Shown here: positions 1 through 64,000 of the stretch, piece after piece
How positions within the stretch are numbered: the stretch's first letter is position 1
How the letters are laid out: each line of letters opens with the position of its first letter
Source of the DNA: Pseudoduganella dura
GTDB taxonomy: Bacteria > Pseudomonadota > Gammaproteobacteria > Burkholderiales > Burkholderiaceae_D
Reading direction: 5' to 3'
Assembly: GCF_009727155.1 (NCBI RefSeq)
Contig: NZ_WNWM01000002.1
Coordinates: 4,340,001-4,404,000, forward strand
DNA length: 64,000 nt
Notes under the pieces: model-generated
The model's input: only the letters and a program-made list of their open reading frames with translations
Databases searched by the model: none
Told to the model about the DNA's origin: nothing
Program-made: the position numbers and the translations under genes

Positions 1-328
1 GCCGTTCCACCAGTTCGAGGTAGCAGCGGCGTTCGAATACATGGCCACTCAAGCCATGGCGCCAGTTGAACTTCTGTGCGTATTTCCCGTTGAGGTAGTG
101 CATGGTTGCCGAGATATTTGCGTCCGGTGTTTCGACCAGCAAATGGAAGTGATTCGGCATCAGGCAAAGTCCGTAGACCACCAGGTTGAATCGCGTTGCC
201 GCCTCGCCCAGCAAGCGAAGCCAAGCAAGATGGTCGCGGTCATCCACGAATATATTCGCGCGACGGTTCCCGCGTGATGTCACGTGATAAATCGCGCCTG
301 AAAACTGGATTCTGTTTGGTCTGCCCAT
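1..328 (-). CDS. REP-associated tyrosine transposase (RAYT, IS200-like Y1 family), 3' end outside window
   Basis: The first 109 codons of a Y1-type transposase are visible, starting at the ATG at 328 and running off the left edge. The N-terminus has the family pattern IYHVTSRGNRR, and the His-hydrophobic-His metal site appears as MPNHFHLL near residues 64-71. The catalytic tyrosine would lie beyond the window. RAYTs are single-copy housekeeping-type relatives of IS200/IS605 transposases that act on REP palindromes as single-stranded DNA. The gene is followed upstream of its start by two REP-like palindromes (406-438, 482-512), the usual REPtron layout, which supports the call. Confidence 0.9.
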   Translation of the reverse strand, partial: MGRPNRIQFSGAIYHVTSRGNRRANIFVDDRDHLAWLRLLGEAATRFNLVVYGLCLMPNHFHLLVETPDANISATMHYLNGKYAQKFNWRHGLSGHVFERRCYLELVER

Positions 329-405
329 GCAGGCAAGTTAGCACCGTCCGCAAACGATGCGCTGAGTTCGGTCACGCATGCATGCGCAACTTTGCTGATG
401 AGTCA

Positions 406-438
406 GTGTCACTTCGGTGCCTGGCACCAAAGCGACAC
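406..438. repeat. REP-like palindrome, copy 1
   Basis: This is an imperfect palindrome around the core GGTGCCTGGCACC, with arms close to GTGTCACTT and AAGCGACAC. It is followed by the tail GAGCTCGGCCGT, which is shared with the copies at 482 and 54103. It lies 78 bp upstream of the RAYT start. Confidence 0.85.
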
Positions 439-481
439 GAGCTCGGCCGTTGGGACTGTCAGCGCTAACGCTCCCGCAGCA

Positions 482-512
482 TGTCACTTTGGTGCCTGGC
501 ACCAGAGTGACA
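482..512. repeat. REP-like palindrome, copy 2 (75-bp tandem period with copy 1)
   Basis: This copy has the same core and arms as copy 1 and starts exactly 75 bp later. The repeated unit includes the tail GAGCTCRGCCGTTGG and about 25 bp that, in the second copy, form the 3' end of the neighbouring isomerase-like gene. Confidence 0.85.
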
Positions 513-533
513 CGAGCTCAGCCGTTGGCACTG

Positions 534-1352
534 TCAGCGGTACCGCTCCCGCAGCAGCGCAGCCATCGCCACGTTCAGCTCCCACGCATCCGCTACGGGC
601 GCCTGCGAGTAGGGCAGCCGGAACGTATAGGGCGCCGGTCCGAATTCCGGCGTGATGGTGACGAGCGGGGCGCCGGCGGCGCGCCGCAGGGTAACGATGC
701 GGTCCCACCAGCCCAGGTGGGCGGCCAGTTCGACGGCGTATTCGGGGGCGCGGAAGTCGGGCACCTGCGGGCCCTGGGCGTGGCCCACGCGGGCGTGGAT
801 GTGCCGCACGCGCGGCAGCACGGTGTCGAGCGTGGACGGCTGGTCTTCCAGCAGCGATTCGCAGGCGGCGCACCAGTGCGACAGGTCGGCCGTCAACAGC
901 AGGCCCGGCAGGCGCTCGAGGTAGGGGCGCAGCAGCATCGGGTGGCCGGAGAAACGGCTGCGGTGGATTTCATGCACGATCGGCACGTCGTGCTCGCGGG
1001 CGATTGCATCGGCCAGCGCGATCAGTTCCTCGTTCTGCTCCTGCGTATAGAAATCCTTGCCGGTCTGCGAATTCACCAGCAGCGGCCGCGCGGCGCACGC
1101 CTGCGCCAGCAGCGACTGCAGCGCGATGCGGTGGGCATGGAACTCGGTGTGGAACACCGTTTGCCATTGCGACACGACGAGGTCCAGCCCGGCATCGGCG
1201 ATACGCCGCAGCCAGTCCTCGCGTTCGGCGCCGTCGTCCGGCAGCGACATCTCGATGCCGTCGAACCCCGCCTCCAGCACGCGCTCGATGAACACCGGCG
1301 CGGACAGTTCGTTGTTGCCCCACTGCGGAGCGAGAATGCGGATCGCCGTCAC
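534..1352 (-). CDS. Sugar phosphate isomerase/epimerase-like TIM-barrel protein (AP_endonuc_2 type)
   Basis: This 272-residue protein fits the xylose-isomerase-like TIM-barrel family, whose members isomerise or epimerise sugars using a divalent metal. Metal-site-like segments are visible: VHEIHR, LTADLSHW and HIHARVGH, each on successive predicted strands. The GTG at 1352 is preferred because it overlaps the stop of the upstream dioxygenase gene by four bases (GTGA), which implies translational coupling; longer starts would lie deep inside that gene. The substrate is unknown. The pair with a PhyH-type oxygenase suggests catabolism of a modified sugar or polyol, but that is inference. The last codons are duplicated in the tandem REP unit downstream. 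Confidence 0.75.
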   Translation of the reverse strand: MTAIRILAPQWGNNELSAPVFIERVLEAGFDGIEMSLPDDGAEREDWLRRIADAGLDLVVSQWQTVFHTEFHAHRIALQSLLAQACAARPLLVNSQTGKDFYTQEQNEELIALADAIAREHDVPIVHEIHRSRFSGHPMLLRPYLERLPGLLLTADLSHWCAACESLLEDQPSTLDTVLPRVRHIHARVGHAQGPQVPDFRAPEYAVELAAHLGWWDRIVTLRRAAGAPLVTITPEFGPAPYTFRLPYSQAPVADAWELNVAMAALLRERYR

Positions 1353-2188
1353 ACGAACCCCCGTACCGGGAACGATTCGTCGCGCTGGATCCAGTTGCGC
1401 GGCGAGTAGACCGTGCGCCCGTCCGTCACGTGCAGCGTGTACGCATGGCGCGATACCGCCGAGCGGTTCGGCGCGCTGTAGTGCGGCAGCAGTCCGTGGA
1501 AGCAGACCAGCGCGCCGGCCTTGCATTCGAGCGGCACGGCGGTGCTGTCGTCCGGCCATGGCGTGGCATCCAGTTTTTCCACCGCGATGTCGTCACCGCT
1601 GCGCACGAAGCGTTCGCGCAGCGGCGTGCGGTGCCCGCCCGGCTCGGCCCACAGGCAGCCGTTGTCCAGCGTCGCGTCTTCCAGCGCGAACCAGAACGTG
1701 GTCACGCTGATCGGGTCGGTATCGAAATAGGTCGCATCCTGGTGCCAGCGCACCTCGCCGCCGATGCCGGGCTGCTTGAAGATGTACATCGATTGCCATA
1801 CCTGCGGCTGTTCCAGTGCCAGGTCGCGGGCGACCTGCTGCAGCCGCGGGTCGTTCGAAAAGGCGCGGAATGCCGGATCGAGATCGTGCATTGCGTGCCC
1901 GATCTTGTTGATCGACAGCTCCTTCGCCTGGCGCAGCTGCCCGTCCGGGCCGAACGCCTCTTCCTCGAAGAAGCAGCGGATCGTGTTGTCGGAGCGGAGG
2001 AAGTACTCGTCGGCCTTCTTTTCCTGGTCCTTCGTGGTGAAGATGCCGCTGGCGGCGGCCGGGTCGAACGCGTCGACGATTCGCGCGGCGCCGGCGCGCA
2101 GCGCGGCGATCTCTTCCGGCGACTTGAAGCCGGGAATGACGAGGTATCCGTCGCGTTGGTACTGTTCTTGTTGCGCTGCGCTCAGCAT
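1349..2188 (-). CDS. Phytanoyl-CoA dioxygenase (PhyH) family Fe(II)/2-oxoglutarate oxygenase
   Basis: This 279-residue cytosolic protein has the PhyH double-stranded beta-helix layout. The facial triad can be read as H149 and D151 in RWHQDATYF and H236 in GLLPHYSAPN, with an arginine seven residues later that could bind 2-oxoglutarate. The family hydroxylates small molecules or acyl-CoAs with O2 and 2-oxoglutarate. The C-terminal motif TLHVTDGRTVYSPRNW resembles bacterial PhyH proteins of unknown substrate. The gene is first in a two-gene operon with the TIM-barrel gene and is divergent from a LysR regulator that may control it. Confidence 0.85.
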   Translation of the reverse strand: MLSAAQQEQYQRDGYLVIPGFKSPEEIAALRAGAARIVDAFDPAAASGIFTTKDQEKKADEYFLRSDNTIRCFFEEEAFGPDGQLRQAKELSINKIGHAMHDLDPAFRAFSNDPRLQQVARDLALEQPQVWQSMYIFKQPGIGGEVRWHQDATYFDTDPISVTTFWFALEDATLDNGCLWAEPGGHRTPLRERFVRSGDDIAVEKLDATPWPDDSTAVPLECKAGALVCFHGLLPHYSAPNRSAVSRHAYTLHVTDGRTVYSPRNWIQRDESFPVRGFV

Positions 2189-2286
2189 GGCATGGCTCCT
2201 GGTAAGTGATGCCGTCGATTGTACGGAACCCGCCTGGTCACCGATACCCAGTCAATGGTTGACACATTGTCGCCAAAGTGAAGACA
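2189..2286. promoter_or_regulatory. Divergent promoter region between the phyH operon and the lysR gene
   Basis: The region contains TTGACA at 2259-2264. It also holds a seven-base inverted repeat, CATTGTC (2265-2271) and GACAATG (2283-2289), around a 11-base spacer that overlaps the lysR start. A LysR-type regulator commonly binds such divergent regions to control itself and its neighbour. The exact operator is not established. Confidence 0.4.
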
Positions 2287-3258
2287 ATGACGGCCATGGA
2301 CCAGTTGCGCGCAATGGAAATCTTTGTCGAAGTGGCCCGGCAGCGCAGCTTTTCCGGCGCGGCGCGCCGGCTCGGCCTGTCGCGCGCGATGGTATCGAAG
2401 CATATCCTCCAGCTGGAGGAAAAACTGAACGTCCGGCTGCTGCACCGCTCCACCCGCGAAGTGAGCCTGACCGATGCCGGCCAGGCCTACCTGGCCCCGT
2501 GCGACGCGGCCGTGAGGGGAGCGCAGGAAGCGGCGCGCATCGTCATGCAGACCGGCGATACGCTGGCCGGCCCGTTGCGCATCCAGGCGCCGTCGAGCTT
2601 CGGCGTCGCCTGGCTGGCCGATGCGCTGGCCCGTTTCAGCCAGCCGCACCCGCAACTGCGGCCCCTGCTGCATGTGGACGATGCGCTGCTCGATCCGATC
2701 GCCCACGGTTTCGACCTGACGATCCGCGTGGGCGGCATTCCGGACAGCCGCGCGCTGGCGATCCGTCCGCTGGCGCCGTGCCGCGCCGTGCTGTGCGCAT
2801 CGCCCGGCTATCTCCGCAGCCACGGCAAGCCTGCCGCACCCGAGGATCTGCGGAACCACCGCTGCCTGCATTTCTCGCACCTCACCGACGGCACCGCATG
2901 GCACTTCGAACGGGCAGGCGAACGGCGCACGGTGCACGTCGACGCGTCGTTCACATCGAACAACGGCCTGGTGCTCCACCATGCGGCGCTGCAGGGCACC
3001 GGCATCGTCTACAGCACCACGTTCCTCGCCTGGCGCGAGCTGCAGGCCGGCACGCTGGTGGCGGTGCTGCCGGAATGGCAACTGCCGCTGAATTACCTGA
3101 GCGCGCTATACCCGGCCAGCGGCCGGCCATCGCCCAAGGTGCGCAAGCTGATCGATTTCCTGGTCGCGGAGTACCAGCCGGTGCCGCCGTGGGATGCGGC
3201 GCCCGGGCCGGCCGTTCACCTTCCCGCGCTTCAGACCGTCCACGCTCCGTCCGCATAA
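2287..3258 (+). CDS. LysR-family transcriptional regulator
   Basis: This 323-residue protein has the N-terminal winged helix of the LysR family: MEIFVEVARQRSFSGAARRL is followed by LSRAMVSKHILQLEEKLNVR and LLHRSTREVSLTDAG. The remaining residues (about 90-300) form the type 2 periplasmic-binding fold used for effector sensing. It resembles the CrgA/DsdC-like subgroup in which the effector domain begins with GPLRIQAP. Possible starts are GTG 2278, ATG 2287 and ATG 2296, and none has a convincing ribosome-binding site, so 2287 is a compromise. It is divergent from the phyH operon. Its 3' end overlaps the convergent M29-like gene by 28 bp. Confidence 0.9.
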   Translation: MTAMDQLRAMEIFVEVARQRSFSGAARRLGLSRAMVSKHILQLEEKLNVRLLHRSTREVSLTDAGQAYLAPCDAAVRGAQEAARIVMQTGDTLAGPLRIQAPSSFGVAWLADALARFSQPHPQLRPLLHVDDALLDPIAHGFDLTIRVGGIPDSRALAIRPLAPCRAVLCASPGYLRSHGKPAAPEDLRNHRCLHFSHLTDGTAWHFERAGERRTVHVDASFTSNNGLVLHHAALQGTGIVYSTTFLAWRELQAGTLVAVLPEWQLPLNYLSALYPASGRPSPKVRKLIDFLVAEYQPVPPWDAAPGPAVHLPALQTVHAPSA

Positions 3259-4256
3259 ATCCGTTCGCCGTCGAGATACACGCCTTCGGTCACCGCGAAC
3301 ACATCCACGTGATAGCGCGCATCCTTGCGCCTGATCTGCGGCTTCTGGTATTGCCCGTGCTTGGCGCCCAGCGACAGGTGCACGCCGCACATCCGCTCGT
3401 AGGTGCCGATATCGTCCACCGTGCGGGTGAACGAGAATGCCCGGTTCATGCCGAAACCCAGCTCGCGCACCCACACGTCGCCTTCATGGGCGCGGATGAT
3501 GGCCAGCATCTCGTCGAAAGCCGGCGTGCTGTTTTCCGCGCCGGTCACGCGGCCCCGCTCGACGATCATCGTGACCGGTTCGAGCGGGCGGTTGACGCGG
3601 AACGACGTATCGCCGAACACGAACACGCGCACGCGGCCGTTCACCGCTTCCAGGTCGCGTGCCTCCGTAAACACTTCGCCGATCGGGAACAGCCCGCCCA
3701 CGTTCTTCAGCGCCGAATAGTCGCCGATGTTCAGCTTGGCTTCCTCGAACGGCGAGGCGAACACGAGCTCGGCACCGTTCCCGCTGTCCACCACGCCGCC
3801 CTGCGCCCGGTCCAGGCGTTCCTTCAGCGCATGGCCCGTGCCGCGGAAGTAGGCCGGGTCGTAGGCCAGCGCGTCGATGTACACCAGTCCCTGGGCGCCC
3901 GGCATGCGCGACAGGTGCAGGTGCTCGATCACTTTCAGTCCCTGCTGGAACAGCTCCATGCGGATCCGGTACTCGTTGAGCCGGAAGCTGGTGGTCTGGA
4001 TCAGCACCACCAGGTCGCGTGGTGCCAGTGCCGCGAAGGCGGCCAGCACCTCGTCGGCGGCGACCGCGTCGAAATCGATGAAGACGCCGCCGGGCAGCGC
4101 GCGCCGGTAGGCTTCCGTCAACACGGCGTTCAGCTCGCTGCGGCGGTCGAACACCACCAGCGCCCGGTGCGCGGGCCCGTGTTCGAGCGCGAAGGCGAGC
4201 AGGTCGGCCACGTTGCGCGCGGCGGTGTCGATGGCGGTGGATGGAAAAGTCGTCAT
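3231..4256 (-). CDS. M29-like aminopeptidase/dioxygenase-fold metalloprotein
   Basis: This 341-residue cytosolic protein looks like the aminopeptidase T (M29)-like group, which also contains the 2,5-dihydroxypyridine dioxygenase NicX. Visible features include the conserved-looking ENSTPAFDEMLAIIRAHEG, the segment WVRELGFGMN with a possible metal-binding glutamate, and HLSLGAKHGQY near the C-terminus with two histidines and an HVDVF strand. The start at 4256 was chosen because the longer frame reads through low-probability sequence and an intergenic gap. Whether it is a peptidase or a ring-cleaving oxygenase cannot be told from the sequence. It is convergent with lysR and stands alone. Confidence 0.55.
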   Translation of the reverse strand: MTTFPSTAIDTAARNVADLLAFALEHGPAHRALVVFDRRSELNAVLTEAYRRALPGGVFIDFDAVAADEVLAAFAALAPRDLVVLIQTTSFRLNEYRIRMELFQQGLKVIEHLHLSRMPGAQGLVYIDALAYDPAYFRGTGHALKERLDRAQGGVVDSGNGAELVFASPFEEAKLNIGDYSALKNVGGLFPIGEVFTEARDLEAVNGRVRVFVFGDTSFRVNRPLEPVTMIVERGRVTGAENSTPAFDEMLAIIRAHEGDVWVRELGFGMNRAFSFTRTVDDIGTYERMCGVHLSLGAKHGQYQKPQIRRKDARYHVDVFAVTEGVYLDGERIYADGAWTV

Positions 4257-4423
4257 GGTTGCAGGGCTGGTAAGGAAAACACAAAAGTGTTGCGGCGCGC
4301 TCATTATAAATGTCGCCGCAGGCGTGCAATGCTTGTAGCTGCCGGGGGTGCAGGGTAGAATCGGCGGAAGATATAGCCTACGGGCAACACTTATAAGACC
4401 CGCGCAAACCACGGAGCGACAGG

Positions 4424-4885
4424 ATGAGCATTACATTTGGCCAGGATTTGCCGCTCGAGCGGCCCGATGCGGATGGCCGCGCGGCGCTGTTCGTCCCGAA
4501 GGCGGATATCAAGGAAGATGTGCTGCAGACGCTGCGCAAGGGCGCGGCCGTGGTCGGCTTCGGCAACCATGACCGTACCGTCACGATCTACTTCGAAAGC
4601 AACCGCTTCAACGAGCCGACCCTGGCCAAGTGGGAGCAGAAGGCGCGCAAGGCCTACGCCCGGCTGGTGGACGACCTGCCCACCACTTCCAAGATGCAGA
4701 CCCGGCTGGAATATTTCGAGCAGGTGGGCTACATCAGCGGCAAGGGCCTCAGCATCCGCCGCATGGACAGCCTGAAACGCTGGCTGGAATTTTCCGAGGC
4801 GCTGGACACGGCGCCGGCCAGCGAAAGCGTGACCTGGGCGCCGCCGGCACCGCCGAAAAAAAGCAGCACCGGCAGCGACCTGTAA
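4424..4885 (+). CDS. Conserved hypothetical protein, 153 residues
   Basis: I do not recognise this family. The protein is soluble, with no signal peptide or membrane helix. It opens with MSITFGQDLPLERPDADGR, has a predicted alpha/beta core (AAVVGFGNHDRTVTIYFES), a basic amphipathic helix rich in K/R, and a disordered C-terminal tail with PPAPPKKSS. The codon use matches its neighbours, and a ribosome-binding site (GGAGCGACAGG) precedes the ATG. A strong terminator follows at 4945. It appears to be a single-gene transcript, probably lineage-specific. Confidence 0.7.
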   Translation: MSITFGQDLPLERPDADGRAALFVPKADIKEDVLQTLRKGAAVVGFGNHDRTVTIYFESNRFNEPTLAKWEQKARKAYARLVDDLPTTSKMQTRLEYFEQVGYISGKGLSIRRMDSLKRWLEFSEALDTAPASESVTWAPPAPPKKSSTGSDL

Positions 4886-4944
4886 GGAACTGTCCCACCC
4901 ATACAGTCCCGATCCGCCGCCATCCGGAGGAAACTATTCCGATC

Positions 4945-4976
4945 AACGCCCCGCCTTCGTGCGGGGCGTTTGTTTT
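4945..4976 (+). terminator. Rho-independent terminator after the 4424 gene
   Basis: The stem AACGCCCCGC pairs with GCGGGGCGTT across a short loop and is followed by TGTTTT. It separates the hypothetical gene from the tubulin-like cluster. Confidence 0.85.
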
Positions 4977-5055
4977 GGCGTCCTGCCGCGCCGTATAACA
5001 TGAAGCATATGCGTTATGATTGACGCAACAGATTGCAATGGCGGATGGGGGATCG

Positions 5056-6582
5056 ATGGATGAATGGTGGCGGGCCGGGGACAGCGTGTGGCGTGAGGAC
5101 GCAGCCTCGTCCACACGGTTCGTGCTCGAGGCGGTGCAGGGTGTGCCACGGATCGACTGGGAGCTGGCGCGCGGCCGGCTGACGGACGTGGCGCAGCTGG
5201 TGGGCGCGGCGCTGCCCGCCACGTGCGCGCACGCGGCGATCTTCCCCCAGGGTTTTGCGTTTTGCCCCGAGTGCGGCGCACCGGTGCATGCCGCCGCGCC
5301 CGCGCCGGAGACGGCGTGGTGGGGACCGGCCACGGGCTCGCTGCCGCCCGGCGCGGCGCCGCTGCCGCGCCACGTGCCGCACGGCCTGCCGCAAACGGCG
5401 CTGCCGCTGGGCGAAGCACTCGAGGGGCGCGAGCCCGAACCGTTCGTGGGCCGCGCAGACCTGCGCATGCCCGCACCGCCCAATTCCCTCTGCGTGTTTG
5501 CCGCCGCCGATTTCGGCTTTGCCGCCCAGCGCCTCATCGCGCTGGCGTATACCCGCAACGTGGTGCAGTACTGGGACCCGCCCGGCAACCGCTGGCACGT
5601 GTTCACCGCCGACGACGGCTCCGCCGACCTGCACTTCGCCATCTCGGCCTATGCATGGCTGCCGCCGGCCGATGCGGCGCGGCGCGGCGAGTTCGGCCTG
5701 GTGCCCACGGCGCAGGGCCTGTTCCGCCTGATCCTGAACCCGCTTGCGGAAAGCTGGCGCACCGAACCCGTGTTCCAGGCACGGCTGGCCGCCAGCCCGG
5801 GAGCCGTCGGCCGCCGCATGGCCTGCCCGTTCGTGGCGCCGGAGGGCGTGCGCCTGTGGACCGCCGGCGCCGACGGTGCCGATCCCGAAGTGCTGGACAT
5901 CGTGTCCCCCGACCCGGCCGTGCCGGTGCCGGCATCGGGCTGGTCGCGCCCGTTCAGCTATGACGGCCGCCTGCACTGGCTGCACGACGAAGGCCAGTTG
6001 CTGTGGCGCCCCGGCCAGCCGGCGCGCTGGCTGCCGTGGCCGTTCCCATGGATGCCGCGCCTGCAGTTCGGCGGCCCGGTGCGCAGCCGCGATGGCCGCC
6101 TGTGGCTGATCGGGAACGATGGCGCCGGCTATTCGTTCCGCGCGCTGGGCGATGAGGCGGGACTCGGCACGCCGCAGGTCGAGCAGATCGACGGCGCGCG
6201 GCTGGGCTTCGGCACGCTGCTGTTCCGCCGCGGCCACCAGGTCAAGGACGATCCCTGGTCGGACGAGGATGTGGAAGACCAGGCGCGCGGCGATGCGCTC
6301 GTGCTGCCGCTGCTCGAAGCGGTGTCGGCCACGCGCGGCCAGCCGTCCGGCCTGGTGCTGCGCTTTCCCGGCTTTACCGGCCGCGCCGAAGCCGCGCTGG
6401 CCGGCGAGGTGCTGCCTCGCACGTTCGTCGAATGGATCGGCCGCCACAACGTGATCCTCGATGAAATCGCCCGGTTGAAGAACCCCGGCGAGTGCGTGCC
6501 GTTCGTCTGCGACGGCAGCCTGTGGCTGCATCACCCGTCATGGAACGAGATCCGCGGCTGGCGCCTGGAGGGCCTGGCGTGA
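5056..6582 (+). CDS. Zinc-ribbon protein, first gene of the tubulin-like cluster
   Basis: This 508-residue soluble protein is not assigned to a named family. From the ATG at 5056 a half zinc ribbon is visible: C57-x-H59 and the knuckle C70-P-E-C73-G. The rest is rich in short beta-type segments such as DGRLHWLHDEGQLLWRPG and DGRLWLIGNDG, which look like blades of a beta-propeller. Upstream in-frame starts exist at 5038 (ATG) and 5020 (TTG); 5056 has the best purine-rich spacer (GGGGGA). The stop overlaps the next gene by four bases (GTGA), so the product probably works with the von Willebrand A-like protein. No enzyme motif was found. Confidence 0.7.
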   Translation: MDEWWRAGDSVWREDAASSTRFVLEAVQGVPRIDWELARGRLTDVAQLVGAALPATCAHAAIFPQGFAFCPECGAPVHAAAPAPETAWWGPATGSLPPGAAPLPRHVPHGLPQTALPLGEALEGREPEPFVGRADLRMPAPPNSLCVFAAADFGFAAQRLIALAYTRNVVQYWDPPGNRWHVFTADDGSADLHFAISAYAWLPPADAARRGEFGLVPTAQGLFRLILNPLAESWRTEPVFQARLAASPGAVGRRMACPFVAPEGVRLWTAGADGADPEVLDIVSPDPAVPVPASGWSRPFSYDGRLHWLHDEGQLLWRPGQPARWLPWPFPWMPRLQFGGPVRSRDGRLWLIGNDGAGYSFRALGDEAGLGTPQVEQIDGARLGFGTLLFRRGHQVKDDPWSDEDVEDQARGDALVLPLLEAVSATRGQPSGLVLRFPGFTGRAEAALAGEVLPRTFVEWIGRHNVILDEIARLKNPGECVPFVCDGSLWLHHPSWNEIRGWRLEGLA

Positions 6583-8078
6583 CGCGCTGGCGGCCGGTGT
6601 CATCGCGGCGGCTTGCACTCCTGCTCGCCGGCGCATTGTCCGCCTTCGCGGCGCAGGCGGCATCGCATGTCTTCCTGGTGCAGAATTCCGGCTGGATGGA
6701 GCCGTTCTACACGGACCCGCAATCGCCCTACAAGGCGCTGGTGACGGAAGTGGTGCAGGCCGCGATGCAGCCCGGCGATGCGCTGGTGCTGGCTTCGTTC
6801 AACCAGGGCGTGCCCGGTGCGCCGTCGCCGCACGCGCTGCTGGCGCAAAAAGGCAAGCCGGACCGCGAAAAACTGCGCGGCGTGCTCGATCCGCTGCAGG
6901 TGGGCCGCAAGCCGGGTGGCAAGGCAATGGCCGACACGGATCTGGGCGAAGCGGTCGGCACCGCCATCGACGGCGCGCTGGCCGGCAAGCCGGGCCTGGT
7001 GTGGCTGTTCACGAACAACCGCAACAGCCCGAACAACGACCAGGCCACGGCGCGCCGCAACCGCGAGTTCTACCAGCTGATCCATGAGGGGAAGGCGATC
7101 CGCAAGGCGCTGGCGTTTCCGCTGAAGATGCCGGTGCAGGGCGCGCAATACCGCGCCGGCGGCCTGATGGTCTACGTGTTCGCGGTGCAGGAGCAGGGCG
7201 TGCGCGAGCTCGATGCGCTGCTGGCGGGCGGCCGGCTGAAACAGGTGATCACCGAAACGCCCGCGCGCCTCAAGCCGCTGGACCAGGATACCGTGCGGCT
7301 CGTGCCGGCGCGCGTGGAAAACACGCCCGGCGTGCGCTACACGGTGCTGCCAGGCGGCCGGCTGCGCGCCGAACTCGATGCGGACACGCCCGCATCCGGC
7401 AATGCGCGCATCACGTGGCGGCTGGAAAACGCGATGTACCCGTACACGATCAAGCAGGCCGACATCACCGCGCAGGCCGCGCTGGCCGGCGAAATGAAGC
7501 CGGTGGCGTTGAGCCCGGACGCGGTGCGCAACCTGGCGCCGGGCAGGCCGCAGCCGCTGGCATCGTCGCTGGGCCTTCCCGTGGCGAACCTGCCCGGCAA
7601 ATGGTCGCTGGCGGCGCTGTCGACGGCCGGCTCGGCGCAGGTGCTGCCGGGCCGGATCGAGGTACGGCTGGCCAACCAGCGGCTGGAACTGTCGCAGGCG
7701 TTCCGCGAACGGATGGCCGAGCTGTTCCCCGGCGACCCGCTGCCGGATATCTTCACACCGCCGGCCGAGATACAGCACTCGCGTGCCGTGCTGCCGGTCG
7801 AGGTGCGGCTGCGATACGGCTCCGGTCCGCTGCTGGCAGCGATCGGCGGCCTGTTCGCGCTGCTGGCGACGGGCGGCGCGCTGCTGGTGGCGGCAACGCG
7901 CGGCCGCAAGGTGCTCGTTACCGTCGACGGCGAACAGCGCACGCTGCGCACCAGGGCCGGCGCGAAGACCCCGCTTTACAATGCCGCCGGCGACCAGGTC
8001 GCGGAGCTGCGCACCACGCTGTTCGGGCACCAGCTGGCGAACGTGCACGAAGGCGCCAGCGTGCGCCTCGGCAAATGA
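6579..8078 (+). CDS. Secreted/membrane-anchored von Willebrand A-like protein
   Basis: The 499-residue product begins with an apparent signal peptide (RRLALLLAGALSAFAAQA, cleavage before ASHVF). A vWA-like fold follows: strand VFLVQNSGWMEPFY, strand GDALVLASFNQ, then TDLGEAVGTAI and strand GLVWLFTNNRNS. The MIDAS motif, normally DxSxS, is degenerate here: the aspartate position is Gln and the last serine is Trp. A single membrane helix (about residues 415-445) is followed by a basic 50-residue cytosolic tail that resembles a small beta domain. The start GTG at 6579 overlaps the previous stop, and the stop lies in a 12-bp tandem repeat. The role is inferred to be a periplasmic sensor or scaffold linked to the tubulin-like protein. 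Confidence 0.75.
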   Translation: MTRWRPVSSRRLALLLAGALSAFAAQAASHVFLVQNSGWMEPFYTDPQSPYKALVTEVVQAAMQPGDALVLASFNQGVPGAPSPHALLAQKGKPDREKLRGVLDPLQVGRKPGGKAMADTDLGEAVGTAIDGALAGKPGLVWLFTNNRNSPNNDQATARRNREFYQLIHEGKAIRKALAFPLKMPVQGAQYRAGGLMVYVFAVQEQGVRELDALLAGGRLKQVITETPARLKPLDQDTVRLVPARVENTPGVRYTVLPGGRLRAELDADTPASGNARITWRLENAMYPYTIKQADITAQAALAGEMKPVALSPDAVRNLAPGRPQPLASSLGLPVANLPGKWSLAALSTAGSAQVLPGRIEVRLANQRLELSQAFRERMAELFPGDPLPDIFTPPAEIQHSRAVLPVEVRLRYGSGPLLAAIGGLFALLATGGALLVAATRGRKVLVTVDGEQRTLRTRAGAKTPLYNAAGDQVAELRTTLFGHQLANVHEGASVRLGK

Positions 8079-8120
8079 GGTCGCAAATCAGGTCGCAAAT
8101 CAGGTCGCAAATAATGTCGC
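8078..8120. repeat. 12-bp tandem repeat, about 3.5 copies
   Basis: The unit AGGTCGCAAATC occurs three times in a row (8078-8113), with a degenerate fourth copy ATGTCGCAGAC. The first base of the array is the last base of the vWA gene stop codon. The array fills the 64-bp gap before the next start and, read in the next gene's frame, would be open and encode VANQ repeats. Confidence 0.85.
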
Positions 8121-8142
8121 AGACAAGAATCAAAGGATAACC

Positions 8143-8631
8143 ATGCAAGCCACCGAATCCCAGCGCGATCCCGGTTTCCGGATCCCGGAAGACAAACCCG
8201 TGCAACCGCCGGCCGGCGACGGCACGCTGTCCACCACGCCGCCTTCCGGCACGGGCACCGCTACCGGCACCGCCAGCGGCACAGGAACCGGTAACAGCGC
8301 CGGCATCGAGGTCGCGCCGGAAGGGCAGGTGCCGGCCACCGACACCTCCACGCGCGATATCGCGATCGGCGGCGCCGTGTTCCTGTTCCTGCTGGTGATC
8401 TTCTTCTTTGCCCGCAACGCGTTCGCCAACCACCTGGTGCGCCGCCGCGTGGCGCCTTCGTCGGCCGACACGGCCGGCTGGCTGCTGTTCTTCGGGCTGG
8501 CGTTCCTGTCGGCCGCCGTGGTGCTGGGCTTCGTCAATTCGACCAAGTTCCTGAACGTGGCCATCACCGGCACGCTGCTCGTGTTCGGCATCGCCGCCAT
8601 CGGCGGCGCGCTGTTCACCGGCCGGAGGTAG
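8143..8631 (+). CDS. Three-helix membrane protein of the tubulin-like cluster
   Basis: This 162-residue protein has a long polar N-terminus rich in Gly, Thr and Ser (TGTATGTASGTGTGNS) and then three hydrophobic helices: IAIGGAVFLFLLVIFFF, AGWLLFFGLAFLSAAVVL and ITGTLLVFGIAAIGGALF. No catalytic motif is seen. The ATG at 8143 follows AAAGGATAACC. The stop is only 3 bp from the start of the tubulin-like gene, whose ribosome-binding site GGAGG lies inside this gene. It is a plausible membrane anchor for the cytosolic tubulin-like protein, by inference from context. Confidence 0.75.
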   Translation: MQATESQRDPGFRIPEDKPVQPPAGDGTLSTTPPSGTGTATGTASGTGTGNSAGIEVAPEGQVPATDTSTRDIAIGGAVFLFLLVIFFFARNAFANHLVRRRVAPSSADTAGWLLFFGLAFLSAAVVLGFVNSTKFLNVAITGTLLVFGIAAIGGALFTGRR

Positions 8632-8634
8632 GCC

Positions 8635-11600
8635 GTGGACCCGATCGGAAAGAAGACCGAACTGAAGGTCGACCTGCGGCCGACGCTGTTCATCGGCGCC
8701 GGCGGCACCGGCATGGAAGTGATGATGCGGATCCGGCGCCGCATCCTGTCGGCCGTGTGGAACCGGCACCACCCGGCGCGGGTCGAGTCGATCGGCGAAT
8801 TCCCCGTCGCGCGCTTCCTGCACATCGACCTGGACAGCGGCGCCGTCATCGACGAGGGCAAGTCGCAGCGCACCGACCCGTGGTACGAACTGGTCAAGCT
8901 GGGCGATGAAGAGAGACTGGTCGAGCCGATCGACCTGCAGCAGTACCATGAATCCGACGACAGCCTGGCGCGCTTTCCGCTGATCGAAAGCTGGATGCCG
9001 CTGCGGCCGAAGAAGCTGCGTTCGCTGGGCATCGATCCATCGCTGGGCGCGGGCCAGATCCGCGCCGTGGCGCGGCTGTACCTGTTCGACAAGTATCCGA
9101 AACTGCGCGGCCGCATCAAGGGCGCGCTGAACTTCCTCGCCTCGAACGCGGGCATCGAGCGCAAGGACAATTACCAGCGCCTCGGCCTGCAGGTCGACAC
9201 GTCGAAGTTCCGTATCGTCGTCATCGCGTCGAACGCGGGCGGCACCGGTGCCGGCACCGCGCTCGACCTGGGCTGGCTGGCCAAGGCCATCGCGCGGCAG
9301 GAAGTGGCGGACAGCCAGGTCGACCTGGTGATGTTCATGCCCACCGGGTATGCGCACGCCAACAAGGAGCGCACCGAGGCCAATGCCTATGCCACGCTGA
9401 TGGAAATGGAAACGGCGATGCGCGACATGAACGCGCAGGTGCGCTGGGCCGACCCGGACAGCCTGGTCGGCCGCGGCGCGCCGTACGACGACGTGTATTT
9501 CGTCGATACGGCCAACCTGGCGAACAAGGCCACCCAGGACGTGAAGGATGCGTACCAGATGGTGGCCGACTCACTGTTCGAGGATTTCGCCTCCGCCGAT
9601 TTCGCCAACCGCAAGCGCTCGGTCGCCGTGAACCAGCAGCAGCACAAGCTGGGGCCGTTCAACCCGAAGGTGCCGGAAGGGCGCTTTGGCGACATGCGCC
9701 TGTCGTACTCGAAAGCCTATTCGGCGTTCGGCCAGTCGGTGCTCGATACGCAGCAGGGCCTGCGCGAGGACATCCGCGCTTACGAACTGGCGGCCCTGAT
9801 GGTGAAGGCGTTCTTCGGCATCATTGGCACCGACGGCGCTCCGGCGCGCCGCGCCGGCGACGGCGAGCGCGACGTGTTCATGCGCGAGCAGATGTGGCTG
9901 GCAGAGCGCCCGTTCGACGAATTCCCCGATTTCAAGAAGGGCACGGTGGAGGTGACGCCGTTCCAGGAATACGCGCTGACCGACCAGCTGCTGATGGACA
10001 AGGACCAGCGCTCGCTGCTGGAACGGGTGGAATCGAAGGTGCAGACGGAAATCGACCGCATCACCGGCGGCTACGACCTGAAGGAATGGCGCGCCAAGAT
10101 CGCCGAGCTGCTGCCGCAGCTGGAGCGCGACGCGATCCGCGAGGCCGGGGCCACCGCCGAGACCAGCGAGGACCGGCTCAAGCGCCACACCCAGGAACTG
10201 GTGATGCGGCTGAAGGGCCGCATCCGCGAGCGGCTGTACGGCTTGCTGGACGACCGCCGCCAGGGCGGCCTGGAGTTCGTGCTGTCGCTGCTGGAGCAGA
10301 TCAAGGCCCGCGTGGCCCAGCGCGACATTCCGCGCATGGAGCACAACGAGCGCCGCTACCGCGAGATGCGCGATGCGCTGCGCACCCGGCAGGTCGAAGA
10401 GTCGCTGAACAATCTCTCGCAGGCGGCCGGCAAGTGGATCAACGCCGGCGCGCAGGCGCGCGAAGTGATCGTGCACCTGAAACGCGATATCGCCGACTAC
10501 CTGCGTTTTCACCTGTTGTCCGTCACCGCCGGGCAGTCCGCCGAAGTGCTCCGGCAGGTTTCAGGCTGGCTGGGCGAGCCGCTGTCGGTCGACGAGAAGG
10601 GGCAGGCCGTCTGGTCCGGCATCGCCGGCGAGTTCCAGGAAGGGCGGCGCTGCGTGGAAGCGATGCTGGGCGCCGTCGACCAGCGCGTGGCGCAGCTGCG
10701 CGCCGATGCGCAGCACGAGCATGCCACCTACATGAAGCTGGCGAACGGGGACGCGCCGCCGCCGGTGAAGCTGACCGGCGACGTGTCGGCGTGGAGCGAG
10801 GAAGTGCTGCTCGAATTCGGCGGCTCGGCGCGGCTGTTCCCGCAGCTGGGCGACGAGAAGCTGCGCTCCTCGCTGCTGCTGAAACTGTTCCGGCGCGCAC
10901 AGACGCAGCTGTCCACGGAAGAAGCGGGGACGGAACCTGTCGATCCGCTGCTGGAGCGGCTGCTGGCGATGTCGGTGCAGGAGCGGCAGCGCGTGTTCGG
11001 CGAGTGGCTCAAGAGCGCGATGCCGTGGGTGAACGCGCGCTTTTCGGCCGAGTTCACGCCGCGCGCCGACCAGTTCAAGTGTTTCGTCGGCGTGGGCGAT
11101 GTCAACGCGTGGAAGCGGCTGGAAGCCGAAATCCGCGCCGCCGCGCCCACCGGCTACTTCCACGGCGAACTGGTCAATATCGTCAACACGGGCGTCAAGG
11201 GCCGGGCGGTATGCTACATCGAACTGTCCGGGTTCCCGATGACGGTGCTGCGCGGGCTTCCCACGTGGCGCACCTCCTACCAGATCGAGAACCCGAAGAT
11301 CCCCACGCACCTGCATTTCGACGCGACGCGCTTCCGCCACCCGATCGCGCCCGGCATGGATGAACTGAACCGGCTGGCCGACGATTACGAATGGTTCCTG
11401 CAGGCGGTCGCGCTCGGCGTGCTGAAGCGCAAGGCCGACCTGGCCGACCGCGAGGCGTCGTTCCAGCCGCGCGGCCAGTACCTGTACGAAGTGGAGCAGG
11501 GCTCCGGCGAATGGCTGCAGGTGGGCAACGAGTACGCGGTGCGCTCGAACGGGCTGCCGTCGTATTACCGCGAGCAGATCATCGCCACCGTGCAGCAGCG

Positions 11601-12300
11601 CCTGGCCCGGCTGGGACCGCACCAGTTCCTGCTGCTGGCGGCGCTGATGCGCCATTACCAGCAGCGCGTCTACCAGCCGCGCCTGGAAGTGGATGAAACC
11701 GGCGCCGAACTGCCGTCACCGTCGCTGCCGAACATCACGGCCAAGCGGCTGCACGACGAATGGCTGCGCCGCGCGCTGGCGGCCGAACCGGCGCTGGCGG
11801 CGTCGCCGCATCATGCGCTGGACCGTGCGCTGGAGTTGCTGCCGCAGTGGAGCGAGCCGGTGCCGGGATCGGCTTCCGATGCATATGCATGGGAAGTGCA
11901 GCAGAGCGTGGACAAGCGCGTGCCGCACGCGCAATTCCTGAACGGCGAAGCCGCGGCGAAAGCGCTGCTCGATGGCGGCCCGACGCTGGGCAAGACCCCG
12001 GCTGGCGCCATCGGCGCGGGAAGCGCTTTCGCCGGCGGTGCGGCCCTCGTCGCACCCGCTGCCGGCGTGCCGGCGCTGTTCAAGGTGTTCGTCAACAAGA
12101 CGCAGCAAGGGCCGTACACGGTGGCCGAGCTGGCCCAGCGCATCGCGCTCGGCGAAGTGGGCGCCGCCACCAAGGTGTGGAACATGCGCTGGGTGCCGCA
12201 CGTGGACGGTTGGCAGCCGGCCGGGGCGGTAGCGGAACTGGCGCCGCTGTTCGCGGCGGCGATCCCCGATCCCTCGGATGACATTCCAGATCCGGAGTAA
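8635..12300 (+). CDS. Tubulin/FtsZ-like protein (Tubulin_2-like family) with C-terminal GYF_2-like domain
   Basis: This 1221-residue protein has two hallmarks of the tubulin-FtsZ fold. A nucleotide-binding loop near the N-terminus reads LFIGAGGTGMEVMMRIRRR (residues 18-36). The tubulin signature loop appears as NAGGTGAGTALDLGW (about 200-214), preceded by the strand FRIVVIAS. FtsZ is about 400 residues, so this is a large member with a long helical middle (about 450-1100). Residues about 1148-1205 match a GYF_2-like domain: FKVFVNKTQQGPYTVAEL and then VWNMRW...GWQPAG. Makarova and Koonin described such FtsZ-like families beside vWA genes and proposed membrane remodelling. The GTG start at 8635 has a GGAGG seven bases upstream. 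GTP binding is inferred. Confidence 0.8.
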   Translation: MDPIGKKTELKVDLRPTLFIGAGGTGMEVMMRIRRRILSAVWNRHHPARVESIGEFPVARFLHIDLDSGAVIDEGKSQRTDPWYELVKLGDEERLVEPIDLQQYHESDDSLARFPLIESWMPLRPKKLRSLGIDPSLGAGQIRAVARLYLFDKYPKLRGRIKGALNFLASNAGIERKDNYQRLGLQVDTSKFRIVVIASNAGGTGAGTALDLGWLAKAIARQEVADSQVDLVMFMPTGYAHANKERTEANAYATLMEMETAMRDMNAQVRWADPDSLVGRGAPYDDVYFVDTANLANKATQDVKDAYQMVADSLFEDFASADFANRKRSVAVNQQQHKLGPFNPKVPEGRFGDMRLSYSKAYSAFGQSVLDTQQGLREDIRAYELAALMVKAFFGIIGTDGAPARRAGDGERDVFMREQMWLAERPFDEFPDFKKGTVEVTPFQEYALTDQLLMDKDQRSLLERVESKVQTEIDRITGGYDLKEWRAKIAELLPQLERDAIREAGATAETSEDRLKRHTQELVMRLKGRIRERLYGLLDDRRQGGLEFVLSLLEQIKARVAQRDIPRMEHNERRYREMRDALRTRQVEESLNNLSQAAGKWINAGAQAREVIVHLKRDIADYLRFHLLSVTAGQSAEVLRQVSGWLGEPLSVDEKGQAVWSGIAGEFQEGRRCVEAMLGAVDQRVAQLRADAQHEHATYMKLANGDAPPPVKLTGDVSAWSEEVLLEFGGSARLFPQLGDEKLRSSLLLKLFRRAQTQLSTEEAGTEPVDPLLERLLAMSVQERQRVFGEWLKSAMPWVNARFSAEFTPRADQFKCFVGVGDVNAWKRLEAEIRAAAPTGYFHGELVNIVNTGVKGRAVCYIELSGFPMTVLRGLPTWRTSYQIENPKIPTHLHFDATRFRHPIAPGMDELNRLADDYEWFLQAVALGVLKRKADLADREASFQPRGQYLYEVEQGSGEWLQVGNEYAVRSNGLPSYYREQIIATVQQRLARLGPHQFLLLAALMRHYQQRVYQPRLEVDETGAELPSPSLPNITAKRLHDEWLRRALAAEPALAASPHHALDRALELLPQWSEPVPGSASDAYAWEVQQSVDKRVPHAQFLNGEAAAKALLDGGPTLGKTPAGAIGAGSAFAGGAALVAPAAGVPALFKVFVNKTQQGPYTVAELAQRIALGEVGAATKVWNMRWVPHVDGWQPAGAVAELAPLFAAAIPDPSDDIPDPE

Positions 12301-12303
12301 GCG

Positions 12304-13599
12304 GTGACGTCAGAATTTTCCAGCAATTTTCGCTGCATCAATGCCGCGTGCGGCCGCGCATTCCCGCGCGCCGTGCGGTTCTGCCCCTGGTGCGGCACCG
12401 GGCAGGCGGCCGCGGCTGCACGGCCGGCCGCCGCCGCGCCGGCACCGGCTTCGCCACCTGTTGCACCGCCGGCACCGGCTGCGCCCCCCGTCGCACCGCC
12501 CCCGGCGGCTTCTCCCGCGCCACCGGTCCGGCCTGCCGCCACGGCATCGGCCGCGGCTGCTGCGCCAGCCGCGGCGGCATCGCGCCCCGGCCCCACGCAG
12601 CCACCGCGCCACCAGCAGCCGCAGCCGGCGGCCGGCGTACCGCGCCCGCCTGGCGGCGCCGGCAGCGGTGCCGGGCCGTCGCTGCCGCCCGTGCGCAAGC
12701 CGGTCGGCAAGGGCACGTGGTTTTTCGTCGCGCTGTTGCTGCTGGCGGTGTGGTTCCTGGTCAAGCCGGGCGATCCGTCGAAACAGTGGCGCGACAAGGT
12801 CGATGACGCCATCGCATTGACGGAGGAGTGCCGCATGGGCGATGCGCGCGCCGCGTTGAAGGAACTGCGCGGCGACAAAGCCGATGCCGCCCAGCTGGCG
12901 CGCCTGCAAAAGGCGATCGCCGCCACCGCGCCGGCCTGCGAGAAGAAAAGCCAGCGCGCCAAGGCATGGACCGACACGCAGGCCGCGCTGGAGGCGGCGA
13001 TGGCCGCCGGCGCGCCCGATAAGGCTTCAACGCGGCTGTCCGCCTTCGTCAAGCGCTGGAACGACGACGAACAGACCCGCGAATGGCGTGACCGCATCGA
13101 CGTGCGCCGCGCCGAAAAGCTGCTGGACGACGCCAACGCCTGCCTGGCCAGGAAAGACCGCGCGTGCGTGGAAGCCAGGCTGAACGCGGCCGAAAAGCTG
13201 AACCGGCCGGAAACCCGGCCACGCGTCGAGGCGCTGCGGGAATCGCTGTCGCGCATGCTGGAATCCACATTGCTGGAGGGCGCCGTGGAGGGGGGCGCGT
13301 CGCCAACGGCCAACCCCGCCAACCCGGGCGGCTATCCGCCGCCGCTGTCCGCCACGCCTCCGCGGGTCGCAACGGCGGGAGTGACACCGAACAGCGCCGA
13401 AGCCCGGCGCCTGCAGGCGGGAGCGGAACGCGAACTTGCGCAAGGCAACTACCGCAGCGCGATCGGCCTTGCCGGCCAGTGTGCCGCGGCCGGCGGCAGC
13501 GACTGCGCCGCGCTGCGCGACAGGGCCGCCCGCCTGGAGCGCGAACAGCATGCCTGCGTGCAGGCCGGCCGTGAATGGGTGGGCCAGCGCTGCGAGTAA
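12304..13599 (+). CDS. Zinc-ribbon, transmembrane, coiled protein closing the tubulin-like cluster
   Basis: This 431-residue protein starts with a zinc ribbon (RCINAACGRAF then RFCPWCGTG, four cysteines within residues 11-34). An Ala/Pro-rich linker of about 90 residues follows, then one membrane helix (WFFVALLLLAVWFLV, near 140-155). The C-terminal domain (about 160-431) is helical and Cys-containing, with TPR-like stretches such as LKELRGDKADAAQLARLQKA and the closing CVQAGREWVGQRCE. The topology would place the zinc ribbon in the cytosol and the helical domain in the periplasm. The GTG start lies 3 bp after the tubulin-like stop, so the two are surely co-transcribed. I do not recognise a named family beyond these parts. 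Confidence 0.7.
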   Translation: MTSEFSSNFRCINAACGRAFPRAVRFCPWCGTGQAAAAARPAAAAPAPASPPVAPPAPAAPPVAPPPAASPAPPVRPAATASAAAAAPAAAASRPGPTQPPRHQQPQPAAGVPRPPGGAGSGAGPSLPPVRKPVGKGTWFFVALLLLAVWFLVKPGDPSKQWRDKVDDAIALTEECRMGDARAALKELRGDKADAAQLARLQKAIAATAPACEKKSQRAKAWTDTQAALEAAMAAGAPDKASTRLSAFVKRWNDDEQTREWRDRIDVRRAEKLLDDANACLARKDRACVEARLNAAEKLNRPETRPRVEALRESLSRMLESTLLEGAVEGGASPTANPANPGGYPPPLSATPPRVATAGVTPNSAEARRLQAGAERELAQGNYRSAIGLAGQCAAAGGSDCAALRDRAARLEREQHACVQAGREWVGQRCE

Positions 13600-13716
13600 G
13601 CCTCCGCTCCCCATGGGCGGAGCTGCGCGGGATCAACGATCCCGGCACTCGCTGCACGGGCAGCCGTACGGCGGCATCGAGGTGAAATTTGTTAAGCTTC
13701 GTGCAAGGAGGACACC

Positions 13717-14070
13717 ATGCAACGACCATCACGATTGTTGACGGCAGGTTCGCTGGCGCTGCTGCTGGCGCTGGCGGGATGCCACAAGGAAGACGACCGC
13801 CGGGTCGATGGCCCGGCCGAGCGCGCCGGCAAGGAGCTCGACCAGGCCACCGAAAAGGCGGTCGTGCATCTCGACAAGGCGCGCGAGGATTTCCAGCAGG
13901 CGGCCAAGGAAACGGGCCGCGAGCTGGACCAGGCGGCGGAAAAGGCCGGCGAGGGGCTGAACAAGGCGGCTGAAGTCGTGGGCGAGAAGCTCGAACGGGC
14001 CGGCGAGAAGGTGCAGGCCAGCGCGGAGGCGGCGCGGCGGGAGGATGAGGAAAAAGGCAAGTCGAAGTAA
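13717..14070 (+). CDS. Small amphipathic (LEA/apolipoprotein-like) lipoprotein
   Basis: The 117-residue product has a lipoprotein signal peptide ending in the lipobox LALAGC (Cys about residue 22). The mature part is almost entirely charged amphipathic helix with an 11-residue-like periodicity (ERAGKELDQATEKA, ETGRELDQAAEKAG, EVVGEKLERAGEKV), similar to LEA or YtxH/CsbD-like stress proteins. It would sit at the inner or outer membrane facing the periplasm. A good ribosome-binding site (AAGGAGG) precedes the ATG. A weak hairpin at 13602-13622 separates it from the tubulin-like cluster, so it may be a separate transcript. Confidence 0.75.
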   Translation: MQRPSRLLTAGSLALLLALAGCHKEDDRRVDGPAERAGKELDQATEKAVVHLDKAREDFQQAAKETGRELDQAAEKAGEGLNKAAEVVGEKLERAGEKVQASAEAARREDEEKGKSK

Positions 14071-14135
14071 CGCCGCGGCGCGGCTGGCCCATTCCCAAGA
14101 CCGCCCGCCGGCGGCCCGGCCCATCCGCCAGCGCA

Positions 14136-16232
14136 TCAACTGCCGGTTTTCGCGGCCGCCGCCGGGATTTCCGTCGCTTCCGGGGCCTCGCCCGGCACCA
14201 CGACCAGGTCCACGAAGCCGTTGCGCCACGCGCCCTCGAGATCCTGCTCGATCGCTTCCAGCGTCGTCCGCTCCAGGTTGGCGAAGCCGCGCAAGCCGTA
14301 CGCGCGGTTGCGCCCGTGCGACTTGGCCATGTACAGCGCCATGTCGACCAGGTTGACCGCGCGCTCCCATGACAGCGGCGTGCCGCCCGGCGCCAGCGGA
14401 TAGGGCGCGAACCCCACCGACACATTGACCTGCAAGGTCTTGCCACCGTGCGCCAGCGTTTGCGATGAAATGCCGTGCAGGATGCGGCGCGCCACGTCAT
14501 CGAGGCCGCGGCGCGGTACCGCCGGCAGGAACGCGAGGAATTCCTCGCCGCCCCAGCGCACGATCATGTCCGTTTCGCGCAGTACCACGCGCAGGCTTGC
14601 CGCGATCATTTTCAGCACCGCATCGCCGGCGGCATGGCCATGGCTGTCGTTGATGTGCTTGAAATGGTCCACGTCCAGCAGGAACAGCGCGCCGATGATG
14701 TCGTCGCCGCCGCCGTTGTGCTGGCGGCGCTCCGCCTGCGCATGGCTGCGCATGAAGTCCTGGAAGTGGCGGCGGTTGTACAGCGATGTCAGCGGATCGA
14801 GCGTGCTCTGCTGCTTCAGTTCCAGGTTCTTCACCTCGAGCTTGGCATTGGCCTGCCGCACCTTGCGGTACAGCAGGCCCACGACCAGCGAGGCCAGTGC
14901 GAACACGATCGCCAGCAGCCACCAGATGCGCTGCTGCAACCGGCGGTTGGCCAGTTCGACGCTTTGCACGCGGTTGTCCTGCCGCAGCGCCTCGATCTGG
15001 CGCTGCTTGGTTTCGGTGTCGTACTTCTGCTGCAGTTCCAGCACCGCTTTCTGGCGCTGCTCGGCGAACATTTCGTTGGAGATGCGCCGTTCGCGGTGAT
15101 ACGCGGCGACGGCGCCCGCGTAATCCCCGGCCCGCTCCAGCGCCGCCCCGTACTCGACCAGCACGCCCTGCAGCTCGGGCTTGACGCCGATCTTTTCGAA
15201 GGTTGCCAGCCCCGCCTCGAACTGGCGCTTGCCTTCGGCCACGCGGCCCATGCCGAGGTAGGCCAGGCCCAGGTTGACATGGGCCGTCGAGATGGAGTTC
15301 TGGTGGCGCGCCTCGGTGCCTGCCGCCAGCGCCTGCCGGGCGAAATCGGCGGCGCGCCGGTAGTCGTGGTCCTTCAGGTAGCTGTCGGCCAGGTTGACGA
15401 GCGAGCTGGCGATCATCTGCCGCGCGCCCAGCCTGCGTTCCACGGCCAGCCCTTCGAACAGCGCCTTGCGCGCCCGCTCGTACTGCTTCGACTCGATCGC
15501 CAGGCCGTACTCGGTGGACAGCGCGATCGCCAGCCGCCCCTGCGAGCGCATCCGCTTGGCCACGGCAAGCGACTCCGCCTGCACTTCCCATCCCTTGTCG
15601 TACTGGTGCATGTCCGTGTACAGCTGCGCGAGCGCGTTGAGCGCGCCGGCCAGCGGCACCTCGTCGCCGCGGACGGTGCGCGCCAGGTCGATCGCCGCCT
15701 GCAGCCTGGCCAGCGCCATGGGGTAGTTGCCCTGTTCCTGGAAAGTCTGGCCGGCCGTGACGATTCCCTGCACCTGCAGCGGCACGTCGCGCGTGGCGCG
15801 CGCACGGCGCTCGGCCTCGAACGCCGCCGCATGCGCGGCAGGCAGGTCATCCATTTCGAACAGCGCATAGCTGCGCGCCAGCAGGCCCTTGGCCAGCGCG
15901 CCGTCGTCGCGCTGCGCCCGGCCGTACGCCACCAGCTCGTCGGCCACGGCCAGCGCGCCCTTCGTATCCCCGGCGCGCCGCGTGGCGCTGCTGTACAGCG
16001 ACAGGAATTCGGCGCGGGTGGCCACGCCGCCGCCGCGCGCCTCGGACTCGATCGCCCGCAGCCGGCGCAACGCTTCGTCCGGGCCGAAGCGCACCATCTC
16101 GCGCGTGGCGGCCAGCTCCGCATCGACAGCCGGCTGGCCGAACGCGAGCACGGGCGCCAGCGCCAATGCGGCGGCGAGTCGGCGGCAGGCATGTAAAACG
16201 GAGGAAGAAGGGAAGGGTGGTCGGGCAGCCAC
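14136..16232 (-). CDS. Diguanylate cyclase with periplasmic TPR sensor region
   Basis: From the GTG at 16232 (AAGGA seven bases upstream) the protein has 698 residues. It has a signal peptide (LAAALALAPVLAFGQ), an array of TPR-like helices (about 60-390), a coiled stretch, a membrane helix (WWLLAIVFALASLVVGLLY, near 430-450) and a GGDEF domain at the C-terminus. The catalytic motif is GGEEF, preceded by the inhibitory-site motif RETD five residues upstream, so it should make cyclic di-GMP from GTP with product inhibition. Longer in-frame ATG starts exist at 16286 and 16367. A TATAAT box at 16285-16290 on this strand argues for the shorter start. The gene stands alone and faces the lipoprotein gene. 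Confidence 0.88.
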   Translation of the reverse strand: MAARPPFPSSSVLHACRRLAAALALAPVLAFGQPAVDAELAATREMVRFGPDEALRRLRAIESEARGGGVATRAEFLSLYSSATRRAGDTKGALAVADELVAYGRAQRDDGALAKGLLARSYALFEMDDLPAAHAAAFEAERRARATRDVPLQVQGIVTAGQTFQEQGNYPMALARLQAAIDLARTVRGDEVPLAGALNALAQLYTDMHQYDKGWEVQAESLAVAKRMRSQGRLAIALSTEYGLAIESKQYERARKALFEGLAVERRLGARQMIASSLVNLADSYLKDHDYRRAADFARQALAAGTEARHQNSISTAHVNLGLAYLGMGRVAEGKRQFEAGLATFEKIGVKPELQGVLVEYGAALERAGDYAGAVAAYHRERRISNEMFAEQRQKAVLELQQKYDTETKQRQIEALRQDNRVQSVELANRRLQQRIWWLLAIVFALASLVVGLLYRKVRQANAKLEVKNLELKQQSTLDPLTSLYNRRHFQDFMRSHAQAERRQHNGGGDDIIGALFLLDVDHFKHINDSHGHAAGDAVLKMIAASLRVVLRETDMIVRWGGEEFLAFLPAVPRRGLDDVARRILHGISSQTLAHGGKTLQVNVSVGFAPYPLAPGGTPLSWERAVNLVDMALYMAKSHGRNRAYGLRGFANLERTTLEAIEQDLEGAWRNGFVDLVVVPGEAPEATEIPAAAAKTGS

Positions 16233-16394
16233 GTAAGGGTCCTTGCACTGCGCCTTGCATAAGGTGCGCGCGGTTATCTGGATCATTATAAGCCTGTTGC
16301 TATAAGGAATCGCCAACGCCGTCGCATTTTCGTCCGCTGCGCGCCTGGCGCTGCTTTTATGCAACACCAGGCATGCGGCAAGCGGCCGGCGAGC

Positions 16395-18206
16395 TCAGGC
16401 GGCCAGTTGCTGCAACAGGTACAAACGCTGGTACAGGCCGCCTTCGATCCGCATCAGCGCATCGTGCGCGCCCGCTTCCTCGATGCGGCCGTGGTTGAGC
16501 ACCACGATCCGGTCGGCGTCCCGGATGGTGGAGAGACGGTGTGCGATCGCGATGATCGTCACCTGCCCGCGCAGCTCGTTCAGCGCCTCCTGCACCACCT
16601 GCTCGGTGGCGCTGTCGATGCGCGACGTGGCTTCGTCCAGCATCAGCACGCGCGGTTCGCCGGCCAGCGCGCGGGCGATCGCGATCAGCTGCTTCTGGCC
16701 GGACGACAGGCGCGACCCGCCTTCGCCCAGCAGCGTGTCGTAGCCGTCTTCCAGCGCCATGATGAAGTCGTGCGCATGCGCGGCGCGCGCTGCCCGCTCG
16801 ATACGCGCCAGCGGCAGGTTGCGGCCCATGTCGATGTTTTCGCGCGCCGAGGCGGCCAGCAGAAACGGATCCTGCGGCACCAGCCCCACGCGGGAACGGA
16901 ACGCATCGTGGCCGATGTCGTCCAGCGGCACGCCGTTCATCAGGATGCTGCCGCGCGGCGCCGGATAATAGCGCAGCAGCAGCGACAGCAGCGTCGACTT
17001 GCCGCTGCCCGTATGGCCGACGATGCCGTAGAACGCGCCGTGCGGGATTTGCAGGCTCAGGTCGTGCAGCACGTTGCGGTCGCCGATATAGGCAAAGTCC
17101 AGGTGGCGGATGTCGATCGCCGGCGTGCCGGACGTGGGTGCGGCTTCGTTGGCCGCCGCTTCGTCGCCCGGATTCGCGGTGCCATGCTCCGGCGCGCCCG
17201 CTTCGTCCAGCAGCCCGGCCACGCGCGCGGTGGCCACCACCGACTGCTGCAACTGGCTGAACTGCATCGTGATCTGGATCAGCGGCTCGATCACGCGCGC
17301 GATGTAGCTGATGAACGCATACAGCACGCCCACCTCGGCCACGCCGAGCACGGTGCCGTCGGCACGCTGGCCGAACAGATAGATCACGGAGGCCAGCAGC
17401 ACCACGTTCAGCATGTCCAGCGCCGGCCGCAGCAGCCATGCGTTGGCGCGGATCTCGGCGACCCGCTGCGTGTACTGGTCTTCGTTGGTGCGGCTGAACC
17501 GTTCGGCGAAACGCGCCTGCGCATTGTTCGCCTGCAGCACGCTCATGCCGCCGATCGATTCGGCCACCTGGGCGTTGATGTCGCTGCGCAGCTGGCGCGC
17601 CCTGGCCACGGCCGGGGCGGAGAGCCGCTGGTACAGCCAGACGATCAGCAGCACGCAAGGCATCAGCGCGACCACGAGCGACATCAGCCGCCAGTCCAGC
17701 CATGCCATCGCCAGGATGGTACCGGTGAGCACGATGGTGCTGTCCAGGATCACGAACAGCACCTGGATATACAGGCCCTTGACCGCTTCGGTGTCGTTGG
17801 TCACGCGCGATACCAGCTGGCCGGTGATGGCGCGGTCGAAGAATGCCATCGGCAGCCGCAGCACGTGGCCGTACACCCGCTCGCGCAGCCGCTGCACCGA
17901 GCGCATCGCCAGGCCGGACAGGCGCAGCAGCTGCAGGTAGCGCAGCCAGGAAGCGGCGCAACCGGTCAGCACCAGGCCGCCCAGCAGCAACGCCATCGAC
18001 GTCCAGTCCAGGGCGCGGGGCAGCAGGTGTTCGTCGATCAGCCGCTTGCCGAGCAGCGGGCCGAGCACCTCCAGCCCGGCGGCGAGGGCCAGCCACAGCA
18101 CGGCCCAGCCCAGGTGGTGGCGATCCGGCCCGGCGGCGTCCTTCAGCAGGCCGACCGCCTGCCGCATCGATTCTCCGCGCGTCTTTTCCAGTGTTTCAGC
18201 TTGCAT
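16395..18206 (-). CDS. ABC exporter half-transporter, consensus subunit (MdlB-like)
   Basis: This 603-residue protein has six membrane helices in the first 310 residues, then an ATPase domain. The ATPase shows Walker A (GHTGSGKS), signature LSSGQ (usually LSGGQ), Walker B with catalytic Glu (RVLMLDEATS) and the switch histidine (AIAHRLS). The start at 18206 overlaps the upstream gene by 11 bp, so the two subunits are coupled. A heterodimeric multidrug/lipid exporter like E. coli MdlAB or TM287/288 is the best match. A linker of about 25 acidic and Ala-rich residues between the domains is unusual. The substrate is unknown. Confidence 0.88.
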   Translation of the reverse strand: MQAETLEKTRGESMRQAVGLLKDAAGPDRHHLGWAVLWLALAAGLEVLGPLLGKRLIDEHLLPRALDWTSMALLLGGLVLTGCAASWLRYLQLLRLSGLAMRSVQRLRERVYGHVLRLPMAFFDRAITGQLVSRVTNDTEAVKGLYIQVLFVILDSTIVLTGTILAMAWLDWRLMSLVVALMPCVLLIVWLYQRLSAPAVARARQLRSDINAQVAESIGGMSVLQANNAQARFAERFSRTNEDQYTQRVAEIRANAWLLRPALDMLNVVLLASVIYLFGQRADGTVLGVAEVGVLYAFISYIARVIEPLIQITMQFSQLQQSVVATARVAGLLDEAGAPEHGTANPGDEAAANEAAPTSGTPAIDIRHLDFAYIGDRNVLHDLSLQIPHGAFYGIVGHTGSGKSTLLSLLLRYYPAPRGSILMNGVPLDDIGHDAFRSRVGLVPQDPFLLAASARENIDMGRNLPLARIERAARAAHAHDFIMALEDGYDTLLGEGGSRLSSGQKQLIAIARALAGEPRVLMLDEATSRIDSATEQVVQEALNELRGQVTIIAIAHRLSTIRDADRIVVLNHGRIEEAGAHDALMRIEGGLYQRLYLLQQLAA

Positions 18207-19947
18207 CGAGGCTCGCCTCCAGTTGTTGATAGCGCCACTGGCTGGCATACCAGCCATCCCGCGCCAGCAGTTCCTCGTGCGTGCCCTGTTCGACGATGCG
18301 GCCATGGTGCAGCACGATGATGCAATCGGCGGCCACCACGGCGGAGAGCCGGTGGCTGGCGATGATCGCGCTGCGCACCGGCCGCTCGCGGCGCAGTTCT
18401 TCCAGGTGTTCGAGGATGCGCGTTTCGGTGCCGGTATCGACGGCCGACAGCGCATCGTCCAGCAGCAGCAGGTCGTTGTCGGACAGCAGCGCGCGGGCGA
18501 TCGCCACGCGCTGGCGCTGGCCGCCGGACAGCGTGATGCCGCGCTCGCCCACCTCGGTTTCATACCGGTGCGGGAACAGCAGGATATCGTCGTGGATCGC
18601 GGCCAGGTCGGCCGCGTGTTCCACTTCGGCCCGCGTGGCGTCCGGCTTGGCCAGCGCGATGTTCTCGGCGATCGAGGCCGAGAACAGGAACGATTCCTGC
18701 GGCACCCAGCTGATCGCGCCGCGCAGCGCCTGGAGCTTGTAGTCGTCCAGCGCATGGCCGTTCCAGCGGGCGCTGCCCGACCGGGGCGCCAGCTGGCGCA
18801 GCAGCACGCGCAGCAGCGTGGTCTTGCCGGAGCCGGTCGGCCCCACCAGGCCGAGCGTCTGCCCGGGGCGCAGGCGCAGCGACACGTCGGCCAGCGCCGG
18901 TTCCGCCTGGCCCGGGTAGCATACTGTGAGATGGTCGAGCGCCAGTTCGCCCGGCTGCAGTACCGCCACGGTGCCGTGATCGTCGATCGACAGCGGCGCA
19001 TCGAGCATCGGCTGCAGCCGCTGCCACGCGGCGCGGCCCCGTTCCAGCAGCGACAGCACCCAGCCGGCCGCGAACATCGGCCAGATCAGCTGGCCCAGGT
19101 ACATCGAAAAGCTGGTCAGCGCGCCGATCGTCAGCTGGCCGGTCCAGACCAGGTAGCCGCCCAGGCCCAGCGTCAGGCCGGTGGCCGCCGTCAGGGTCAG
19201 GCCCACCGCCGGTTCGTAGGCCGCTTCCCAGCGCTGCGCGGTCAGGGCCGCGTCCGACGCCTTGCCGGCCAGGCTGGAGAACGTGGCCGCGCTGCGCTGT
19301 TCCAGGCCGAGGGTGCGCAGCGTGCGCACGCCGGTCAGCGTCTCCTGCACGTGATCGTTCAGTGCCGAGAAGCGTTTCAGGGAATCGGCGGCCGCCGTGT
19401 GGATCTGGCTCGAAATGCGCCAGAACGCATAGGCCATCACCGGGAACGGCAGCAGGGCAACGAGCGCCAGGCGCCAGTCGACCCCCAGCATCATGATGCC
19501 GATCACCAGCACCAGCGTCAGCGCGCCGTCGAAGCCGGCCAGCATCGCCTCGCCGGCGGCCTGTTCGATCGAATCGATATCGTTGGTGGCCAGCGCCATC
19601 AGGTCGCCGGTGCGCTGTTTCTGGTAGAACGCCGGTCCCTGCAATGTCAGGCGCCGGTAGAAACGGGTGCGCAGTTCCACGCCGAGCCGGTAGGCGGTCG
19701 AATACAGGCGGATGCGCCAGGCGACCCGCAGGCCGTAGTTGGCCACGCCCACCAGCAGCAGCAGGCCGACGCCTTCCAGCAGTTCGGTATGGGGCAGGCG
19801 CTGGGCGGCCAGCGCATCGACCATCTGGCCGATCTTGCGGGGAATCCAGACGCCGATGACGGCGACGAGGGCCAGCATCACGCCGGCGCCCGCGTACGCG
19901 CGCCAGTGCGTACGCACGAAGCTCGTGATTAGCCTCGATAAACTCAT
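18196..19947 (-). CDS. ABC exporter half-transporter, degenerate-site subunit (MdlA-like)
   Basis: This 583-residue protein has six N-terminal membrane helices (first: YAGAGVMLALVAVIGVWI) and a C-terminal ATPase. Walker A is GPTGSGKT and the signature is LSGGQ. Walker B ends LLLLDDALSAVD, so Asp replaces the catalytic Glu; the H-loop is IASHRLS. Such a non-catalytic site is typical of one half of heterodimeric exporters, as in E. coli MdlA. Its partner is the next gene, which keeps the Glu. The pair lies in one operon with this gene first; about 200 bp upstream lies the phasin terminator. Confidence 0.88.
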   Translation of the reverse strand: MSLSRLITSFVRTHWRAYAGAGVMLALVAVIGVWIPRKIGQMVDALAAQRLPHTELLEGVGLLLLVGVANYGLRVAWRIRLYSTAYRLGVELRTRFYRRLTLQGPAFYQKQRTGDLMALATNDIDSIEQAAGEAMLAGFDGALTLVLVIGIMMLGVDWRLALVALLPFPVMAYAFWRISSQIHTAAADSLKRFSALNDHVQETLTGVRTLRTLGLEQRSAATFSSLAGKASDAALTAQRWEAAYEPAVGLTLTAATGLTLGLGGYLVWTGQLTIGALTSFSMYLGQLIWPMFAAGWVLSLLERGRAAWQRLQPMLDAPLSIDDHGTVAVLQPGELALDHLTVCYPGQAEPALADVSLRLRPGQTLGLVGPTGSGKTTLLRVLLRQLAPRSGSARWNGHALDDYKLQALRGAISWVPQESFLFSASIAENIALAKPDATRAEVEHAADLAAIHDDILLFPHRYETEVGERGITLSGGQRQRVAIARALLSDNDLLLLDDALSAVDTGTETRILEHLEELRRERPVRSAIIASHRLSAVVAADCIIVLHHGRIVEQGTHEELLARDGWYASQWRYQQLEASLDAS

Positions 19948-20041
19948 GACGTATTCCTTAATGAAGGTCGCTAGGATACATCAGGGGAGAAGAGCGCGTC
20001 GGCCGGGTCCGGTACGGGCCGCGGCGGTGCGGGGAAGAGCG

Positions 20042-20080
20042 GAAAAAGCAGAACGCCCGGCCGGTGGCCGGGCGTTCTTC
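20042..20080 (-). terminator. Rho-independent terminator of the phasin gene
   Basis: On the minus strand the stem GAACGCCCGGCC pairs with GGCCGGGCGTTC and is followed by TGCTTTTT. It lies 84 bp beyond the phasin stop. Confidence 0.85.
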
Positions 20081-20108
20081 AGGCGACAGGGGCCTGCTTC
20101 AGGCGGTT

Positions 20109-20160
20109 GGCCTGGCGTGATTCAAACCGGCCGGCCTGGCGTAGTTCAGGCCATTGGCCT
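20109..20160. repeat. 24-bp imperfect tandem repeat between the phasin gene and its terminator
   Basis: Units beginning GGCCTGGCGT occur at 20109 and 20133, and a third shorter unit begins GGCCTGAATT. They lie in the 3' untranslated region of the phasin gene. No function is evident. Confidence 0.5.
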
Positions 20161-20163
20161 GAA

Positions 20164-21171
20164 TTACTTGCGCGACCGGCCCGGGGCGGACTTTGCCTGG
20201 GCGGACTTGTCGGCCAGCGCGGCCACGGGTTCGGCGGCCGGTTTCGAAGCGGCCCTGCCGCGCCCGCCCTTTTGCGTCGAAGGTTCCGTTTCGAACAGCG
20301 GGGCAGAAGACGCCGTGACCGGCGCCGGGGCTTGCGCGGTTTCCGCTGCCGCGCCGGTCACGCGTTCGACTGCCGCCGCGACCGCGTCCTTGGGGGCCGG
20401 CGCCGCTTCGGCAGCCTTGGCGATGTTGTCGCTGGCCGCCTCGACCGCATCGACGGTGGGGGCGCCGATCGCCTCGGCTGCGTCGTTCGCGGCCCTGGCA
20501 CCCGCCTCGGTCGCATCCCTGGCCGCCCTGGCGCTGGCTTCGACGGCGGCGTCCTGCACCTTGCCGGCTGCGTTTGCCGCGTCGTCGATTTCCTCGGTGG
20601 TCTCGCGCGCCGCGCCCGCCAGGCTGCCGGAGGTGGCACGGGCCGCCTCCACCGCGCTGCTCGTGGCGGCCTGCGCCGCATCGCTCGCCGCATGCGCGGC
20701 CTGGGAGGCGGTGCCGGCCGCGCCCTCGGCGGCGGCCTGGGTGGCTTCGGCTGCCGCATTGGTTGCCGCCACGGCCGCGTTGACGGCCGATTCGGTCACC
20801 TGCGTCACAGCGGGCGCAGCCAGTACCAGTGCCTTGGCCGGCACGTCGCGCAGGCGCTCGCTGGCCGTCCTGAACAGTGCCTGCTGGGTCTGGCTGGCGA
20901 TCGAGAACAATTCGCGGTTGTAGGCAAACAGGCCTTCGAGCGCGGACAGGGGGCGGGCCAGGTCGAGCACCGCGCGCGGGTCCTTCGCTTCGATCAGCTG
21001 GCGGGCTGCGATGGCGCTGCGTTCGGCGGCGTTGCGCGCCGTGCTCAGGTTCAGTGCGACCACCTGGCCAGCAACATCGACGGTGTTCTTCAGCACGCTG
21101 TTCAGGAAGTTGAGCTGGCTTTCTAACTGCGACTTGCTGGTGGCGGAAATTTGTTCGGTAATCGAAGACAT
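20164..21171 (-). CDS. Phasin family protein (polyhydroxyalkanoate granule-associated)
   Basis: This 335-residue protein has the phasin_2 pattern in its first 130 residues: MSSITEQISATSKSQLESQL, then NSVLKNTVDVAGQVVALNLS and SIASQTQQALFRTA. Phasins coat intracellular poly-3-hydroxybutyrate granules and limit their coalescence. Residues about 135-300 are an extended Ala-rich, low-complexity helical region (AAEATQAAAEGAAGTASQAA and similar), much longer than the typical 180-residue phasin. The tail is basic (RGRAASKPA and PGRSRK) like PhaF-type, DNA-binding phasins. The ATG at 21171 has GGAGAG just upstream. Two TGC-N3-GCA elements in the leader may bind the PhaR repressor. Confidence 0.85.
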   Translation of the reverse strand: MSSITEQISATSKSQLESQLNFLNSVLKNTVDVAGQVVALNLSTARNAAERSAIAARQLIEAKDPRAVLDLARPLSALEGLFAYNRELFSIASQTQQALFRTASERLRDVPAKALVLAAPAVTQVTESAVNAAVAATNAAAEATQAAAEGAAGTASQAAHAASDAAQAATSSAVEAARATSGSLAGAARETTEEIDDAANAAGKVQDAAVEASARAARDATEAGARAANDAAEAIGAPTVDAVEAASDNIAKAAEAAPAPKDAVAAAVERVTGAAAETAQAPAPVTASSAPLFETEPSTQKGGRGRAASKPAAEPVAALADKSAQAKSAPGRSRK

Positions 21172-21196
21172 GAGCTCTCCTTGGAACAATGAATTG

Positions 21197-21282
21197 TGCG
21201 TTGCAATAAATGCATTCTAGCGATGTATCAAGGCGTTGGAAAGCGCTTTGTGCGCTCTTTATTCAGTAATTTATGCATTGCA
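21197..21282. promoter_or_regulatory. Intergenic promoter region of phasin and codA with two TGC-N3-GCA elements
   Basis: TGCGTTGCA (21197-21205) and TGCATTGCA (21274-21282) match the TGC-N3-GCA core reported for PhaR-type regulators of granule genes. They lie in an AT-rich stretch upstream of the phasin gene. The assignment is inferred from the motif and context. Confidence 0.4.
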
Positions 21283-21373
21283 ACATGCATTTCGGCGCCT
21301 TCCGTGCACATGTTGTTGCGCCGTTTGCGCCGATATCCCTACAATCGACCATACCCATTGCCGGAGCTCACTC

Positions 21374-22654
21374 ATGGAATTCGTCATTCGCAACGCCGCG
21401 CTGCCCGATGGCCGCACGGGCATTGATATTGCTGTGCAACATGGCCGCATTGCGGCCGTTGCGCCGCGCCTCGCCGTCACCGCCGCGCGCGAGATCGATG
21501 CCGGGGGCGACCTGGTCACGCCGCCGTTCGTCGATGCCCATTTCCATATGGACGCTACCCTGTCGTACGGCCTGCCGCGCGTAAATGCCACCGGCACGCT
21601 GCTGGAAGGCATCGCGCTGTGGGGCGAACTCAAGCCGCAACTGACCCAGGAAGCGCTGGTGGAACGGGCCATGCGCTATTGCGACTGGGCGGTGGCGCGC
21701 GGATTGCTGGCGATCCGCACCCACGTGGACGTGTGCGACGACCGGCTGCTGGCCGTGGAGGCGCTGCTGGAAGTGAAGCGCCGCGTCGCGCCGTACCTGG
21801 ACATGCAGCTGGTGGCATTCCCGCAGGACGGCCTGCTGCGCAGCCCCACGGCGCTGGCCAACCTGAAGCGGTCGATCGCGATGGGCGTGGACGTGGTGGG
21901 CGGCATTCCCCACTTCGAGCGCACCATGGCCGACGGCGCGGAATCGGTGCGCCTGCTGTGCGAATTCGCGGCGGCGCAGGGCCTGATGGTGGACATGCAC
22001 TGCGACGAGTCGGACGACCCGCTGTCGCGCCATATCGAAACGCTGGCCGCCGAAACGCATCGCCTCGGGCTGCACGGCCGCGTGGCCGGCTCGCACCTGA
22101 CGTCGATGCACTCGATGGACAACTACTATGTGAGCAAGCTGCTGCCGCTGATCGCGGAATCCGGCGTGGCGGCCATCGCCAACCCGCTGATCAACATCAC
22201 GCTGCAGGGCCGGCACGACACCTACCCGAAGCGGCGCGGCATGACGCGGGTACCGGAACTGATGGCCGCCGGCGTGACCGTGGCGTTCGGCCACGACTGC
22301 GTGATGGACCCGTGGTACGGCATGGGTTCCGGCGACATGCTGGAGGTGGCGCACATGGGCCTGCACGTGGCGCAGATGACGAGCCAGCAGGCGATGCGCG
22401 CCTGCTTCGCCGCCGTCACCGACAACCCGGCGAAGATCCTGGGACTGGAAGGCTACGGCCTGGAGCCCGGCTGCCATGCCGACCTGGTGCTGCTCGACGC
22501 GGCCGACCCGATCGAGGCGATCCGGCTACGCGCGGCGCGGCGGCTGGTCATGCGGCGCGGCCGCATCGTGGCCGAGTCGCCGCGCGCCGTGGCCCGCCTC
22601 GATTTGCCGGGCCGCCCCAGCAGCGCCGATTTCCGCCAGCTTCCACCGGCATGA
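21374..22654 (+). CDS. codA: Cytosine deaminase (amidohydrolase superfamily)
   Basis: The 426-residue product is close in length and pattern to E. coli CodA (427 residues), which deaminates cytosine to uracil and ammonia using Fe2+. Matching landmarks are the metal pair DAHFHMD (residues about 57-63), THVDV, VAFPQDG, the catalytic glutamate in HCDESDD, the metal histidine in GSHLTSMHS, NPLINITLQGRHDTYPKRRG and the final metal Asp in FGHDC. CodA has two Asp here (HDD); this protein has Cys after the metal Asp. That second Asp contacts the pyrimidine ring in CodA, so the substrate range may differ, for example isoguanine or another aminopyrimidine. GGAG lies ahead of the ATG. No cytosine permease gene is adjacent. 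Confidence 0.85.
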   Translation: MEFVIRNAALPDGRTGIDIAVQHGRIAAVAPRLAVTAAREIDAGGDLVTPPFVDAHFHMDATLSYGLPRVNATGTLLEGIALWGELKPQLTQEALVERAMRYCDWAVARGLLAIRTHVDVCDDRLLAVEALLEVKRRVAPYLDMQLVAFPQDGLLRSPTALANLKRSIAMGVDVVGGIPHFERTMADGAESVRLLCEFAAAQGLMVDMHCDESDDPLSRHIETLAAETHRLGLHGRVAGSHLTSMHSMDNYYVSKLLPLIAESGVAAIANPLINITLQGRHDTYPKRRGMTRVPELMAAGVTVAFGHDCVMDPWYGMGSGDMLEVAHMGLHVAQMTSQQAMRACFAAVTDNPAKILGLEGYGLEPGCHADLVLLDAADPIEAIRLRAARRLVMRRGRIVAESPRAVARLDLPGRPSSADFRQLPPA

Positions 22655-22688
22655 TGAAGCCGCCGCCGTGCGAACGGCCGCCGCCATT

Positions 22689-25600
22689 CTACTGCGTGGA
22701 TTTCGACTCGCCGCGCGACTGAGCCGCCGGGAAGAACCACGCCAGGGCACGGTGCACGCGGCCTGCCCAGGACTGCTCGCTGTGGGTGCCCCCTTCGTCC
22801 TCCACGTACAGCAGGTTGCCGCCTTCGTGCCAGCCGTTGCGCAGGAGCGCCTGGCGGAAGGCGCGCGTGCCCTCGATGCCGTCCGCGGCCGTGCCGCCGT
22901 CCACGTACAGCCTTACCGGCGTTGCCGCCGCCCGCGGCGCGGTGGCCACCGGCGTGCTGCCGTTCCACCAGAACGAGCCGGACACGATGCCGGCCTGGCC
23001 GAACACGTTCGCATGTTGCTGCGCCATGTGCAGCGACGCCAGGCCGCCGAATGACGAACCCATGACGGCGGTATCGGCCCGGCCCGGCAGCGTGCGGTAG
23101 CGGCCGTCGATGTAAGGTTTGACGGTGTCGACGAGGAAGCGGCCATACGCCGCGACCTTGCCGCCGCCCCAGCGCGCGTCGCAGCACGGCGTGTACTCGG
23201 CATTGCGTTCCGGCGTGTTGTCGACGCCGACCACGATGATTTCCCGCATCTCGCCCCACGCGGCCAGGCGGTCCGCCACCTCGTCGATGTTCCACTCGGC
23301 ACCGTAGGCCGCCGTCTTCGGATCGAACAGGTTCTGGCCATCGTGCATGTACAGCACCGGGTAGCGCTTGCCGGGATTCCGATCGTAGCCGGCCGGCAGC
23401 CAGATCCGGAGCTTTCTCTCGTTCGCCAGTTGCGGCGAGGCGAACCGGTCGACGATCTCCAGCCGGCCCCTGGCCACCGGGCCGTTCATGGGCATGTCCG
23501 CCGGCGCGCCCGTCGCCAGCAGCCGGATGCCGTGGATGTCGAAACGGTTCATCGCGCCCGCCTTGCCGCCCGCATCGGCGTACGCGGCGTTCGACTGCAG
23601 GCTGCTCATGTTGATGAAGTCGGACAGTTCGATGGCGAACGTGCCCGCCTTCAGCTGCGCCGCCAGCGGCGTCGAATACACCGTTTGCCCGGCGGGGGAG
23701 TGCGGCAGCTGCACGACGCCCCGGGCGACGACGGTGCCGGCCGCATCGATCACCTTCATCCACTTGACGCCGCCGGTGATGCCCAGGTTGACCTGGTGCG
23801 CGTTGTTGCGGTAGCGCACCTGCACCGCGTACGTGCCGGCCTGCCGGACGGCGATGCTGGCGGCGAACGTGTCGGCGGGCGCGCCCCACTGGCCGATCAC
23901 GCCGTCCCGGGCCTTGACGCTGGAGGCGATGCGCGCATCGCCCGCCGCCACCTCGAGCGCGGTGCCGAGGCAGGCGGGGGCACTGTGGTGGCTGCGGTTG
24001 CCCGACACCGGGAACACCGCTTCCACGGCATAGCAGGAGGCGGTGCCGGGCTTCGGATCCGTCCAGGCCGCGCCGCGGATGTTCGCCGCCACGAGGCGGC
24101 CGTCGCGATAGATGTTATAGACGGCACCGGCGGCCGGTGCGGCATCGAATTTCAATTCGGCCAGCTTGCCGCGGGCGGCGGCCGTGACGGCCGGTTCGGC
24201 CGGCGAGAACACGGCGGGGTCGAGCGCCAGCGGATCGGCCGCCACGCGCGTGAGCGCCTGCCGTCCCGGCAGCAGGGCGCCCAGCTGCACCACGATCGTG
24301 TTGTGCGCCGCCAGGTCCTGCCACTTGATGCGGCCATCGACGGGCTTGCCGTTCAGCAGAACCTGCTGCACCGGGTAGTAACCGGATGCGTCTTGCGGCG
24401 CCGGCAGCACCACCTGCACGTCGAGCGCGTGGCCGCGCAGCCGCAGGCCGGCCAGCAGGGCGCTGCCGGAACCGCGGAACGCCTCGTTGCGCAGTTTCGA
24501 CGTGATGAACGGCTTGACCTGGATGCCGTCGTTCGTGGTGGAGACGCCGAACACGCCGCCCACCAGCGCGCCGGCGAAGCCGCCGACGGACCACAGCTGG
24601 CGGCGCGAATTGACCACCGGGCCGGACAAGTCCCGCGCCGTATCCTTGCCGTCTTCGAGCATCGGCTGGCCGCTGAGCCATTCCATGTTTTCCATGTTCG
24701 ACGCATTGACGGCGGCCGCGCGCAACAGCGTGTCGTAGGCCGCGTCGGCCGCTGCCACGTTCTGCACCTGCACTGCCGCCTTCAGGCCGTAGGCGGTGAC
24801 GAAGGGCCAGATCGCGCGGTTGTGGTACACGGCGCGGCCCGGCTGCTGCGGCCAGATCACCGGCGCGCCCATCGGCCCGTGCGGGTAGCGTGCCACGATG
24901 CTGGTGGCCTGCTCGGCATCGGCCACGCCCGTGACCACGGCCAGCGCCTGCCCGAGCCAGTCGAACTTGTCCATCGGCGCGCCGTCGAAGTGGCCGGCGG
25001 TCAGGCTGCTGTACATGCCGGCATCCTTCAGCCACAGCCGGGCATTGATCGCGTCCTTCAGTTGCACCGCCCAGTCGCCGTAGCGCTTCGCCGTGGCGGC
25101 GTCGCCCTGTTCTTCCGCCAATTGCGCCGCCAGCGTCAGCGCCTTGTAGTGCGCCACGTTGGTCGACAGGGCCTTGGCCGTGGCCATGTGCGCCAGGTGG
25201 TCCGGGGTCCAGCTGGCGTAGCTTTGCTCGCGCCAGTCGAGGAACGACTGTTCGCCGTTGTACAGGCCCGCGGCCGGGTCGAACACCGCCACGCGGTCGA
25301 TCTCGAGCGTGTTGGCCAGCGCCTTCAGCGCCACCGGCACGAAGGCCGCGCGCTCCTCTGGCGGCAGCGCCTTCAGTGCCTCGTCCGCGCCGAAGGCCCA
25401 CGTCACGCGGTCGGTGCTGACGGGCCAGCTGCCGCCGCTGCCGGTATCCTGCACGATCTGCAGGCCATCGGCGCTGCCCGGCACGACAGCCGGTTTCGTG
25501 ACCCCGTCGCGGTAACCCGCCAGCTTGAACTGCAGCGAGTTGCGTACCCGCTGCGGGTCCAGCATGCCCAGGCCGAGGCCGGCCGCGTACGACAGGTCGC

Positions 25601-26045
25601 GCGTCCACACGTAGTGCCACTTCTCGCCCGTTTCGAAGCATTCGCAGGCGATCGGCTGGCCCGCGCGCTGTTCGTTCACGTTGTAGCTGTCGTCGCGGAT
25701 GTGGGACGCGGCATCCTGCCGCATTTCGGCCATCGCCATCGCGAACAGCGCGTCGAACGCCACGTTGCCGCTGCGCACGCGCGGCAGGCCGGCGCTCTCC
25801 GAGTAGGTCACGCTTTGCGGGTCGCCGTCGCGCAGCTTCAGCGTGGTGTTGTGCGTGTAGGTACGCAGCGGCGCACCGCCATCCGCGGTACTGTCGCCCG
25901 CCGTGCCGTCGTTCAGCGCGATGCGCACGGTTTCCTGCTTGCCCCAGGAGCCGAAGGGAATGGATTGTTCGGTGGCATGGACCGCGCCCGCGGCGAGCAT
26001 GCCGAGCGCGATTGCCGCGGCGATCGAGATGGTGGTGCGCTTCAT
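22689..26045 (-). CDS. Secreted bifunctional glycosidase-esterase fusion
   Basis: This 1118-residue exported protein (signal peptide IAAAIALGMLAAGAVHA) joins two enzyme types. Residues about 100-640 look like an (alpha/alpha)6 barrel related to glycogen-debranching or GH15-type glycosidases, with WTRDLSYAAG, DWREQSYASWTPD and DKFDWLGQ. Residues about 640-840 form beta-sandwich, carbohydrate-binding-like sequence (GTYAVQVRYRNNAHQVNLG). Residues about 850-1118 are an esterase_D/CE1-like alpha/beta hydrolase: VLYMHDGQNLF, nucleophile elbow GSSFGG (Ser about 997), and a late Asp/His region ending with GGTHSEQSW. It is divergent from the TonB receptor and shares an upstream palindrome with it. The likely substrate is an alpha-glucan or an acylated oligosaccharide. 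Confidence 0.75.
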   Translation of the reverse strand: MKRTTISIAAAIALGMLAAGAVHATEQSIPFGSWGKQETVRIALNDGTAGDSTADGGAPLRTYTHNTTLKLRDGDPQSVTYSESAGLPRVRSGNVAFDALFAMAMAEMRQDAASHIRDDSYNVNEQRAGQPIACECFETGEKWHYVWTRDLSYAAGLGLGMLDPQRVRNSLQFKLAGYRDGVTKPAVVPGSADGLQIVQDTGSGGSWPVSTDRVTWAFGADEALKALPPEERAAFVPVALKALANTLEIDRVAVFDPAAGLYNGEQSFLDWREQSYASWTPDHLAHMATAKALSTNVAHYKALTLAAQLAEEQGDAATAKRYGDWAVQLKDAINARLWLKDAGMYSSLTAGHFDGAPMDKFDWLGQALAVVTGVADAEQATSIVARYPHGPMGAPVIWPQQPGRAVYHNRAIWPFVTAYGLKAAVQVQNVAAADAAYDTLLRAAAVNASNMENMEWLSGQPMLEDGKDTARDLSGPVVNSRRQLWSVGGFAGALVGGVFGVSTTNDGIQVKPFITSKLRNEAFRGSGSALLAGLRLRGHALDVQVVLPAPQDASGYYPVQQVLLNGKPVDGRIKWQDLAAHNTIVVQLGALLPGRQALTRVAADPLALDPAVFSPAEPAVTAAARGKLAELKFDAAPAAGAVYNIYRDGRLVAANIRGAAWTDPKPGTASCYAVEAVFPVSGNRSHHSAPACLGTALEVAAGDARIASSVKARDGVIGQWGAPADTFAASIAVRQAGTYAVQVRYRNNAHQVNLGITGGVKWMKVIDAAGTVVARGVVQLPHSPAGQTVYSTPLAAQLKAGTFAIELSDFINMSSLQSNAAYADAGGKAGAMNRFDIHGIRLLATGAPADMPMNGPVARGRLEIVDRFASPQLANERKLRIWLPAGYDRNPGKRYPVLYMHDGQNLFDPKTAAYGAEWNIDEVADRLAAWGEMREIIVVGVDNTPERNAEYTPCCDARWGGGKVAAYGRFLVDTVKPYIDGRYRTLPGRADTAVMGSSFGGLASLHMAQQHANVFGQAGIVSGSFWWNGSTPVATAPRAAATPVRLYVDGGTAADGIEGTRAFRQALLRNGWHEGGNLLYVEDEGGTHSEQSWAGRVHRALAWFFPAAQSRGESKSTQ

Positions 26046-26199
26046 GTCAGCTCCAGGATGATGGCCGTGGTAAGCGTGGTGGTCGGCAGCGCGACGCTGC
26101 GTTCGACGGTCTGGCCGCCGGCAGGAATGCCGGCGACGGCGGTACGGCATGGATCGGCGGCGGCGGCAGGAAAGCGGACCATGTGTCTCCTCATGGGGA

Positions 26200-26214
26200 A
26201 GTAGTGGTACTACA
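26200..26214. promoter_or_regulatory. GTAGT-N3-ACTAC operator candidate, site 1
   Basis: AGTAGTGGTACTACA has five-base arms around a GGT centre. It lies 155 bp upstream of the glycosidase-esterase gene and matches palindromes upstream of other alpha-glucan genes in the window. Confidence 0.55.
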
Positions 26215-26380
26215 GGCTCGTCAATGGCCTGCTGGGCGTAAAACGTGAGCAGAATACTATGTGCTGCAGGCGCGCACAACGATCCTGGAGGGCGGTTTAC
26301 TAGTTTTAATACAGCGCCCACGGAAATTTGACGGTTTCGTTACATCTTTACAGTGGAAACGATTGTTCTACGGAATTTTA

Positions 26381-26395
26381 TGTAGTTACACTACA
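26381..26395. promoter_or_regulatory. TGTAGT-N3-ACTACA operator candidate, site 2
   Basis: TGTAGTTACACTACA is a perfect six-base-arm palindrome in the gap between the divergent glycosidase-esterase and receptor genes. It is the best copy of the motif in the window. Confidence 0.65.
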
Positions 26396-26499
26396 GCTGG
26401 ATGTGGCGACGTCTGTAGCCGCGATACAACGAAAACGTGCGGAAGCCCGGAAACAGGGGCTGAAACGGCCAATTTGCGTGATCTCGGACTGAACTTTAA

Positions 26500-26527
26500 T
26501 TGACACTGCATCTAGTTTTAATACAAA
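26500..26527 (+). promoter_or_regulatory. Likely promoter of the TonB receptor gene
   Basis: TTGACA at 26500-26505 is followed after 16 bases by TACAAA at 26522-26527. The second copy of the CTAGTTTTAATACA repeat covers the spacer and -10 region. The start codon lies about 100 bases downstream. Confidence 0.5.
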
Positions 26528-26632
26528 ATTCTTGCAGGACGTCTAAAAGAGCGGCCGTAATCCTTGGAACCCCGTGTAGTCGAGCTAATTTTTGCGCGCG
26601 GGAACATATTCGTAATTAGTGAGGGGACTTCA

Positions 26633-29377
26633 ATGAAATTCTTCGCGCCTGAGCGCAGCCTGCGCACGGCAATGCAATTGAGCCCGGGTTTGACACCATT
26701 GGCCGCCGGCTGCGCACTCTTCGTTGCGGCATTGGCCAACCCGGCCATTGCACAGGAACAGAACACCGGCGCGGAAGCGGCGCCGATGACCACGGTGACC
26801 GTGACCGGCATTCGCCGCGGCATCGAGGACGCCATCTCCGTCAAGAAGGAAGCGACGTCGATCGTCGAAGCCGTTTCCGCCGAAGACATCGGCAAACTGC
26901 CGGACGTCTCCATCGCCGAATCGATCGCCCGCCTGCCGGGTCTGGCCGCCCAGCGCGTGGCCGGCCGTGCCCAGGTGATCTCGGTGCGCGGCCTGTCGCC
27001 GGATTTCTCCACCACGCTGCTCAACGGCCGCGAGCAGGTCTCCACCGGCGACAACCGCAGCGTGGAATTCGACCAGTACCCGTCCGAACTGCTGTCCGGC
27101 GTGACGGTCTATAAAACCCCGGATGCGGGCCTGATCGGCCAGGGGCTGTCCGGCACGATCGACCTGCAGACGGTGCGCCCGCTCAATTTCGCCAAGCGCA
27201 CCGTGGCGATGAATGTCCGCGGCGAGCACAACTCGCTGGGCAGCATGGCCAACACGAAGTCGCTGGGCAACCGCTTCTCCGTCAGCTACATCGACCAGTT
27301 CCTGAACCGCACGCTGGGCGTGGCGATCGGCTTCGCCCACATGGAGTCGCCGGTGCTGGCCAACGAGACCGGCATCTACGAACCCTGGAAGACGGATGCC
27401 CGTACCGGCCTGCCGGCCGGCACCACTGCCACCGACGGCATCAAGGCATTGTCCCGCACCGGCTACAACCGCCGCGACGGCCTGATGGGCGTGGTGGAAT
27501 ATCGCCCGACCAAGCAGCTCACCAGCACGCTGGACTTCTATGCGTCCGTGTTCAAGCATGAAGACACGGCCAACCAGTTCGAAGTCAACCTGTCCGGCTG
27601 GAACGGCAACCTGCAGCCTTCGCCGTTCTACTCGAACCTGACGAAGAACGGCAACGCGATCAGCACCGCCGTCGCCAACAACGTCTACCCGCTGGTACGC
27701 GGCATGTACACCAGGCGCCGCGACGATATCCGCGCGCTGGGCTGGAACAACGAACTGCGCCTGGACGGCGTGAAGCTGGTGGCCGACCTGTCCTGGTCGA
27801 AAGCCAAGCGCGACGAGCTGGGCCTGGAAAACAACCTGCAGCTGGGCGCCGTCAATACGCCGCAGTATCTCGATACGGTGAACCTGGCGTTCAACACCGG
27901 CGCATTCCCGTCGATGACGCCCGGCCGTGCCGACTACAGCGACGCATCGAACCTGTATGTGAAGAACACGATCTACGGTTCCGGCTACGGCAAGAAGCCG
28001 TATGTGGAAGACGAGCTGAAAAGCGTAAAGCTGGCGGCCAACTTCCAGGCGCCGGCGGCACTGGAAAACTGGTTGTCCGGTTTCGACGTGGGCGTCAACT
28101 ACAGCGACCGCTCGAAGGACAAGGACCAGCCCGAAGGCAACATCAACCTGGTCGGCAACCCGACCACGATCGATCCGTCGCTGCTGTACGGTTCCGTCGA
28201 CCTGGGCTTCGCCGGTGTCGGCAACGTGCCGGCGTGGAATGTGCCGGCCGTCGTGGCGCGCTACATGACGTTCAATCCGACCGCGGGCAGCGGCGCCATC
28301 CTGATCAAGAACTGGTCGGTGGTCGAAAAGATCTCGACCGCGTACGCCAAGGCGAACATCGAACACGAGTTCGGCGACATCTCGCTGCGCGGTAACGTGG
28401 GCGTGCAGGTGCAGCACACCAAGCAGTACTCGGATTCGAAGTACTTCAACGGCGCGGTGGCCGCGGACCAGCAGGTGCAGCCGATCCACGACGGCAAGTC
28501 GTACAACGACTGGCTGCCGAGCATGAACCTGAACTTCAGCCTGCCGAACGACCAGACCGTGCGCGTGGCGCTGGCCAAGCAGATCGCCCGCCCGCGCGTG
28601 GACCAGCTGCGCGCCGCGCTGGACTTCGGCGTATCGGACACCACGTTCAAGCCGGGTGCTTCGGGCGGCAATGCGCAGCTCGATCCATGGCGCGCCAAGG
28701 CGTTCGACGTGTCGTATGAAAAATACTTCGGCAAGAAGGCATACCTGGCCGGCGCGTTCTTCTTCAAGAAGCTGGACACGTACATCTTCACGCAAACGAA
28801 GACCTACGACTTCTCGGCATTCGTTCCGGGCACCAAGGCCAATACGGTCTTCGGCGACTACAAGGCGCCGTACAACGGCAACGGCGGCACGATGCGCGGC
28901 ATCGAGCTGTCCGGCTCCCTGCCGCTGAGCATGCTGACTCCGGTGCTCGACGGCTTCGGCATCGTGGCCAGCGGCACCTACACCGACAGCAATATCGCGA
29001 TCCAGGAACCGGATGGCTCGATCGGCCAGAACATCCCGCTGCCGGGCCTGTCCAAGCGCGTGACGAACCTGACCGTGTACTACGAGAAGAACGGTTTCGA
29101 AACCCGCCTGAGCCAGCGCAAGCGTTCGGACTTCGTGGGCGAGATCGGCAACTTCGCCGCCGAGCGTTCGCTGCGCTACGTGGTGGGCGAGAGCATCCTC
29201 GACCTGCAGCTCGGCTACACGTTCCAGAGCGGTCCGCTGAAGGATGTGGGGGTGGTGCTGCAGGCGAACAACCTGCGCAACGCCGCCTACGAAACCTACA
29301 ACGGTTCGAAGAACCAGCAGCTGGAATACCAGAAGTACGGCCGCACCGTTCTGCTGGGCTTGAACTACAAGTTCTGA
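26633..29377 (+). CDS. TonB-dependent receptor, probable maltodextrin/alpha-glucan importer
   Basis: This 914-residue outer-membrane protein has a signal peptide ending ALANPAIAQ. A plug domain follows with the TonB-Xanth-Caul family landmarks VTVTGIRRGIEDAIS, EDIGKLPDVSIAESIARLPG, VSVRGLSPDFSTTLLNGRE and LIGQGLSGTIDLQT. The remaining 700 residues are beta-barrel, ending in LLGLNYKF with the terminal aromatic residue typical of outer-membrane proteins. The ATG at 26633 has GAGGGG upstream. Its place next to the glycosidase and the shared palindrome suggest transport of maltodextrins, like MalA of Caulobacter, although the ligand cannot be read from the sequence. A strong terminator follows. 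Confidence 0.9.
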   Translation: MKFFAPERSLRTAMQLSPGLTPLAAGCALFVAALANPAIAQEQNTGAEAAPMTTVTVTGIRRGIEDAISVKKEATSIVEAVSAEDIGKLPDVSIAESIARLPGLAAQRVAGRAQVISVRGLSPDFSTTLLNGREQVSTGDNRSVEFDQYPSELLSGVTVYKTPDAGLIGQGLSGTIDLQTVRPLNFAKRTVAMNVRGEHNSLGSMANTKSLGNRFSVSYIDQFLNRTLGVAIGFAHMESPVLANETGIYEPWKTDARTGLPAGTTATDGIKALSRTGYNRRDGLMGVVEYRPTKQLTSTLDFYASVFKHEDTANQFEVNLSGWNGNLQPSPFYSNLTKNGNAISTAVANNVYPLVRGMYTRRRDDIRALGWNNELRLDGVKLVADLSWSKAKRDELGLENNLQLGAVNTPQYLDTVNLAFNTGAFPSMTPGRADYSDASNLYVKNTIYGSGYGKKPYVEDELKSVKLAANFQAPAALENWLSGFDVGVNYSDRSKDKDQPEGNINLVGNPTTIDPSLLYGSVDLGFAGVGNVPAWNVPAVVARYMTFNPTAGSGAILIKNWSVVEKISTAYAKANIEHEFGDISLRGNVGVQVQHTKQYSDSKYFNGAVAADQQVQPIHDGKSYNDWLPSMNLNFSLPNDQTVRVALAKQIARPRVDQLRAALDFGVSDTTFKPGASGGNAQLDPWRAKAFDVSYEKYFGKKAYLAGAFFFKKLDTYIFTQTKTYDFSAFVPGTKANTVFGDYKAPYNGNGGTMRGIELSGSLPLSMLTPVLDGFGIVASGTYTDSNIAIQEPDGSIGQNIPLPGLSKRVTNLTVYYEKNGFETRLSQRKRSDFVGEIGNFAAERSLRYVVGESILDLQLGYTFQSGPLKDVGVVLQANNLRNAAYETYNGSKNQQLEYQKYGRTVLLGLNYKF

Positions 29378-29395
29378 GCGTACCTGTCTGAATGC

Positions 29396-29432
29396 GAAAG
29401 CCCCGTCCGCGCAAGCGGCGGGGCTTTTTTTT
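29396..29432. terminator. Terminator between the TonB receptor and the convergent xylosidase gene
   Basis: AGCCCCG and CGGGGCT form a stem around a GC-rich loop, followed by a run of eight T on the plus strand. A preceding short A run is weak, so it mainly serves the receptor gene. Confidence 0.85.
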
Positions 29433-29435
29433 CAC

Positions 29436-31085
29436 TCAGGTCCGCCTGGGATCGATGCTGTACGGCCGCTCGCGGTACTCGAAATAATCGAAGTCCGCAT
29501 GCAGGCCGGCGCCCGACATGTCCTGGCATGCCATGCCGACGAAGGCGCCGGTGAAGTTGGGCTGGCCCGGCGCGTTGGCTTCGTCCGACAGGATGCTCGC
29601 ATCGAATTGCTGCGGCAGCCATTGCCAGCCGCCGCCGTCCCCGTCGCCGTCGATACGGTAGCCGAAATACAGCCTTTCTTCGTCCACTTCCACGCGCAGG
29701 TGCACCGGCACGTTCGGCGGCAGCGGGACCGGCGCGGTGAAGGTATCGGTCTGCACATGGTTGGGCAGGCTGGTCATCACGCGCAGGTGCCTGCCGATCG
29801 TTTCGTCGTGCGTGATGTACAGGTAGTGGAACTTGGCGCCGTTGTAGTAGCACACCAGGCCCGCCTGCTGCTGGTAGTGTTCCGGTTCGAAGTCCACCAC
29901 GGTGGACGCGCTGTAGCAATGCGACTGCTGGCGGCGCGCCACGAGCGCCTGGCGGAACTGGCCGCCCAGGCTTTCGCGCCCGAACAGGCGCAGGTGGCCG
30001 GGCCGCGCGGCGAGGCTGAGCAGCTCTTCCGGCCACGGCGTGCGCAGCCACTGGAAGTCCACCGGCAGTTCGGGCGCATCGAACTCTTCGCGCGCCGGCG
30101 CGGCGGCGAAGCGGTGTTCCGCCAAGGCGGGCGCGGCGGCCTGCAGCTGCGGGGTTCCCTGGCCATCGGCGGTGCGCAGCCAGCCGTCGTCGCCCCACAC
30201 CACCGGCTGGATCGCGGTCTCTCGCCCCAGCGTGCACGTGCCACGGTTGCGCAGCGGCCGGCCGCACAGGTACACCATGTACGTCCGGCCATCCGGCGTG
30301 TCCACCAGGTCGGCATGGCCGGCCCGCTGCAACGCGGCATCGGGGCGATTGCGCGCGGTGAGGATGGTGACGTCGGGGTGCAGTTCATACGGTCCATGCA
30401 GGTCGCGCGAACGCGCCATCGTCACGCCGTGGTTCCAGCCGGTGCCGCCCTCGGCCGTGAGCAGGTAGTACCAGCCGTTGCGCCGGTAGAGATGCGGCGC
30501 TTCGGTCAGGCCATGCGCCGTTCCCGGGAAAATGTTGCGGCGCTGGCCGACCAGCCGGCGGTCCGCCACCGAGTATTCCTGCGCCACGATGCCGTTGAAG
30601 CGGTTGCTGCCCGGGCGGTGGTCCCACAACTGGTTCAGCAGGTACTTGCGGCCGTCGTCGTCATGGAACAGCGACGGATCGAAGCCGCTGCTGTTCAGGT
30701 AAACGGGATCGGACCAGGGCCCCTCGATCGCCGGGCTGGTGACCAGGTAGTTGTGGAAGTCGCGCAGCGATGCGCTGCCGGTGGCGCCGCCGGTGGAAGT
30801 GCGGCCGTAGCGCTTCACGTCGGTGTAGATCAGCCAGAACAGGCCGTCCGCATATGTCAGGCACGGTGCCCACACGCCGCAGGAATCCGGCGCGCCCAGC
30901 ATGTTCAGCTGGCTGGCGCGGGTGAGCGGGCGGGCCAGCAGGCGCCAGTTGACCAGGTCGCGCGAGTGGTGGATCTGCACGCCCGGATACCACTCGAAGG
31001 TGGACGTGGCGATGTAGTAATCGTCGCCCACCCGCACGATGGACGGATCGGGATTGAAGCCGGGGAGGATCGGGTTCTGGATCAT
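29436..31085 (-). CDS. GH43 family beta-xylosidase / alpha-L-arabinofuranosidase
   Basis: This 549-residue protein has the five-bladed propeller of GH43. The three catalytic acids can be placed: general base Asp13 in NPDPSIVRV, the pKa-modulating Asp in SGFDPSLF (about 137) and the general acid Glu in LTEAPHLY (about 192). The C-terminal 200 residues form the beta-sandwich domain of the XynB-type xylosidases (LVCYYNGAKFHYLYIT). No signal peptide is present, so it acts in the cytosol on imported xylo-oligosaccharides. The start overlaps the stop of the MFS gene by four bases (ATGA), so the two are one operon. Confidence 0.88.
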   Translation of the reverse strand: MIQNPILPGFNPDPSIVRVGDDYYIATSTFEWYPGVQIHHSRDLVNWRLLARPLTRASQLNMLGAPDSCGVWAPCLTYADGLFWLIYTDVKRYGRTSTGGATGSASLRDFHNYLVTSPAIEGPWSDPVYLNSSGFDPSLFHDDDGRKYLLNQLWDHRPGSNRFNGIVAQEYSVADRRLVGQRRNIFPGTAHGLTEAPHLYRRNGWYYLLTAEGGTGWNHGVTMARSRDLHGPYELHPDVTILTARNRPDAALQRAGHADLVDTPDGRTYMVYLCGRPLRNRGTCTLGRETAIQPVVWGDDGWLRTADGQGTPQLQAAAPALAEHRFAAAPAREEFDAPELPVDFQWLRTPWPEELLSLAARPGHLRLFGRESLGGQFRQALVARRQQSHCYSASTVVDFEPEHYQQQAGLVCYYNGAKFHYLYITHDETIGRHLRVMTSLPNHVQTDTFTAPVPLPPNVPVHLRVEVDEERLYFGYRIDGDGDGGGWQWLPQQFDASILSDEANAPGQPNFTGAFVGMACQDMSGAGLHADFDYFEYRERPYSIDPRRT

Positions 31086-32371
31086 GCTTTGCTCGCGACG
31101 AAAGGTTCGGGGTGCCCGGCTTGCCGTGCGGGTTCGCGCACCAGGGTCCACAGCAGCACGGCGGCCACCAGGTCGAGCACCGCCAGGCTGACGAAGAACG
31201 GCGTGTAGCCGACGGTGGCCATCAGCCCGCCGATCAGCAGCGAGAAAATCAGCAGGCCGAGGTTGCCGAAGGTGCCGCACATACCGGCCACCGTGGCCAC
31301 CTCGTTGCGGCGGAACAGGTCCGACGACATCGTGATCACGGTGACGGACAGCGTCTGGTGCGCGAAGCCGGCGAGGCTGAGCAGGGCGATCGCGGCATAC
31401 GGGCTGTCCACGTAGCCGACGAAGGCCACGCCCATCATCATGCAGGCGCCCAGCGTGAACGCGCCGCGGCGCGCATTGATCAGGCGCACGCCGCGCTTTT
31501 GCAGCGCCAGCACCACCACGGGCCCGAACAGGCAACCCAGGTCCGCGGCCAGGAACGGCAGCCAGGCGAACATGGCGATCTGCCCGAGGTCGAAGCCCCG
31601 TACCGTGGTCAGGTACAGCGGCACCCAGAACGACAGCGTGCCCCAGGCCGGGTCGGCCAGGAAGCGGGGCAGGGCGATGCCCCAGAAATTGCGCAGCTTG
31701 AGGATGCTGAGGATGGAAGGGCGCTTGCCGTCGCCGGCCAGGTGCTTTTCCTGGCCGTCGGCGATGTGCCGCGCCTCGTCGGCGGACAGGCGGCGGTGCC
31801 GGGCCGGGGCGTCGTACAGCAGCAGCCATGCCGCCACCCACACCAGGCCGAGCGCGCCGGTGATCACGAACGCCGACTGCCAGTTGTAGTACAGGATGGC
31901 CCACACCACCAGCGGCGGCGCCAGCATCGAACCGAACGAGGCGCCGATGTTGAAGATGCCGCCGGCCATGCCGCGCTCCTGCGCCGGGAACCATTCGGAC
32001 ACCGCCTTCATGCCGGCCGGGTTGGCCGACCCTTCCGCCAGCCCGAGCATCCCGCGCAGGAAAGCGAACGTCTGCCAGTTGGTGGCCATGCCGTGCGCCA
32101 TGCAGATCAGCGACCAGGCGGTGGCGAACATGGCGAAGCCGTATTTCAGGCCGATCACGTCCAGCACGTAGCCGCACAGCGGCTGCAGCATGATCGCGCC
32201 CTGGAACGCCGCCGTGATGTACGAGTATTCCTGGGTGGTGATGCCCAGCTCGGTGAGCAGCGTGGGCGCCGCCACGGCCAGCGTGCTGCGCGTCAGGTAG
32301 TTGATGACGGCCCCCAGCATGATCAGGCTGATCATCCACCAGCGTAGTCCCTTGATCTTGGAGGCAATCAT
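31082..32371 (-). CDS. MFS transporter of the ACS (hexuronate/oligosaccharide) family
   Basis: This 429-residue protein has about twelve hydrophobic helices and the family pattern of anion:cation symporters such as ExuT: NYLTRSTLAVAAPTL near the first helix, GYVLDVIGLKYGF in loop 2-3 and GLAEGSANPAGMKAVSEWFP in helix 4. It is expected in the inner membrane. Because it is translationally coupled to a GH43 xylosidase, xylobiose or a related oligosaccharide is the likely cargo. The ATG at 32371 was chosen because TTGCGCAA and its inverted partner lie right upstream; a longer frame would run through that operator. Confidence 0.85.
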   Translation of the reverse strand: MIASKIKGLRWWMISLIMLGAVINYLTRSTLAVAAPTLLTELGITTQEYSYITAAFQGAIMLQPLCGYVLDVIGLKYGFAMFATAWSLICMAHGMATNWQTFAFLRGMLGLAEGSANPAGMKAVSEWFPAQERGMAGGIFNIGASFGSMLAPPLVVWAILYYNWQSAFVITGALGLVWVAAWLLLYDAPARHRRLSADEARHIADGQEKHLAGDGKRPSILSILKLRNFWGIALPRFLADPAWGTLSFWVPLYLTTVRGFDLGQIAMFAWLPFLAADLGCLFGPVVVLALQKRGVRLINARRGAFTLGACMMMGVAFVGYVDSPYAAIALLSLAGFAHQTLSVTVITMSSDLFRRNEVATVAGMCGTFGNLGLLIFSLLIGGLMATVGYTPFFVSLAVLDLVAAVLLWTLVREPARQAGHPEPFVASKA

Positions 32372-32373
32372 GT

Positions 32374-32464
32374 TTGCGCAATCACGTGTAATGGGACCGC
32401 TACCATAACACATGCAAACGGCGAGATGATTGCGCAAACGTGAGCATTTCGCTCACGTTTGCGT
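32374..32464 (-). promoter_or_regulatory. Operator region of the MFS-xylosidase operon
   Basis: The 13-base element TGATTGCGCAAAC occurs twice in opposite orientation, centred on TTGCGCAA at 32374-32381 and 32430-32437. The second copy runs into a hairpin with arms GCAAACGTGAGC and GCTCACGTTTGC. The first copy ends three bases before the start codon, so a bound repressor would block expression. A LacI- or GntR-type regulator is likely but is not encoded nearby. Confidence 0.55.
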
Positions 32465-32517
32465 CAACTTCCTGAGCGGTACGGGAAGGGCCTTGCCATG
32501 GCGTGCAGTGCCGCCGC

Positions 32518-34404
32518 TCAGCCCCCCTGCTGCGAGGCCAGTACCCGGTTCTGCCCGTCGAGCCATGTCTTCAGCGGCGCGAAGTATTCGAGCAGCGCGT
32601 TGCCGTCGATGCGGTCTTCGCCGCTGATCGCCCTCAGCGCTTCCGGCCATGGCTTGCTGGTTCCGAGTTCCAGCATCGCCTGCAGCTTCCTGCCGGCTTT
32701 CTCGTTGCCGTAGATCGAGCACTGGTGCAGCGGGCCGGTGAAGCCGGCTTCGCGGCACAGCGCCCGGTGGAACTGGAACTGCAGCAGGTCGGCCAGGAAG
32801 TAGCGGGCATACGGCACGTCGGCCGGCACGTGGTACTTGGCGCCGGCATCGAAGCCGTCGCTGGAGCCGAAGCGCTGCGCCGTGCCGGGGCGCCGCATGC
32901 CCATGTACTGTTCGCGCGACTGCCACCAGGTGCTGTCGTAGTCGGCCGGTTGCGTCTTTCCGGAATAGACGTCCCAGCGCCATTTGTCGACCGAGTAGGC
33001 GAACGGCAGGATCGCCACCTTCGACAGCGCGCGGCGCAGCAGCTCGCCGATATCGGCCCCGGGATCGGGATCTTCCTTCATCAGGCCGATCTTCCTGAAG
33101 TAGGCGGGCGTGATCGACAGCGCGACGGTGTCGCCGATCGCTTCGTGGAAGCCGTCGTTGGCGCCGTTGCGGAATAGCGCCGGCTGGTCCTGGTAGGCGA
33201 GGAAATAGTAGACATGGCCCAGCTCATGGTGGATCACCGTGAAATCCTCGCCCGTGGGATTGATGCACATCTTGATGCGCACGTCGTCGCGGGCATCGAT
33301 CGACCAGGCGGACGCATGGCACACCACGTCGCGGTCGCGCGGCTTCGCCAGCAGCGAGCGTTCCCAGAACGTGGCCGGCAGTTTCGGCATGCCCAGCGAC
33401 GTGTAGAAGCCCTCGGCATATTCCGTCATCCGCCTTGGCGTGGTCCGGTTCTTTTCCAGCACCCGGGTCAGGTCGAAACCGCCGGCGCCCTTCGCGGGTT
33501 TCAGCAACGGGTAGATGTTGTCCCAGGTCTGGCTCCACATGTTGCCGAACAGGTGGGCGGGAATGGGGCCGGTCAGCGGCACCACGTCCGGACCGTACGC
33601 GGCGCGCAGCCTGTAGCGCGCATATTCATGCAGCGCTTCGTACAGCGGCTTGACCTGCAGCCACAGGCGCTCCATCTCGAGCGCGAATTCGTCGGGCGGC
33701 ATGTCGTAGCCGGAGCGCCACAGCGCGCCCGTGTCGGCATAGCCCATCTCGCGGGCGCCCTTGTTGGACAGCTGCACGAAGTCGACGTAGCGGCCCTTGT
33801 ATGCGGACGCCTGCGCATGCCAGCCGGTCCACGCTTCGAGCAGCTTTGCCGGATCGCGGCTGTTGGCCAGGATTTTTTCCAGTTCGCCCAGCGGCATGCA
33901 GGGGCGGCCATCCGCCGGGCAGTACCGGGCCTTGCCATACGCGCCGGTCAGTGCGGCGCGCGCGGCCGCGTAATCGGCGCGCTCCTTCGGGTTGGACAGC
34001 ATCAGCGTCAGCTGCAGCAGCTTCATCTTGCGCGCATCGGCGTCGCCGAGGTTCAGGCCGTTGAAGCGGCGCGCCGCCAGCGCCGCCTGGCCGGCCGCGT
34101 CCAGCTGCAGCTCGCCGAAATACGCGGCGATCGCCTCGGTATCGTCGGTGATGAAGTTCGCGACGACCCATTCGGCGCGGGCCTGGTCGGTGTTCAGCCT
34201 GCCGAATTGTCTTTCGGTCTGCAGCAGGAAACGCTTGGCTTCTGCCACCGCGGGTTTTGCCGCCGCCTTCGCGCCGGCCTTTGCCTTTGCCGGTGCGTTC
34301 GGTTTCGCCTGTGCCTGCGCCGGGCCAGCGCCCAGCGCAAGGAGCACGAGCGGCACGATCAGCACGACTGGTGGAATGGCGGGCAGCAGTGGCTTGGGTT
34401 TCAT
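32518..34404 (-). CDS. M2 family peptidyl-dipeptidase (bacterial angiotensin-converting-enzyme homologue)
   Basis: The 628-residue protein has an N-terminal hydrophobic export signal (VVLIVPLVLLALGAGPAQAQ) and then an Ala/Lys-rich linker. The zinc site is HHELGH (HExxH, about residues 391-395). A downstream glutamate in DGFHEAIGD (about 418) is spaced as in M2 peptidases, which remove C-terminal dipeptides. Other M2-type segments are WERSLLAKPRDRDVVCHASAW and GRPCMPLGELEKI. The length matches one ACE catalytic domain. It is expected in the periplasm. The gene is divergent from the GH31 gene and its link to sugar use is unclear. Confidence 0.9.
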   Translation of the reverse strand: MKPKPLLPAIPPVVLIVPLVLLALGAGPAQAQAKPNAPAKAKAGAKAAAKPAVAEAKRFLLQTERQFGRLNTDQARAEWVVANFITDDTEAIAAYFGELQLDAAGQAALAARRFNGLNLGDADARKMKLLQLTLMLSNPKERADYAAARAALTGAYGKARYCPADGRPCMPLGELEKILANSRDPAKLLEAWTGWHAQASAYKGRYVDFVQLSNKGAREMGYADTGALWRSGYDMPPDEFALEMERLWLQVKPLYEALHEYARYRLRAAYGPDVVPLTGPIPAHLFGNMWSQTWDNIYPLLKPAKGAGGFDLTRVLEKNRTTPRRMTEYAEGFYTSLGMPKLPATFWERSLLAKPRDRDVVCHASAWSIDARDDVRIKMCINPTGEDFTVIHHELGHVYYFLAYQDQPALFRNGANDGFHEAIGDTVALSITPAYFRKIGLMKEDPDPGADIGELLRRALSKVAILPFAYSVDKWRWDVYSGKTQPADYDSTWWQSREQYMGMRRPGTAQRFGSSDGFDAGAKYHVPADVPYARYFLADLLQFQFHRALCREAGFTGPLHQCSIYGNEKAGRKLQAMLELGTSKPWPEALRAISGEDRIDGNALLEYFAPLKTWLDGQNRVLASQQGG

Positions 34405-34525
34405 CGTCGTCTGTCCGGTCGGGGGAGTGAAGTCGTCAATATAGCGCAACCGGCCCTGTTCGCACTTGTGTTCCCGGTGGCGTTTTGTCATGCTCTCGGC
34501 TCCTCATCACCTGCCATCGACGCCC

Positions 34526-36910
34526 ATGAAAATCACCACGACCGCAGCGCTCGCGCTGGCCTTCGCCTGTCAATCCGCCGCCGCGCAGAACAGCGCGCGG
34601 CACGTGCAAAGCTGGACCGAGAAGGGCGGCGTGCTCGAGATCGTCACCAACGACGGCCGCTACCTGATCCGGCCCTATTCGTCGGCGATCCTGGAAACCA
34701 CGTTCGTTCCGGATGGCGAGGAGCATGACGCGCGATCGCACGCGGTGGTGCTGGCGCCCGCCGGCGTGGCCGCCACGGTGAAGGAAGCGGGTGGCCGCAT
34801 CGAGTTCGCCACCCCGGGCATCGCCGTGACGATCGAGCGCCGGCCGCTGCGGATCGCCTACACGTACAAGGGCCAGCCGCTGGTGGCGGAAAAACTGGGC
34901 TACACGAGGAAGAACGGTATCGAAGCGCTTGAGTTCGCGCTCGACGGCGACGAGGCGCTGTATGGCGCCGGCGCCCGCGCGGTGGGCATGAACCGGCGCG
35001 GCAACCGCTTCCAGTTGTACAACAAGGCGCACTACGGCTATGGGAACCGCTCGGAACTGCTGAACTTCACGATTCCCATGGCGCTGTCGTCGAAGAGGTA
35101 TGCGCTGCACTTCGATAACCCGCAGGCGGGCTGGCTGGACTTCGACAGCCGCAAGGATGGCACGCTGTCGTATGAAACGACTGGCGGGCGCAAGACTTAC
35201 CAGGTGATCGCCGGCGACGCGTGGTCCGACGTGATGGCCGGCTACACGAGCCTGACGGGCCGCCAGCCGCTGCCGCCGCGCTGGGCGTTCGGCAACTTCG
35301 CCAGCCGCTTCGGCTACCACGACGAAAAGGAAGTGCGCGCCGTCGTCGACAGGTTCATCGACGAAAAGATCCCCCTCGACGCGGTGGTGCTGGACCTGTA
35401 CTGGTTCGGCAAGGAAGTCAAGGGCACGATGGGCAACCTGGCATGGGACAAGGACAGCTTCCCGAATCCGCAGGGCATGCTGCGCGACCTGAAGGCCAGG
35501 GGCGTGAACACGGTGGTCATCACCGAACCGTTCGTGCTGACCACCTCAAGCCGCTGGCAGGAAGCGGTCGATGCGAAAGCGCTGGCCACCACGAAGGAAG
35601 GCGCGCCGTACACCTATGACTTCTTCTTCGGGAACACGGGCCTGGTCGACATCTTCAGCCCGCAGGGCAGGAGCTGGCTGTGGAAGATCTACAAGGGCCT
35701 GAAGGAGCAGGGCGTGGCCGGCTGGTGGGGCGATCTCGGCGAACCCGAGCTGCACCCGGCCGCGCTGCAGCACGCCACCGGCTCGGCGGACCAGGTGCAC
35801 AACATCTATGGCCACGACTGGGCGCGGCTGATCGCCGAAGGCTACGCGAAGGACTACCCGGACGAGCGCCCGTTCATCCTGATGCGCGCCGGCTATTCGG
35901 GCTCGCAACGCTTCGGCCTGATTCCGTGGTCCGGCGACGTGTCGCGCAGCTGGGGCGGATTGCAGTCGCAGATGGAAATCGCGCTGCAGATGGGCATGCA
36001 GGGCCTGGCGTACATGCATTCGGACCTGGGCGGCTTTGCCGGCCCGGTGCTGGACGACGAACTGTATGTGCGCTGGCTGCAGTACGGCGTGTTCCAGCCG
36101 CTGTTCCGTCCGCACGCGCAGGAGGAGGTGCCCTCCGAACCCGTGTTCCGCGCGCCGCGCGCGAAACGGCTGGCGACCGAGGCAATCCGGCTGCGTTACA
36201 CGCTGCTGCCTTATCACTACACGATGGCGTTCGAGAACAGCACCACCGGCATGCCGCTGATGCGCCCCGTGCTGTTCGAGGATGCCGCCAACGATGCCGG
36301 CACGCTGGCATCGACGTACCTGTGGGGCGGCAGCTTCCTGGTGGCGCCGGTGACCGAGCCGGGTGCGAAGCGCAAGGAAGTGTATTTCCCCACCAAGGGC
36401 AGTGCGTGGTTCGATTTCCATAGCGGCGAGCGGCACGGGGGTGGCATTCTCGAAACGGTGGACGTGGTGGCGGAACGCATCCCGGTCTACGTGCGCGCCG
36501 GCGCGTTCGTGCCGATGGCACCGGTGGTGCAGGCTACGCGCGACTACACGGGCCGCGCCATCGACCTGCACTACTGGCACGATGCGGGCGTGACGTCGTC
36601 GTCGGGCATGCTGTACGACGATGACGGCGCCACAGCCGATGCGTATGGCAGGGGCAAGTACGAGATCGCCCGCTTCACCGCCTCCGCGCAGCCGGGAATG
36701 CTCGATATCGGCATCGCCACCGAGACGGGCAGCGCCGCGGAGCCGGTAGTGCGCGCTTACACCGTGCACGTGCACGGTATCGCCAGGCCAAGGCGCGTGC
36801 TGCTCGACGGGCAGGCGCTGGCGTTTACGTGGGATGCGAAGACACGGGTGGCGAAAGCCGTGCTGCCGGCACGCGCCAGGCTGGCGGCGAAGGTTTCCGT
36901 GCAACTGTGA
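34526..36910 (+). CDS. GH31 alpha-glucosidase / 4-alpha-glucosyltransferase, exported
   Basis: This 794-residue protein has a signal peptide (TAALALAFACQSAAAQ) and a GH31 barrel. The nucleophile lies in GWWGDLGEPE (Asp about 404) and the acid/base in WSGDVSRSWGG (Asp about 471). These two motifs match the GH31 subgroup of Cellvibrio Agd31B, an oligosaccharide 4-alpha-glucosyltransferase, better than plain maltases, which have a WNDMNEP-type motif. It may therefore rearrange maltodextrins in the periplasm instead of simply hydrolysing them. The ATG at 34526 is the start that begins the signal peptide. The maltose transporter gene lies downstream with its own promoter. Confidence 0.88.
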   Translation: MKITTTAALALAFACQSAAAQNSARHVQSWTEKGGVLEIVTNDGRYLIRPYSSAILETTFVPDGEEHDARSHAVVLAPAGVAATVKEAGGRIEFATPGIAVTIERRPLRIAYTYKGQPLVAEKLGYTRKNGIEALEFALDGDEALYGAGARAVGMNRRGNRFQLYNKAHYGYGNRSELLNFTIPMALSSKRYALHFDNPQAGWLDFDSRKDGTLSYETTGGRKTYQVIAGDAWSDVMAGYTSLTGRQPLPPRWAFGNFASRFGYHDEKEVRAVVDRFIDEKIPLDAVVLDLYWFGKEVKGTMGNLAWDKDSFPNPQGMLRDLKARGVNTVVITEPFVLTTSSRWQEAVDAKALATTKEGAPYTYDFFFGNTGLVDIFSPQGRSWLWKIYKGLKEQGVAGWWGDLGEPELHPAALQHATGSADQVHNIYGHDWARLIAEGYAKDYPDERPFILMRAGYSGSQRFGLIPWSGDVSRSWGGLQSQMEIALQMGMQGLAYMHSDLGGFAGPVLDDELYVRWLQYGVFQPLFRPHAQEEVPSEPVFRAPRAKRLATEAIRLRYTLLPYHYTMAFENSTTGMPLMRPVLFEDAANDAGTLASTYLWGGSFLVAPVTEPGAKRKEVYFPTKGSAWFDFHSGERHGGGILETVDVVAERIPVYVRAGAFVPMAPVVQATRDYTGRAIDLHYWHDAGVTSSSGMLYDDDGATADAYGRGKYEIARFTASAQPGMLDIGIATETGSAAEPVVRAYTVHVHGIARPRRVLLDGQALAFTWDAKTRVAKAVLPARARLAAKVSVQL

Positions 36911-36987
36911 CGCAAGGCGCTGTCGAGGAATGTAGGGAAACCGGCGGTAATTTCCTGTAAAACAGGGTCCGCCCTCAATTTTTTTAT

Positions 36988-37000
36988 GTTGTTTGACTAC
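36988..37000. promoter_or_regulatory. GTAGT-N3-ACTAC-like operator candidate, site 3
   Basis: GTTGTTTGACTAC has one mismatch in the left arm and the TTG centre found also at 49914. It is 54 bp upstream of the -35 element of the maltose transporter gene. Confidence 0.45.
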
Positions 37001-37041
37001 AAAGTGACTGAGGCAGGGGGTGTTTTGGGGTGTAACTGGCG

Positions 37042-37070
37042 TTGACTGCCTGTGCTTGGCATGTTATTTT
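37042..37070 (+). promoter_or_regulatory. Likely promoter of the transporter-pgm-amylase gene set
   Basis: TTGACT at 37042-37047 and TATTTT at 37065-37070 are 17 bases apart. The start codon lies 38 bases downstream. Confidence 0.5.
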
Positions 37071-37107
37071 GCTACAAATATAGTGGCGCATAACATCGGA
37101 GACCTGG

Positions 37108-38433
37108 ATGCATTCTTCTTCCACCAAGGCCAGGCTGTCGTTCTGGCAGCTCTGGAACATGAGCTTCGGCTTTTTCGGCATCCAGTTCGGTTTCGCACTG
37201 CAGAACGCCAATACCAGCCGCATTTTTTCCACGCTGGGGGCCAATCCCGAGGAATTGCCGCTGCTGTGGCTTGCCGCGCCCGTCACGGGCCTGCTGGTGC
37301 AGCCCATCATCGGCTACCTGTCCGACAACACATGGCACCCGAAGTGGGGCCGCCGCCGCCCGTTCTTCTTCCTCGGCGCCGTGTTCGCGTCGCTGGCGCT
37401 GTTCCTGATGCCCAATTCGCAGGCGCTGTGGATGGCCGCGGCCGTGCTGTGGATGATGGATGCGGCGATCAACGTTTCGATGGAACCGTTCCGCGCCTTC
37501 GTCGGCGACAAGCTCGATCCCTCGCAGCAGACGGCCGGCTTCGCGATGCAGACCTTCTTCATCGGCTGCGGCGCCGTCATTGCCTCGCTGCTGCCCACGA
37601 TCTTTTCCGACTACCTTGGCGTGAGCAACGTGGCGGCCGACGGCGGCATCCCCGATTCGGTGCGCTATTCGTTCTACGTCGGCGGCGCGGTGTTCTTCCT
37701 GTCGGTGATGTGGACCGTGCTGACGGCCGATGAACTGCCGCCGGAAAACCTGGAAGCGTTCCGCAAGGAGCGCAGCGCCACCGCCGGCCTGGGCCATGCG
37801 CTGGCCGAGATCTTCGGCGGCTTCGGCCGCATGCCGAAAACGATGGTGCAGCTGGCGTTCGTGCAGTTCTTCACGTGGATCGGCCTGTTCGCGATGTGGA
37901 TCTACACCACGTCGGCGATCGCCGACAACGTGTTCAATACCACCGATGCGCAATCGGCCGCCTACCAGCAGGCCGGCAACTGGGTCGGCACGATGTTCGC
38001 CATGTACTCGGGCGTAGCGGCGCTGGCCGCGTTCATCCTGCCGGTGCTGGCCCGCGCCACCAGCCGCAAGACGGTGCACATGATCTGCCTCGTCATCGGC
38101 GGGCTTTCGCTGGCCAGCGTGTCCCAGATCCACGACAGGCAGGCGCTGATGCTGCCGATGATCGGCGTGGGCATCGCATGGGCCAGCATCCTGACGATGC
38201 CGTACGCGATCCTGGCCGGCGCGCTGCCGGCGAAACGGATGGGCTACTACATGGGCGTGTTCAACTTCTTCGTCGTCATTCCGCAGATCGTCAGCAGCCT
38301 GCTGCTGGGCTTCATCACGACCCGTTTCCTCGGCGGCCATACCGCCAGCACGCTGGCGCTGGGCGGCGGCGCGATGCTGGTGGCCGCGGCGCTGACGCTA
38401 TTCGTACATGACGCCGCGCGCCGGGCGGAATAA
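37108..38433 (+). CDS. MFS maltose/sugar transporter (SLC45/GPH-like)
   Basis: This 441-residue inner-membrane protein has twelve predicted helices. The N-terminal pattern SFWQLWNMSFGFFGIQFGF and the loop GYLSDNTWHPKWGRRRPFF are typical of bacterial SLC45-like sugar:proton symporters, including the maltose permeases of Caulobacter and Xanthomonas alpha-glucan loci. It is followed by phosphoglucomutase and alpha-amylase genes, which supports maltose or maltodextrin as cargo. An upstream palindrome matches those beside other alpha-glucan genes. A GGAGA ribosome-binding site precedes the ATG. Confidence 0.85.
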   Translation: MHSSSTKARLSFWQLWNMSFGFFGIQFGFALQNANTSRIFSTLGANPEELPLLWLAAPVTGLLVQPIIGYLSDNTWHPKWGRRRPFFFLGAVFASLALFLMPNSQALWMAAAVLWMMDAAINVSMEPFRAFVGDKLDPSQQTAGFAMQTFFIGCGAVIASLLPTIFSDYLGVSNVAADGGIPDSVRYSFYVGGAVFFLSVMWTVLTADELPPENLEAFRKERSATAGLGHALAEIFGGFGRMPKTMVQLAFVQFFTWIGLFAMWIYTTSAIADNVFNTTDAQSAAYQQAGNWVGTMFAMYSGVAALAAFILPVLARATSRKTVHMICLVIGGLSLASVSQIHDRQALMLPMIGVGIAWASILTMPYAILAGALPAKRMGYYMGVFNFFVVIPQIVSSLLLGFITTRFLGGHTASTLALGGGAMLVAAALTLFVHDAARRAE

Positions 38434-38524
38434 GCGCAGCTGGCTGAAATAAGTCATACAGGCAACGAGCCGCGCGCCCCCGCACGATAGATCGCGGTAC
38501 GCTGGGATGTTAATCTTAAGGTAA

Positions 38525-40174
<1,650 letters not shown>

Positions 40175-40201
40175 CATTCACCCCCCATGAGGAAAGGTCG
40201 C

Positions 40202-41881
40202 ATGAAGCCCACATCCATTGCATTGTCCATCGCGTTTGCCGGATCACTGGCGATATCCGGTTCGGCCGCCCTGGCCGCGCCGCCGCAAAAAATGCCGTTC
40301 ATGTGGGAGAACGCGACCGTTTATTTCCTGCTTACCGACCGCTTCGCCAACGGCGACAGGGCCAACGACCTGGCATATGGCCGCAAGGCCGATGCCGCGC
40401 CGTTGCGGGGTTACCTGGGTGGCGACCTGAAGGGGCTGACGGCGAAGGTGAAGGAGGGCTATTTCGACAGCCTGGGCGTCGACGCGATCTGGCTGACGCC
40501 GCCCGTGGAACAGATCCATGCCGGCACAGACGAAGGCACCGGCAAATCGTATGGCTTCCATGGCTACTGGGCGCGCGACTTCACGGCGCTCGACGCGAAC
40601 CTGGGCACCGAGCAGGACTTCCGCGACTTCGTCGACGCCGCCCATGCGCGCGGCATCCGCGTGCTGCTCGATGTGGTGATGAACCACACCGGGCCGGTGA
40701 CGCAAGCCGATCCAGTGTGGCCGGCGGACTGGGTGCGCACCTCGCCCACCTGCACGCACAAGGATGCGCCGACCACGATCTCGTGCACGCTGGTGGACAA
40801 CCTGCCGGACGTGCGCACCGAAAGCGATACGCCGGTGGCGCTGCCGCCGGCGCTCGCCGAAAAATGGAAGAAGGAAGGGCGCTACGAGCGCGAGGTGAAG
40901 GAGCTCGATGATTTCTTCGCCCGCACCGGTTACCCGCGCGCGCCGCGCTATTACCTGATGAAGTGGCACGCGGACTGGATCCGCAAGTACGGCATCGACG
41001 GCTACCGCGCCGATACCGTCAAGCACACCGAGGCGGGCGTATGGAAGGAGCTGCGCACGGTGACCGAGGCCGCACACGACGAATGGAAGAAGGCCAATCC
41101 CGGCAAGGTGCTGGGCGACGGCAAGTTTTTCACCGTGGCCGAGGTCTACAACTATTCCATCGGCCATGGCCGCGAGTTCGACATGGGCGGCGGCGTGAAG
41201 ACCGATTTCCATGCCAACGGCTTCGACAGCCTGATCAACTTCAGCCTGCCGGCCGATGCGAAGGGCGGCTACGAAAGCGTGTTCGCCAGGTTCGATACGC
41301 AGCTGCATGGCCCGCTGCGCGGCAAGTCGGTGCTGAACTACCTCGACTCGCACGATGACGCCAACGCATTCGATGCCGCGCGCGTCAAACCGTTCGAGTC
41401 CGCGAACAAGCTGCTGCTGGCGCCGGGCGCCGCGCAGATCTACTATGGCGACGAAACCGCGCGGCGGCTCGACATCGCCGAGGCCGTCGGCGATGCGAAA
41501 CTGCGCTCGCCGATGAACTGGGACGAGCTGGCCGACAATGCCGCGCGCGATGGCTACCGCGTCGCCGACGTGCGCGCCCACTGGAGCAAGGTGGGGCAGT
41601 TCCGGCGCGCCCACGTTGCCATCGGGGCCGGCCGCCATGGCAAGCTCGCCGATGCGCCTTACACCTTCTCGCGCACCTACAGCGGCAACGCCTTCGCCGA
41701 CAAGGTGGTGGTGGCGCTCGATGTCCCGGTCGGCAAGCCGGTCGCGATCAAGGTCGGCGGCATCTTTGCCAACGGCACGAAAGTACGCGACGCCTATGCC
41801 GACGCCACCTACACCGTCGCCAACGGCGCCGTGCGCACCGGCGGCAAGTTCAATACCGTGCTCCTCGAAGCTGCCCCCTAA
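40202..41881 (+). CDS. Periplasmic alpha-amylase (GH13, MalS-like)
   Basis: This 559-residue exported protein begins with a signal peptide (SIALSIAFAGSLAISGSAALA). The GH13 regions are visible: DVVMNHTG, GYRADTVKH with the nucleophile Asp (about 269), TVAEVYNY with the acid/base Glu (about 313) and NYLDSHDDAN with the stabilising Asp (about 384). Cysteine-containing insertions (TSPTCTHKDAPTTISCTL) suggest a disulphide, consistent with periplasmic folding. It resembles E. coli MalS, which cuts maltodextrins, but is shorter. The ATG at 40202 has AGGAAAGGT upstream. The stop codon lies 5 bp from the end of an IS4-family element. Confidence 0.9.
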   Translation: MKPTSIALSIAFAGSLAISGSAALAAPPQKMPFMWENATVYFLLTDRFANGDRANDLAYGRKADAAPLRGYLGGDLKGLTAKVKEGYFDSLGVDAIWLTPPVEQIHAGTDEGTGKSYGFHGYWARDFTALDANLGTEQDFRDFVDAAHARGIRVLLDVVMNHTGPVTQADPVWPADWVRTSPTCTHKDAPTTISCTLVDNLPDVRTESDTPVALPPALAEKWKKEGRYEREVKELDDFFARTGYPRAPRYYLMKWHADWIRKYGIDGYRADTVKHTEAGVWKELRTVTEAAHDEWKKANPGKVLGDGKFFTVAEVYNYSIGHGREFDMGGGVKTDFHANGFDSLINFSLPADAKGGYESVFARFDTQLHGPLRGKSVLNYLDSHDDANAFDAARVKPFESANKLLLAPGAAQIYYGDETARRLDIAEAVGDAKLRSPMNWDELADNAARDGYRVADVRAHWSKVGQFRRAHVAIGAGRHGKLADAPYTFSRTYSGNAFADKVVVALDVPVGKPVAIKVGGIFANGTKVRDAYADATYTVANGAVRTGGKFNTVLLEAAP

Positions 41882-41886
41882 AAAAA

Positions 41887-41924
41887 TTTCCTGAAATCGG
41901 GGACTGTCCCTGAGCCTACCCCTC
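41887..41924. repeat. IS left inverted repeat
   Basis: The repeat begins TTTCCTGAAATCGGGGACTG and ends with GAGCCTACCCCTC. It matches the reverse complement of 43231-43268 except for two bases after the GAAA run. Confidence 0.85.
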
Positions 41925-43112
41925 GAATTCCCAAGTGCGGACCATCGAAACGAGTTCGATAAATGCATATTTGATGGCCGATGGGGAGAGTCTGGGTCGA
42001 CGATAGTCGTCGACCCAGTGCATTGCCAACGAGAAGATTGAAAGGCAGCTGCCTGCCTTGGGATGGCTGCCGTAGTGGACTTCATAGCCAGCCGCTCGTG
42101 CCGCTAAGCCGATCAGCCATAAGGCATAAGTGAGCAATGCACCGATTAGTAAAAGTGCCGCCAGACGAAGCAGGCTTGTAGTCTGGCTATGTCGCAGTGC
42201 CATTCCCCATTTGGCATTCTTCAGGTCGCGGAAAGTCTGCTCGATTTGCATGCGCCCAGAGTAAATTTTGATGATGTCGTCTGCACGAAGCTGTGCCAGT
42301 GCTGGCGAAACGGCGAGTAGCCAAGGCTCACATTGGGCAGCGCTGTTTTTCTTGCTGTGGCGCGCGCGCGCAGGTTGACCGGATTTCGTCAAGCAATGCC
42401 GTCCTTTCGATTTGGACTTGTACAGCACTAATCGGCAGTCGACAGGGTTGGAGCGGACATGAAAAAAATAGCCCAAATCGCGCGCTTTTGCGGTAGCTCT
42501 TGAGTACAAGCTTTTGCAGCCGAACCAGTCGTTGCCGTTCTGTTGGCACACCAAATCACGGTTGCGTATCCGTCCGACCCAGCCAAAGCCGAGCTGATTG
42601 AGCGTTTTAAACCACGTAGCACGAAATCCTGCATCGGTGATGATGATGGCGCGACAGTGCGCTGGCAGGATGGTTTTCAGGGTCTTCATGAAGCACTTAT
42701 GGACCAAAGATGCCGCGAGCCTCTCCTGAGGGTGGACCTCCTCGTAGAGCGTAAAGGCGCGTCCTTCGATGATGGCTGCTGCACGCAGCAATTGAGCACT
42801 GCCATCTGCGCGAATTTCTGACCAATCTACTGCTACCTGCACGTATTGCCTGGATTGAAGAAGGCGTTGGCTCATTGCTCGGTATATCTGCACCCGCTCT
42901 TTGGCCAGATGGGGATTGCTCAGCAAACGGTCACAGCACTTGATGCGATGCCGAAGACTTGTTTGTGACCTGAGCTGCTTACCGATGCGTACAACGCCCA
43001 GCCCGGCACGAGCTGCAGCTTGCACAATTTGAGCTAGGCAAGCTCGGCGTTTAGCGTGAATTGATGGGCACTCCTGCCCCAACAATCGTTGTATGATTTG
43101 GCGTGCATGCAT
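41916..43112 (-). CDS. IS4-family DDE transposase
   Basis: This 398-residue transposase is intact from the ATG at 43112. DDE residues can be placed: Asp in VAVDWSEIR, Asp in IIITDAGFRATW and Glu in the YREK motif YSGRMQIEQTFRDLK (Y-x2-R-x3-E-x6-K), a signature of the IS4 family. The C-terminal part has the family helices (ALRHSQTTSLLRLAALLLIG). Codon and base use differ from its neighbours (lower GC), as expected of a transferred element. It is probably active, since the reading frame is complete. The stop lies inside the left inverted repeat. Confidence 0.93.
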   Translation of the reverse strand: MHARQIIQRLLGQECPSIHAKRRACLAQIVQAAARAGLGVVRIGKQLRSQTSLRHRIKCCDRLLSNPHLAKERVQIYRAMSQRLLQSRQYVQVAVDWSEIRADGSAQLLRAAAIIEGRAFTLYEEVHPQERLAASLVHKCFMKTLKTILPAHCRAIIITDAGFRATWFKTLNQLGFGWVGRIRNRDLVCQQNGNDWFGCKSLYSRATAKARDLGYFFHVRSNPVDCRLVLYKSKSKGRHCLTKSGQPARARHSKKNSAAQCEPWLLAVSPALAQLRADDIIKIYSGRMQIEQTFRDLKNAKWGMALRHSQTTSLLRLAALLLIGALLTYALWLIGLAARAAGYEVHYGSHPKAGSCLSIFSLAMHWVDDYRRPRLSPSAIKYAFIELVSMVRTWEFEG

Positions 43113-43230
43113 GGTCCGTGCCTTTCATTTGCAGTTTGGTCACTACGAATGAAAGGGCTAACACGGCCATGCATGTGCCGTTTTTGGGATTGAAGTTAAC
43201 AGCTTCCCATATGGTTTACAACAAAAATTT

Positions 43231-43268
43231 GAGGGGTAGGCTCAGGGACAGTCCCCTTTTTCAGGAAA
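43231..43268. repeat. IS right inverted repeat
   Basis: GAGGGGTAGGCTC at its start and CCTTTTTCAGGAAA at its end mirror the left repeat. It lies about 120 bp upstream of the transposase start. Confidence 0.85.
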
Positions 43269-43360
43269 CTAATTTCGCCAAAGTACTTACTCTCCCGAGG
43301 TTGCCTGCAATTGGCTAAAGTTCGCTGTTTTTGGCAAATTCCCAACCCTTGCTGTGATGT

Positions 43361-46153
<2,793 letters not shown>

Positions 46154-46195
46154 GCGTCCCCCTGTTTCGATGGGAACGTATGGTAAAGGAAGGTT

Positions 46196-46220
46196 GCGAC
46201 TACAGCCATGCTGTAGTCGC
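46196..46220. promoter_or_regulatory. Perfect 11-bp inverted repeat between the chemoreceptor and pullulanase genes
   Basis: GCGACTACAGC and GCTGTAGTCGC flank CAT. It lies between the chemoreceptor stop and the pullulanase start. It may end the chemoreceptor transcript (no T run follows) or serve as an operator; its arms contain ACTAC and GTAGT in the reverse arrangement of the other palindromes. Confidence 0.45.
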
Positions 46221-46226
46221 GCGGGA

Positions 46227-47981
46227 TCAGAATTCTTCCCAGTCCGACTCGCTGCCGACGGTGACGGGCGCCTTGCGGGCCGGCGCCGGCGTGGCCGCGG
46301 GCCGGGACGCAGCCGGCAGCGCGGCGCGGGCGGCCGGCTTCACGGCCGGCTTCACGGCAGGTTTCACCGCGGGCCTTGCGGCAGGACGGGCGATCGCCGC
46401 GGCCGGTGCCGCGCCTTGCGCCAGCGTGAACGTGCCGACCAGTTCGGCCAGCCTGCGGGCCTGCTCCTGCATCGCTTCGGACGCGGCACTGGCCTGCTCC
46501 ACCAGCGCGGCGTTCTGCTGCGTCACTTCATCCATCTGCGTGATGGCGAGGTTGACCTGGTCGATGCCGCTGCTCTGCTCGCGGCTGGCGGCGGAGATTT
46601 CGCCCATGATGTCCGTCACGCGCTGCACGCTGCCGACCACCTCGTTCATCGTGGCGCCGGCCTGGTTCACCAGCTGCGTGCCGGTGCCGACCTTGGTCAC
46701 GGAATCGTCGATCAGCGCCTTGATTTCCTTGGCGGCCGTGGCGGAGCGGTGCGCCAGGTTGCGCACCTCGCCGGCCACCACGGCGAAGCCGCGGCCCTGT
46801 TCGCCGGCGCGGGCCGCTTCGACTGCCGCGTTCAACGCCAGGATGTTGGTCTGGAATGCAATGCCGTCGATGACGGAGATGATGTCCACGATCTTCTTCG
46901 CGGAGGCATCGATCGCGCCCATCGTGTCCACCACCTGCGCCACCACGGCACCACCCTGGGCGGCGACGGTGGAAGCGGAGGCGGCCATCGCGCTGGCCTG
47001 CTGCGCATTGTCGGCATTCTGGCGCACGGTCGACGTCAGTTCTTCCATCGACGACGCGGTTTCTTCCAGCGAGCTGGCCTGCTCCTCGGTGCGCGACGAC
47101 AGGTCCTGGTTGCCCGCCGAAACTTCGGCCGCGGCGGTGGCGATCGTGTCGGTGCCGGTGCGCACTTCGGTCACGATGGCGGCCAGCTTGTCGCGCATGC
47201 TGCGCATCGCGAACATCATGCTGGCGGTATCGCCGGCCTTCACGGGCACGTCCACTGTCAGGTCGCCGTCGGCGATGCGGGCGGCGATCGCCGCCGCTTC
47301 GTTCGGCTCGCCCCCCAGCTGTTTCAGCAGCGTGCGCGTGATGAAGATCGCGGCGGCAATGCCGCCAGCCAGCGCCACGGCAGCCAGAGTCAGCATCAGC
47401 GTGATGGCGCTGTGATACGCCGCCTTGGCCTCTTCGGCTTCCCCGGTGTTCAGTTGTCCTTCCAGGACGATGAGCTCGTCCAACGCACTGAGCCATGCCC
47501 GTTGCGCAGGCCGTACCTTGTTCATCAATGCGTCGGTTGCTTCCTCGGCCTTGTTGGCCAGCCCCAGCTTTTCCGCTTCCGCCATCAGCGGCATGGAGAG
47601 CTTCTCGTGTTCCGAGAGCTTCGCCGCCAGCGCTTTTTCCCTCGGATCCGTCGCCGGGTGCGCCAGGGTCTTGCCGAACATGGCCAGCTTGTCCGCGTAG
47701 ATGCTTTCCTGCTTGCGAATGCGCTCCGCTTCCGGGCGCATGGCGTTTTCGTCGCTCAGCAGCGCCAGGTTACGCAGGGCGATCATGCGGTCAGTAACGC
47801 TGTCGCGCATCGTGTTCAGCTGGGCGATCTGCACGTTGTTGACATCGGTGATCTTGCTGATGCGTTCCTGCATGCCGCGCATCTTCAGCAGGCCGGTGCC
47901 GACGATGACCATCAGCAGGACCAGGACCAATGCATAGCCCAGCGCCAGCCGGGTACCGACTTTCATATTCTTGAAGTTCAT
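46227..47981 (-). CDS. Methyl-accepting chemotaxis protein
   Basis: This 584-residue protein has an N-terminal membrane helix ([21 protein letters not shown]), a periplasmic four-helix-bundle ligand domain (about 35-190), a second helix ([19 protein letters not shown]), a HAMP domain and the long cytoplasmic signalling coil. The conserved hairpin tip appears in [21 protein letters not shown] and [19 protein letters not shown]. The C-terminus ends in DWEEF, matching the CheR/CheB-binding pentapeptide (NWETF type). The repeat block [14 protein letters not shown] in the tail links it to the body. The start at 47981 begins the first membrane helix. Being inside the glucan locus, a sugar ligand is possible. 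Confidence 0.92.
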
Positions 47982-48216
47982 GTTGTTCCGTTCGGAGTTC
48001 GACGACCGCAGGATGGAGGGCGGTATTGATCCGGCAACGCAAGGGTGGGGCGATAACCGGACGGCACATCTTGTTAGTGCCGTCTGGCAATTATAGAGAA
48101 CTCTGCAAAGGGAATGAACGGGTTTGTTGCTTGTGTGCAGCAAAAAAACGAAATATTCCTTATCGTCGACCGATACGCCATCGCACCGATGGCATATCGG
48201 TCATGATCGGTGGCGA

Positions 48217-49809
48217 TCAGGCAATGTTCGGCTCGGCCCGGTAGTTGTCGACCATCCTGTAGCTGCGGGCATACCAGCCGAACAGCACCGCCGTCAGCAG
48301 CGCGAAGCCGGCAAAGAAGAACATCTGGAACGCGATCACCGACAGGCCGGTGTCGCCGATGTGGGCCAGCACCGCGTCGTTCTTCACGCTGGCGTTCACG
48401 ATCAGCACCCACAGGTTGCCGACCGTGACGGCCAGCGTCCAGAAGCTCATGATCGAACCCTTCATCGACGGCGGCGCCTGGCTGTAGGCGAATTCCAGGC
48501 CGGTAGCGGAAACCAGCACTTCGGCCATCGTCAGCAATGCGTACGGCAGCAGCTGCCACAGGATCGACATCGGCGTGCCCGCATCCATCGACACCTGGAT
48601 CCAGCCGATCACCAGCCACGACGCGGCGGAAAAGGCGATGCCCGCCGTCATCCGCCGCAGCGCCGTCGGCTCCACGCCGGCCTTGCGCAGCAAGGGGTAG
48701 ATCACCAGGTTGTTGAACGGGATCAGCAGCATCACCAGCGCCGGGTTCACCGCCTGCATCTGCGCCGGCAATACCTGGAACTGCCAGCCGAACAGGCTCA
48801 ATACCGGGCTGGTCATCGCGTTGGCCTGCACGATCCAGGTGGAGGCCTTCTGGTCGAACAGCGACCAGAACGGCGTGACGAGGGCGAACACGATGAGGAT
48901 GCGCAGCACGGCGCGAACGCCTTCCACCGCTTCGTCCGGATGATGGCCGCGTGCCCGCTCCAGCTGCAGCGCGGTGCCGATGCCGCCGAACGCCAGCAGC
49001 AGCACCAGCGCCGTGCAGGCGGCGATCACGAAGCCCCACGAGAACGACATCAGCAGCGCCGCCACGGCGCCGGCCGCACCGATGGCGGCCACCGCGAGGC
49101 CCGGCCTGCCATGGCCGGGCTTTTTCGCCAGCAGCGCGGTGCGCGCCACGCGCGTGAACGAATCGGGGCTCGGCGGCGCCGGCGGCACGTGCACGTATTT
49201 CCTGTTTCCCAGCCAAAAAATGAGGGTGGCCAGCGCCATCAGCAGGCCGGGTATGCCGAAGGCGACGGCCGGGCCGTAGTTCTTCAGGAACAGCGGCATC
49301 AGCAGCGATGCGAAGAACGAACCGAAGTTGATGATCCAGTAGAACGCGTCGTAGACGACTTTCGCGCGCTTCTTGTTGGTGTGGTCGAACTGGTCGCCGA
49401 CGAATGCGGCCACCAGCGGCTTGATGCCGCCGGCGCCCAGCGCGATCAGAAACAGGCCGAAATAAAAGCCCGTGAGATTGTCCTCGAAGACGGCCAGGCA
49501 GGCGTGGCCGGCCACATAGACGAGGCTGAGCCAGAAGATCGTGTTGTATTTGCCGAAGAAGCGGTCGGCCAGGAAGCCGCCCAGCAGCGGGAAGAAATAC
49601 ACCCCGATGACGAAGGTATGGAACACGTGCTTGGCTTCGCCCGTGCGGTCTTCCAGGGGCACGAACAGCAGCAGGGTACTGATCAGGAACGGCGTCAGGA
49701 TGTTGCGCATGCCATAGAAGGAAAAGCGTTCGGCCCCTTCGTTGGCGATGATGTACGGTATCTGGCGCGGCAGCGGACCGTAGCCCGCTTCGTGGGTGGC
49801 GTTTGCCAT
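48217..49809 (-). CDS. POT-family proton-coupled peptide transporter
   Basis: This 530-residue protein has about 12-14 membrane helices. It has the signature motifs of the proton-dependent oligopeptide transporter family: ERFSFYGMRNIL (ExxER-type) in helix 1, GGFLADRFFGKYNTIF after helix 2 and GAGGIKPLVAAFVGDQF in helix 4. Such proteins import di- and tripeptides with protons. The ATG at 49809 was chosen because it starts the first conserved segment and has GGATATCC just upstream; a longer frame runs into the promoter region. It is divergent from the alpha-glucosidase gene and may share its palindromic operators. Confidence 0.85.
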   Translation of the reverse strand: MANATHEAGYGPLPRQIPYIIANEGAERFSFYGMRNILTPFLISTLLLFVPLEDRTGEAKHVFHTFVIGVYFFPLLGGFLADRFFGKYNTIFWLSLVYVAGHACLAVFEDNLTGFYFGLFLIALGAGGIKPLVAAFVGDQFDHTNKKRAKVVYDAFYWIINFGSFFASLLMPLFLKNYGPAVAFGIPGLLMALATLIFWLGNRKYVHVPPAPPSPDSFTRVARTALLAKKPGHGRPGLAVAAIGAAGAVAALLMSFSWGFVIAACTALVLLLAFGGIGTALQLERARGHHPDEAVEGVRAVLRILIVFALVTPFWSLFDQKASTWIVQANAMTSPVLSLFGWQFQVLPAQMQAVNPALVMLLIPFNNLVIYPLLRKAGVEPTALRRMTAGIAFSAASWLVIGWIQVSMDAGTPMSILWQLLPYALLTMAEVLVSATGLEFAYSQAPPSMKGSIMSFWTLAVTVGNLWVLIVNASVKNDAVLAHIGDTGLSVIAFQMFFFAGFALLTAVLFGWYARSYRMVDNYRAEPNIA

Positions 49810-49913
49810 GGATATCCTTCTCGAATTGTGGATGGACGCGATGCTATGCCGAACACGGTTGGGCTGGCAATGGCCCGAACCCGGCCATTTCGAACGTTCT
49901 CTATTGATTTCGT

Positions 49914-49926
49914 GTAGTTTGACTAC
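49914..49926. promoter_or_regulatory. GTAGT-N3-ACTAC operator candidate, site 4
   Basis: GTAGTTTGACTAC is a perfect five-base-arm palindrome with centre TTG, in the gap between the POT and alpha-glucosidase genes. Confidence 0.6.
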
Positions 49927-49982
49927 GTTTTTGGAAGCGCGATATTGCGCGATTCTATCGTAACTAATTGATTTATATGGTT

Positions 49983-49995
49983 GTGGTGTAACTAC
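49983..49995. promoter_or_regulatory. GTAGT-N3-ACTAC operator candidate, site 5
   Basis: GTGGTGTAACTAC has one mismatch to the palindrome and lies 69 bp after site 4, 82 bp before the alpha-glucosidase start. Confidence 0.45.
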
Positions 49996-50076
49996 GTCGC
50001 AAGCGCAATCCGTTGAACTATTCATACGGTTGATGTATATTCTCTACAATACCCACCACCTTTTTTGGAATCCCCC

Positions 50077-51708
50077 ATGAGCCAGCCTACGTTCAAGTCC
50101 ACGTCGCCGACCTGGTGGCAGGAAGCCATCATCTACCAGGTGTACCCGCGCAGCTACCTCGACACGAACGGCGACGGCGTGGGCGACCTGAACGGCATCA
50201 CCGACCGCCTCGACTACATCGCGAAACTGGGCGTGGATATCGTCTGGATCTCCCCGTTCTTCAAGTCGCCGATGAAGGATTTCGGCTACGACATCGCCGA
50301 CTATTGCGATGTCGATCCGCTGTTCGGCACGCTGGCGGACTTCGACCGGCTGATCGCCAGGGCGCATTCGCTCGGCGTCAGGATCATGATCGACCAGGTG
50401 ATGAGCCACTGCGCTGAACAGCACCCGTGGTTCGTGGAAAGCCGCAGCAGCCGCGACAATCCGAAGGCCGACTGGTTCGTGTGGTCCGACCCGCTGCCGG
50501 ACGGTAATCCGCCAAACAACTGGCTGTCCGTGTTCGGCGGCTCGGCGTGGCAATGGGATGCGCGGCGCAAGCAGTACTACATGCACAATTTCCTCACCAG
50601 CCAGCCGGACCTGAACTTCCACAATCCGGAGGTGCAGGGGGCGATGCTGGACAGCCTGCGCTTCTGGCTGCAGCGCGGCGTGGATGGCGTGCGGCTCGAT
50701 GCCGTGACGTTCCACTTCCATGACAGGGAACTGCGCAGCAATCCGCCCGCCACGGTGCGCGACACGGCCACCGTCACGGATGTGAATCCCTACGGCATGC
50801 AGGCGCACGTGTACGACAAGTGCCGCCCCGAGAACGTGCCGTTCCTGCAGCGCGTGCGCCGGGTGCTGGACGAGTTCGGCGCCGTGTCGATCGGCGAAGT
50901 GGGCGCGGACGACGCGCTGGCGTTCATGGCCGAATACACGGCAGGCGGCGACAAGCTGCACATGGCCTACAGCTTCAACCTGCTGACGGAAGACCACTCG
51001 GCGCGCCACATCCGCACGCAGGTGGAGGACTTCAAGCGGCGCGTCAAGGATGGCTGGGCTTCCTGGTCGGTGGGCAACCACGACGTGCCGCGCGTCGCCA
51101 CCCGCTGGGGTGCCGGGAAGGACCCGGCAGCTTTCGGCAAGCTGGCGCTGGCGATGCAATTGTCGCTGAAGGGCACGCCGTGCCTGTACCAGGGCGACGA
51201 GCTGGCCTTCACGGAGGCGGACGTGCCGTATGAACTGATCCAGGACCCGTACGGCATCACGTTCTGGCCCGAGTTCAAGGGCCGCGACGGCTGCCGCACG
51301 CCGATCGCCTGGACCGATGGCGACCAGGGCGGCTTCACGAGCGGCAAGCCTTGGCTGCCGGTCGCGCCCGAGCACATCGCGGTGGCCGCTTCGGTGCAGG
51401 AAGCGGATACGCAGTCGCCGTTGAACTTCGCGCGCCGGCTGATCGCATGGCGCCGCACGATGCCGCAGCTCACGCGCGGCGACATCGAGTTCCTCGACGC
51501 GCCGGAACCGGTGCTGGCGTTCCGGCGCACGCTTGCCGGCGAGCGTTCCGTCCTGTGCGTGTTCAACCTGGGCGCGGACGGCGTGACGTTCACGCTGCCG
51601 CAGGCACGGGGCGCGCAGAAGCTCGAACAGCCAGGGCTGCCGGGCGAGATCGCCGATGGTGTCGTGACGCTGCCGGCGTCCGGCGGCTGGTTCGGCTACG
51701 AAGCGTGA
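50077..51708 (+). CDS. Alpha-glucosidase (GH13 oligo-1,6/alpha-1,4-glucosidase type), cytosolic
   Basis: This 543-residue protein lacks a signal peptide and has the GH13 landmarks of bacterial alpha-glucosidases: WWQEAIIYQVYPRSYLD, GDGVGDLNGI, VDIVWISPFFKSPM, GVRLDAVTF (nucleophile Asp about 208), SIGEVGADD (acid/base Glu about 273) and VGNHDVPR (Asp about 334). The ATG at 50077 is preferred over an upstream TTG. It converts maltose or maltotriose to glucose in the cytosol, feeding the glucokinase gene just downstream. Two palindromes precede it, and a terminator follows at 51770. Confidence 0.92.
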   Translation: MSQPTFKSTSPTWWQEAIIYQVYPRSYLDTNGDGVGDLNGITDRLDYIAKLGVDIVWISPFFKSPMKDFGYDIADYCDVDPLFGTLADFDRLIARAHSLGVRIMIDQVMSHCAEQHPWFVESRSSRDNPKADWFVWSDPLPDGNPPNNWLSVFGGSAWQWDARRKQYYMHNFLTSQPDLNFHNPEVQGAMLDSLRFWLQRGVDGVRLDAVTFHFHDRELRSNPPATVRDTATVTDVNPYGMQAHVYDKCRPENVPFLQRVRRVLDEFGAVSIGEVGADDALAFMAEYTAGGDKLHMAYSFNLLTEDHSARHIRTQVEDFKRRVKDGWASWSVGNHDVPRVATRWGAGKDPAAFGKLALAMQLSLKGTPCLYQGDELAFTEADVPYELIQDPYGITFWPEFKGRDGCRTPIAWTDGDQGGFTSGKPWLPVAPEHIAVAASVQEADTQSPLNFARRLIAWRRTMPQLTRGDIEFLDAPEPVLAFRRTLAGERSVLCVFNLGADGVTFTLPQARGAQKLEQPGLPGEIADGVVTLPASGGWFGYEA

Positions 51709-51769
51709 AGCCTGGCTGCATGACATCGGCCAGGTGACAGCGGCTGCATGCAGGATCGGCTGCCCCGGG

Positions 51770-51798
51770 ACGGGCGCGCTTTTTCGGCGCGCCCGTTT
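51770..51798 (+). terminator. Rho-independent terminator after the alpha-glucosidase gene
   Basis: ACGGGCGCGC pairs with GCGCGCCCGT across TTTTTCG and is followed by TTT. It indicates that glk-rpiR has its own promoter, perhaps with the TATGCT at 51802. Confidence 0.75.
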
Positions 51799-51863
51799 CG
51801 GGTATGCTGCGACCTCGCCCGCGTGAGCGAAGCAACAAGTATAAAGAGCGTAAAGAGAGCGAG

Positions 51864-53732
51864 ATGAGACAAGTGGAAGTGGAACATAAACTGGGGCGTG
51901 CCGCGTTTGCCGATGGCCCGCGGCTGCTGGCCGACATCGGCGCGACGCACGCGCGCTTCGCGCTGCAGACGGCGCCCGGCGAATACCAGGCGGTGCGGGT
52001 ACTGCAATGCGACGACTATCCCGGCATCGTTCCGCTGCTGCGCACCTATCTCGCCGACCATCCCGGCATCAACCTGAATCACGGCGCGCTGGCGCTGGCG
52101 AACCCGGTGCATGGCGACTACATCCGCATGACGAACCGCGACTGGCAGTTCTCCACGGATGAAGTGCGCCGCGAACTGGGCTTGCACACGCTGCTGGTGG
52201 TGAACGATTTCACGGCGCTGGCGATGGCGATCCCCGGCCTGAAGCCCACCGACCTGATGCAGGTGGGCGGCGGCGCCCCGGCGGCGAACTCCGTCATCGG
52301 CGTGCTCGGTCCGGGAACGGGCCTGGGCTGCTCGGGCGTGATTCCCACCGTCGACGGCTTCGTCACGCTCGGTTCCGAAGGGGGCCACAACAATTTCGCG
52401 CCGGCCGACGAGCGCGAATACGCGATCCTGCAATACGCGTGGCAGACCTGGTCGCACGTGTCGAACGAGCGTCTCATTTCCGGCCCCGGCATGGAAATCA
52501 TCTACCGCGCCATCGCGCGGCGCAACGGCCGGCAGGTGCGTGACCTCACGTCGCAGCAGATCATCTCCGGCGCATTGAAGGACCGGGATGCGCTGTGCAT
52601 CGAAGTGCTCGAATGCTTCAGCGCGATGCTGGGCGGCGCGGCCGCCAACCTGGCCGTCACGCTCGGTTCGTTCGGCGGCATCTTCATCGGCGGCGGCATC
52701 GTGCCGCGGATGGGCGAGTGGTTCCGCGATTCGCCGTTCCGCGCCCGCTTCGAAGCCAAGGGCCGCTTCTCGTCGTACCTGGCCGAGATTCCCACCTACG
52801 TGATCACCACGCCGAACCCGGCGTTCTATGGCGTGGCCACGATCCTTTCGGAACACCTGCGCGGCCGCAGCGGCGCGAACACGCTGATGGAGCGCGTGCA
52901 GACGCTGCTGCGCGAGCTGACGCCGGCCGAGCAGCGCGTGGCGCAGCTGGTGCTGGAACAGCCGCGCCTCGTGCTGAACGAGCCGATCGCCGATATCGCG
53001 CGGATGGCCGAGGTCTCGCAGCCGACCGTGATCCGTTTCTGCCGTTCGCTGGGCTTCACGGGGCTGGCCGACTTCAAGCTGAAATTCGCCAGCAGCCTGA
53101 CGGGCGCGATCCCCGTGCGCCACAGCCAGGTGCGCAACAGCGACAGCACGCACGACCTGTCGGCGAAGGTGGTCGACAACACGGTATCGGCGATCCTGAA
53201 ATTCCGCGACCAGCTCGACGTGCGCGCGCTGGACCGCGCCATCGCGCTGGTGGCCAAGGCCAAGAAGGTGGAGTTCTACGCGATGGGCAATTCGCGCGTG
53301 GTGGGGCTGGACGGGCAGCACAAGTTCTTCCGCTTCCGCATCCCCACCGCATCGTACGGCGACTCGCACCTGCTGTCGCTGGCGGCCGAGCTGCTGCAGC
53401 CGGGCGACGTGGTCATCGCCATTTCCAATTCGGGCCGCCTGCCGGAACTGCTGGCCGCTGTGGACACGGCGCGCGCCTGCGGAGCCGATGTCATCGCGAT
53501 CACCACCAGCCAGTCGCCGCTGGCCAAGAAGGCCAGCGTGTGCCTGGCGGTGGACCACAGCGAGGACAGCACCACGTTCCTGTCGATGATCTCGCGCATC
53601 CTGCAACTGCTGCTGATCGACATCCTGACGGTGGGCATCTCGCTGGACGAGCAGAACAAGGCGCTCGTACTGGAAGGGAAGGGCACGGCGGGCGGCGGTT
53701 CGCGGCTGCTGATTTCCCATCTCGACAGCTGA
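51864..53732 (+). CDS. glk: Glucokinase-RpiR regulator fusion
   Basis: The 622-residue protein joins a glucokinase and an RpiR-type regulator. Residues about 20-335 match Glk: LLADIGATHARFAL (phosphate loop), VLGPGTGLGCSGV, TLGSEGGHNNFAP and LGGAAANLAVTLGSFGG. Residues about 345-430 are the RpiR helix-turn-helix (IADIARMAEVSQPTVIRFCR). Residues about 460-600 are a sugar-phosphate-binding SIS domain (VVIAISNSGRLPELL). The same fusion is annotated in Burkholderia as bifunctional Glk. It phosphorylates glucose and may sense glucose 6-phosphate or KDPG-like metabolites to control sugar genes. A strong ribosome-binding site precedes the ATG, and a terminator follows at 53779. Confidence 0.93.
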   Translation: MRQVEVEHKLGRAAFADGPRLLADIGATHARFALQTAPGEYQAVRVLQCDDYPGIVPLLRTYLADHPGINLNHGALALANPVHGDYIRMTNRDWQFSTDEVRRELGLHTLLVVNDFTALAMAIPGLKPTDLMQVGGGAPAANSVIGVLGPGTGLGCSGVIPTVDGFVTLGSEGGHNNFAPADEREYAILQYAWQTWSHVSNERLISGPGMEIIYRAIARRNGRQVRDLTSQQIISGALKDRDALCIEVLECFSAMLGGAAANLAVTLGSFGGIFIGGGIVPRMGEWFRDSPFRARFEAKGRFSSYLAEIPTYVITTPNPAFYGVATILSEHLRGRSGANTLMERVQTLLRELTPAEQRVAQLVLEQPRLVLNEPIADIARMAEVSQPTVIRFCRSLGFTGLADFKLKFASSLTGAIPVRHSQVRNSDSTHDLSAKVVDNTVSAILKFRDQLDVRALDRAIALVAKAKKVEFYAMGNSRVVGLDGQHKFFRFRIPTASYGDSHLLSLAAELLQPGDVVIAISNSGRLPELLAAVDTARACGADVIAITTSQSPLAKKASVCLAVDHSEDSTTFLSMISRILQLLLIDILTVGISLDEQNKALVLEGKGTAGGGSRLLISHLDS

Positions 53733-53778
53733 GCCGGATGGTCAGGATCGATTGCGGATCCTGCGTCGTGGATGAAAA

Positions 53779-53816
53779 AAACGCCGGGCCGCTTGCGCGC
53801 CCCGGCGTTTTCTTTT
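53779..53816. terminator. Bidirectional terminator between glk and the small-protein gene
   Basis: AACGCCGGG and CCCGGCGTT pair around a GC-rich loop. An A run precedes and TTTTCTTTT follows, so it can stop transcription from both sides. Confidence 0.85.
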
Positions 53817-53829
53817 ACGCCCACCGTTC

Positions 53830-53934
53830 TCAGTAGGGGCGGCGCGGTGGCTGCACCGGCGCGCGGTTGAGCATCCGCGCCTGCACCTTCTTCCAGATAA
53901 AGCCGGCGATCGCCATGAAAATCATCTTGCGCAT
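53830..53934 (-). CDS. Small basic membrane-associated protein, 34 residues
   Basis: This short gene starts at an ATG with a strong AGGAGG site five bases upstream and ends at TGA before the shared terminator. The peptide has a hydrophobic segment (MIFMAIAGFIWKKV) followed by a basic tail (QARMLNRAPVQPPRRPY). The family is not recognised. The ribosome-binding site and terminator argue that it is real and not chance. Confidence 0.6.
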   Translation of the reverse strand: MRKMIFMAIAGFIWKKVQARMLNRAPVQPPRRPY

Positions 53935-54061
53935 ACGTCCTCCTGTCAGATTGGAATGATTTCTCCTCGGCAATGACGCTGCCTGCCGTGGCAATGAGCC
54001 AACGATACCTGAAACGCTCGGGGGAAGGCGCCGCACAGGTAGCCATGGTTAATGATGGGCT

Positions 54062-54096
54062 CATGTCACTTTGGTGCCAGGCACCAAAGTGACATG
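54062..54096. repeat. REP-like palindrome, copy 3 (perfect)
   Basis: CATGTCACTTTGGTGCC and its exact inverse flank a single A. It belongs to the REP family next to the RAYT gene at the left end of the window. Confidence 0.85.
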
Positions 54097-54102
54097 GATC
54101 AG

Positions 54103-54141
54103 CCCGTGTCACATCGGTGCCTGGCACCAAAGTGACACGGG
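54103..54141. repeat. REP-like palindrome, copy 4
   Basis: CCCGTGTCAC and GTGACACGGG are the outer arms around GGTGCCTGGCACC. The tail CTCGGCCGT is shared with copies 1 and 2. Copies 3 and 4 form a closely spaced pair. Confidence 0.85.
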
Positions 54142-54181
54142 CTCGGCCGTAAAAATTTGCTTGCATCGTTACGTAAAAGGT

Positions 54182-54212
54182 TTAAGATATATCTTATTGA
54201 GATATATCTTAA
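54182..54212 (+). promoter_or_regulatory. Perfect palindromic operator of the PadR-type regulator gene
   Basis: TTAAGATATATCT and AGATATATCTTAA are perfect 13-base arms with a TATTG spacer. The right arm runs into the AAGGAG ribosome-binding site at 54211-54216, so protein bound here would block translation or transcription of the gene, consistent with autoregulation. Confidence 0.75.
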
Positions 54213-54222
54213 GGAGTTTCAC

Positions 54223-54774
54223 ATGTTCCACAAGTTTCCACACCATGGTCCCCGCATGCACGAACATCATCATCACCGCGGCGGTCACGGCGGCCCGCAT
54301 GGCGGCGGACCGGGCGGCGGCCGTGCGGCGCGCATGTTCGATGCGGGCGCGATGCGCTATGTCGTGCTGCAGCTGATCGCGGAAAAGCCGCGCCACGGCT
54401 ATGAAATCATCAAGGAGCTCGAAGGCCGGATCGGCGGCGGTTATGCGCCGAGTCCCGGGGCGATCTACCCGCTGATGGCGATGTTGTACGACATGGGCCA
54501 CGTGTCGATCAGCACCGAAGGTAACAAGAAGCTGCATGCGATCACGCCGGAAGGGCAGGCGTTCCTGGACGAGAACCGCCAGATGGTCGATGCGCTGATG
54601 GCGAAGCTGTCCGAGCCCGGTTCCGCCACGCGCGACAGCCTGCGCTCGGTGATGCACGAGCTGAAAGCCATCGTGATCGAAAAGGGCCGCGACCCGGCCG
54701 CGCCGCCGGCGCGCGCCGAGCAGATCGCGGCGGTCCTGCGCCGCGCCGCCGAAGAGATCCGCCAGCTGGCGTAA
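54223..54774 (+). CDS. PadR-family regulator, YqjI-like, metal-responsive candidate
   Basis: This 183-residue protein has a His/Gly-rich N-terminus (HEHHHHRGGHGGPHGGG) followed by a PadR winged helix: MRYVVLQLIAEKPRHGYEIIKEL, GYAPSPGAIYPLMAML and KKLHAITPEGQAFLDENRQM. The architecture matches E. coli YqjI, a nickel/iron-responsive repressor of the yqjH reductase gene. The ATG at 54223 is preferred because AAGGAG lies nine bases upstream; a longer frame would run through the operator. The neighbouring MFS exporter may be its target. The His-rich tail supports metal sensing, but the metal is unknown. Confidence 0.85.
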   Translation: MFHKFPHHGPRMHEHHHHRGGHGGPHGGGPGGGRAARMFDAGAMRYVVLQLIAEKPRHGYEIIKELEGRIGGGYAPSPGAIYPLMAMLYDMGHVSISTEGNKKLHAITPEGQAFLDENRQMVDALMAKLSEPGSATRDSLRSVMHELKAIVIEKGRDPAAPPARAEQIAAVLRRAAEEIRQLA

Positions 54775-54787
54775 TGCCATCGGTTCC

Positions 54788-54818
54788 GGCGCAAGCGGGC
54801 TGCCGGCCCGCTTGCGCC
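54788..54818 (+). terminator. Strong hairpin between the PadR regulator and MFS genes
   Basis: GGCGCAAGCGGGC pairs perfectly with GCCCGCTTGCGCC around TGCCG. No T run follows, so it may be an RNA-stabilising or attenuating element and not a standard terminator. Confidence 0.5.
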
Positions 54819-54838
54819 CATCACAAGAAGAAGAGCTC

Positions 54839-56068
54839 ATGACCACTTCCCTCAACCCTGCGCGCGAGCGGCTCGTATTGTGGCTGCTGGCGCTCACCCA
54901 GTTCACCGTCATCATGGATTTCATGGTGATGATGCCGCTGTCGCCGCAGCTGATGCAGGCGTTCTCGATCAGTCCCGCCCAGTTTTCCGGTGCCGTGTCG
55001 GCGTATGCCTGGTGCGCCGGGCTGTCCGGCCTGCTGGCCGCCACCTACATCGACCGCTTCGACCGCAAGCGCATGCTGCTGACGGTGTTCCTGCTGTTTA
55101 ACCTGTCGAACCTGGCCTGCGCGATGGCGCCGAATTTCCACGTGCTGGTCCTGTCGCGGGCGTTTGCCGGGCTGACCGGCGGCGTGCTGGGCGCGATCGG
55201 CATGGCGATCATCGGTGACCTCGTCGCGCCGCAGCGGCGCGGCTACGCGACCGGCATCGTGATGACATCGTTCTCGATGGCCGCCATCCTCGGCGTGCCG
55301 CTGGGCGTCGGCCTGGCGGCGCGCTTCGGCTGGCAGTCGCCGTTCTACCTGCTGGTGGTGTTCTCGATGGCGATCTGGCTTGCCGCCGCGTTCGTGCTGC
55401 CGCCGCTGACCGCGCACATGGGCCGCAAGGTACCGCTGGCCCGCGCGCTGCCCGAGCTGGTGGCGCTGTTCCGGGTGCCGGACCATTTGCGCGCCTTCCT
55501 GCTGACCTTCGTGACGATGCTGAACGGCATGCTGGTCATTCCCTTCATTTCGCCGGTACTGGTGGGTAACCTCGGCGTTCAGCCGGGCGACATCATGTGG
55601 ATCTACATGGCCGGCGGCATCGCGGCGTTCTTCAGCTCGCGTTATGTCGGCACCTGGTCGGACCGCGCCGGCAGGCAGAAGGTGTTCCGCGTGTTCGTGC
55701 TGTTCTCGGTGGTGCCGATCCTGGTGATCACGCACCTGCCAAGGCTGCCGTTGATGGCGCTGGTGTGCATGTTCCCGTTCTTCATGGTGGCGATGAACGG
55801 CCGCAACGTGCCGCTGCAGGCGCTGATGACGACCGTGTCCGATCCGCAGCGCCGCGGCGCCTTCCTCAGCGCGAACGCGGCCGTGCAGCAGATCGGCACG
55901 GGCCTGGGCGCGCTGCTGGGCGGCCTGTGGCTGCGCACCGATGCCGCCGGCCACATTTCCGGTTACGGCCTGAACGGCTGGCTGGCGGCGGGGCTGTCGC
56001 TGTTCACGTTCTGGTGGGTGGGGCGGGTGGGCACGGCCCCGGTGCCGGCAGTCAGGAGTCCTGCCTGA
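54839..56068 (+). CDS. MFS exporter (drug:proton antiporter type)
   Basis: This 409-residue inner-membrane protein has twelve helices. The pattern MDFMVMMPLSPQLMQAF in the first helix, TYIDRFDRKRMLL in loop 2-3 and RAFAGLTGGVLGAIGMAIIGD in helix 4 fit the DHA1 drug exporters such as AraJ-like proteins. The ATG at 54839 follows GAAGAGCTC. The gene lies in the same direction as the YqjI-like regulator, 64 bp after it, so regulation by it is plausible. The substrate is unknown. Confidence 0.85.
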   Translation: MTTSLNPARERLVLWLLALTQFTVIMDFMVMMPLSPQLMQAFSISPAQFSGAVSAYAWCAGLSGLLAATYIDRFDRKRMLLTVFLLFNLSNLACAMAPNFHVLVLSRAFAGLTGGVLGAIGMAIIGDLVAPQRRGYATGIVMTSFSMAAILGVPLGVGLAARFGWQSPFYLLVVFSMAIWLAAAFVLPPLTAHMGRKVPLARALPELVALFRVPDHLRAFLLTFVTMLNGMLVIPFISPVLVGNLGVQPGDIMWIYMAGGIAAFFSSRYVGTWSDRAGRQKVFRVFVLFSVVPILVITHLPRLPLMALVCMFPFFMVAMNGRNVPLQALMTTVSDPQRRGAFLSANAAVQQIGTGLGALLGGLWLRTDAAGHISGYGLNGWLAAGLSLFTFWWVGRVGTAPVPAVRSPA

Positions 56069-56693
56069 CGACGATGTCGAGCAGGCGTTGCGCCTGCCGC
56101 AGCACAGGGGAGGCCACCTTGTCGCGGTCGATATCGCCGAAGGTGCCGTCGCGCACGTGCAGGCCGTCCGCCGCCAGCAGCGACAGCCGGACACTGCCCA
56201 GTGCCGGCGGTGCCGCCCGGTTCTTCACGGTGCCGCGGGCCGCCAGCGGGATCGCCGCGTGCACCAGCAGCTTGCCCTGTTCGGCCACTTCCTCCGGCGC
56301 ACCTTCGAACACTGCCACGCGGCCGGTGTGATGAAGATAGCGGACGTTGCCGTCCGCGTAGGCGGCCAATACGTCGAGCCCGCCCTCGAGCGGCACCTCG
56401 ACGATGACGCCGAGCAGCTCGCGCGACGCGACCGGCTGGCCGGCGGCGCGCAGCCATTGCCATGCAAGCAGCCGCACGCGGCTTTCCTCGGCCGGGTCCT
56501 CGCCGATCGTCTGCACCACGCGCGGATCGGGAGCCGTGCCGAACAGCGACGCAGGTTCGGTCCCCTGCTTCACCAGTTGCGGATCGTCGCAGAACAGCAG
56601 CTGGTAGATCAGGTTCAGTTCGTCCTGCTTGTAGGGCCGGACCGGGGATGCGTGCCGGCGCGACGACAGCGCGGCGATGAGTTTCTTGAACAT
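56052..56693 (-). CDS. Conserved hypothetical protein, 213 residues
   Basis: I do not recognise this family. The protein is soluble, without a signal peptide. Its first helix is basic (MFKKLIAALSSRRH), followed by an alpha/beta region with GGLDVLAAYADGNVRYLHHTG and a helical tail (LRQAQRLLDIVVRQDS). Part of it (LLGVIVEVPLEGGLDVLAAY) resembles proteins that bind short peptides or regulators in beta-proteobacteria, but I cannot name a domain. The start at 56693 overlaps no gene. The gene follows the glutathione S-transferase gene after 4 bp, so the two form an operon. Its end overlaps the convergent MFS gene by 17 bp. Confidence 0.7.
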   Translation of the reverse strand: MFKKLIAALSSRRHASPVRPYKQDELNLIYQLLFCDDPQLVKQGTEPASLFGTAPDPRVVQTIGEDPAEESRVRLLAWQWLRAAGQPVASRELLGVIVEVPLEGGLDVLAAYADGNVRYLHHTGRVAVFEGAPEEVAEQGKLLVHAAIPLAARGTVKNRAAPPALGSVRLSLLAADGLHVRDGTFGDIDRDKVASPVLRQAQRLLDIVVRQDS

Positions 56694-56697
56694 GGCA

Positions 56698-57339
56698 TCA
56701 TGATAAACCATCGAGATGCCAGCCACGCAATCCTTCCATCGCGACCGCGTTCCGCCATGCGGGGCGGGCGACGACCAGCCGCGCCAGCCGGTCCAGCGCC
56801 GGCCATTCCGTGGCCGGCTTCGGCATGGCGCGCGACCAGCGCATGTACATGCACAGCTGGTAGTCCGCCGTGCTGAAGCGTTCGCCCAGCAGGTAGGGGC
56901 CGTGCGCCACCAGGTGCGATTCGATGCGTTCGAACGCCGCCTCGAGAATGCGCTGCACCGGTGCGCGGGTCTGCTCGCTGTGTTCCGGCAGGCCCAGGTC
57001 CTGCGGGTAGAACCATAGCCGGTACGGCCCGCCCAGCGAGGTGGCCAGCGCCACGCTCCACTGCAGCCATTCGGCGCGGCCCGGCGCACCCGGCGGCGGC
57101 GCCAGGTCCGCCTGCGGGTGGCGTTCGGCCAGCAGCAACAGCAGGGCGGCGGACTCGCGGTGCGCCAGGCCGTCGATGACCAGCGTGGGCACCGTGCCTT
57201 GCGGGTTCAGGCGCAGGTAATCCTCGGTGCGCTGCACCTGCAGGTCGACCTTGACCAGGTCGTGCGGCGCATCGACTTCATGCAGGGCTGCATGGACGGC
57301 CAGGCTGGCCGCTCCGGGAGCGTAGAACAGGGTATACAT
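56698..57339 (-). CDS. Glutathione S-transferase family protein
   Basis: This 213-residue protein has the two-domain GST layout. The N-terminal thioredoxin-like domain begins MYTLFYAPGAASLAVHAAL, with the catalytic Ser/Tyr-type residue near position 11-12, and contains NPQGTVPTLVIDG (the cis-proline loop) and HRESAALLLLLAE (glutathione-binding ES motif). The C-terminal helical domain contains LLGERFSTADYQLCMYMRW, the usual capping motif. The length matches beta-class GSTs. It conjugates glutathione or serves as a peroxidase; the substrate is unknown. It is upstream of the unknown gene at 56052. Confidence 0.88.
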   Translation of the reverse strand: MYTLFYAPGAASLAVHAALHEVDAPHDLVKVDLQVQRTEDYLRLNPQGTVPTLVIDGLAHRESAALLLLLAERHPQADLAPPPGAPGRAEWLQWSVALATSLGGPYRLWFYPQDLGLPEHSEQTRAPVQRILEAAFERIESHLVAHGPYLLGERFSTADYQLCMYMRWSRAMPKPATEWPALDRLARLVVARPAWRNAVAMEGLRGWHLDGLS

Positions 57340-57378
57340 GGCGGGCTTTTCTCCTCGATTGTCCGGATAGGGAACGGC

Positions 57379-57882
57379 TCAGCGGGCGGTGCGCTCCAGC
57401 GGCCGCTTGTCAAGGCGCCAGCGCTCGAGCGGCACCAGGGTTTCATCATCGTCGACCAGGATCGCCCCGTCGGCGGCGCCGACCAGGAAGCTTTCCCACG
57501 TGACGGCGGCATCCGGCCGGTTCTCGACAAAGCTCAGCTGGTGGTACTGCCTGCCGTTCACGGTGCGCAGCGCCGGATCGAATGGAATGACGGCGCCGCG
57601 TACCGCACCGCCGGAGGCGCTTTCGATGTGTTTTGCCCAGGCCTGCAGTTCGGGCAGCGCCATCAGGCGCGTCACGGCCTGGTCGCGGGTCAGCGCCTGT
57701 TTCGGCGGCCGCGGCGCGGCGGCCGGGGCGGCGGCGGGCGCAGCGACCGTGGCGGCGGTGGAGCGAGCCGGCGCGGCACCCGGCCCGACGTGCTGGGGAT
57801 ACAGGTGCCACGCTCCGAATGCGGCGGCCAGCAACCCGGCGAGGGTGCCGGCAACGGCGGGAAAGTGGGAGGGTTTGCTCAT
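57379..57882 (-). CDS. Hypothetical membrane-anchored protein, 167 residues
   Basis: The protein has one N-terminal membrane helix (AGTLAGLLAAAFGAWHLY), a long Ala/Pro-rich linker (AATVAAPAAAPAAAPRPPK) and a soluble domain of about 100 residues with WAKHIESASGGAVRGAV, RQYHQLSFVENRPDAAVTW and FLVGAADGAILVDDDE. The family is not recognised. It is probably periplasmic, anchored to the inner membrane. Nothing in the neighbourhood gives its role. The ATG at 57882 is the first good start. Confidence 0.6.
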   Translation of the reverse strand: MSKPSHFPAVAGTLAGLLAAAFGAWHLYPQHVGPGAAPARSTAATVAAPAAAPAAAPRPPKQALTRDQAVTRLMALPELQAWAKHIESASGGAVRGAVIPFDPALRTVNGRQYHQLSFVENRPDAAVTWESFLVGAADGAILVDDDETLVPLERWRLDKRPLERTAR

Positions 57883-57983
57883 GCGGCGTGCTTTCGTGGG
57901 TCATCCATGTTGCGAACATGGTAACTGAAAGCGCGCCGGGCCGGCACCGGCCTGGTTGTTCCGCGGCTGCCCCGGCATTACCG

Positions 57984-59774
57984 CTATTCCTTTTTCGGCG
58001 GGAACCACGATTCCCAGGTTTCCTTGATGCTGGCGCGCACGGTGGCCAGCGCATCCGGGTCGCCCTTCAGCAGCGCCTTGAAGTAGGCTGCCGCCTGCTT
58101 GGCCGGCACATCCGGCGGCAGCGGCGGCACGTTGGGATCGGTGACCATCTCCAGCACGCACGGCCGGTCCGATGCCAGCGCCGCTTCCCATCCGGCGGCC
58201 ACCGCATCGGCGCTGTCGATCCGGATGCCCTTCAGGCCGACCAGTTCCGCATATTGCGCGTACGGAAAATCCGGCACGGCTTGCGAGTCCTCGAATTTCG
58301 GCGAGCCGCCCATCACGCGCTCTTCCCACGTGACCAGGTTCAGGTCCTGGTTGTTGAGCACCATGACGACCAGCTTGCCGTTGCCCCAGCGCCGCCAGTA
58401 CTTGGCGATGGTGATCAGCCCGTTGATGCCGTTCATCTGCATCGCGCCGTCGCCCACCAGCGCGATCACCTGGCGTTCCGGATGGGCGAACTTGGCGGCG
58501 ATCGCGTACGGCACCGCGCAGCCCATCGTGGACAGGCCGCCGGACACGCTGGTCATCATGCCGCGCCGGATCTTCACGTCGCGCGCATACCAGTTGGTGG
58601 CCGAGCCGGAATCGCCGACGATGATGCAATCGTCCGGCAGGCGCGGCGACAGTTCCCAGAACACGCGCTGCGGGTTGATCGGGTTGGCCTCGTTCATCGC
58701 ACGGCCTTCGAGCACGCGCCACCAGCGCTCCACGTTGCCGCGGATCTCGTCCTGCCACGCCCGGTCGGTCTTGCGCTGCAACAGCGGGATCAGGGCGCGC
58801 AGCGTGTCGCGCGAATCGCCGATCAGGTTGAATTCCATCGGGTAGCGCACGCTGGCGCGCCGCGCGTCGATGTCGATCTGCACGCCGCGCGCCTGGCCTT
58901 CCTTCGGCAGGTGTTCGCTGTACGGGAAGTTGGAGCCCACCATCAGCAGCGTGTCGCAATCGTTCATCATGTCGTGGCTGGGCTTGGTGCCCAGCAGGCC
59001 GATGGTACCGGTGACGAACGGCAGGTCGTCGGGCACCGCGGCCTTGCCGAGCAGCGCCTTGGCGATGCCGGCGCCGAGGATGTCGGCCACTTCGATCAGC
59101 TCGTCGGTGGCGTGCAGCGCCCCGGCACCGGCCAGGATCGCCACCTTCCTGCCTTCGTTCAGGATGCGCGCCGCCTGCTGCAACGCGTCGAGCGGCGGCA
59201 CGTGGCTGCGCGTCAGCGTGCCAATGCCCGAATGATTGGCGCCGTGCTCGCGCGGCGGGTGCGGCACGGCGTCCAGTTCCTGCACGTCGTTCGGGAAGAT
59301 GAGGCAGGTGACGGCGCGTTCTTCCTTGGCGATGCGGAACGCGCGGTCGATCAGGTGGCGCACCTGCGCCGGGTCGGTGGCCATGTGCACGTATTCGTGC
59401 GCCACGTCCTTGAACAGCGCGGGCAGGTCCACTTCCTGCTGGTAGTCGCTGCCGATCGACATGCGCTTTTGCTGGCCGACGATCGCCACCACGCCCTGGT
59501 GATCGAGCTTGGCGTCGTACAGGCCGTTGAGCAGGTGCACCGCGCCCGGGCCGGACGTGGCCAGGCAGACGCCCACTTCACCGGTGAACTTGGCATGTGC
59601 GGTGGCCATGAAGGCGGCCATTTCCTCGTGCCGCACCTGGATGAATTCGATCTCTTCCTGCCGGCTGAAGGCGCCCATGATGCCGTTGATGCCGTCGCCG
59701 GGGTATCCATACACGCGCTGCACGCCCCAGGCATGCAATCGTTGCAGGAGGAAGTCGCCTACCGTGTCTGCCAT
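57984..59774 (-). CDS. Thiamine pyrophosphate-dependent enzyme (pyruvate oxidase/acetolactate synthase-like)
   Basis: This 596-residue protein has the three-domain ThDP fold. The N-terminal Pyr domain has VYGYPGDGINGIMGAF, with the catalytic glutamate in QVRHEEMAAFMA. A middle domain contains AILAGAGALHATDELI. The C-terminal PP domain has VGDGAMQMNGINGLITIAKY (GDG-x-N-type ThDP motif) with NNQDLNLVTW and the tail VTDPNVPPLPP. The pattern is closest to the PoxB-like pyruvate oxidases or the thiamine-dependent proteins annotated as pyruvate dehydrogenase (ubiquinone). The ATG at 59774 follows the first in-frame ATG at 59819 in the extended frame. The substrate is inferred only. Confidence 0.85.
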   Translation of the reverse strand: MADTVGDFLLQRLHAWGVQRVYGYPGDGINGIMGAFSRQEEIEFIQVRHEEMAAFMATAHAKFTGEVGVCLATSGPGAVHLLNGLYDAKLDHQGVVAIVGQQKRMSIGSDYQQEVDLPALFKDVAHEYVHMATDPAQVRHLIDRAFRIAKEERAVTCLIFPNDVQELDAVPHPPREHGANHSGIGTLTRSHVPPLDALQQAARILNEGRKVAILAGAGALHATDELIEVADILGAGIAKALLGKAAVPDDLPFVTGTIGLLGTKPSHDMMNDCDTLLMVGSNFPYSEHLPKEGQARGVQIDIDARRASVRYPMEFNLIGDSRDTLRALIPLLQRKTDRAWQDEIRGNVERWWRVLEGRAMNEANPINPQRVFWELSPRLPDDCIIVGDSGSATNWYARDVKIRRGMMTSVSGGLSTMGCAVPYAIAAKFAHPERQVIALVGDGAMQMNGINGLITIAKYWRRWGNGKLVVMVLNNQDLNLVTWEERVMGGSPKFEDSQAVPDFPYAQYAELVGLKGIRIDSADAVAAGWEAALASDRPCVLEMVTDPNVPPLPPDVPAKQAAAYFKALLKGDPDALATVRASIKETWESWFPPKKE

Positions 59775-60047
59775 GTCGTTCTCGCTGAGTTGGACCAGCG
59801 GCGATGATAAATCCGCCATGGTTGCGTTGGCGCACGCATGCGGTGCACTGCAGCACATACCGGCGATCCGGCGCTTCAAACGAGATGGTTTGCGAACGGA
59901 ACGTGATCTTTGATGCAACGCAAGATCGTATATCTGAAGGGACTGGAAACGTTGTTGATGCGGGACGATCCGCTTAAAAAAACGGCAGAGAGATCGAAAT
60001 CCGGGTGTATATTGAATGCACAACAACCACGAAACAGGAGACGCAAG

Positions 60048-60221
60048 ATGGATATGGAACCGGACGACCGCACCGGGCGCTATGTTGGCTTCGGTATCAG
60101 CCTGGGTGCAGCGATCGGCTGCGCGATCGGTGTTGCAATGGGTAATTTCGCAATGGGCATCGGCCTCGGTGTCGGCCTCGGCAGTGCCGTCGGTGCCGGC
60201 TTGGCGCAACGGCGACACTGA
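60048..60221 (+). CDS. Small glycine-zipper membrane protein, 57 residues
   Basis: The peptide starts with a charged segment (MDMEPDDRTGRY) and continues as glycine-rich helices with GxxxG spacing (GFGISLGAAIGCAIGVAMG, GIGLGVGLGSAVGAGL), a glycine-zipper pattern. CAGGAG precedes the ATG. A terminator follows closely. Such proteins are common in beta-proteobacteria and may protect the membrane under stress; the role is not known. Confidence 0.65.
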   Translation: MDMEPDDRTGRYVGFGISLGAAIGCAIGVAMGNFAMGIGLGVGLGSAVGAGLAQRRH

Positions 60222-60243
60222 CGCGCTCCTACGCGTCTCACGT

Positions 60244-60276
60244 AACAATGGCTGCCTCGGCAGCCATTGTTGTTTT
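60244..60276 (+). terminator. Terminator of the small membrane protein gene
   Basis: AACAATGGCTG pairs with CAGCCATTGTT around CCTCGG and is followed by GTTTT. Confidence 0.8.
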
Positions 60277-60288
60277 CACCTGAACAAT

Positions 60289-60320
60289 AAAAAAGGCCGC
60301 TTCCAGGGAAGCGGCCTTTT
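60289..60320. terminator. Terminator of groESL (bidirectional)
   Basis: AAAAGGCCGCTT and AAGCGGCCTTTT flank CCAGGG. On the minus strand it follows the groEL stop by 38 bp and ends in a T run. Confidence 0.85.
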
Positions 60321-60357
60321 CAGGCGCGGCGGGCCGAAGCCCGCATCGACCGCATGA

Positions 60358-62037
<1,680 letters not shown>

Positions 62038-62328
62038 TTACTTTTGGACGATGGCCATGATGTCTTCTTCGCGCATCACCAGCAGCTCTTCGCCGTCGAC
62101 CTTGACAGCCTGGCCGGAGTATTTGCCGAAGAGAACGCGATCGCCGACCTTGACTTCCAGTGCGCGCAGCGTACCGGTGTCCGACACTTTGCCGTTGCCG
62201 ACTGCCAGCACTTCACCCTGATCCGGCTTTTCAGCGGCGGCGTCAGGGATGATCAGGCCGGAAGCAGTCTTGGTTTCCTGGTCCAGACGTTTGACGATGA
62301 CGCGATCGTGCAAAGGGCGAAGGTTCAT
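62038..62328 (-). CDS. groS: 10-kDa co-chaperonin GroES
   Basis: The 96-residue protein matches Gro[21 protein letters not shown], mobile loop [18 protein letters not shown] and the beta-sheet core [19 protein letters not shown]. It forms the heptameric lid of GroEL. The ATG at 62328 has AAGGAG ten bases upstream. It is first in the operon. CIRCE lies 39 bp upstream of the start. Confidence 0.99.
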
Positions 62329-62366
62329 ACAAAACTCCTTATGTGTACAGTGAGGTTGAAACGTTG

Positions 62367-62393
62367 TTAGCACTCTCGGCTAACGAGTGCCAA
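62367..62393 (-). promoter_or_regulatory. CIRCE operator of groESL
   Basis: TTAGCACTC and GAGTGCCAA flank a nine-base spacer, one mismatch from the CIRCE consensus. It is the binding site of the heat-shock repressor HrcA, which is encoded outside the window. Confidence 0.95.
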
Positions 62394-62395
62394 TT

Positions 62396-62425
62396 ATTAT
62401 AGGGATGGTCATAAGTGATTTCAAG
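62396..62425 (-). promoter_or_regulatory. groESL promoter with overlapping sigma70 and sigma32 features
   Basis: On the minus strand TTGAAA is 17 bases from a perfect TATAAT. The same -35 reads CTTGAAA, and CCCTATA resembles the sigma32 -10, so a heat-shock sigma promoter may overlap. The predicted start of transcription falls in or just before CIRCE. Confidence 0.8.
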
Positions 62426-62560
62426 AGAATTCATATTGGGAAAATTTCTAAGGGGCGAGCTCAGCAACAAGCAGCCGTGAAATGACCGTTTGTGTTTTGA
62501 CAAAGGAGCGCCGGAAGCGCACACTGTCCGTTCACATGCGGAAGTGTTTGCCGAACCCGC

Positions 62561-62692
62561 GTGGTTCGATCCGCGTAGTTCGATCCGTGTAATTCGATCC
62601 GTAGCTCGACATGTGTTCGCACCTGTATGGCTCGAACCTGTAGCTCGAACCTGTGTAGCTCGACCCTGTATAGCTCGACCCTGTTAGATCGA
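62561..62692. repeat. Degenerate 14-15-bp tandem repeat, about nine units
   Basis: Units close to GTAGYTCGAHCCTGT recur across the stretch (for example GTAGTTCGATCCGT, GTAGCTCGAACCTGT, GTAGCTCGACCCT). The copies diverge in length and sequence. The array precedes a small membrane-protein gene. Confidence 0.6.
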
Positions 62693-62713
62693 TCACCTTT
62701 TAGCGAGGCTGCG

Positions 62714-62848
62714 ATGTTCCAGACGAAATTACCGAGAGACCTGCACGCCCCGGGGTGGGTGCGCGTTGCAATCAATGTTGCCGCTGGCGCGGCGCTGGGA
62801 GTGCTTGCCGGAGCCATGCTGTTGCTGGCGCTGGGTGCCGTCAACTGA
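62714..62848 (+). CDS. Small single-helix membrane protein, 44 residues
   Basis: The peptide has a charged N-terminus (MFQTKLPRDLHAPGW) and one hydrophobic helix (INVAAGAALGVLAGAMLLLALGAV). GAGGCTGCG precedes the ATG. The family is not recognised, but the ribosome-binding site and sensible helix support a real gene. Confidence 0.5.
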   Translation: MFQTKLPRDLHAPGWVRVAINVAAGAALGVLAGAMLLLALGAVN

Positions 62849-62975
62849 CGCATTGCCAGGATTTCTTCCGCTGCCGCCGCCCGGCGGCATGCCTGCCGGA
62901 CTATCGTCGCGACGGAAACTTCAAGATGATAGCCATCATTAAGATGTAATTAAGTGTAGAACGTTGTCGATTCGG

Positions 62976-63004
62976 TTGACCACGTTATCACACAGCCCTA
63001 TAGT
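62976..63004 (+). promoter_or_regulatory. Promoter of the zapB-like/zapA genes
   Basis: TTGACC (62976-62981) and TATAGT (62999-63004) are 17 bases apart. The ATG of the zapB-like gene lies seven bases after the -10, about where transcription should start. Confidence 0.6.
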
Positions 63005-63010
63005 GGCGGG

Positions 63011-63241
63011 ATGATTGCAGACTTCCAAGAACTTTCCGACAAGATCGAGCAGTTGGCCGAGCTGACGCAGATGCTGCGTCGCGAAAACGCGCAGCTGCGT
63101 CAAGCCAATGCCGCGCTGGTGACGGAAAACCTCGGTCACCAGAAGCGCCTTGCCGAAGCCCACGCGCGCGTATCGGCGTTGCTCGAACACGTTCCGCCGC
63201 TGGAAACCGCGACGCCTGAACAAGAGGAGGTCCAGTCATGA
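63011..63241 (+). CDS. ZapB-like short coiled-coil protein
   Basis: This 76-residue protein is an unbroken coiled coil (FQELSDKIEQLAELTQMLRR, NAQLRQANAALVTENLGHQK) with an acidic tail. It resembles the TIGR02449/ZapB-like proteins usually placed just before zapA in beta-proteobacteria. ZapB in E. coli helps the Z ring through ZapA. Its stop overlaps the zapA start by four bases (ATGA), so the pair is translationally coupled. The promoter lies so close to the ATG that a leaderless transcript is possible. Confidence 0.75.
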   Translation: MIADFQELSDKIEQLAELTQMLRRENAQLRQANAALVTENLGHQKRLAEAHARVSALLEHVPPLETATPEQEEVQS

Positions 63242-63549
63242 GCAACGTGGACGTCAATATCCTCGGTTCATCGTACCGCCTCGTCTGCAAGGAAGGCGAA
63301 GAACGCGCGTTGCGCGAAGCCGCCGCACTGCTGGACAAGAAAATGACCACCATACGCGATACCGGCAAGGTGAAGGGCAACGACCGCATCGCCGTGATGG
63401 CCGCGCTGTCGATGGCCGCCGAGTTCCTGACGGCCAAAGCGCCGGCCGGACCGCTGTCCGAGATCTCGCTGCTCGAAGTGCAGCACAAGATCGCCGCGAT
63501 GCATCGGGTGCTCGACAGTGCGCTGACCCCGCAGGAAAATCTCTTCTGA
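63238..63549 (+). CDS. zapA: Cell division protein ZapA
   Basis: The 103-residue protein has the ZapA pattern: a beta-type N-terminus with DVNILGSSYRLVCKEGEE, a helix with ALREAAALLDKKMTTIRDTG and the C-terminal coil (IAVMAALSMAAEFLTAK). ZapA bundles FtsZ protofilaments at midcell. The position before a 6S RNA gene is the standard beta-/gammaproteobacterial arrangement. Confidence 0.93.
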   Translation: MSNVDVNILGSSYRLVCKEGEERALREAAALLDKKMTTIRDTGKVKGNDRIAVMAALSMAAEFLTAKAPAGPLSEISLLEVQHKIAAMHRVLDSALTPQENLF

Positions 63550-63596
63550 CGCACGATAGGACTTTCCCTCCAGGCGTTTGAGGAGTAAACTCCGTC

Positions 63597-63775
63597 CTAC
63601 CCTGCGGTGTTCGAGAAGTGCCATATATTCCTTGAACCATTAACACGCATAGGTTGCGGAATATTGTTTGGCGGGTGTGAGCGTCGCTAGTCCGATGAAC
63701 CCGAAGTTGAACTGACTGTGACCGACTTGAACCGTTAGGTTCAGGATGCCGGCATGACGGCACAGGCGGGGCCCT
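63597..63775 (+). ncRNA. ssrS: 6S RNA
   Basis: The region just after zapA has the arrangement typical of the 6S RNA gene. Closing-stem bases pair: CCCTGC (63600-63605) with GCGGGG (63766-63771), with one G-U pair. Internal motifs resemble 6S RNA: CTTGAACC around the central bulge, GACTTGAACCG and GGATGCCGGCATGACGG near the 3' end. Length of about 180 nt fits. It would bind sigma70 RNA polymerase in stationary phase. The boundaries are estimates. Confidence 0.75.
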
Positions 63776-63827
63776 ATTCGAAGCAGCGCAGAAGTAGCGC
63801 AGAAGTAGAAAAATTGTCGTAGCGAGA

Positions 63828-63866
63828 GCGGTTGCTTGCACCGAAAGGTGCGCAGCCGCTTTTTTA
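63828..63866 (+). terminator. Terminator after the 6S RNA region
   Basis: AGCGGTTGC pairs with GCAGCCGCT, with inner pairing TGCACC / GGTGC around GAAA, and TTTTTT follows. Confidence 0.75.
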
Positions 63867-63909
63867 CGTCCATCCCCCATGTCCCTCGTTCGATAACAGC
63901 AGGAGCGCC

Positions 63910-64000
63910 ATGCCGAAACAGTACTGGCTGATGAAGTCCGAACCCGACGACGTCAGTTTCGACGACGTGCTGGCAGCAAAGGACCAGACCACGTCGTGGT
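63910..64000 (+). CDS. EVE-domain protein, 5' part only
   Basis: The first 30 residues, MPKQYWLMKSEPDDVSFDDV and following, match the start of EVE-domain proteins (human THYN1 homologues), which are about 150-160 residues and bind modified nucleic-acid bases. AGGAGCGCC precedes the ATG. The gene runs off the right edge of the window. The position next to zapA and 6S RNA is common in related genomes. Confidence 0.85.
   Translation, partial: MPKQYWLMKSEPDDVSFDDVLAAKDQTTSW

Follow-up and report, generated by a model that had tools for sequence, protein, structure and literature searches.

A conserved five-gene unit centred on a tubulin-like protein in Pseudoduganella dura and its relatives, tentatively a membrane-anchored trans-envelope assembly

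What kind of system do five adjacent genes of Pseudoduganella dura encode, when the longest of them specifies a tubulin-like protein and its neighbours carry zinc ribbons and membrane helices? The genes were analysed in a 64,000-nucleotide stretch (the window) of a 6.95 Mb genome, and the nearest homologues of the gene 4 product were from Pseudoduganella, Massilia, and Rugamonas. An earlier interpretation made from the letters of the window (the sequence-only reading) had described five genes running in one direction, and the five frames on the forward strand bore this out (Table 1), with a 4-bp overlap between genes 1 and 2 and subsequent intergenic gaps of 64, 3, and 3 bp. The five frames are coding and under purifying selection, with dN/dS of 0.10-0.40 in 20/20 gene-by-relative comparisons (five genes against four relatives). 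The sequence separating gene 1 from its upstream neighbour contains a terminator-like hairpin, which was regarded as a pattern match only, because eight such sites occur in the region against 6.6 expected from shuffled sequence, and the promoter scan found no promoters. Directly upstream, positions 4424-4885 encode a conserved protein of 153 residues that had no Pfam match and was present in 17 loci including the window among the window and the 40 loci compared; positions 14136-16151 encode a protein with TPR and GGDEF domains. Searches of NCBIfam and PHROGs gave nothing usable (weak matches only, below cut-offs or with E > 0.03), PADLOC produced no match among the five genes, and the homologue search found no match in phages and two records in plasmids.

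Table 1. Positions of the five genes and their features in the window.
Feature	Position	Strand	Description or basis
Terminator-like hairpin	4945..4970	+	10-pair stem, T-rich tail
Gene 1, 508 aa	5056..6582	+	cytosolic: no TM, no signal peptide seen
Gene 1 zinc-ribbon-like Cys/His patch, residues 57-76	5224..5283	+	sub-threshold Pfam match
Gene 2, 499 aa	6579..8078	+	signal-peptide-like N-terminal helix, putative periplasmic vWA, TM, small cytosolic beta domain
Gene 2 vWA domain, residues 23-234	6645..7280	+	
Gene 2 QNSGWM, at DxSxS (MIDAS) position	6681..6698	+	homologue conservation
Gene 2 TNN, at position of last MIDAS Asp	7011..7019	+	homologue conservation
Gene 2 TM helix, residues 419-437	7833..7889	+	hydropathy; model helix 416-440
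Gene 3, 162 aa	8143..8631	+	variable N-terminal tail and three TM helices
Gene 3 GFRIP, GFx[LIV]P motif	8173..8187	+	conserved across loci
Gene 4, 1221 aa	8635..12300	+	Tubulin_2 (FtsZl1) and GYF_2; model of residues 12-1211
Gene 4 T1 loop GAGGTG	8695..8712	+	sequence
Gene 4 T4 loop SNAGGTGAG	9229..9255	+	sequence
Gene 4 SADFAN, T7-like segment without second acid	9592..9609	+	assignment inferred
Gene 4 mainly helical stretch, about residues 461-794	10015..11016	+	model secondary structure, alignment span; limits approximate
Gene 4 end of tubulin-type C-terminal domain, about residues 812-906	11068..11352	+	structure alignments; limits approximate
Gene 4 GYF_2 domain, residues 1153-1202	12091..12240	+	Pfam; profile match 7z3c
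Gene 4 C-terminal tail IPDP..IPDP, residues 1208-1221	12256..12297	+	homologue conservation
Gene 5, 431 aa	12304..13599	+	zinc ribbon, Pro/Ala-rich linker, TM, helical C-terminal part
Gene 5 zinc ribbon, C11, C16, C27, C30	12334..12393	+	invariant cysteines
Gene 5 Pro/Ala-rich linker, PPVRKP at TM-side end	12409..12702	+	P128, P129 conservation
Gene 5 TM helix, residues 134-152	12703..12759	+	hydropathy

As Tubulin_2 was rare in the class sample (5/369) and the phylum sample (8/398, own genome included in both), the survey of relatives was based on the family, in which 84 of 294 genomes carried it, and on named genomes. Profiles of each gene were run on 120 loci, consisting of a set of 40 and of 80 species-named loci (the best 80 of 250 relatives), two sets that share species and are not independent. 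The matched stretch of the Rubrivivax gelatinosus relative (L120:8001-11744), whose translation contains one stop codon, was left out. The five genes were found to travel together. Genes 1 to 4 kept the same order and strand in 37/37 loci of types A and B (defined below) in the 40-locus set, the other three being of type C, and in 73/73 species-named loci with at least 3.3 kb of upstream sequence; among the seven species-named loci cut upstream, all four genes were present in two and not in five. Gene 5 came next in 36/37 loci of the 40-locus set and in 64/65 loci with 1.3 kb of downstream sequence. Locus L089 has gene 5 outside the adjacency rule used, and L139 has a zinc-ribbon/TM frame without a profile match at the place of gene 5. 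The hosts include Janthinobacterium, Massilia, Duganella, Rhodoferax, Rubrivivax, Variovorax, Paraburkholderia, Azoarcus, Rhodanobacter, Acinetobacter, and Humidesulfovibrio, and gene order was preserved across the betaproteobacterial, gammaproteobacterial, and Humidesulfovibrio loci. A relative elsewhere in the phylum (L184) also carries genes 1 to 5 in order (E = 9.6e-20, 6.7e-97, 5.7e-19, 3.3e-223, and 3.2e-9, respectively).

The unit comes and goes as a whole. Eight of the 23 same-genus genomes without a full-length gene 4 were inspected, and 8/8 retained the left flank gene (3231-4256 in the window) together with at least one GGDEF gene (14136-16151) on the same strand; the distance to the nearest GGDEF copy was 1.1-4.3 kb, compared with 9.9 kb in the window. 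One of these genomes, G004, has three tandem copies of the TPR/GGDEF gene next to the empty site, and its best-matching copy is 6 kb off, behind two more copies.

Two types of the unit were distinguished by tree and gene content. Type A comprises 26 tree rows including the window, the named rows being Oxalobacteraceae except for one bin labelled Burkholderiaceae, and its loci mostly occupy one common chromosomal site; type B, found in beta- and gammaproteobacteria and Humidesulfovibrio, is 39-46% identical to the window protein and differs from type A in its flanks. Some deep branches of the tree are long and their placement is unsure. The five genes of the sequence-only reading were confirmed, but many relatives have a sixth directly after gene 5, encoding a lipoprotein-like protein with a glycine-zipper region (Pfam glycine-zipper matches below cut-offs). 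Among loci with 2.6 kb of downstream DNA, it was present in 38/39 of type B and 9/61 of type A, and the window genome yielded a weak 43-residue match only; any link to an outer-membrane lipoprotein is thus not universal, since the sixth gene is absent from 52/61 type A loci.

Type C is a second kind of Tubulin_2 protein of about 1000 residues, whose neighbours encode caspase-domain, DUF4384, glycine-zipper-like, and zinc-ribbon/TM/TPR proteins. It was seen at L077, L078, L080, and L183, and in some genomes it co-occurs with type A or B; the caspase-domain protein of L078 starts with a lipoprotein-like signal. A tubulin-GYF relative, L182, lies on plasmid p2 of Azospirillum sp. TSA2s, which is typed as mobilizable. 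Its neighbourhood contains a gene-1-like gene (E = 3.5e-5) and a gene-3-like gene (E = 3.5e-9), no gene-2 match by profile, and, around it, three caspase-family, three OmpA-family, and two DUF4384 genes. As the gene-1-like and gene-3-like neighbours stand together with the caspase, OmpA, and DUF4384 genes, this plasmid locus bridges the kinds.

The centre of the unit is gene 4. Its product matched Tubulin_2 (PF13809) at residues 18-386 (E = 8.3e-46; 157.3 bits against a curated cut-off of 27), and both of the tubulin-type loops proposed earlier are present, T1 as IGAGGTG and T4 as SNAGGTGAGT. The predicted structure (pTM 0.66) contained a tubulin GTPase fold. In the structure comparison, all 50 rows among the matches listed belonged to the tubulin superfamily, and among these matches the coverage ranged from 294/303 residues (TubZ) to 314/360 (CetZ) at 10-15% identity. 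The whole-chain alignments end at model residues 873-897. Gene 4 is therefore predicted by the model to have a complete tubulin fold, its GTPase and C-terminal domains being held apart by a helical insert some 330 residues long (helices at about residues 461-794, two exceeding 40 residues), an insert that could block lateral or longitudinal contacts. Gene 4 resembles CetZ, TubZ, FtsZ, and tubulin in this fold over nearly the whole chain and in the T1 and T4 loops, and differs from them in the helical insert, the GYF domain, and the tail. The support for the fold consists of the model and the Tubulin_2 match: hhalign against 24 FtsZ proteins aligned the T4 region only and was not significant (probability 1.8%, E = 0.027), the gene 4 profile matched no FtsZ or tubulin chain in PDB, and PF00091 gave no match up to E = 5. 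The T7-like segment SADFAN was found in 121/121 type A sequences, and the segment lacked the second acid in 121/121 type A and 50/50 type B sequences. Cell division is not a likely role for gene 4, since the genome has one separate FtsZ-family gene.

The C-terminal end of gene 4 carries the GYF_2 domain that had been suspected there (E = 2.9e-9), whose sole significant match among solved structures was AgmX of Myxococcus (7z3c, E = 1.3e-8), and a conserved tail. The IPDP motif occurred in at least two copies in 118/120 homologues and in one copy in 2/120, and the mean share of the top residue was 0.83 in the tail versus 0.34 in the linker at residues 1126-1150. In type B, most tails are PPPL..PPPL or another Pro-rich version, and the last residues in the Azospirillum relative are PPPVPDLDDDLPPPLP. 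The sequence-only reading had named the Pro-rich linker of gene 5 as a candidate ligand for the GYF domain. Gene 5 has the anticipated zinc ribbon, its four cysteines being invariant in 20/20 aligned members including one of type C, and one TM helix by hydropathy; P128 and P129, the PP before this helix, were kept in at least 90% of the 20 members. The linker of L139 (type B) is charged, with a short Pro patch only. In type C, the tubulin has no GYF match (one scanned) and the zinc-ribbon/TM partner has no Pro-rich linker (two compared), a pattern with which binding of the GYF domain to the linker would be compatible; the correlation between GYF and linker in types A and B versus C is suggestive at most, as the independent lineages behind it are very few. 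The PPPL..PPPL tail of type B gene 4 is a second candidate ligand, in which case the domain would bind its own protein rather than gene 5. The linker of the Humidesulfovibrio gene 5 (L141:11690-12865) contains tandem PPPPPVVEKPIV units, and in the Acinetobacter genes (L137:11761-13356 and L140:11626-13200) additional sequence lengthens the region from the zinc ribbon to the TM helix.

Gene 2 had been called vWA-like with a signal peptide and a membrane helix. Neither Pfam (24 members) nor a profile search against PDB detected a vWA domain, and structure was therefore needed; the AlphaFold model has a vWA fold, and one TM helix apart from the signal peptide region was found by hydropathy. When MIDAS positions were mapped by strand order, the acids of the metal site (DxSxS and a later Asp) were absent, QNSGW and TNN standing in their places; QNSGW was kept in 38/38 alignment rows and 118/120 homologues, and TNN[RK]NS in 120/120 homologues. 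Because these acids are replaced, the classical metal-regulated vWA input is unlikely. Gene 3 has three TM helices by hydropathy, as expected, preceded by an otherwise variable tail in which GFx[LIV]P is embedded; the motif was present in 116/117 gene-3 loci, the remaining locus being truncated at a contig end. In 32/32 loci of the 117 in which the pattern could be read, positive charge was higher on the side following TM1 than on the side preceding it, and by the positive-inside rule the tail would lie in the periplasm. The topology of the membrane proteins, deduced from such charge and hydropathy patterns, is accordingly given here as probable. For gene 1, the proposed zinc ribbon is in doubt: a Pfam match exists but is sub-threshold (E = 0.019-0.029), and the cysteines of the patch are missing in the eight type B members of the alignment. 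The gene-1-like protein of Azospirillum has a Cys patch similar to that of gene 1. A beta-propeller was considered for gene 1 and rejected, with Reg_prop at E = 0.045 in only 1/26 members and no significant self-repeats.

The FtsZl1 family of Makarova and Koonin, to which the locus had rightly been linked, is Tubulin_2 (accessible text of PMC2875224 and of PMC9871819, the latter equating the two). The FtsZl1-vWA operons, as far as the accessible text describes them (PMC2875224), share with our locus Tubulin_2 with a helical region behind it, a patchy distribution, a vWA neighbour with a signal peptide and TM, and further membrane proteins; a P-loop GTPase or Ser/Thr kinase neighbour is described there as frequent and a vWA gene as usual, neither being universal. 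Our locus differs from that description in its GYF domain, its vWA without MIDAS acids, its fixed set of five or six genes, and the tubulin-type C-terminal domain predicted in gene 4. GAP1-N2 conflict systems also combine a tubulin, a membrane vWA, and zinc ribbons, with GYF domains in planctomycete members as in gene 4; according to the available sections, their tubulin forms come from Firmicutes and Actinobacteria and are accompanied by GTPase and GAP1 genes (Kaur et al. 2020, PMC7159879). Neither a P-loop GTPase nor a Ser/Thr kinase gave a Pfam match in the five genes and eight flanking genes scanned, which separates our locus from the GAP1-N2 systems as regards the GTPase and from the FtsZl1-vWA operons as regards both neighbours. 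A syntrophy study describes, in its accessible part, a methanogen operon that is up-regulated by motion and includes vWA and tubulin-like genes (PMC12008871). The literature searched, which was thin on subscription papers, yielded no experimental work on the gene-4 family. Beyond the similarity of the GYF sequences, GltJ/AgmX of Myxococcus gliding belongs to membrane machinery that is connected with GTP and with a cytoskeleton, a likeness to the assembly proposed below. GltJ has a zinc finger, GYF, and TM all in a single protein, whereas in our unit genes 4 and 5 share them out and a tubulin-like protein forms the cytoskeletal element; a paper on GltJ/AgmX reportedly describes a zinc-finger and GYF switch. 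GltJ/AgmX has been linked to gliding motility and acts as an effector of MglA (available text of PMC8262864 and PMC12288465).

Taken together, the best explanation, one to which we give a little less than an even chance, is that the five genes encode one membrane-anchored, GTP-dependent trans-envelope assembly built on the gene 4 tubulin. Gene 4 would be a cytosolic GTP-binding protein ending in a peptide-binding GYF domain and the conserved tail, held at the inner membrane by gene 5, through its zinc ribbon, Pro-rich linker, and TM, and by gene 3, and gene 1 would serve as a cofactor in the cytosol. The periplasmic, metal-independent vWA of gene 2 would perhaps grip gene 3 by its GFx[LIV]P tail; this vWA, together with the helical part of gene 5, would connect gene 4 to the envelope, a connection that in many relatives may extend up to the glycine-zipper lipoprotein. 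By assembling in a GTP-dependent manner, gene 4 would then build or position a trans-envelope structure, like the Myxococcus Glt complex, with a putative role in envelope organisation or traffic. The proposal fits because a tubulin-fold protein with T1 and T4 loops would be tied across the membrane to a vWA and periplasmic helices; we count in its support the conserved unit and order, the gain or loss as a block, Tubulin_2, GYF_2, the tubulin-superfamily matches of the model, the loops, the vWA fold, the zinc ribbon and PP of gene 5, the short motifs, the lipoprotein of type B loci, the AgmX-like GYF, and the separate FtsZ. Weighing against it are the pTM of 0.66, the profile comparisons without a significant FtsZ or tubulin match, the acid missing from the T7-like segment, the helical insert, and the lack of a sixth gene in most type A loci. 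The sequence-only reading, which suggested a transmembrane signalling or trafficking system, stands in part: its folds, topology, GYF_2, and co-travelling genes were upheld. It also survived the two outcomes it had named as refuting, a model lacking the tubulin GTPase fold and a survey in which the five genes separate. A more specific form is unlikely as it stands: long-lived, slow-hydrolysing filaments of gene 4 on the inner membrane (displaced C-terminal domain, T7 without the acid) would serve as a cytosolic backbone, with GYF/Pro docking to gene 5 and the metal-free vWA clasping the gene-3 tail. If true, this would be a bacterial 'focal adhesion' based on tubulin.

The patchy presence of the unit, in 84/294 family genomes with empty sites, would also suit a biological-conflict system akin to the tubulin/vWA/GTPase neighbourhoods, in which the assembly at the membrane would detect a threat and set off an effector or cell death. 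The available text of Kaur et al. 2020 (PMC7159879) counts related tubulin-vWA-ZnR neighbourhoods among predicted conflict systems, and the caspases in type C loci and beside the Azospirillum plasmid relative keep this explanation alive. We nevertheless consider it rather improbable, though the least so of the alternatives, as the five genes include no recognisable effector, PADLOC and the GTPase scan of the five genes and eight flanking genes were negative, most type A loci share one chromosomal site, and dN/dS is low in all five genes.

Slightly less credible still is that gene 4 is a non-polymerising GTP switch or scaffold at the membrane, the helical insert and GYF domain doing the work. 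The T7-like segment without the second acid and the long insert within the fold speak for it, and the filament question was left open for FtsZl1 in the accessible text of Makarova and Koonin 2010; the same text notes, however, that all characterised superfamily members form filaments (PMC2875224). Against the switch is also that a complete tubulin fold is retained in the model, and that loss of the acid may slow hydrolysis yet permit assembly. Beta-tubulin is a precedent for such a loss slowing hydrolysis without stopping assembly. That most of the proteins lack a known function would be expected of chance neighbours or of a loose operon without joint function, which we regard as highly improbable: the order is kept across betaproteobacterial, gammaproteobacterial, and Humidesulfovibrio loci though types A and B have different flanks, and the genes are absent jointly. 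Chance clustering itself was ruled out by the conserved gene order across the surveyed loci.

FtsZl1 has been known since 2010, and whether it possesses the parts needed for filaments had been left open; the complete fold predicted for gene 4 would answer the structural half of that question. The five-gene unit is compact, and bacteria available in culture, Janthinobacterium and Massilia among them, carry it. If gene 4 polymerises, these bacteria would have a cytoskeleton wired to the periplasm; if it does not, the tubulin fold would have been reused as a membrane switch, and both outcomes bear on the evolution of tubulins.
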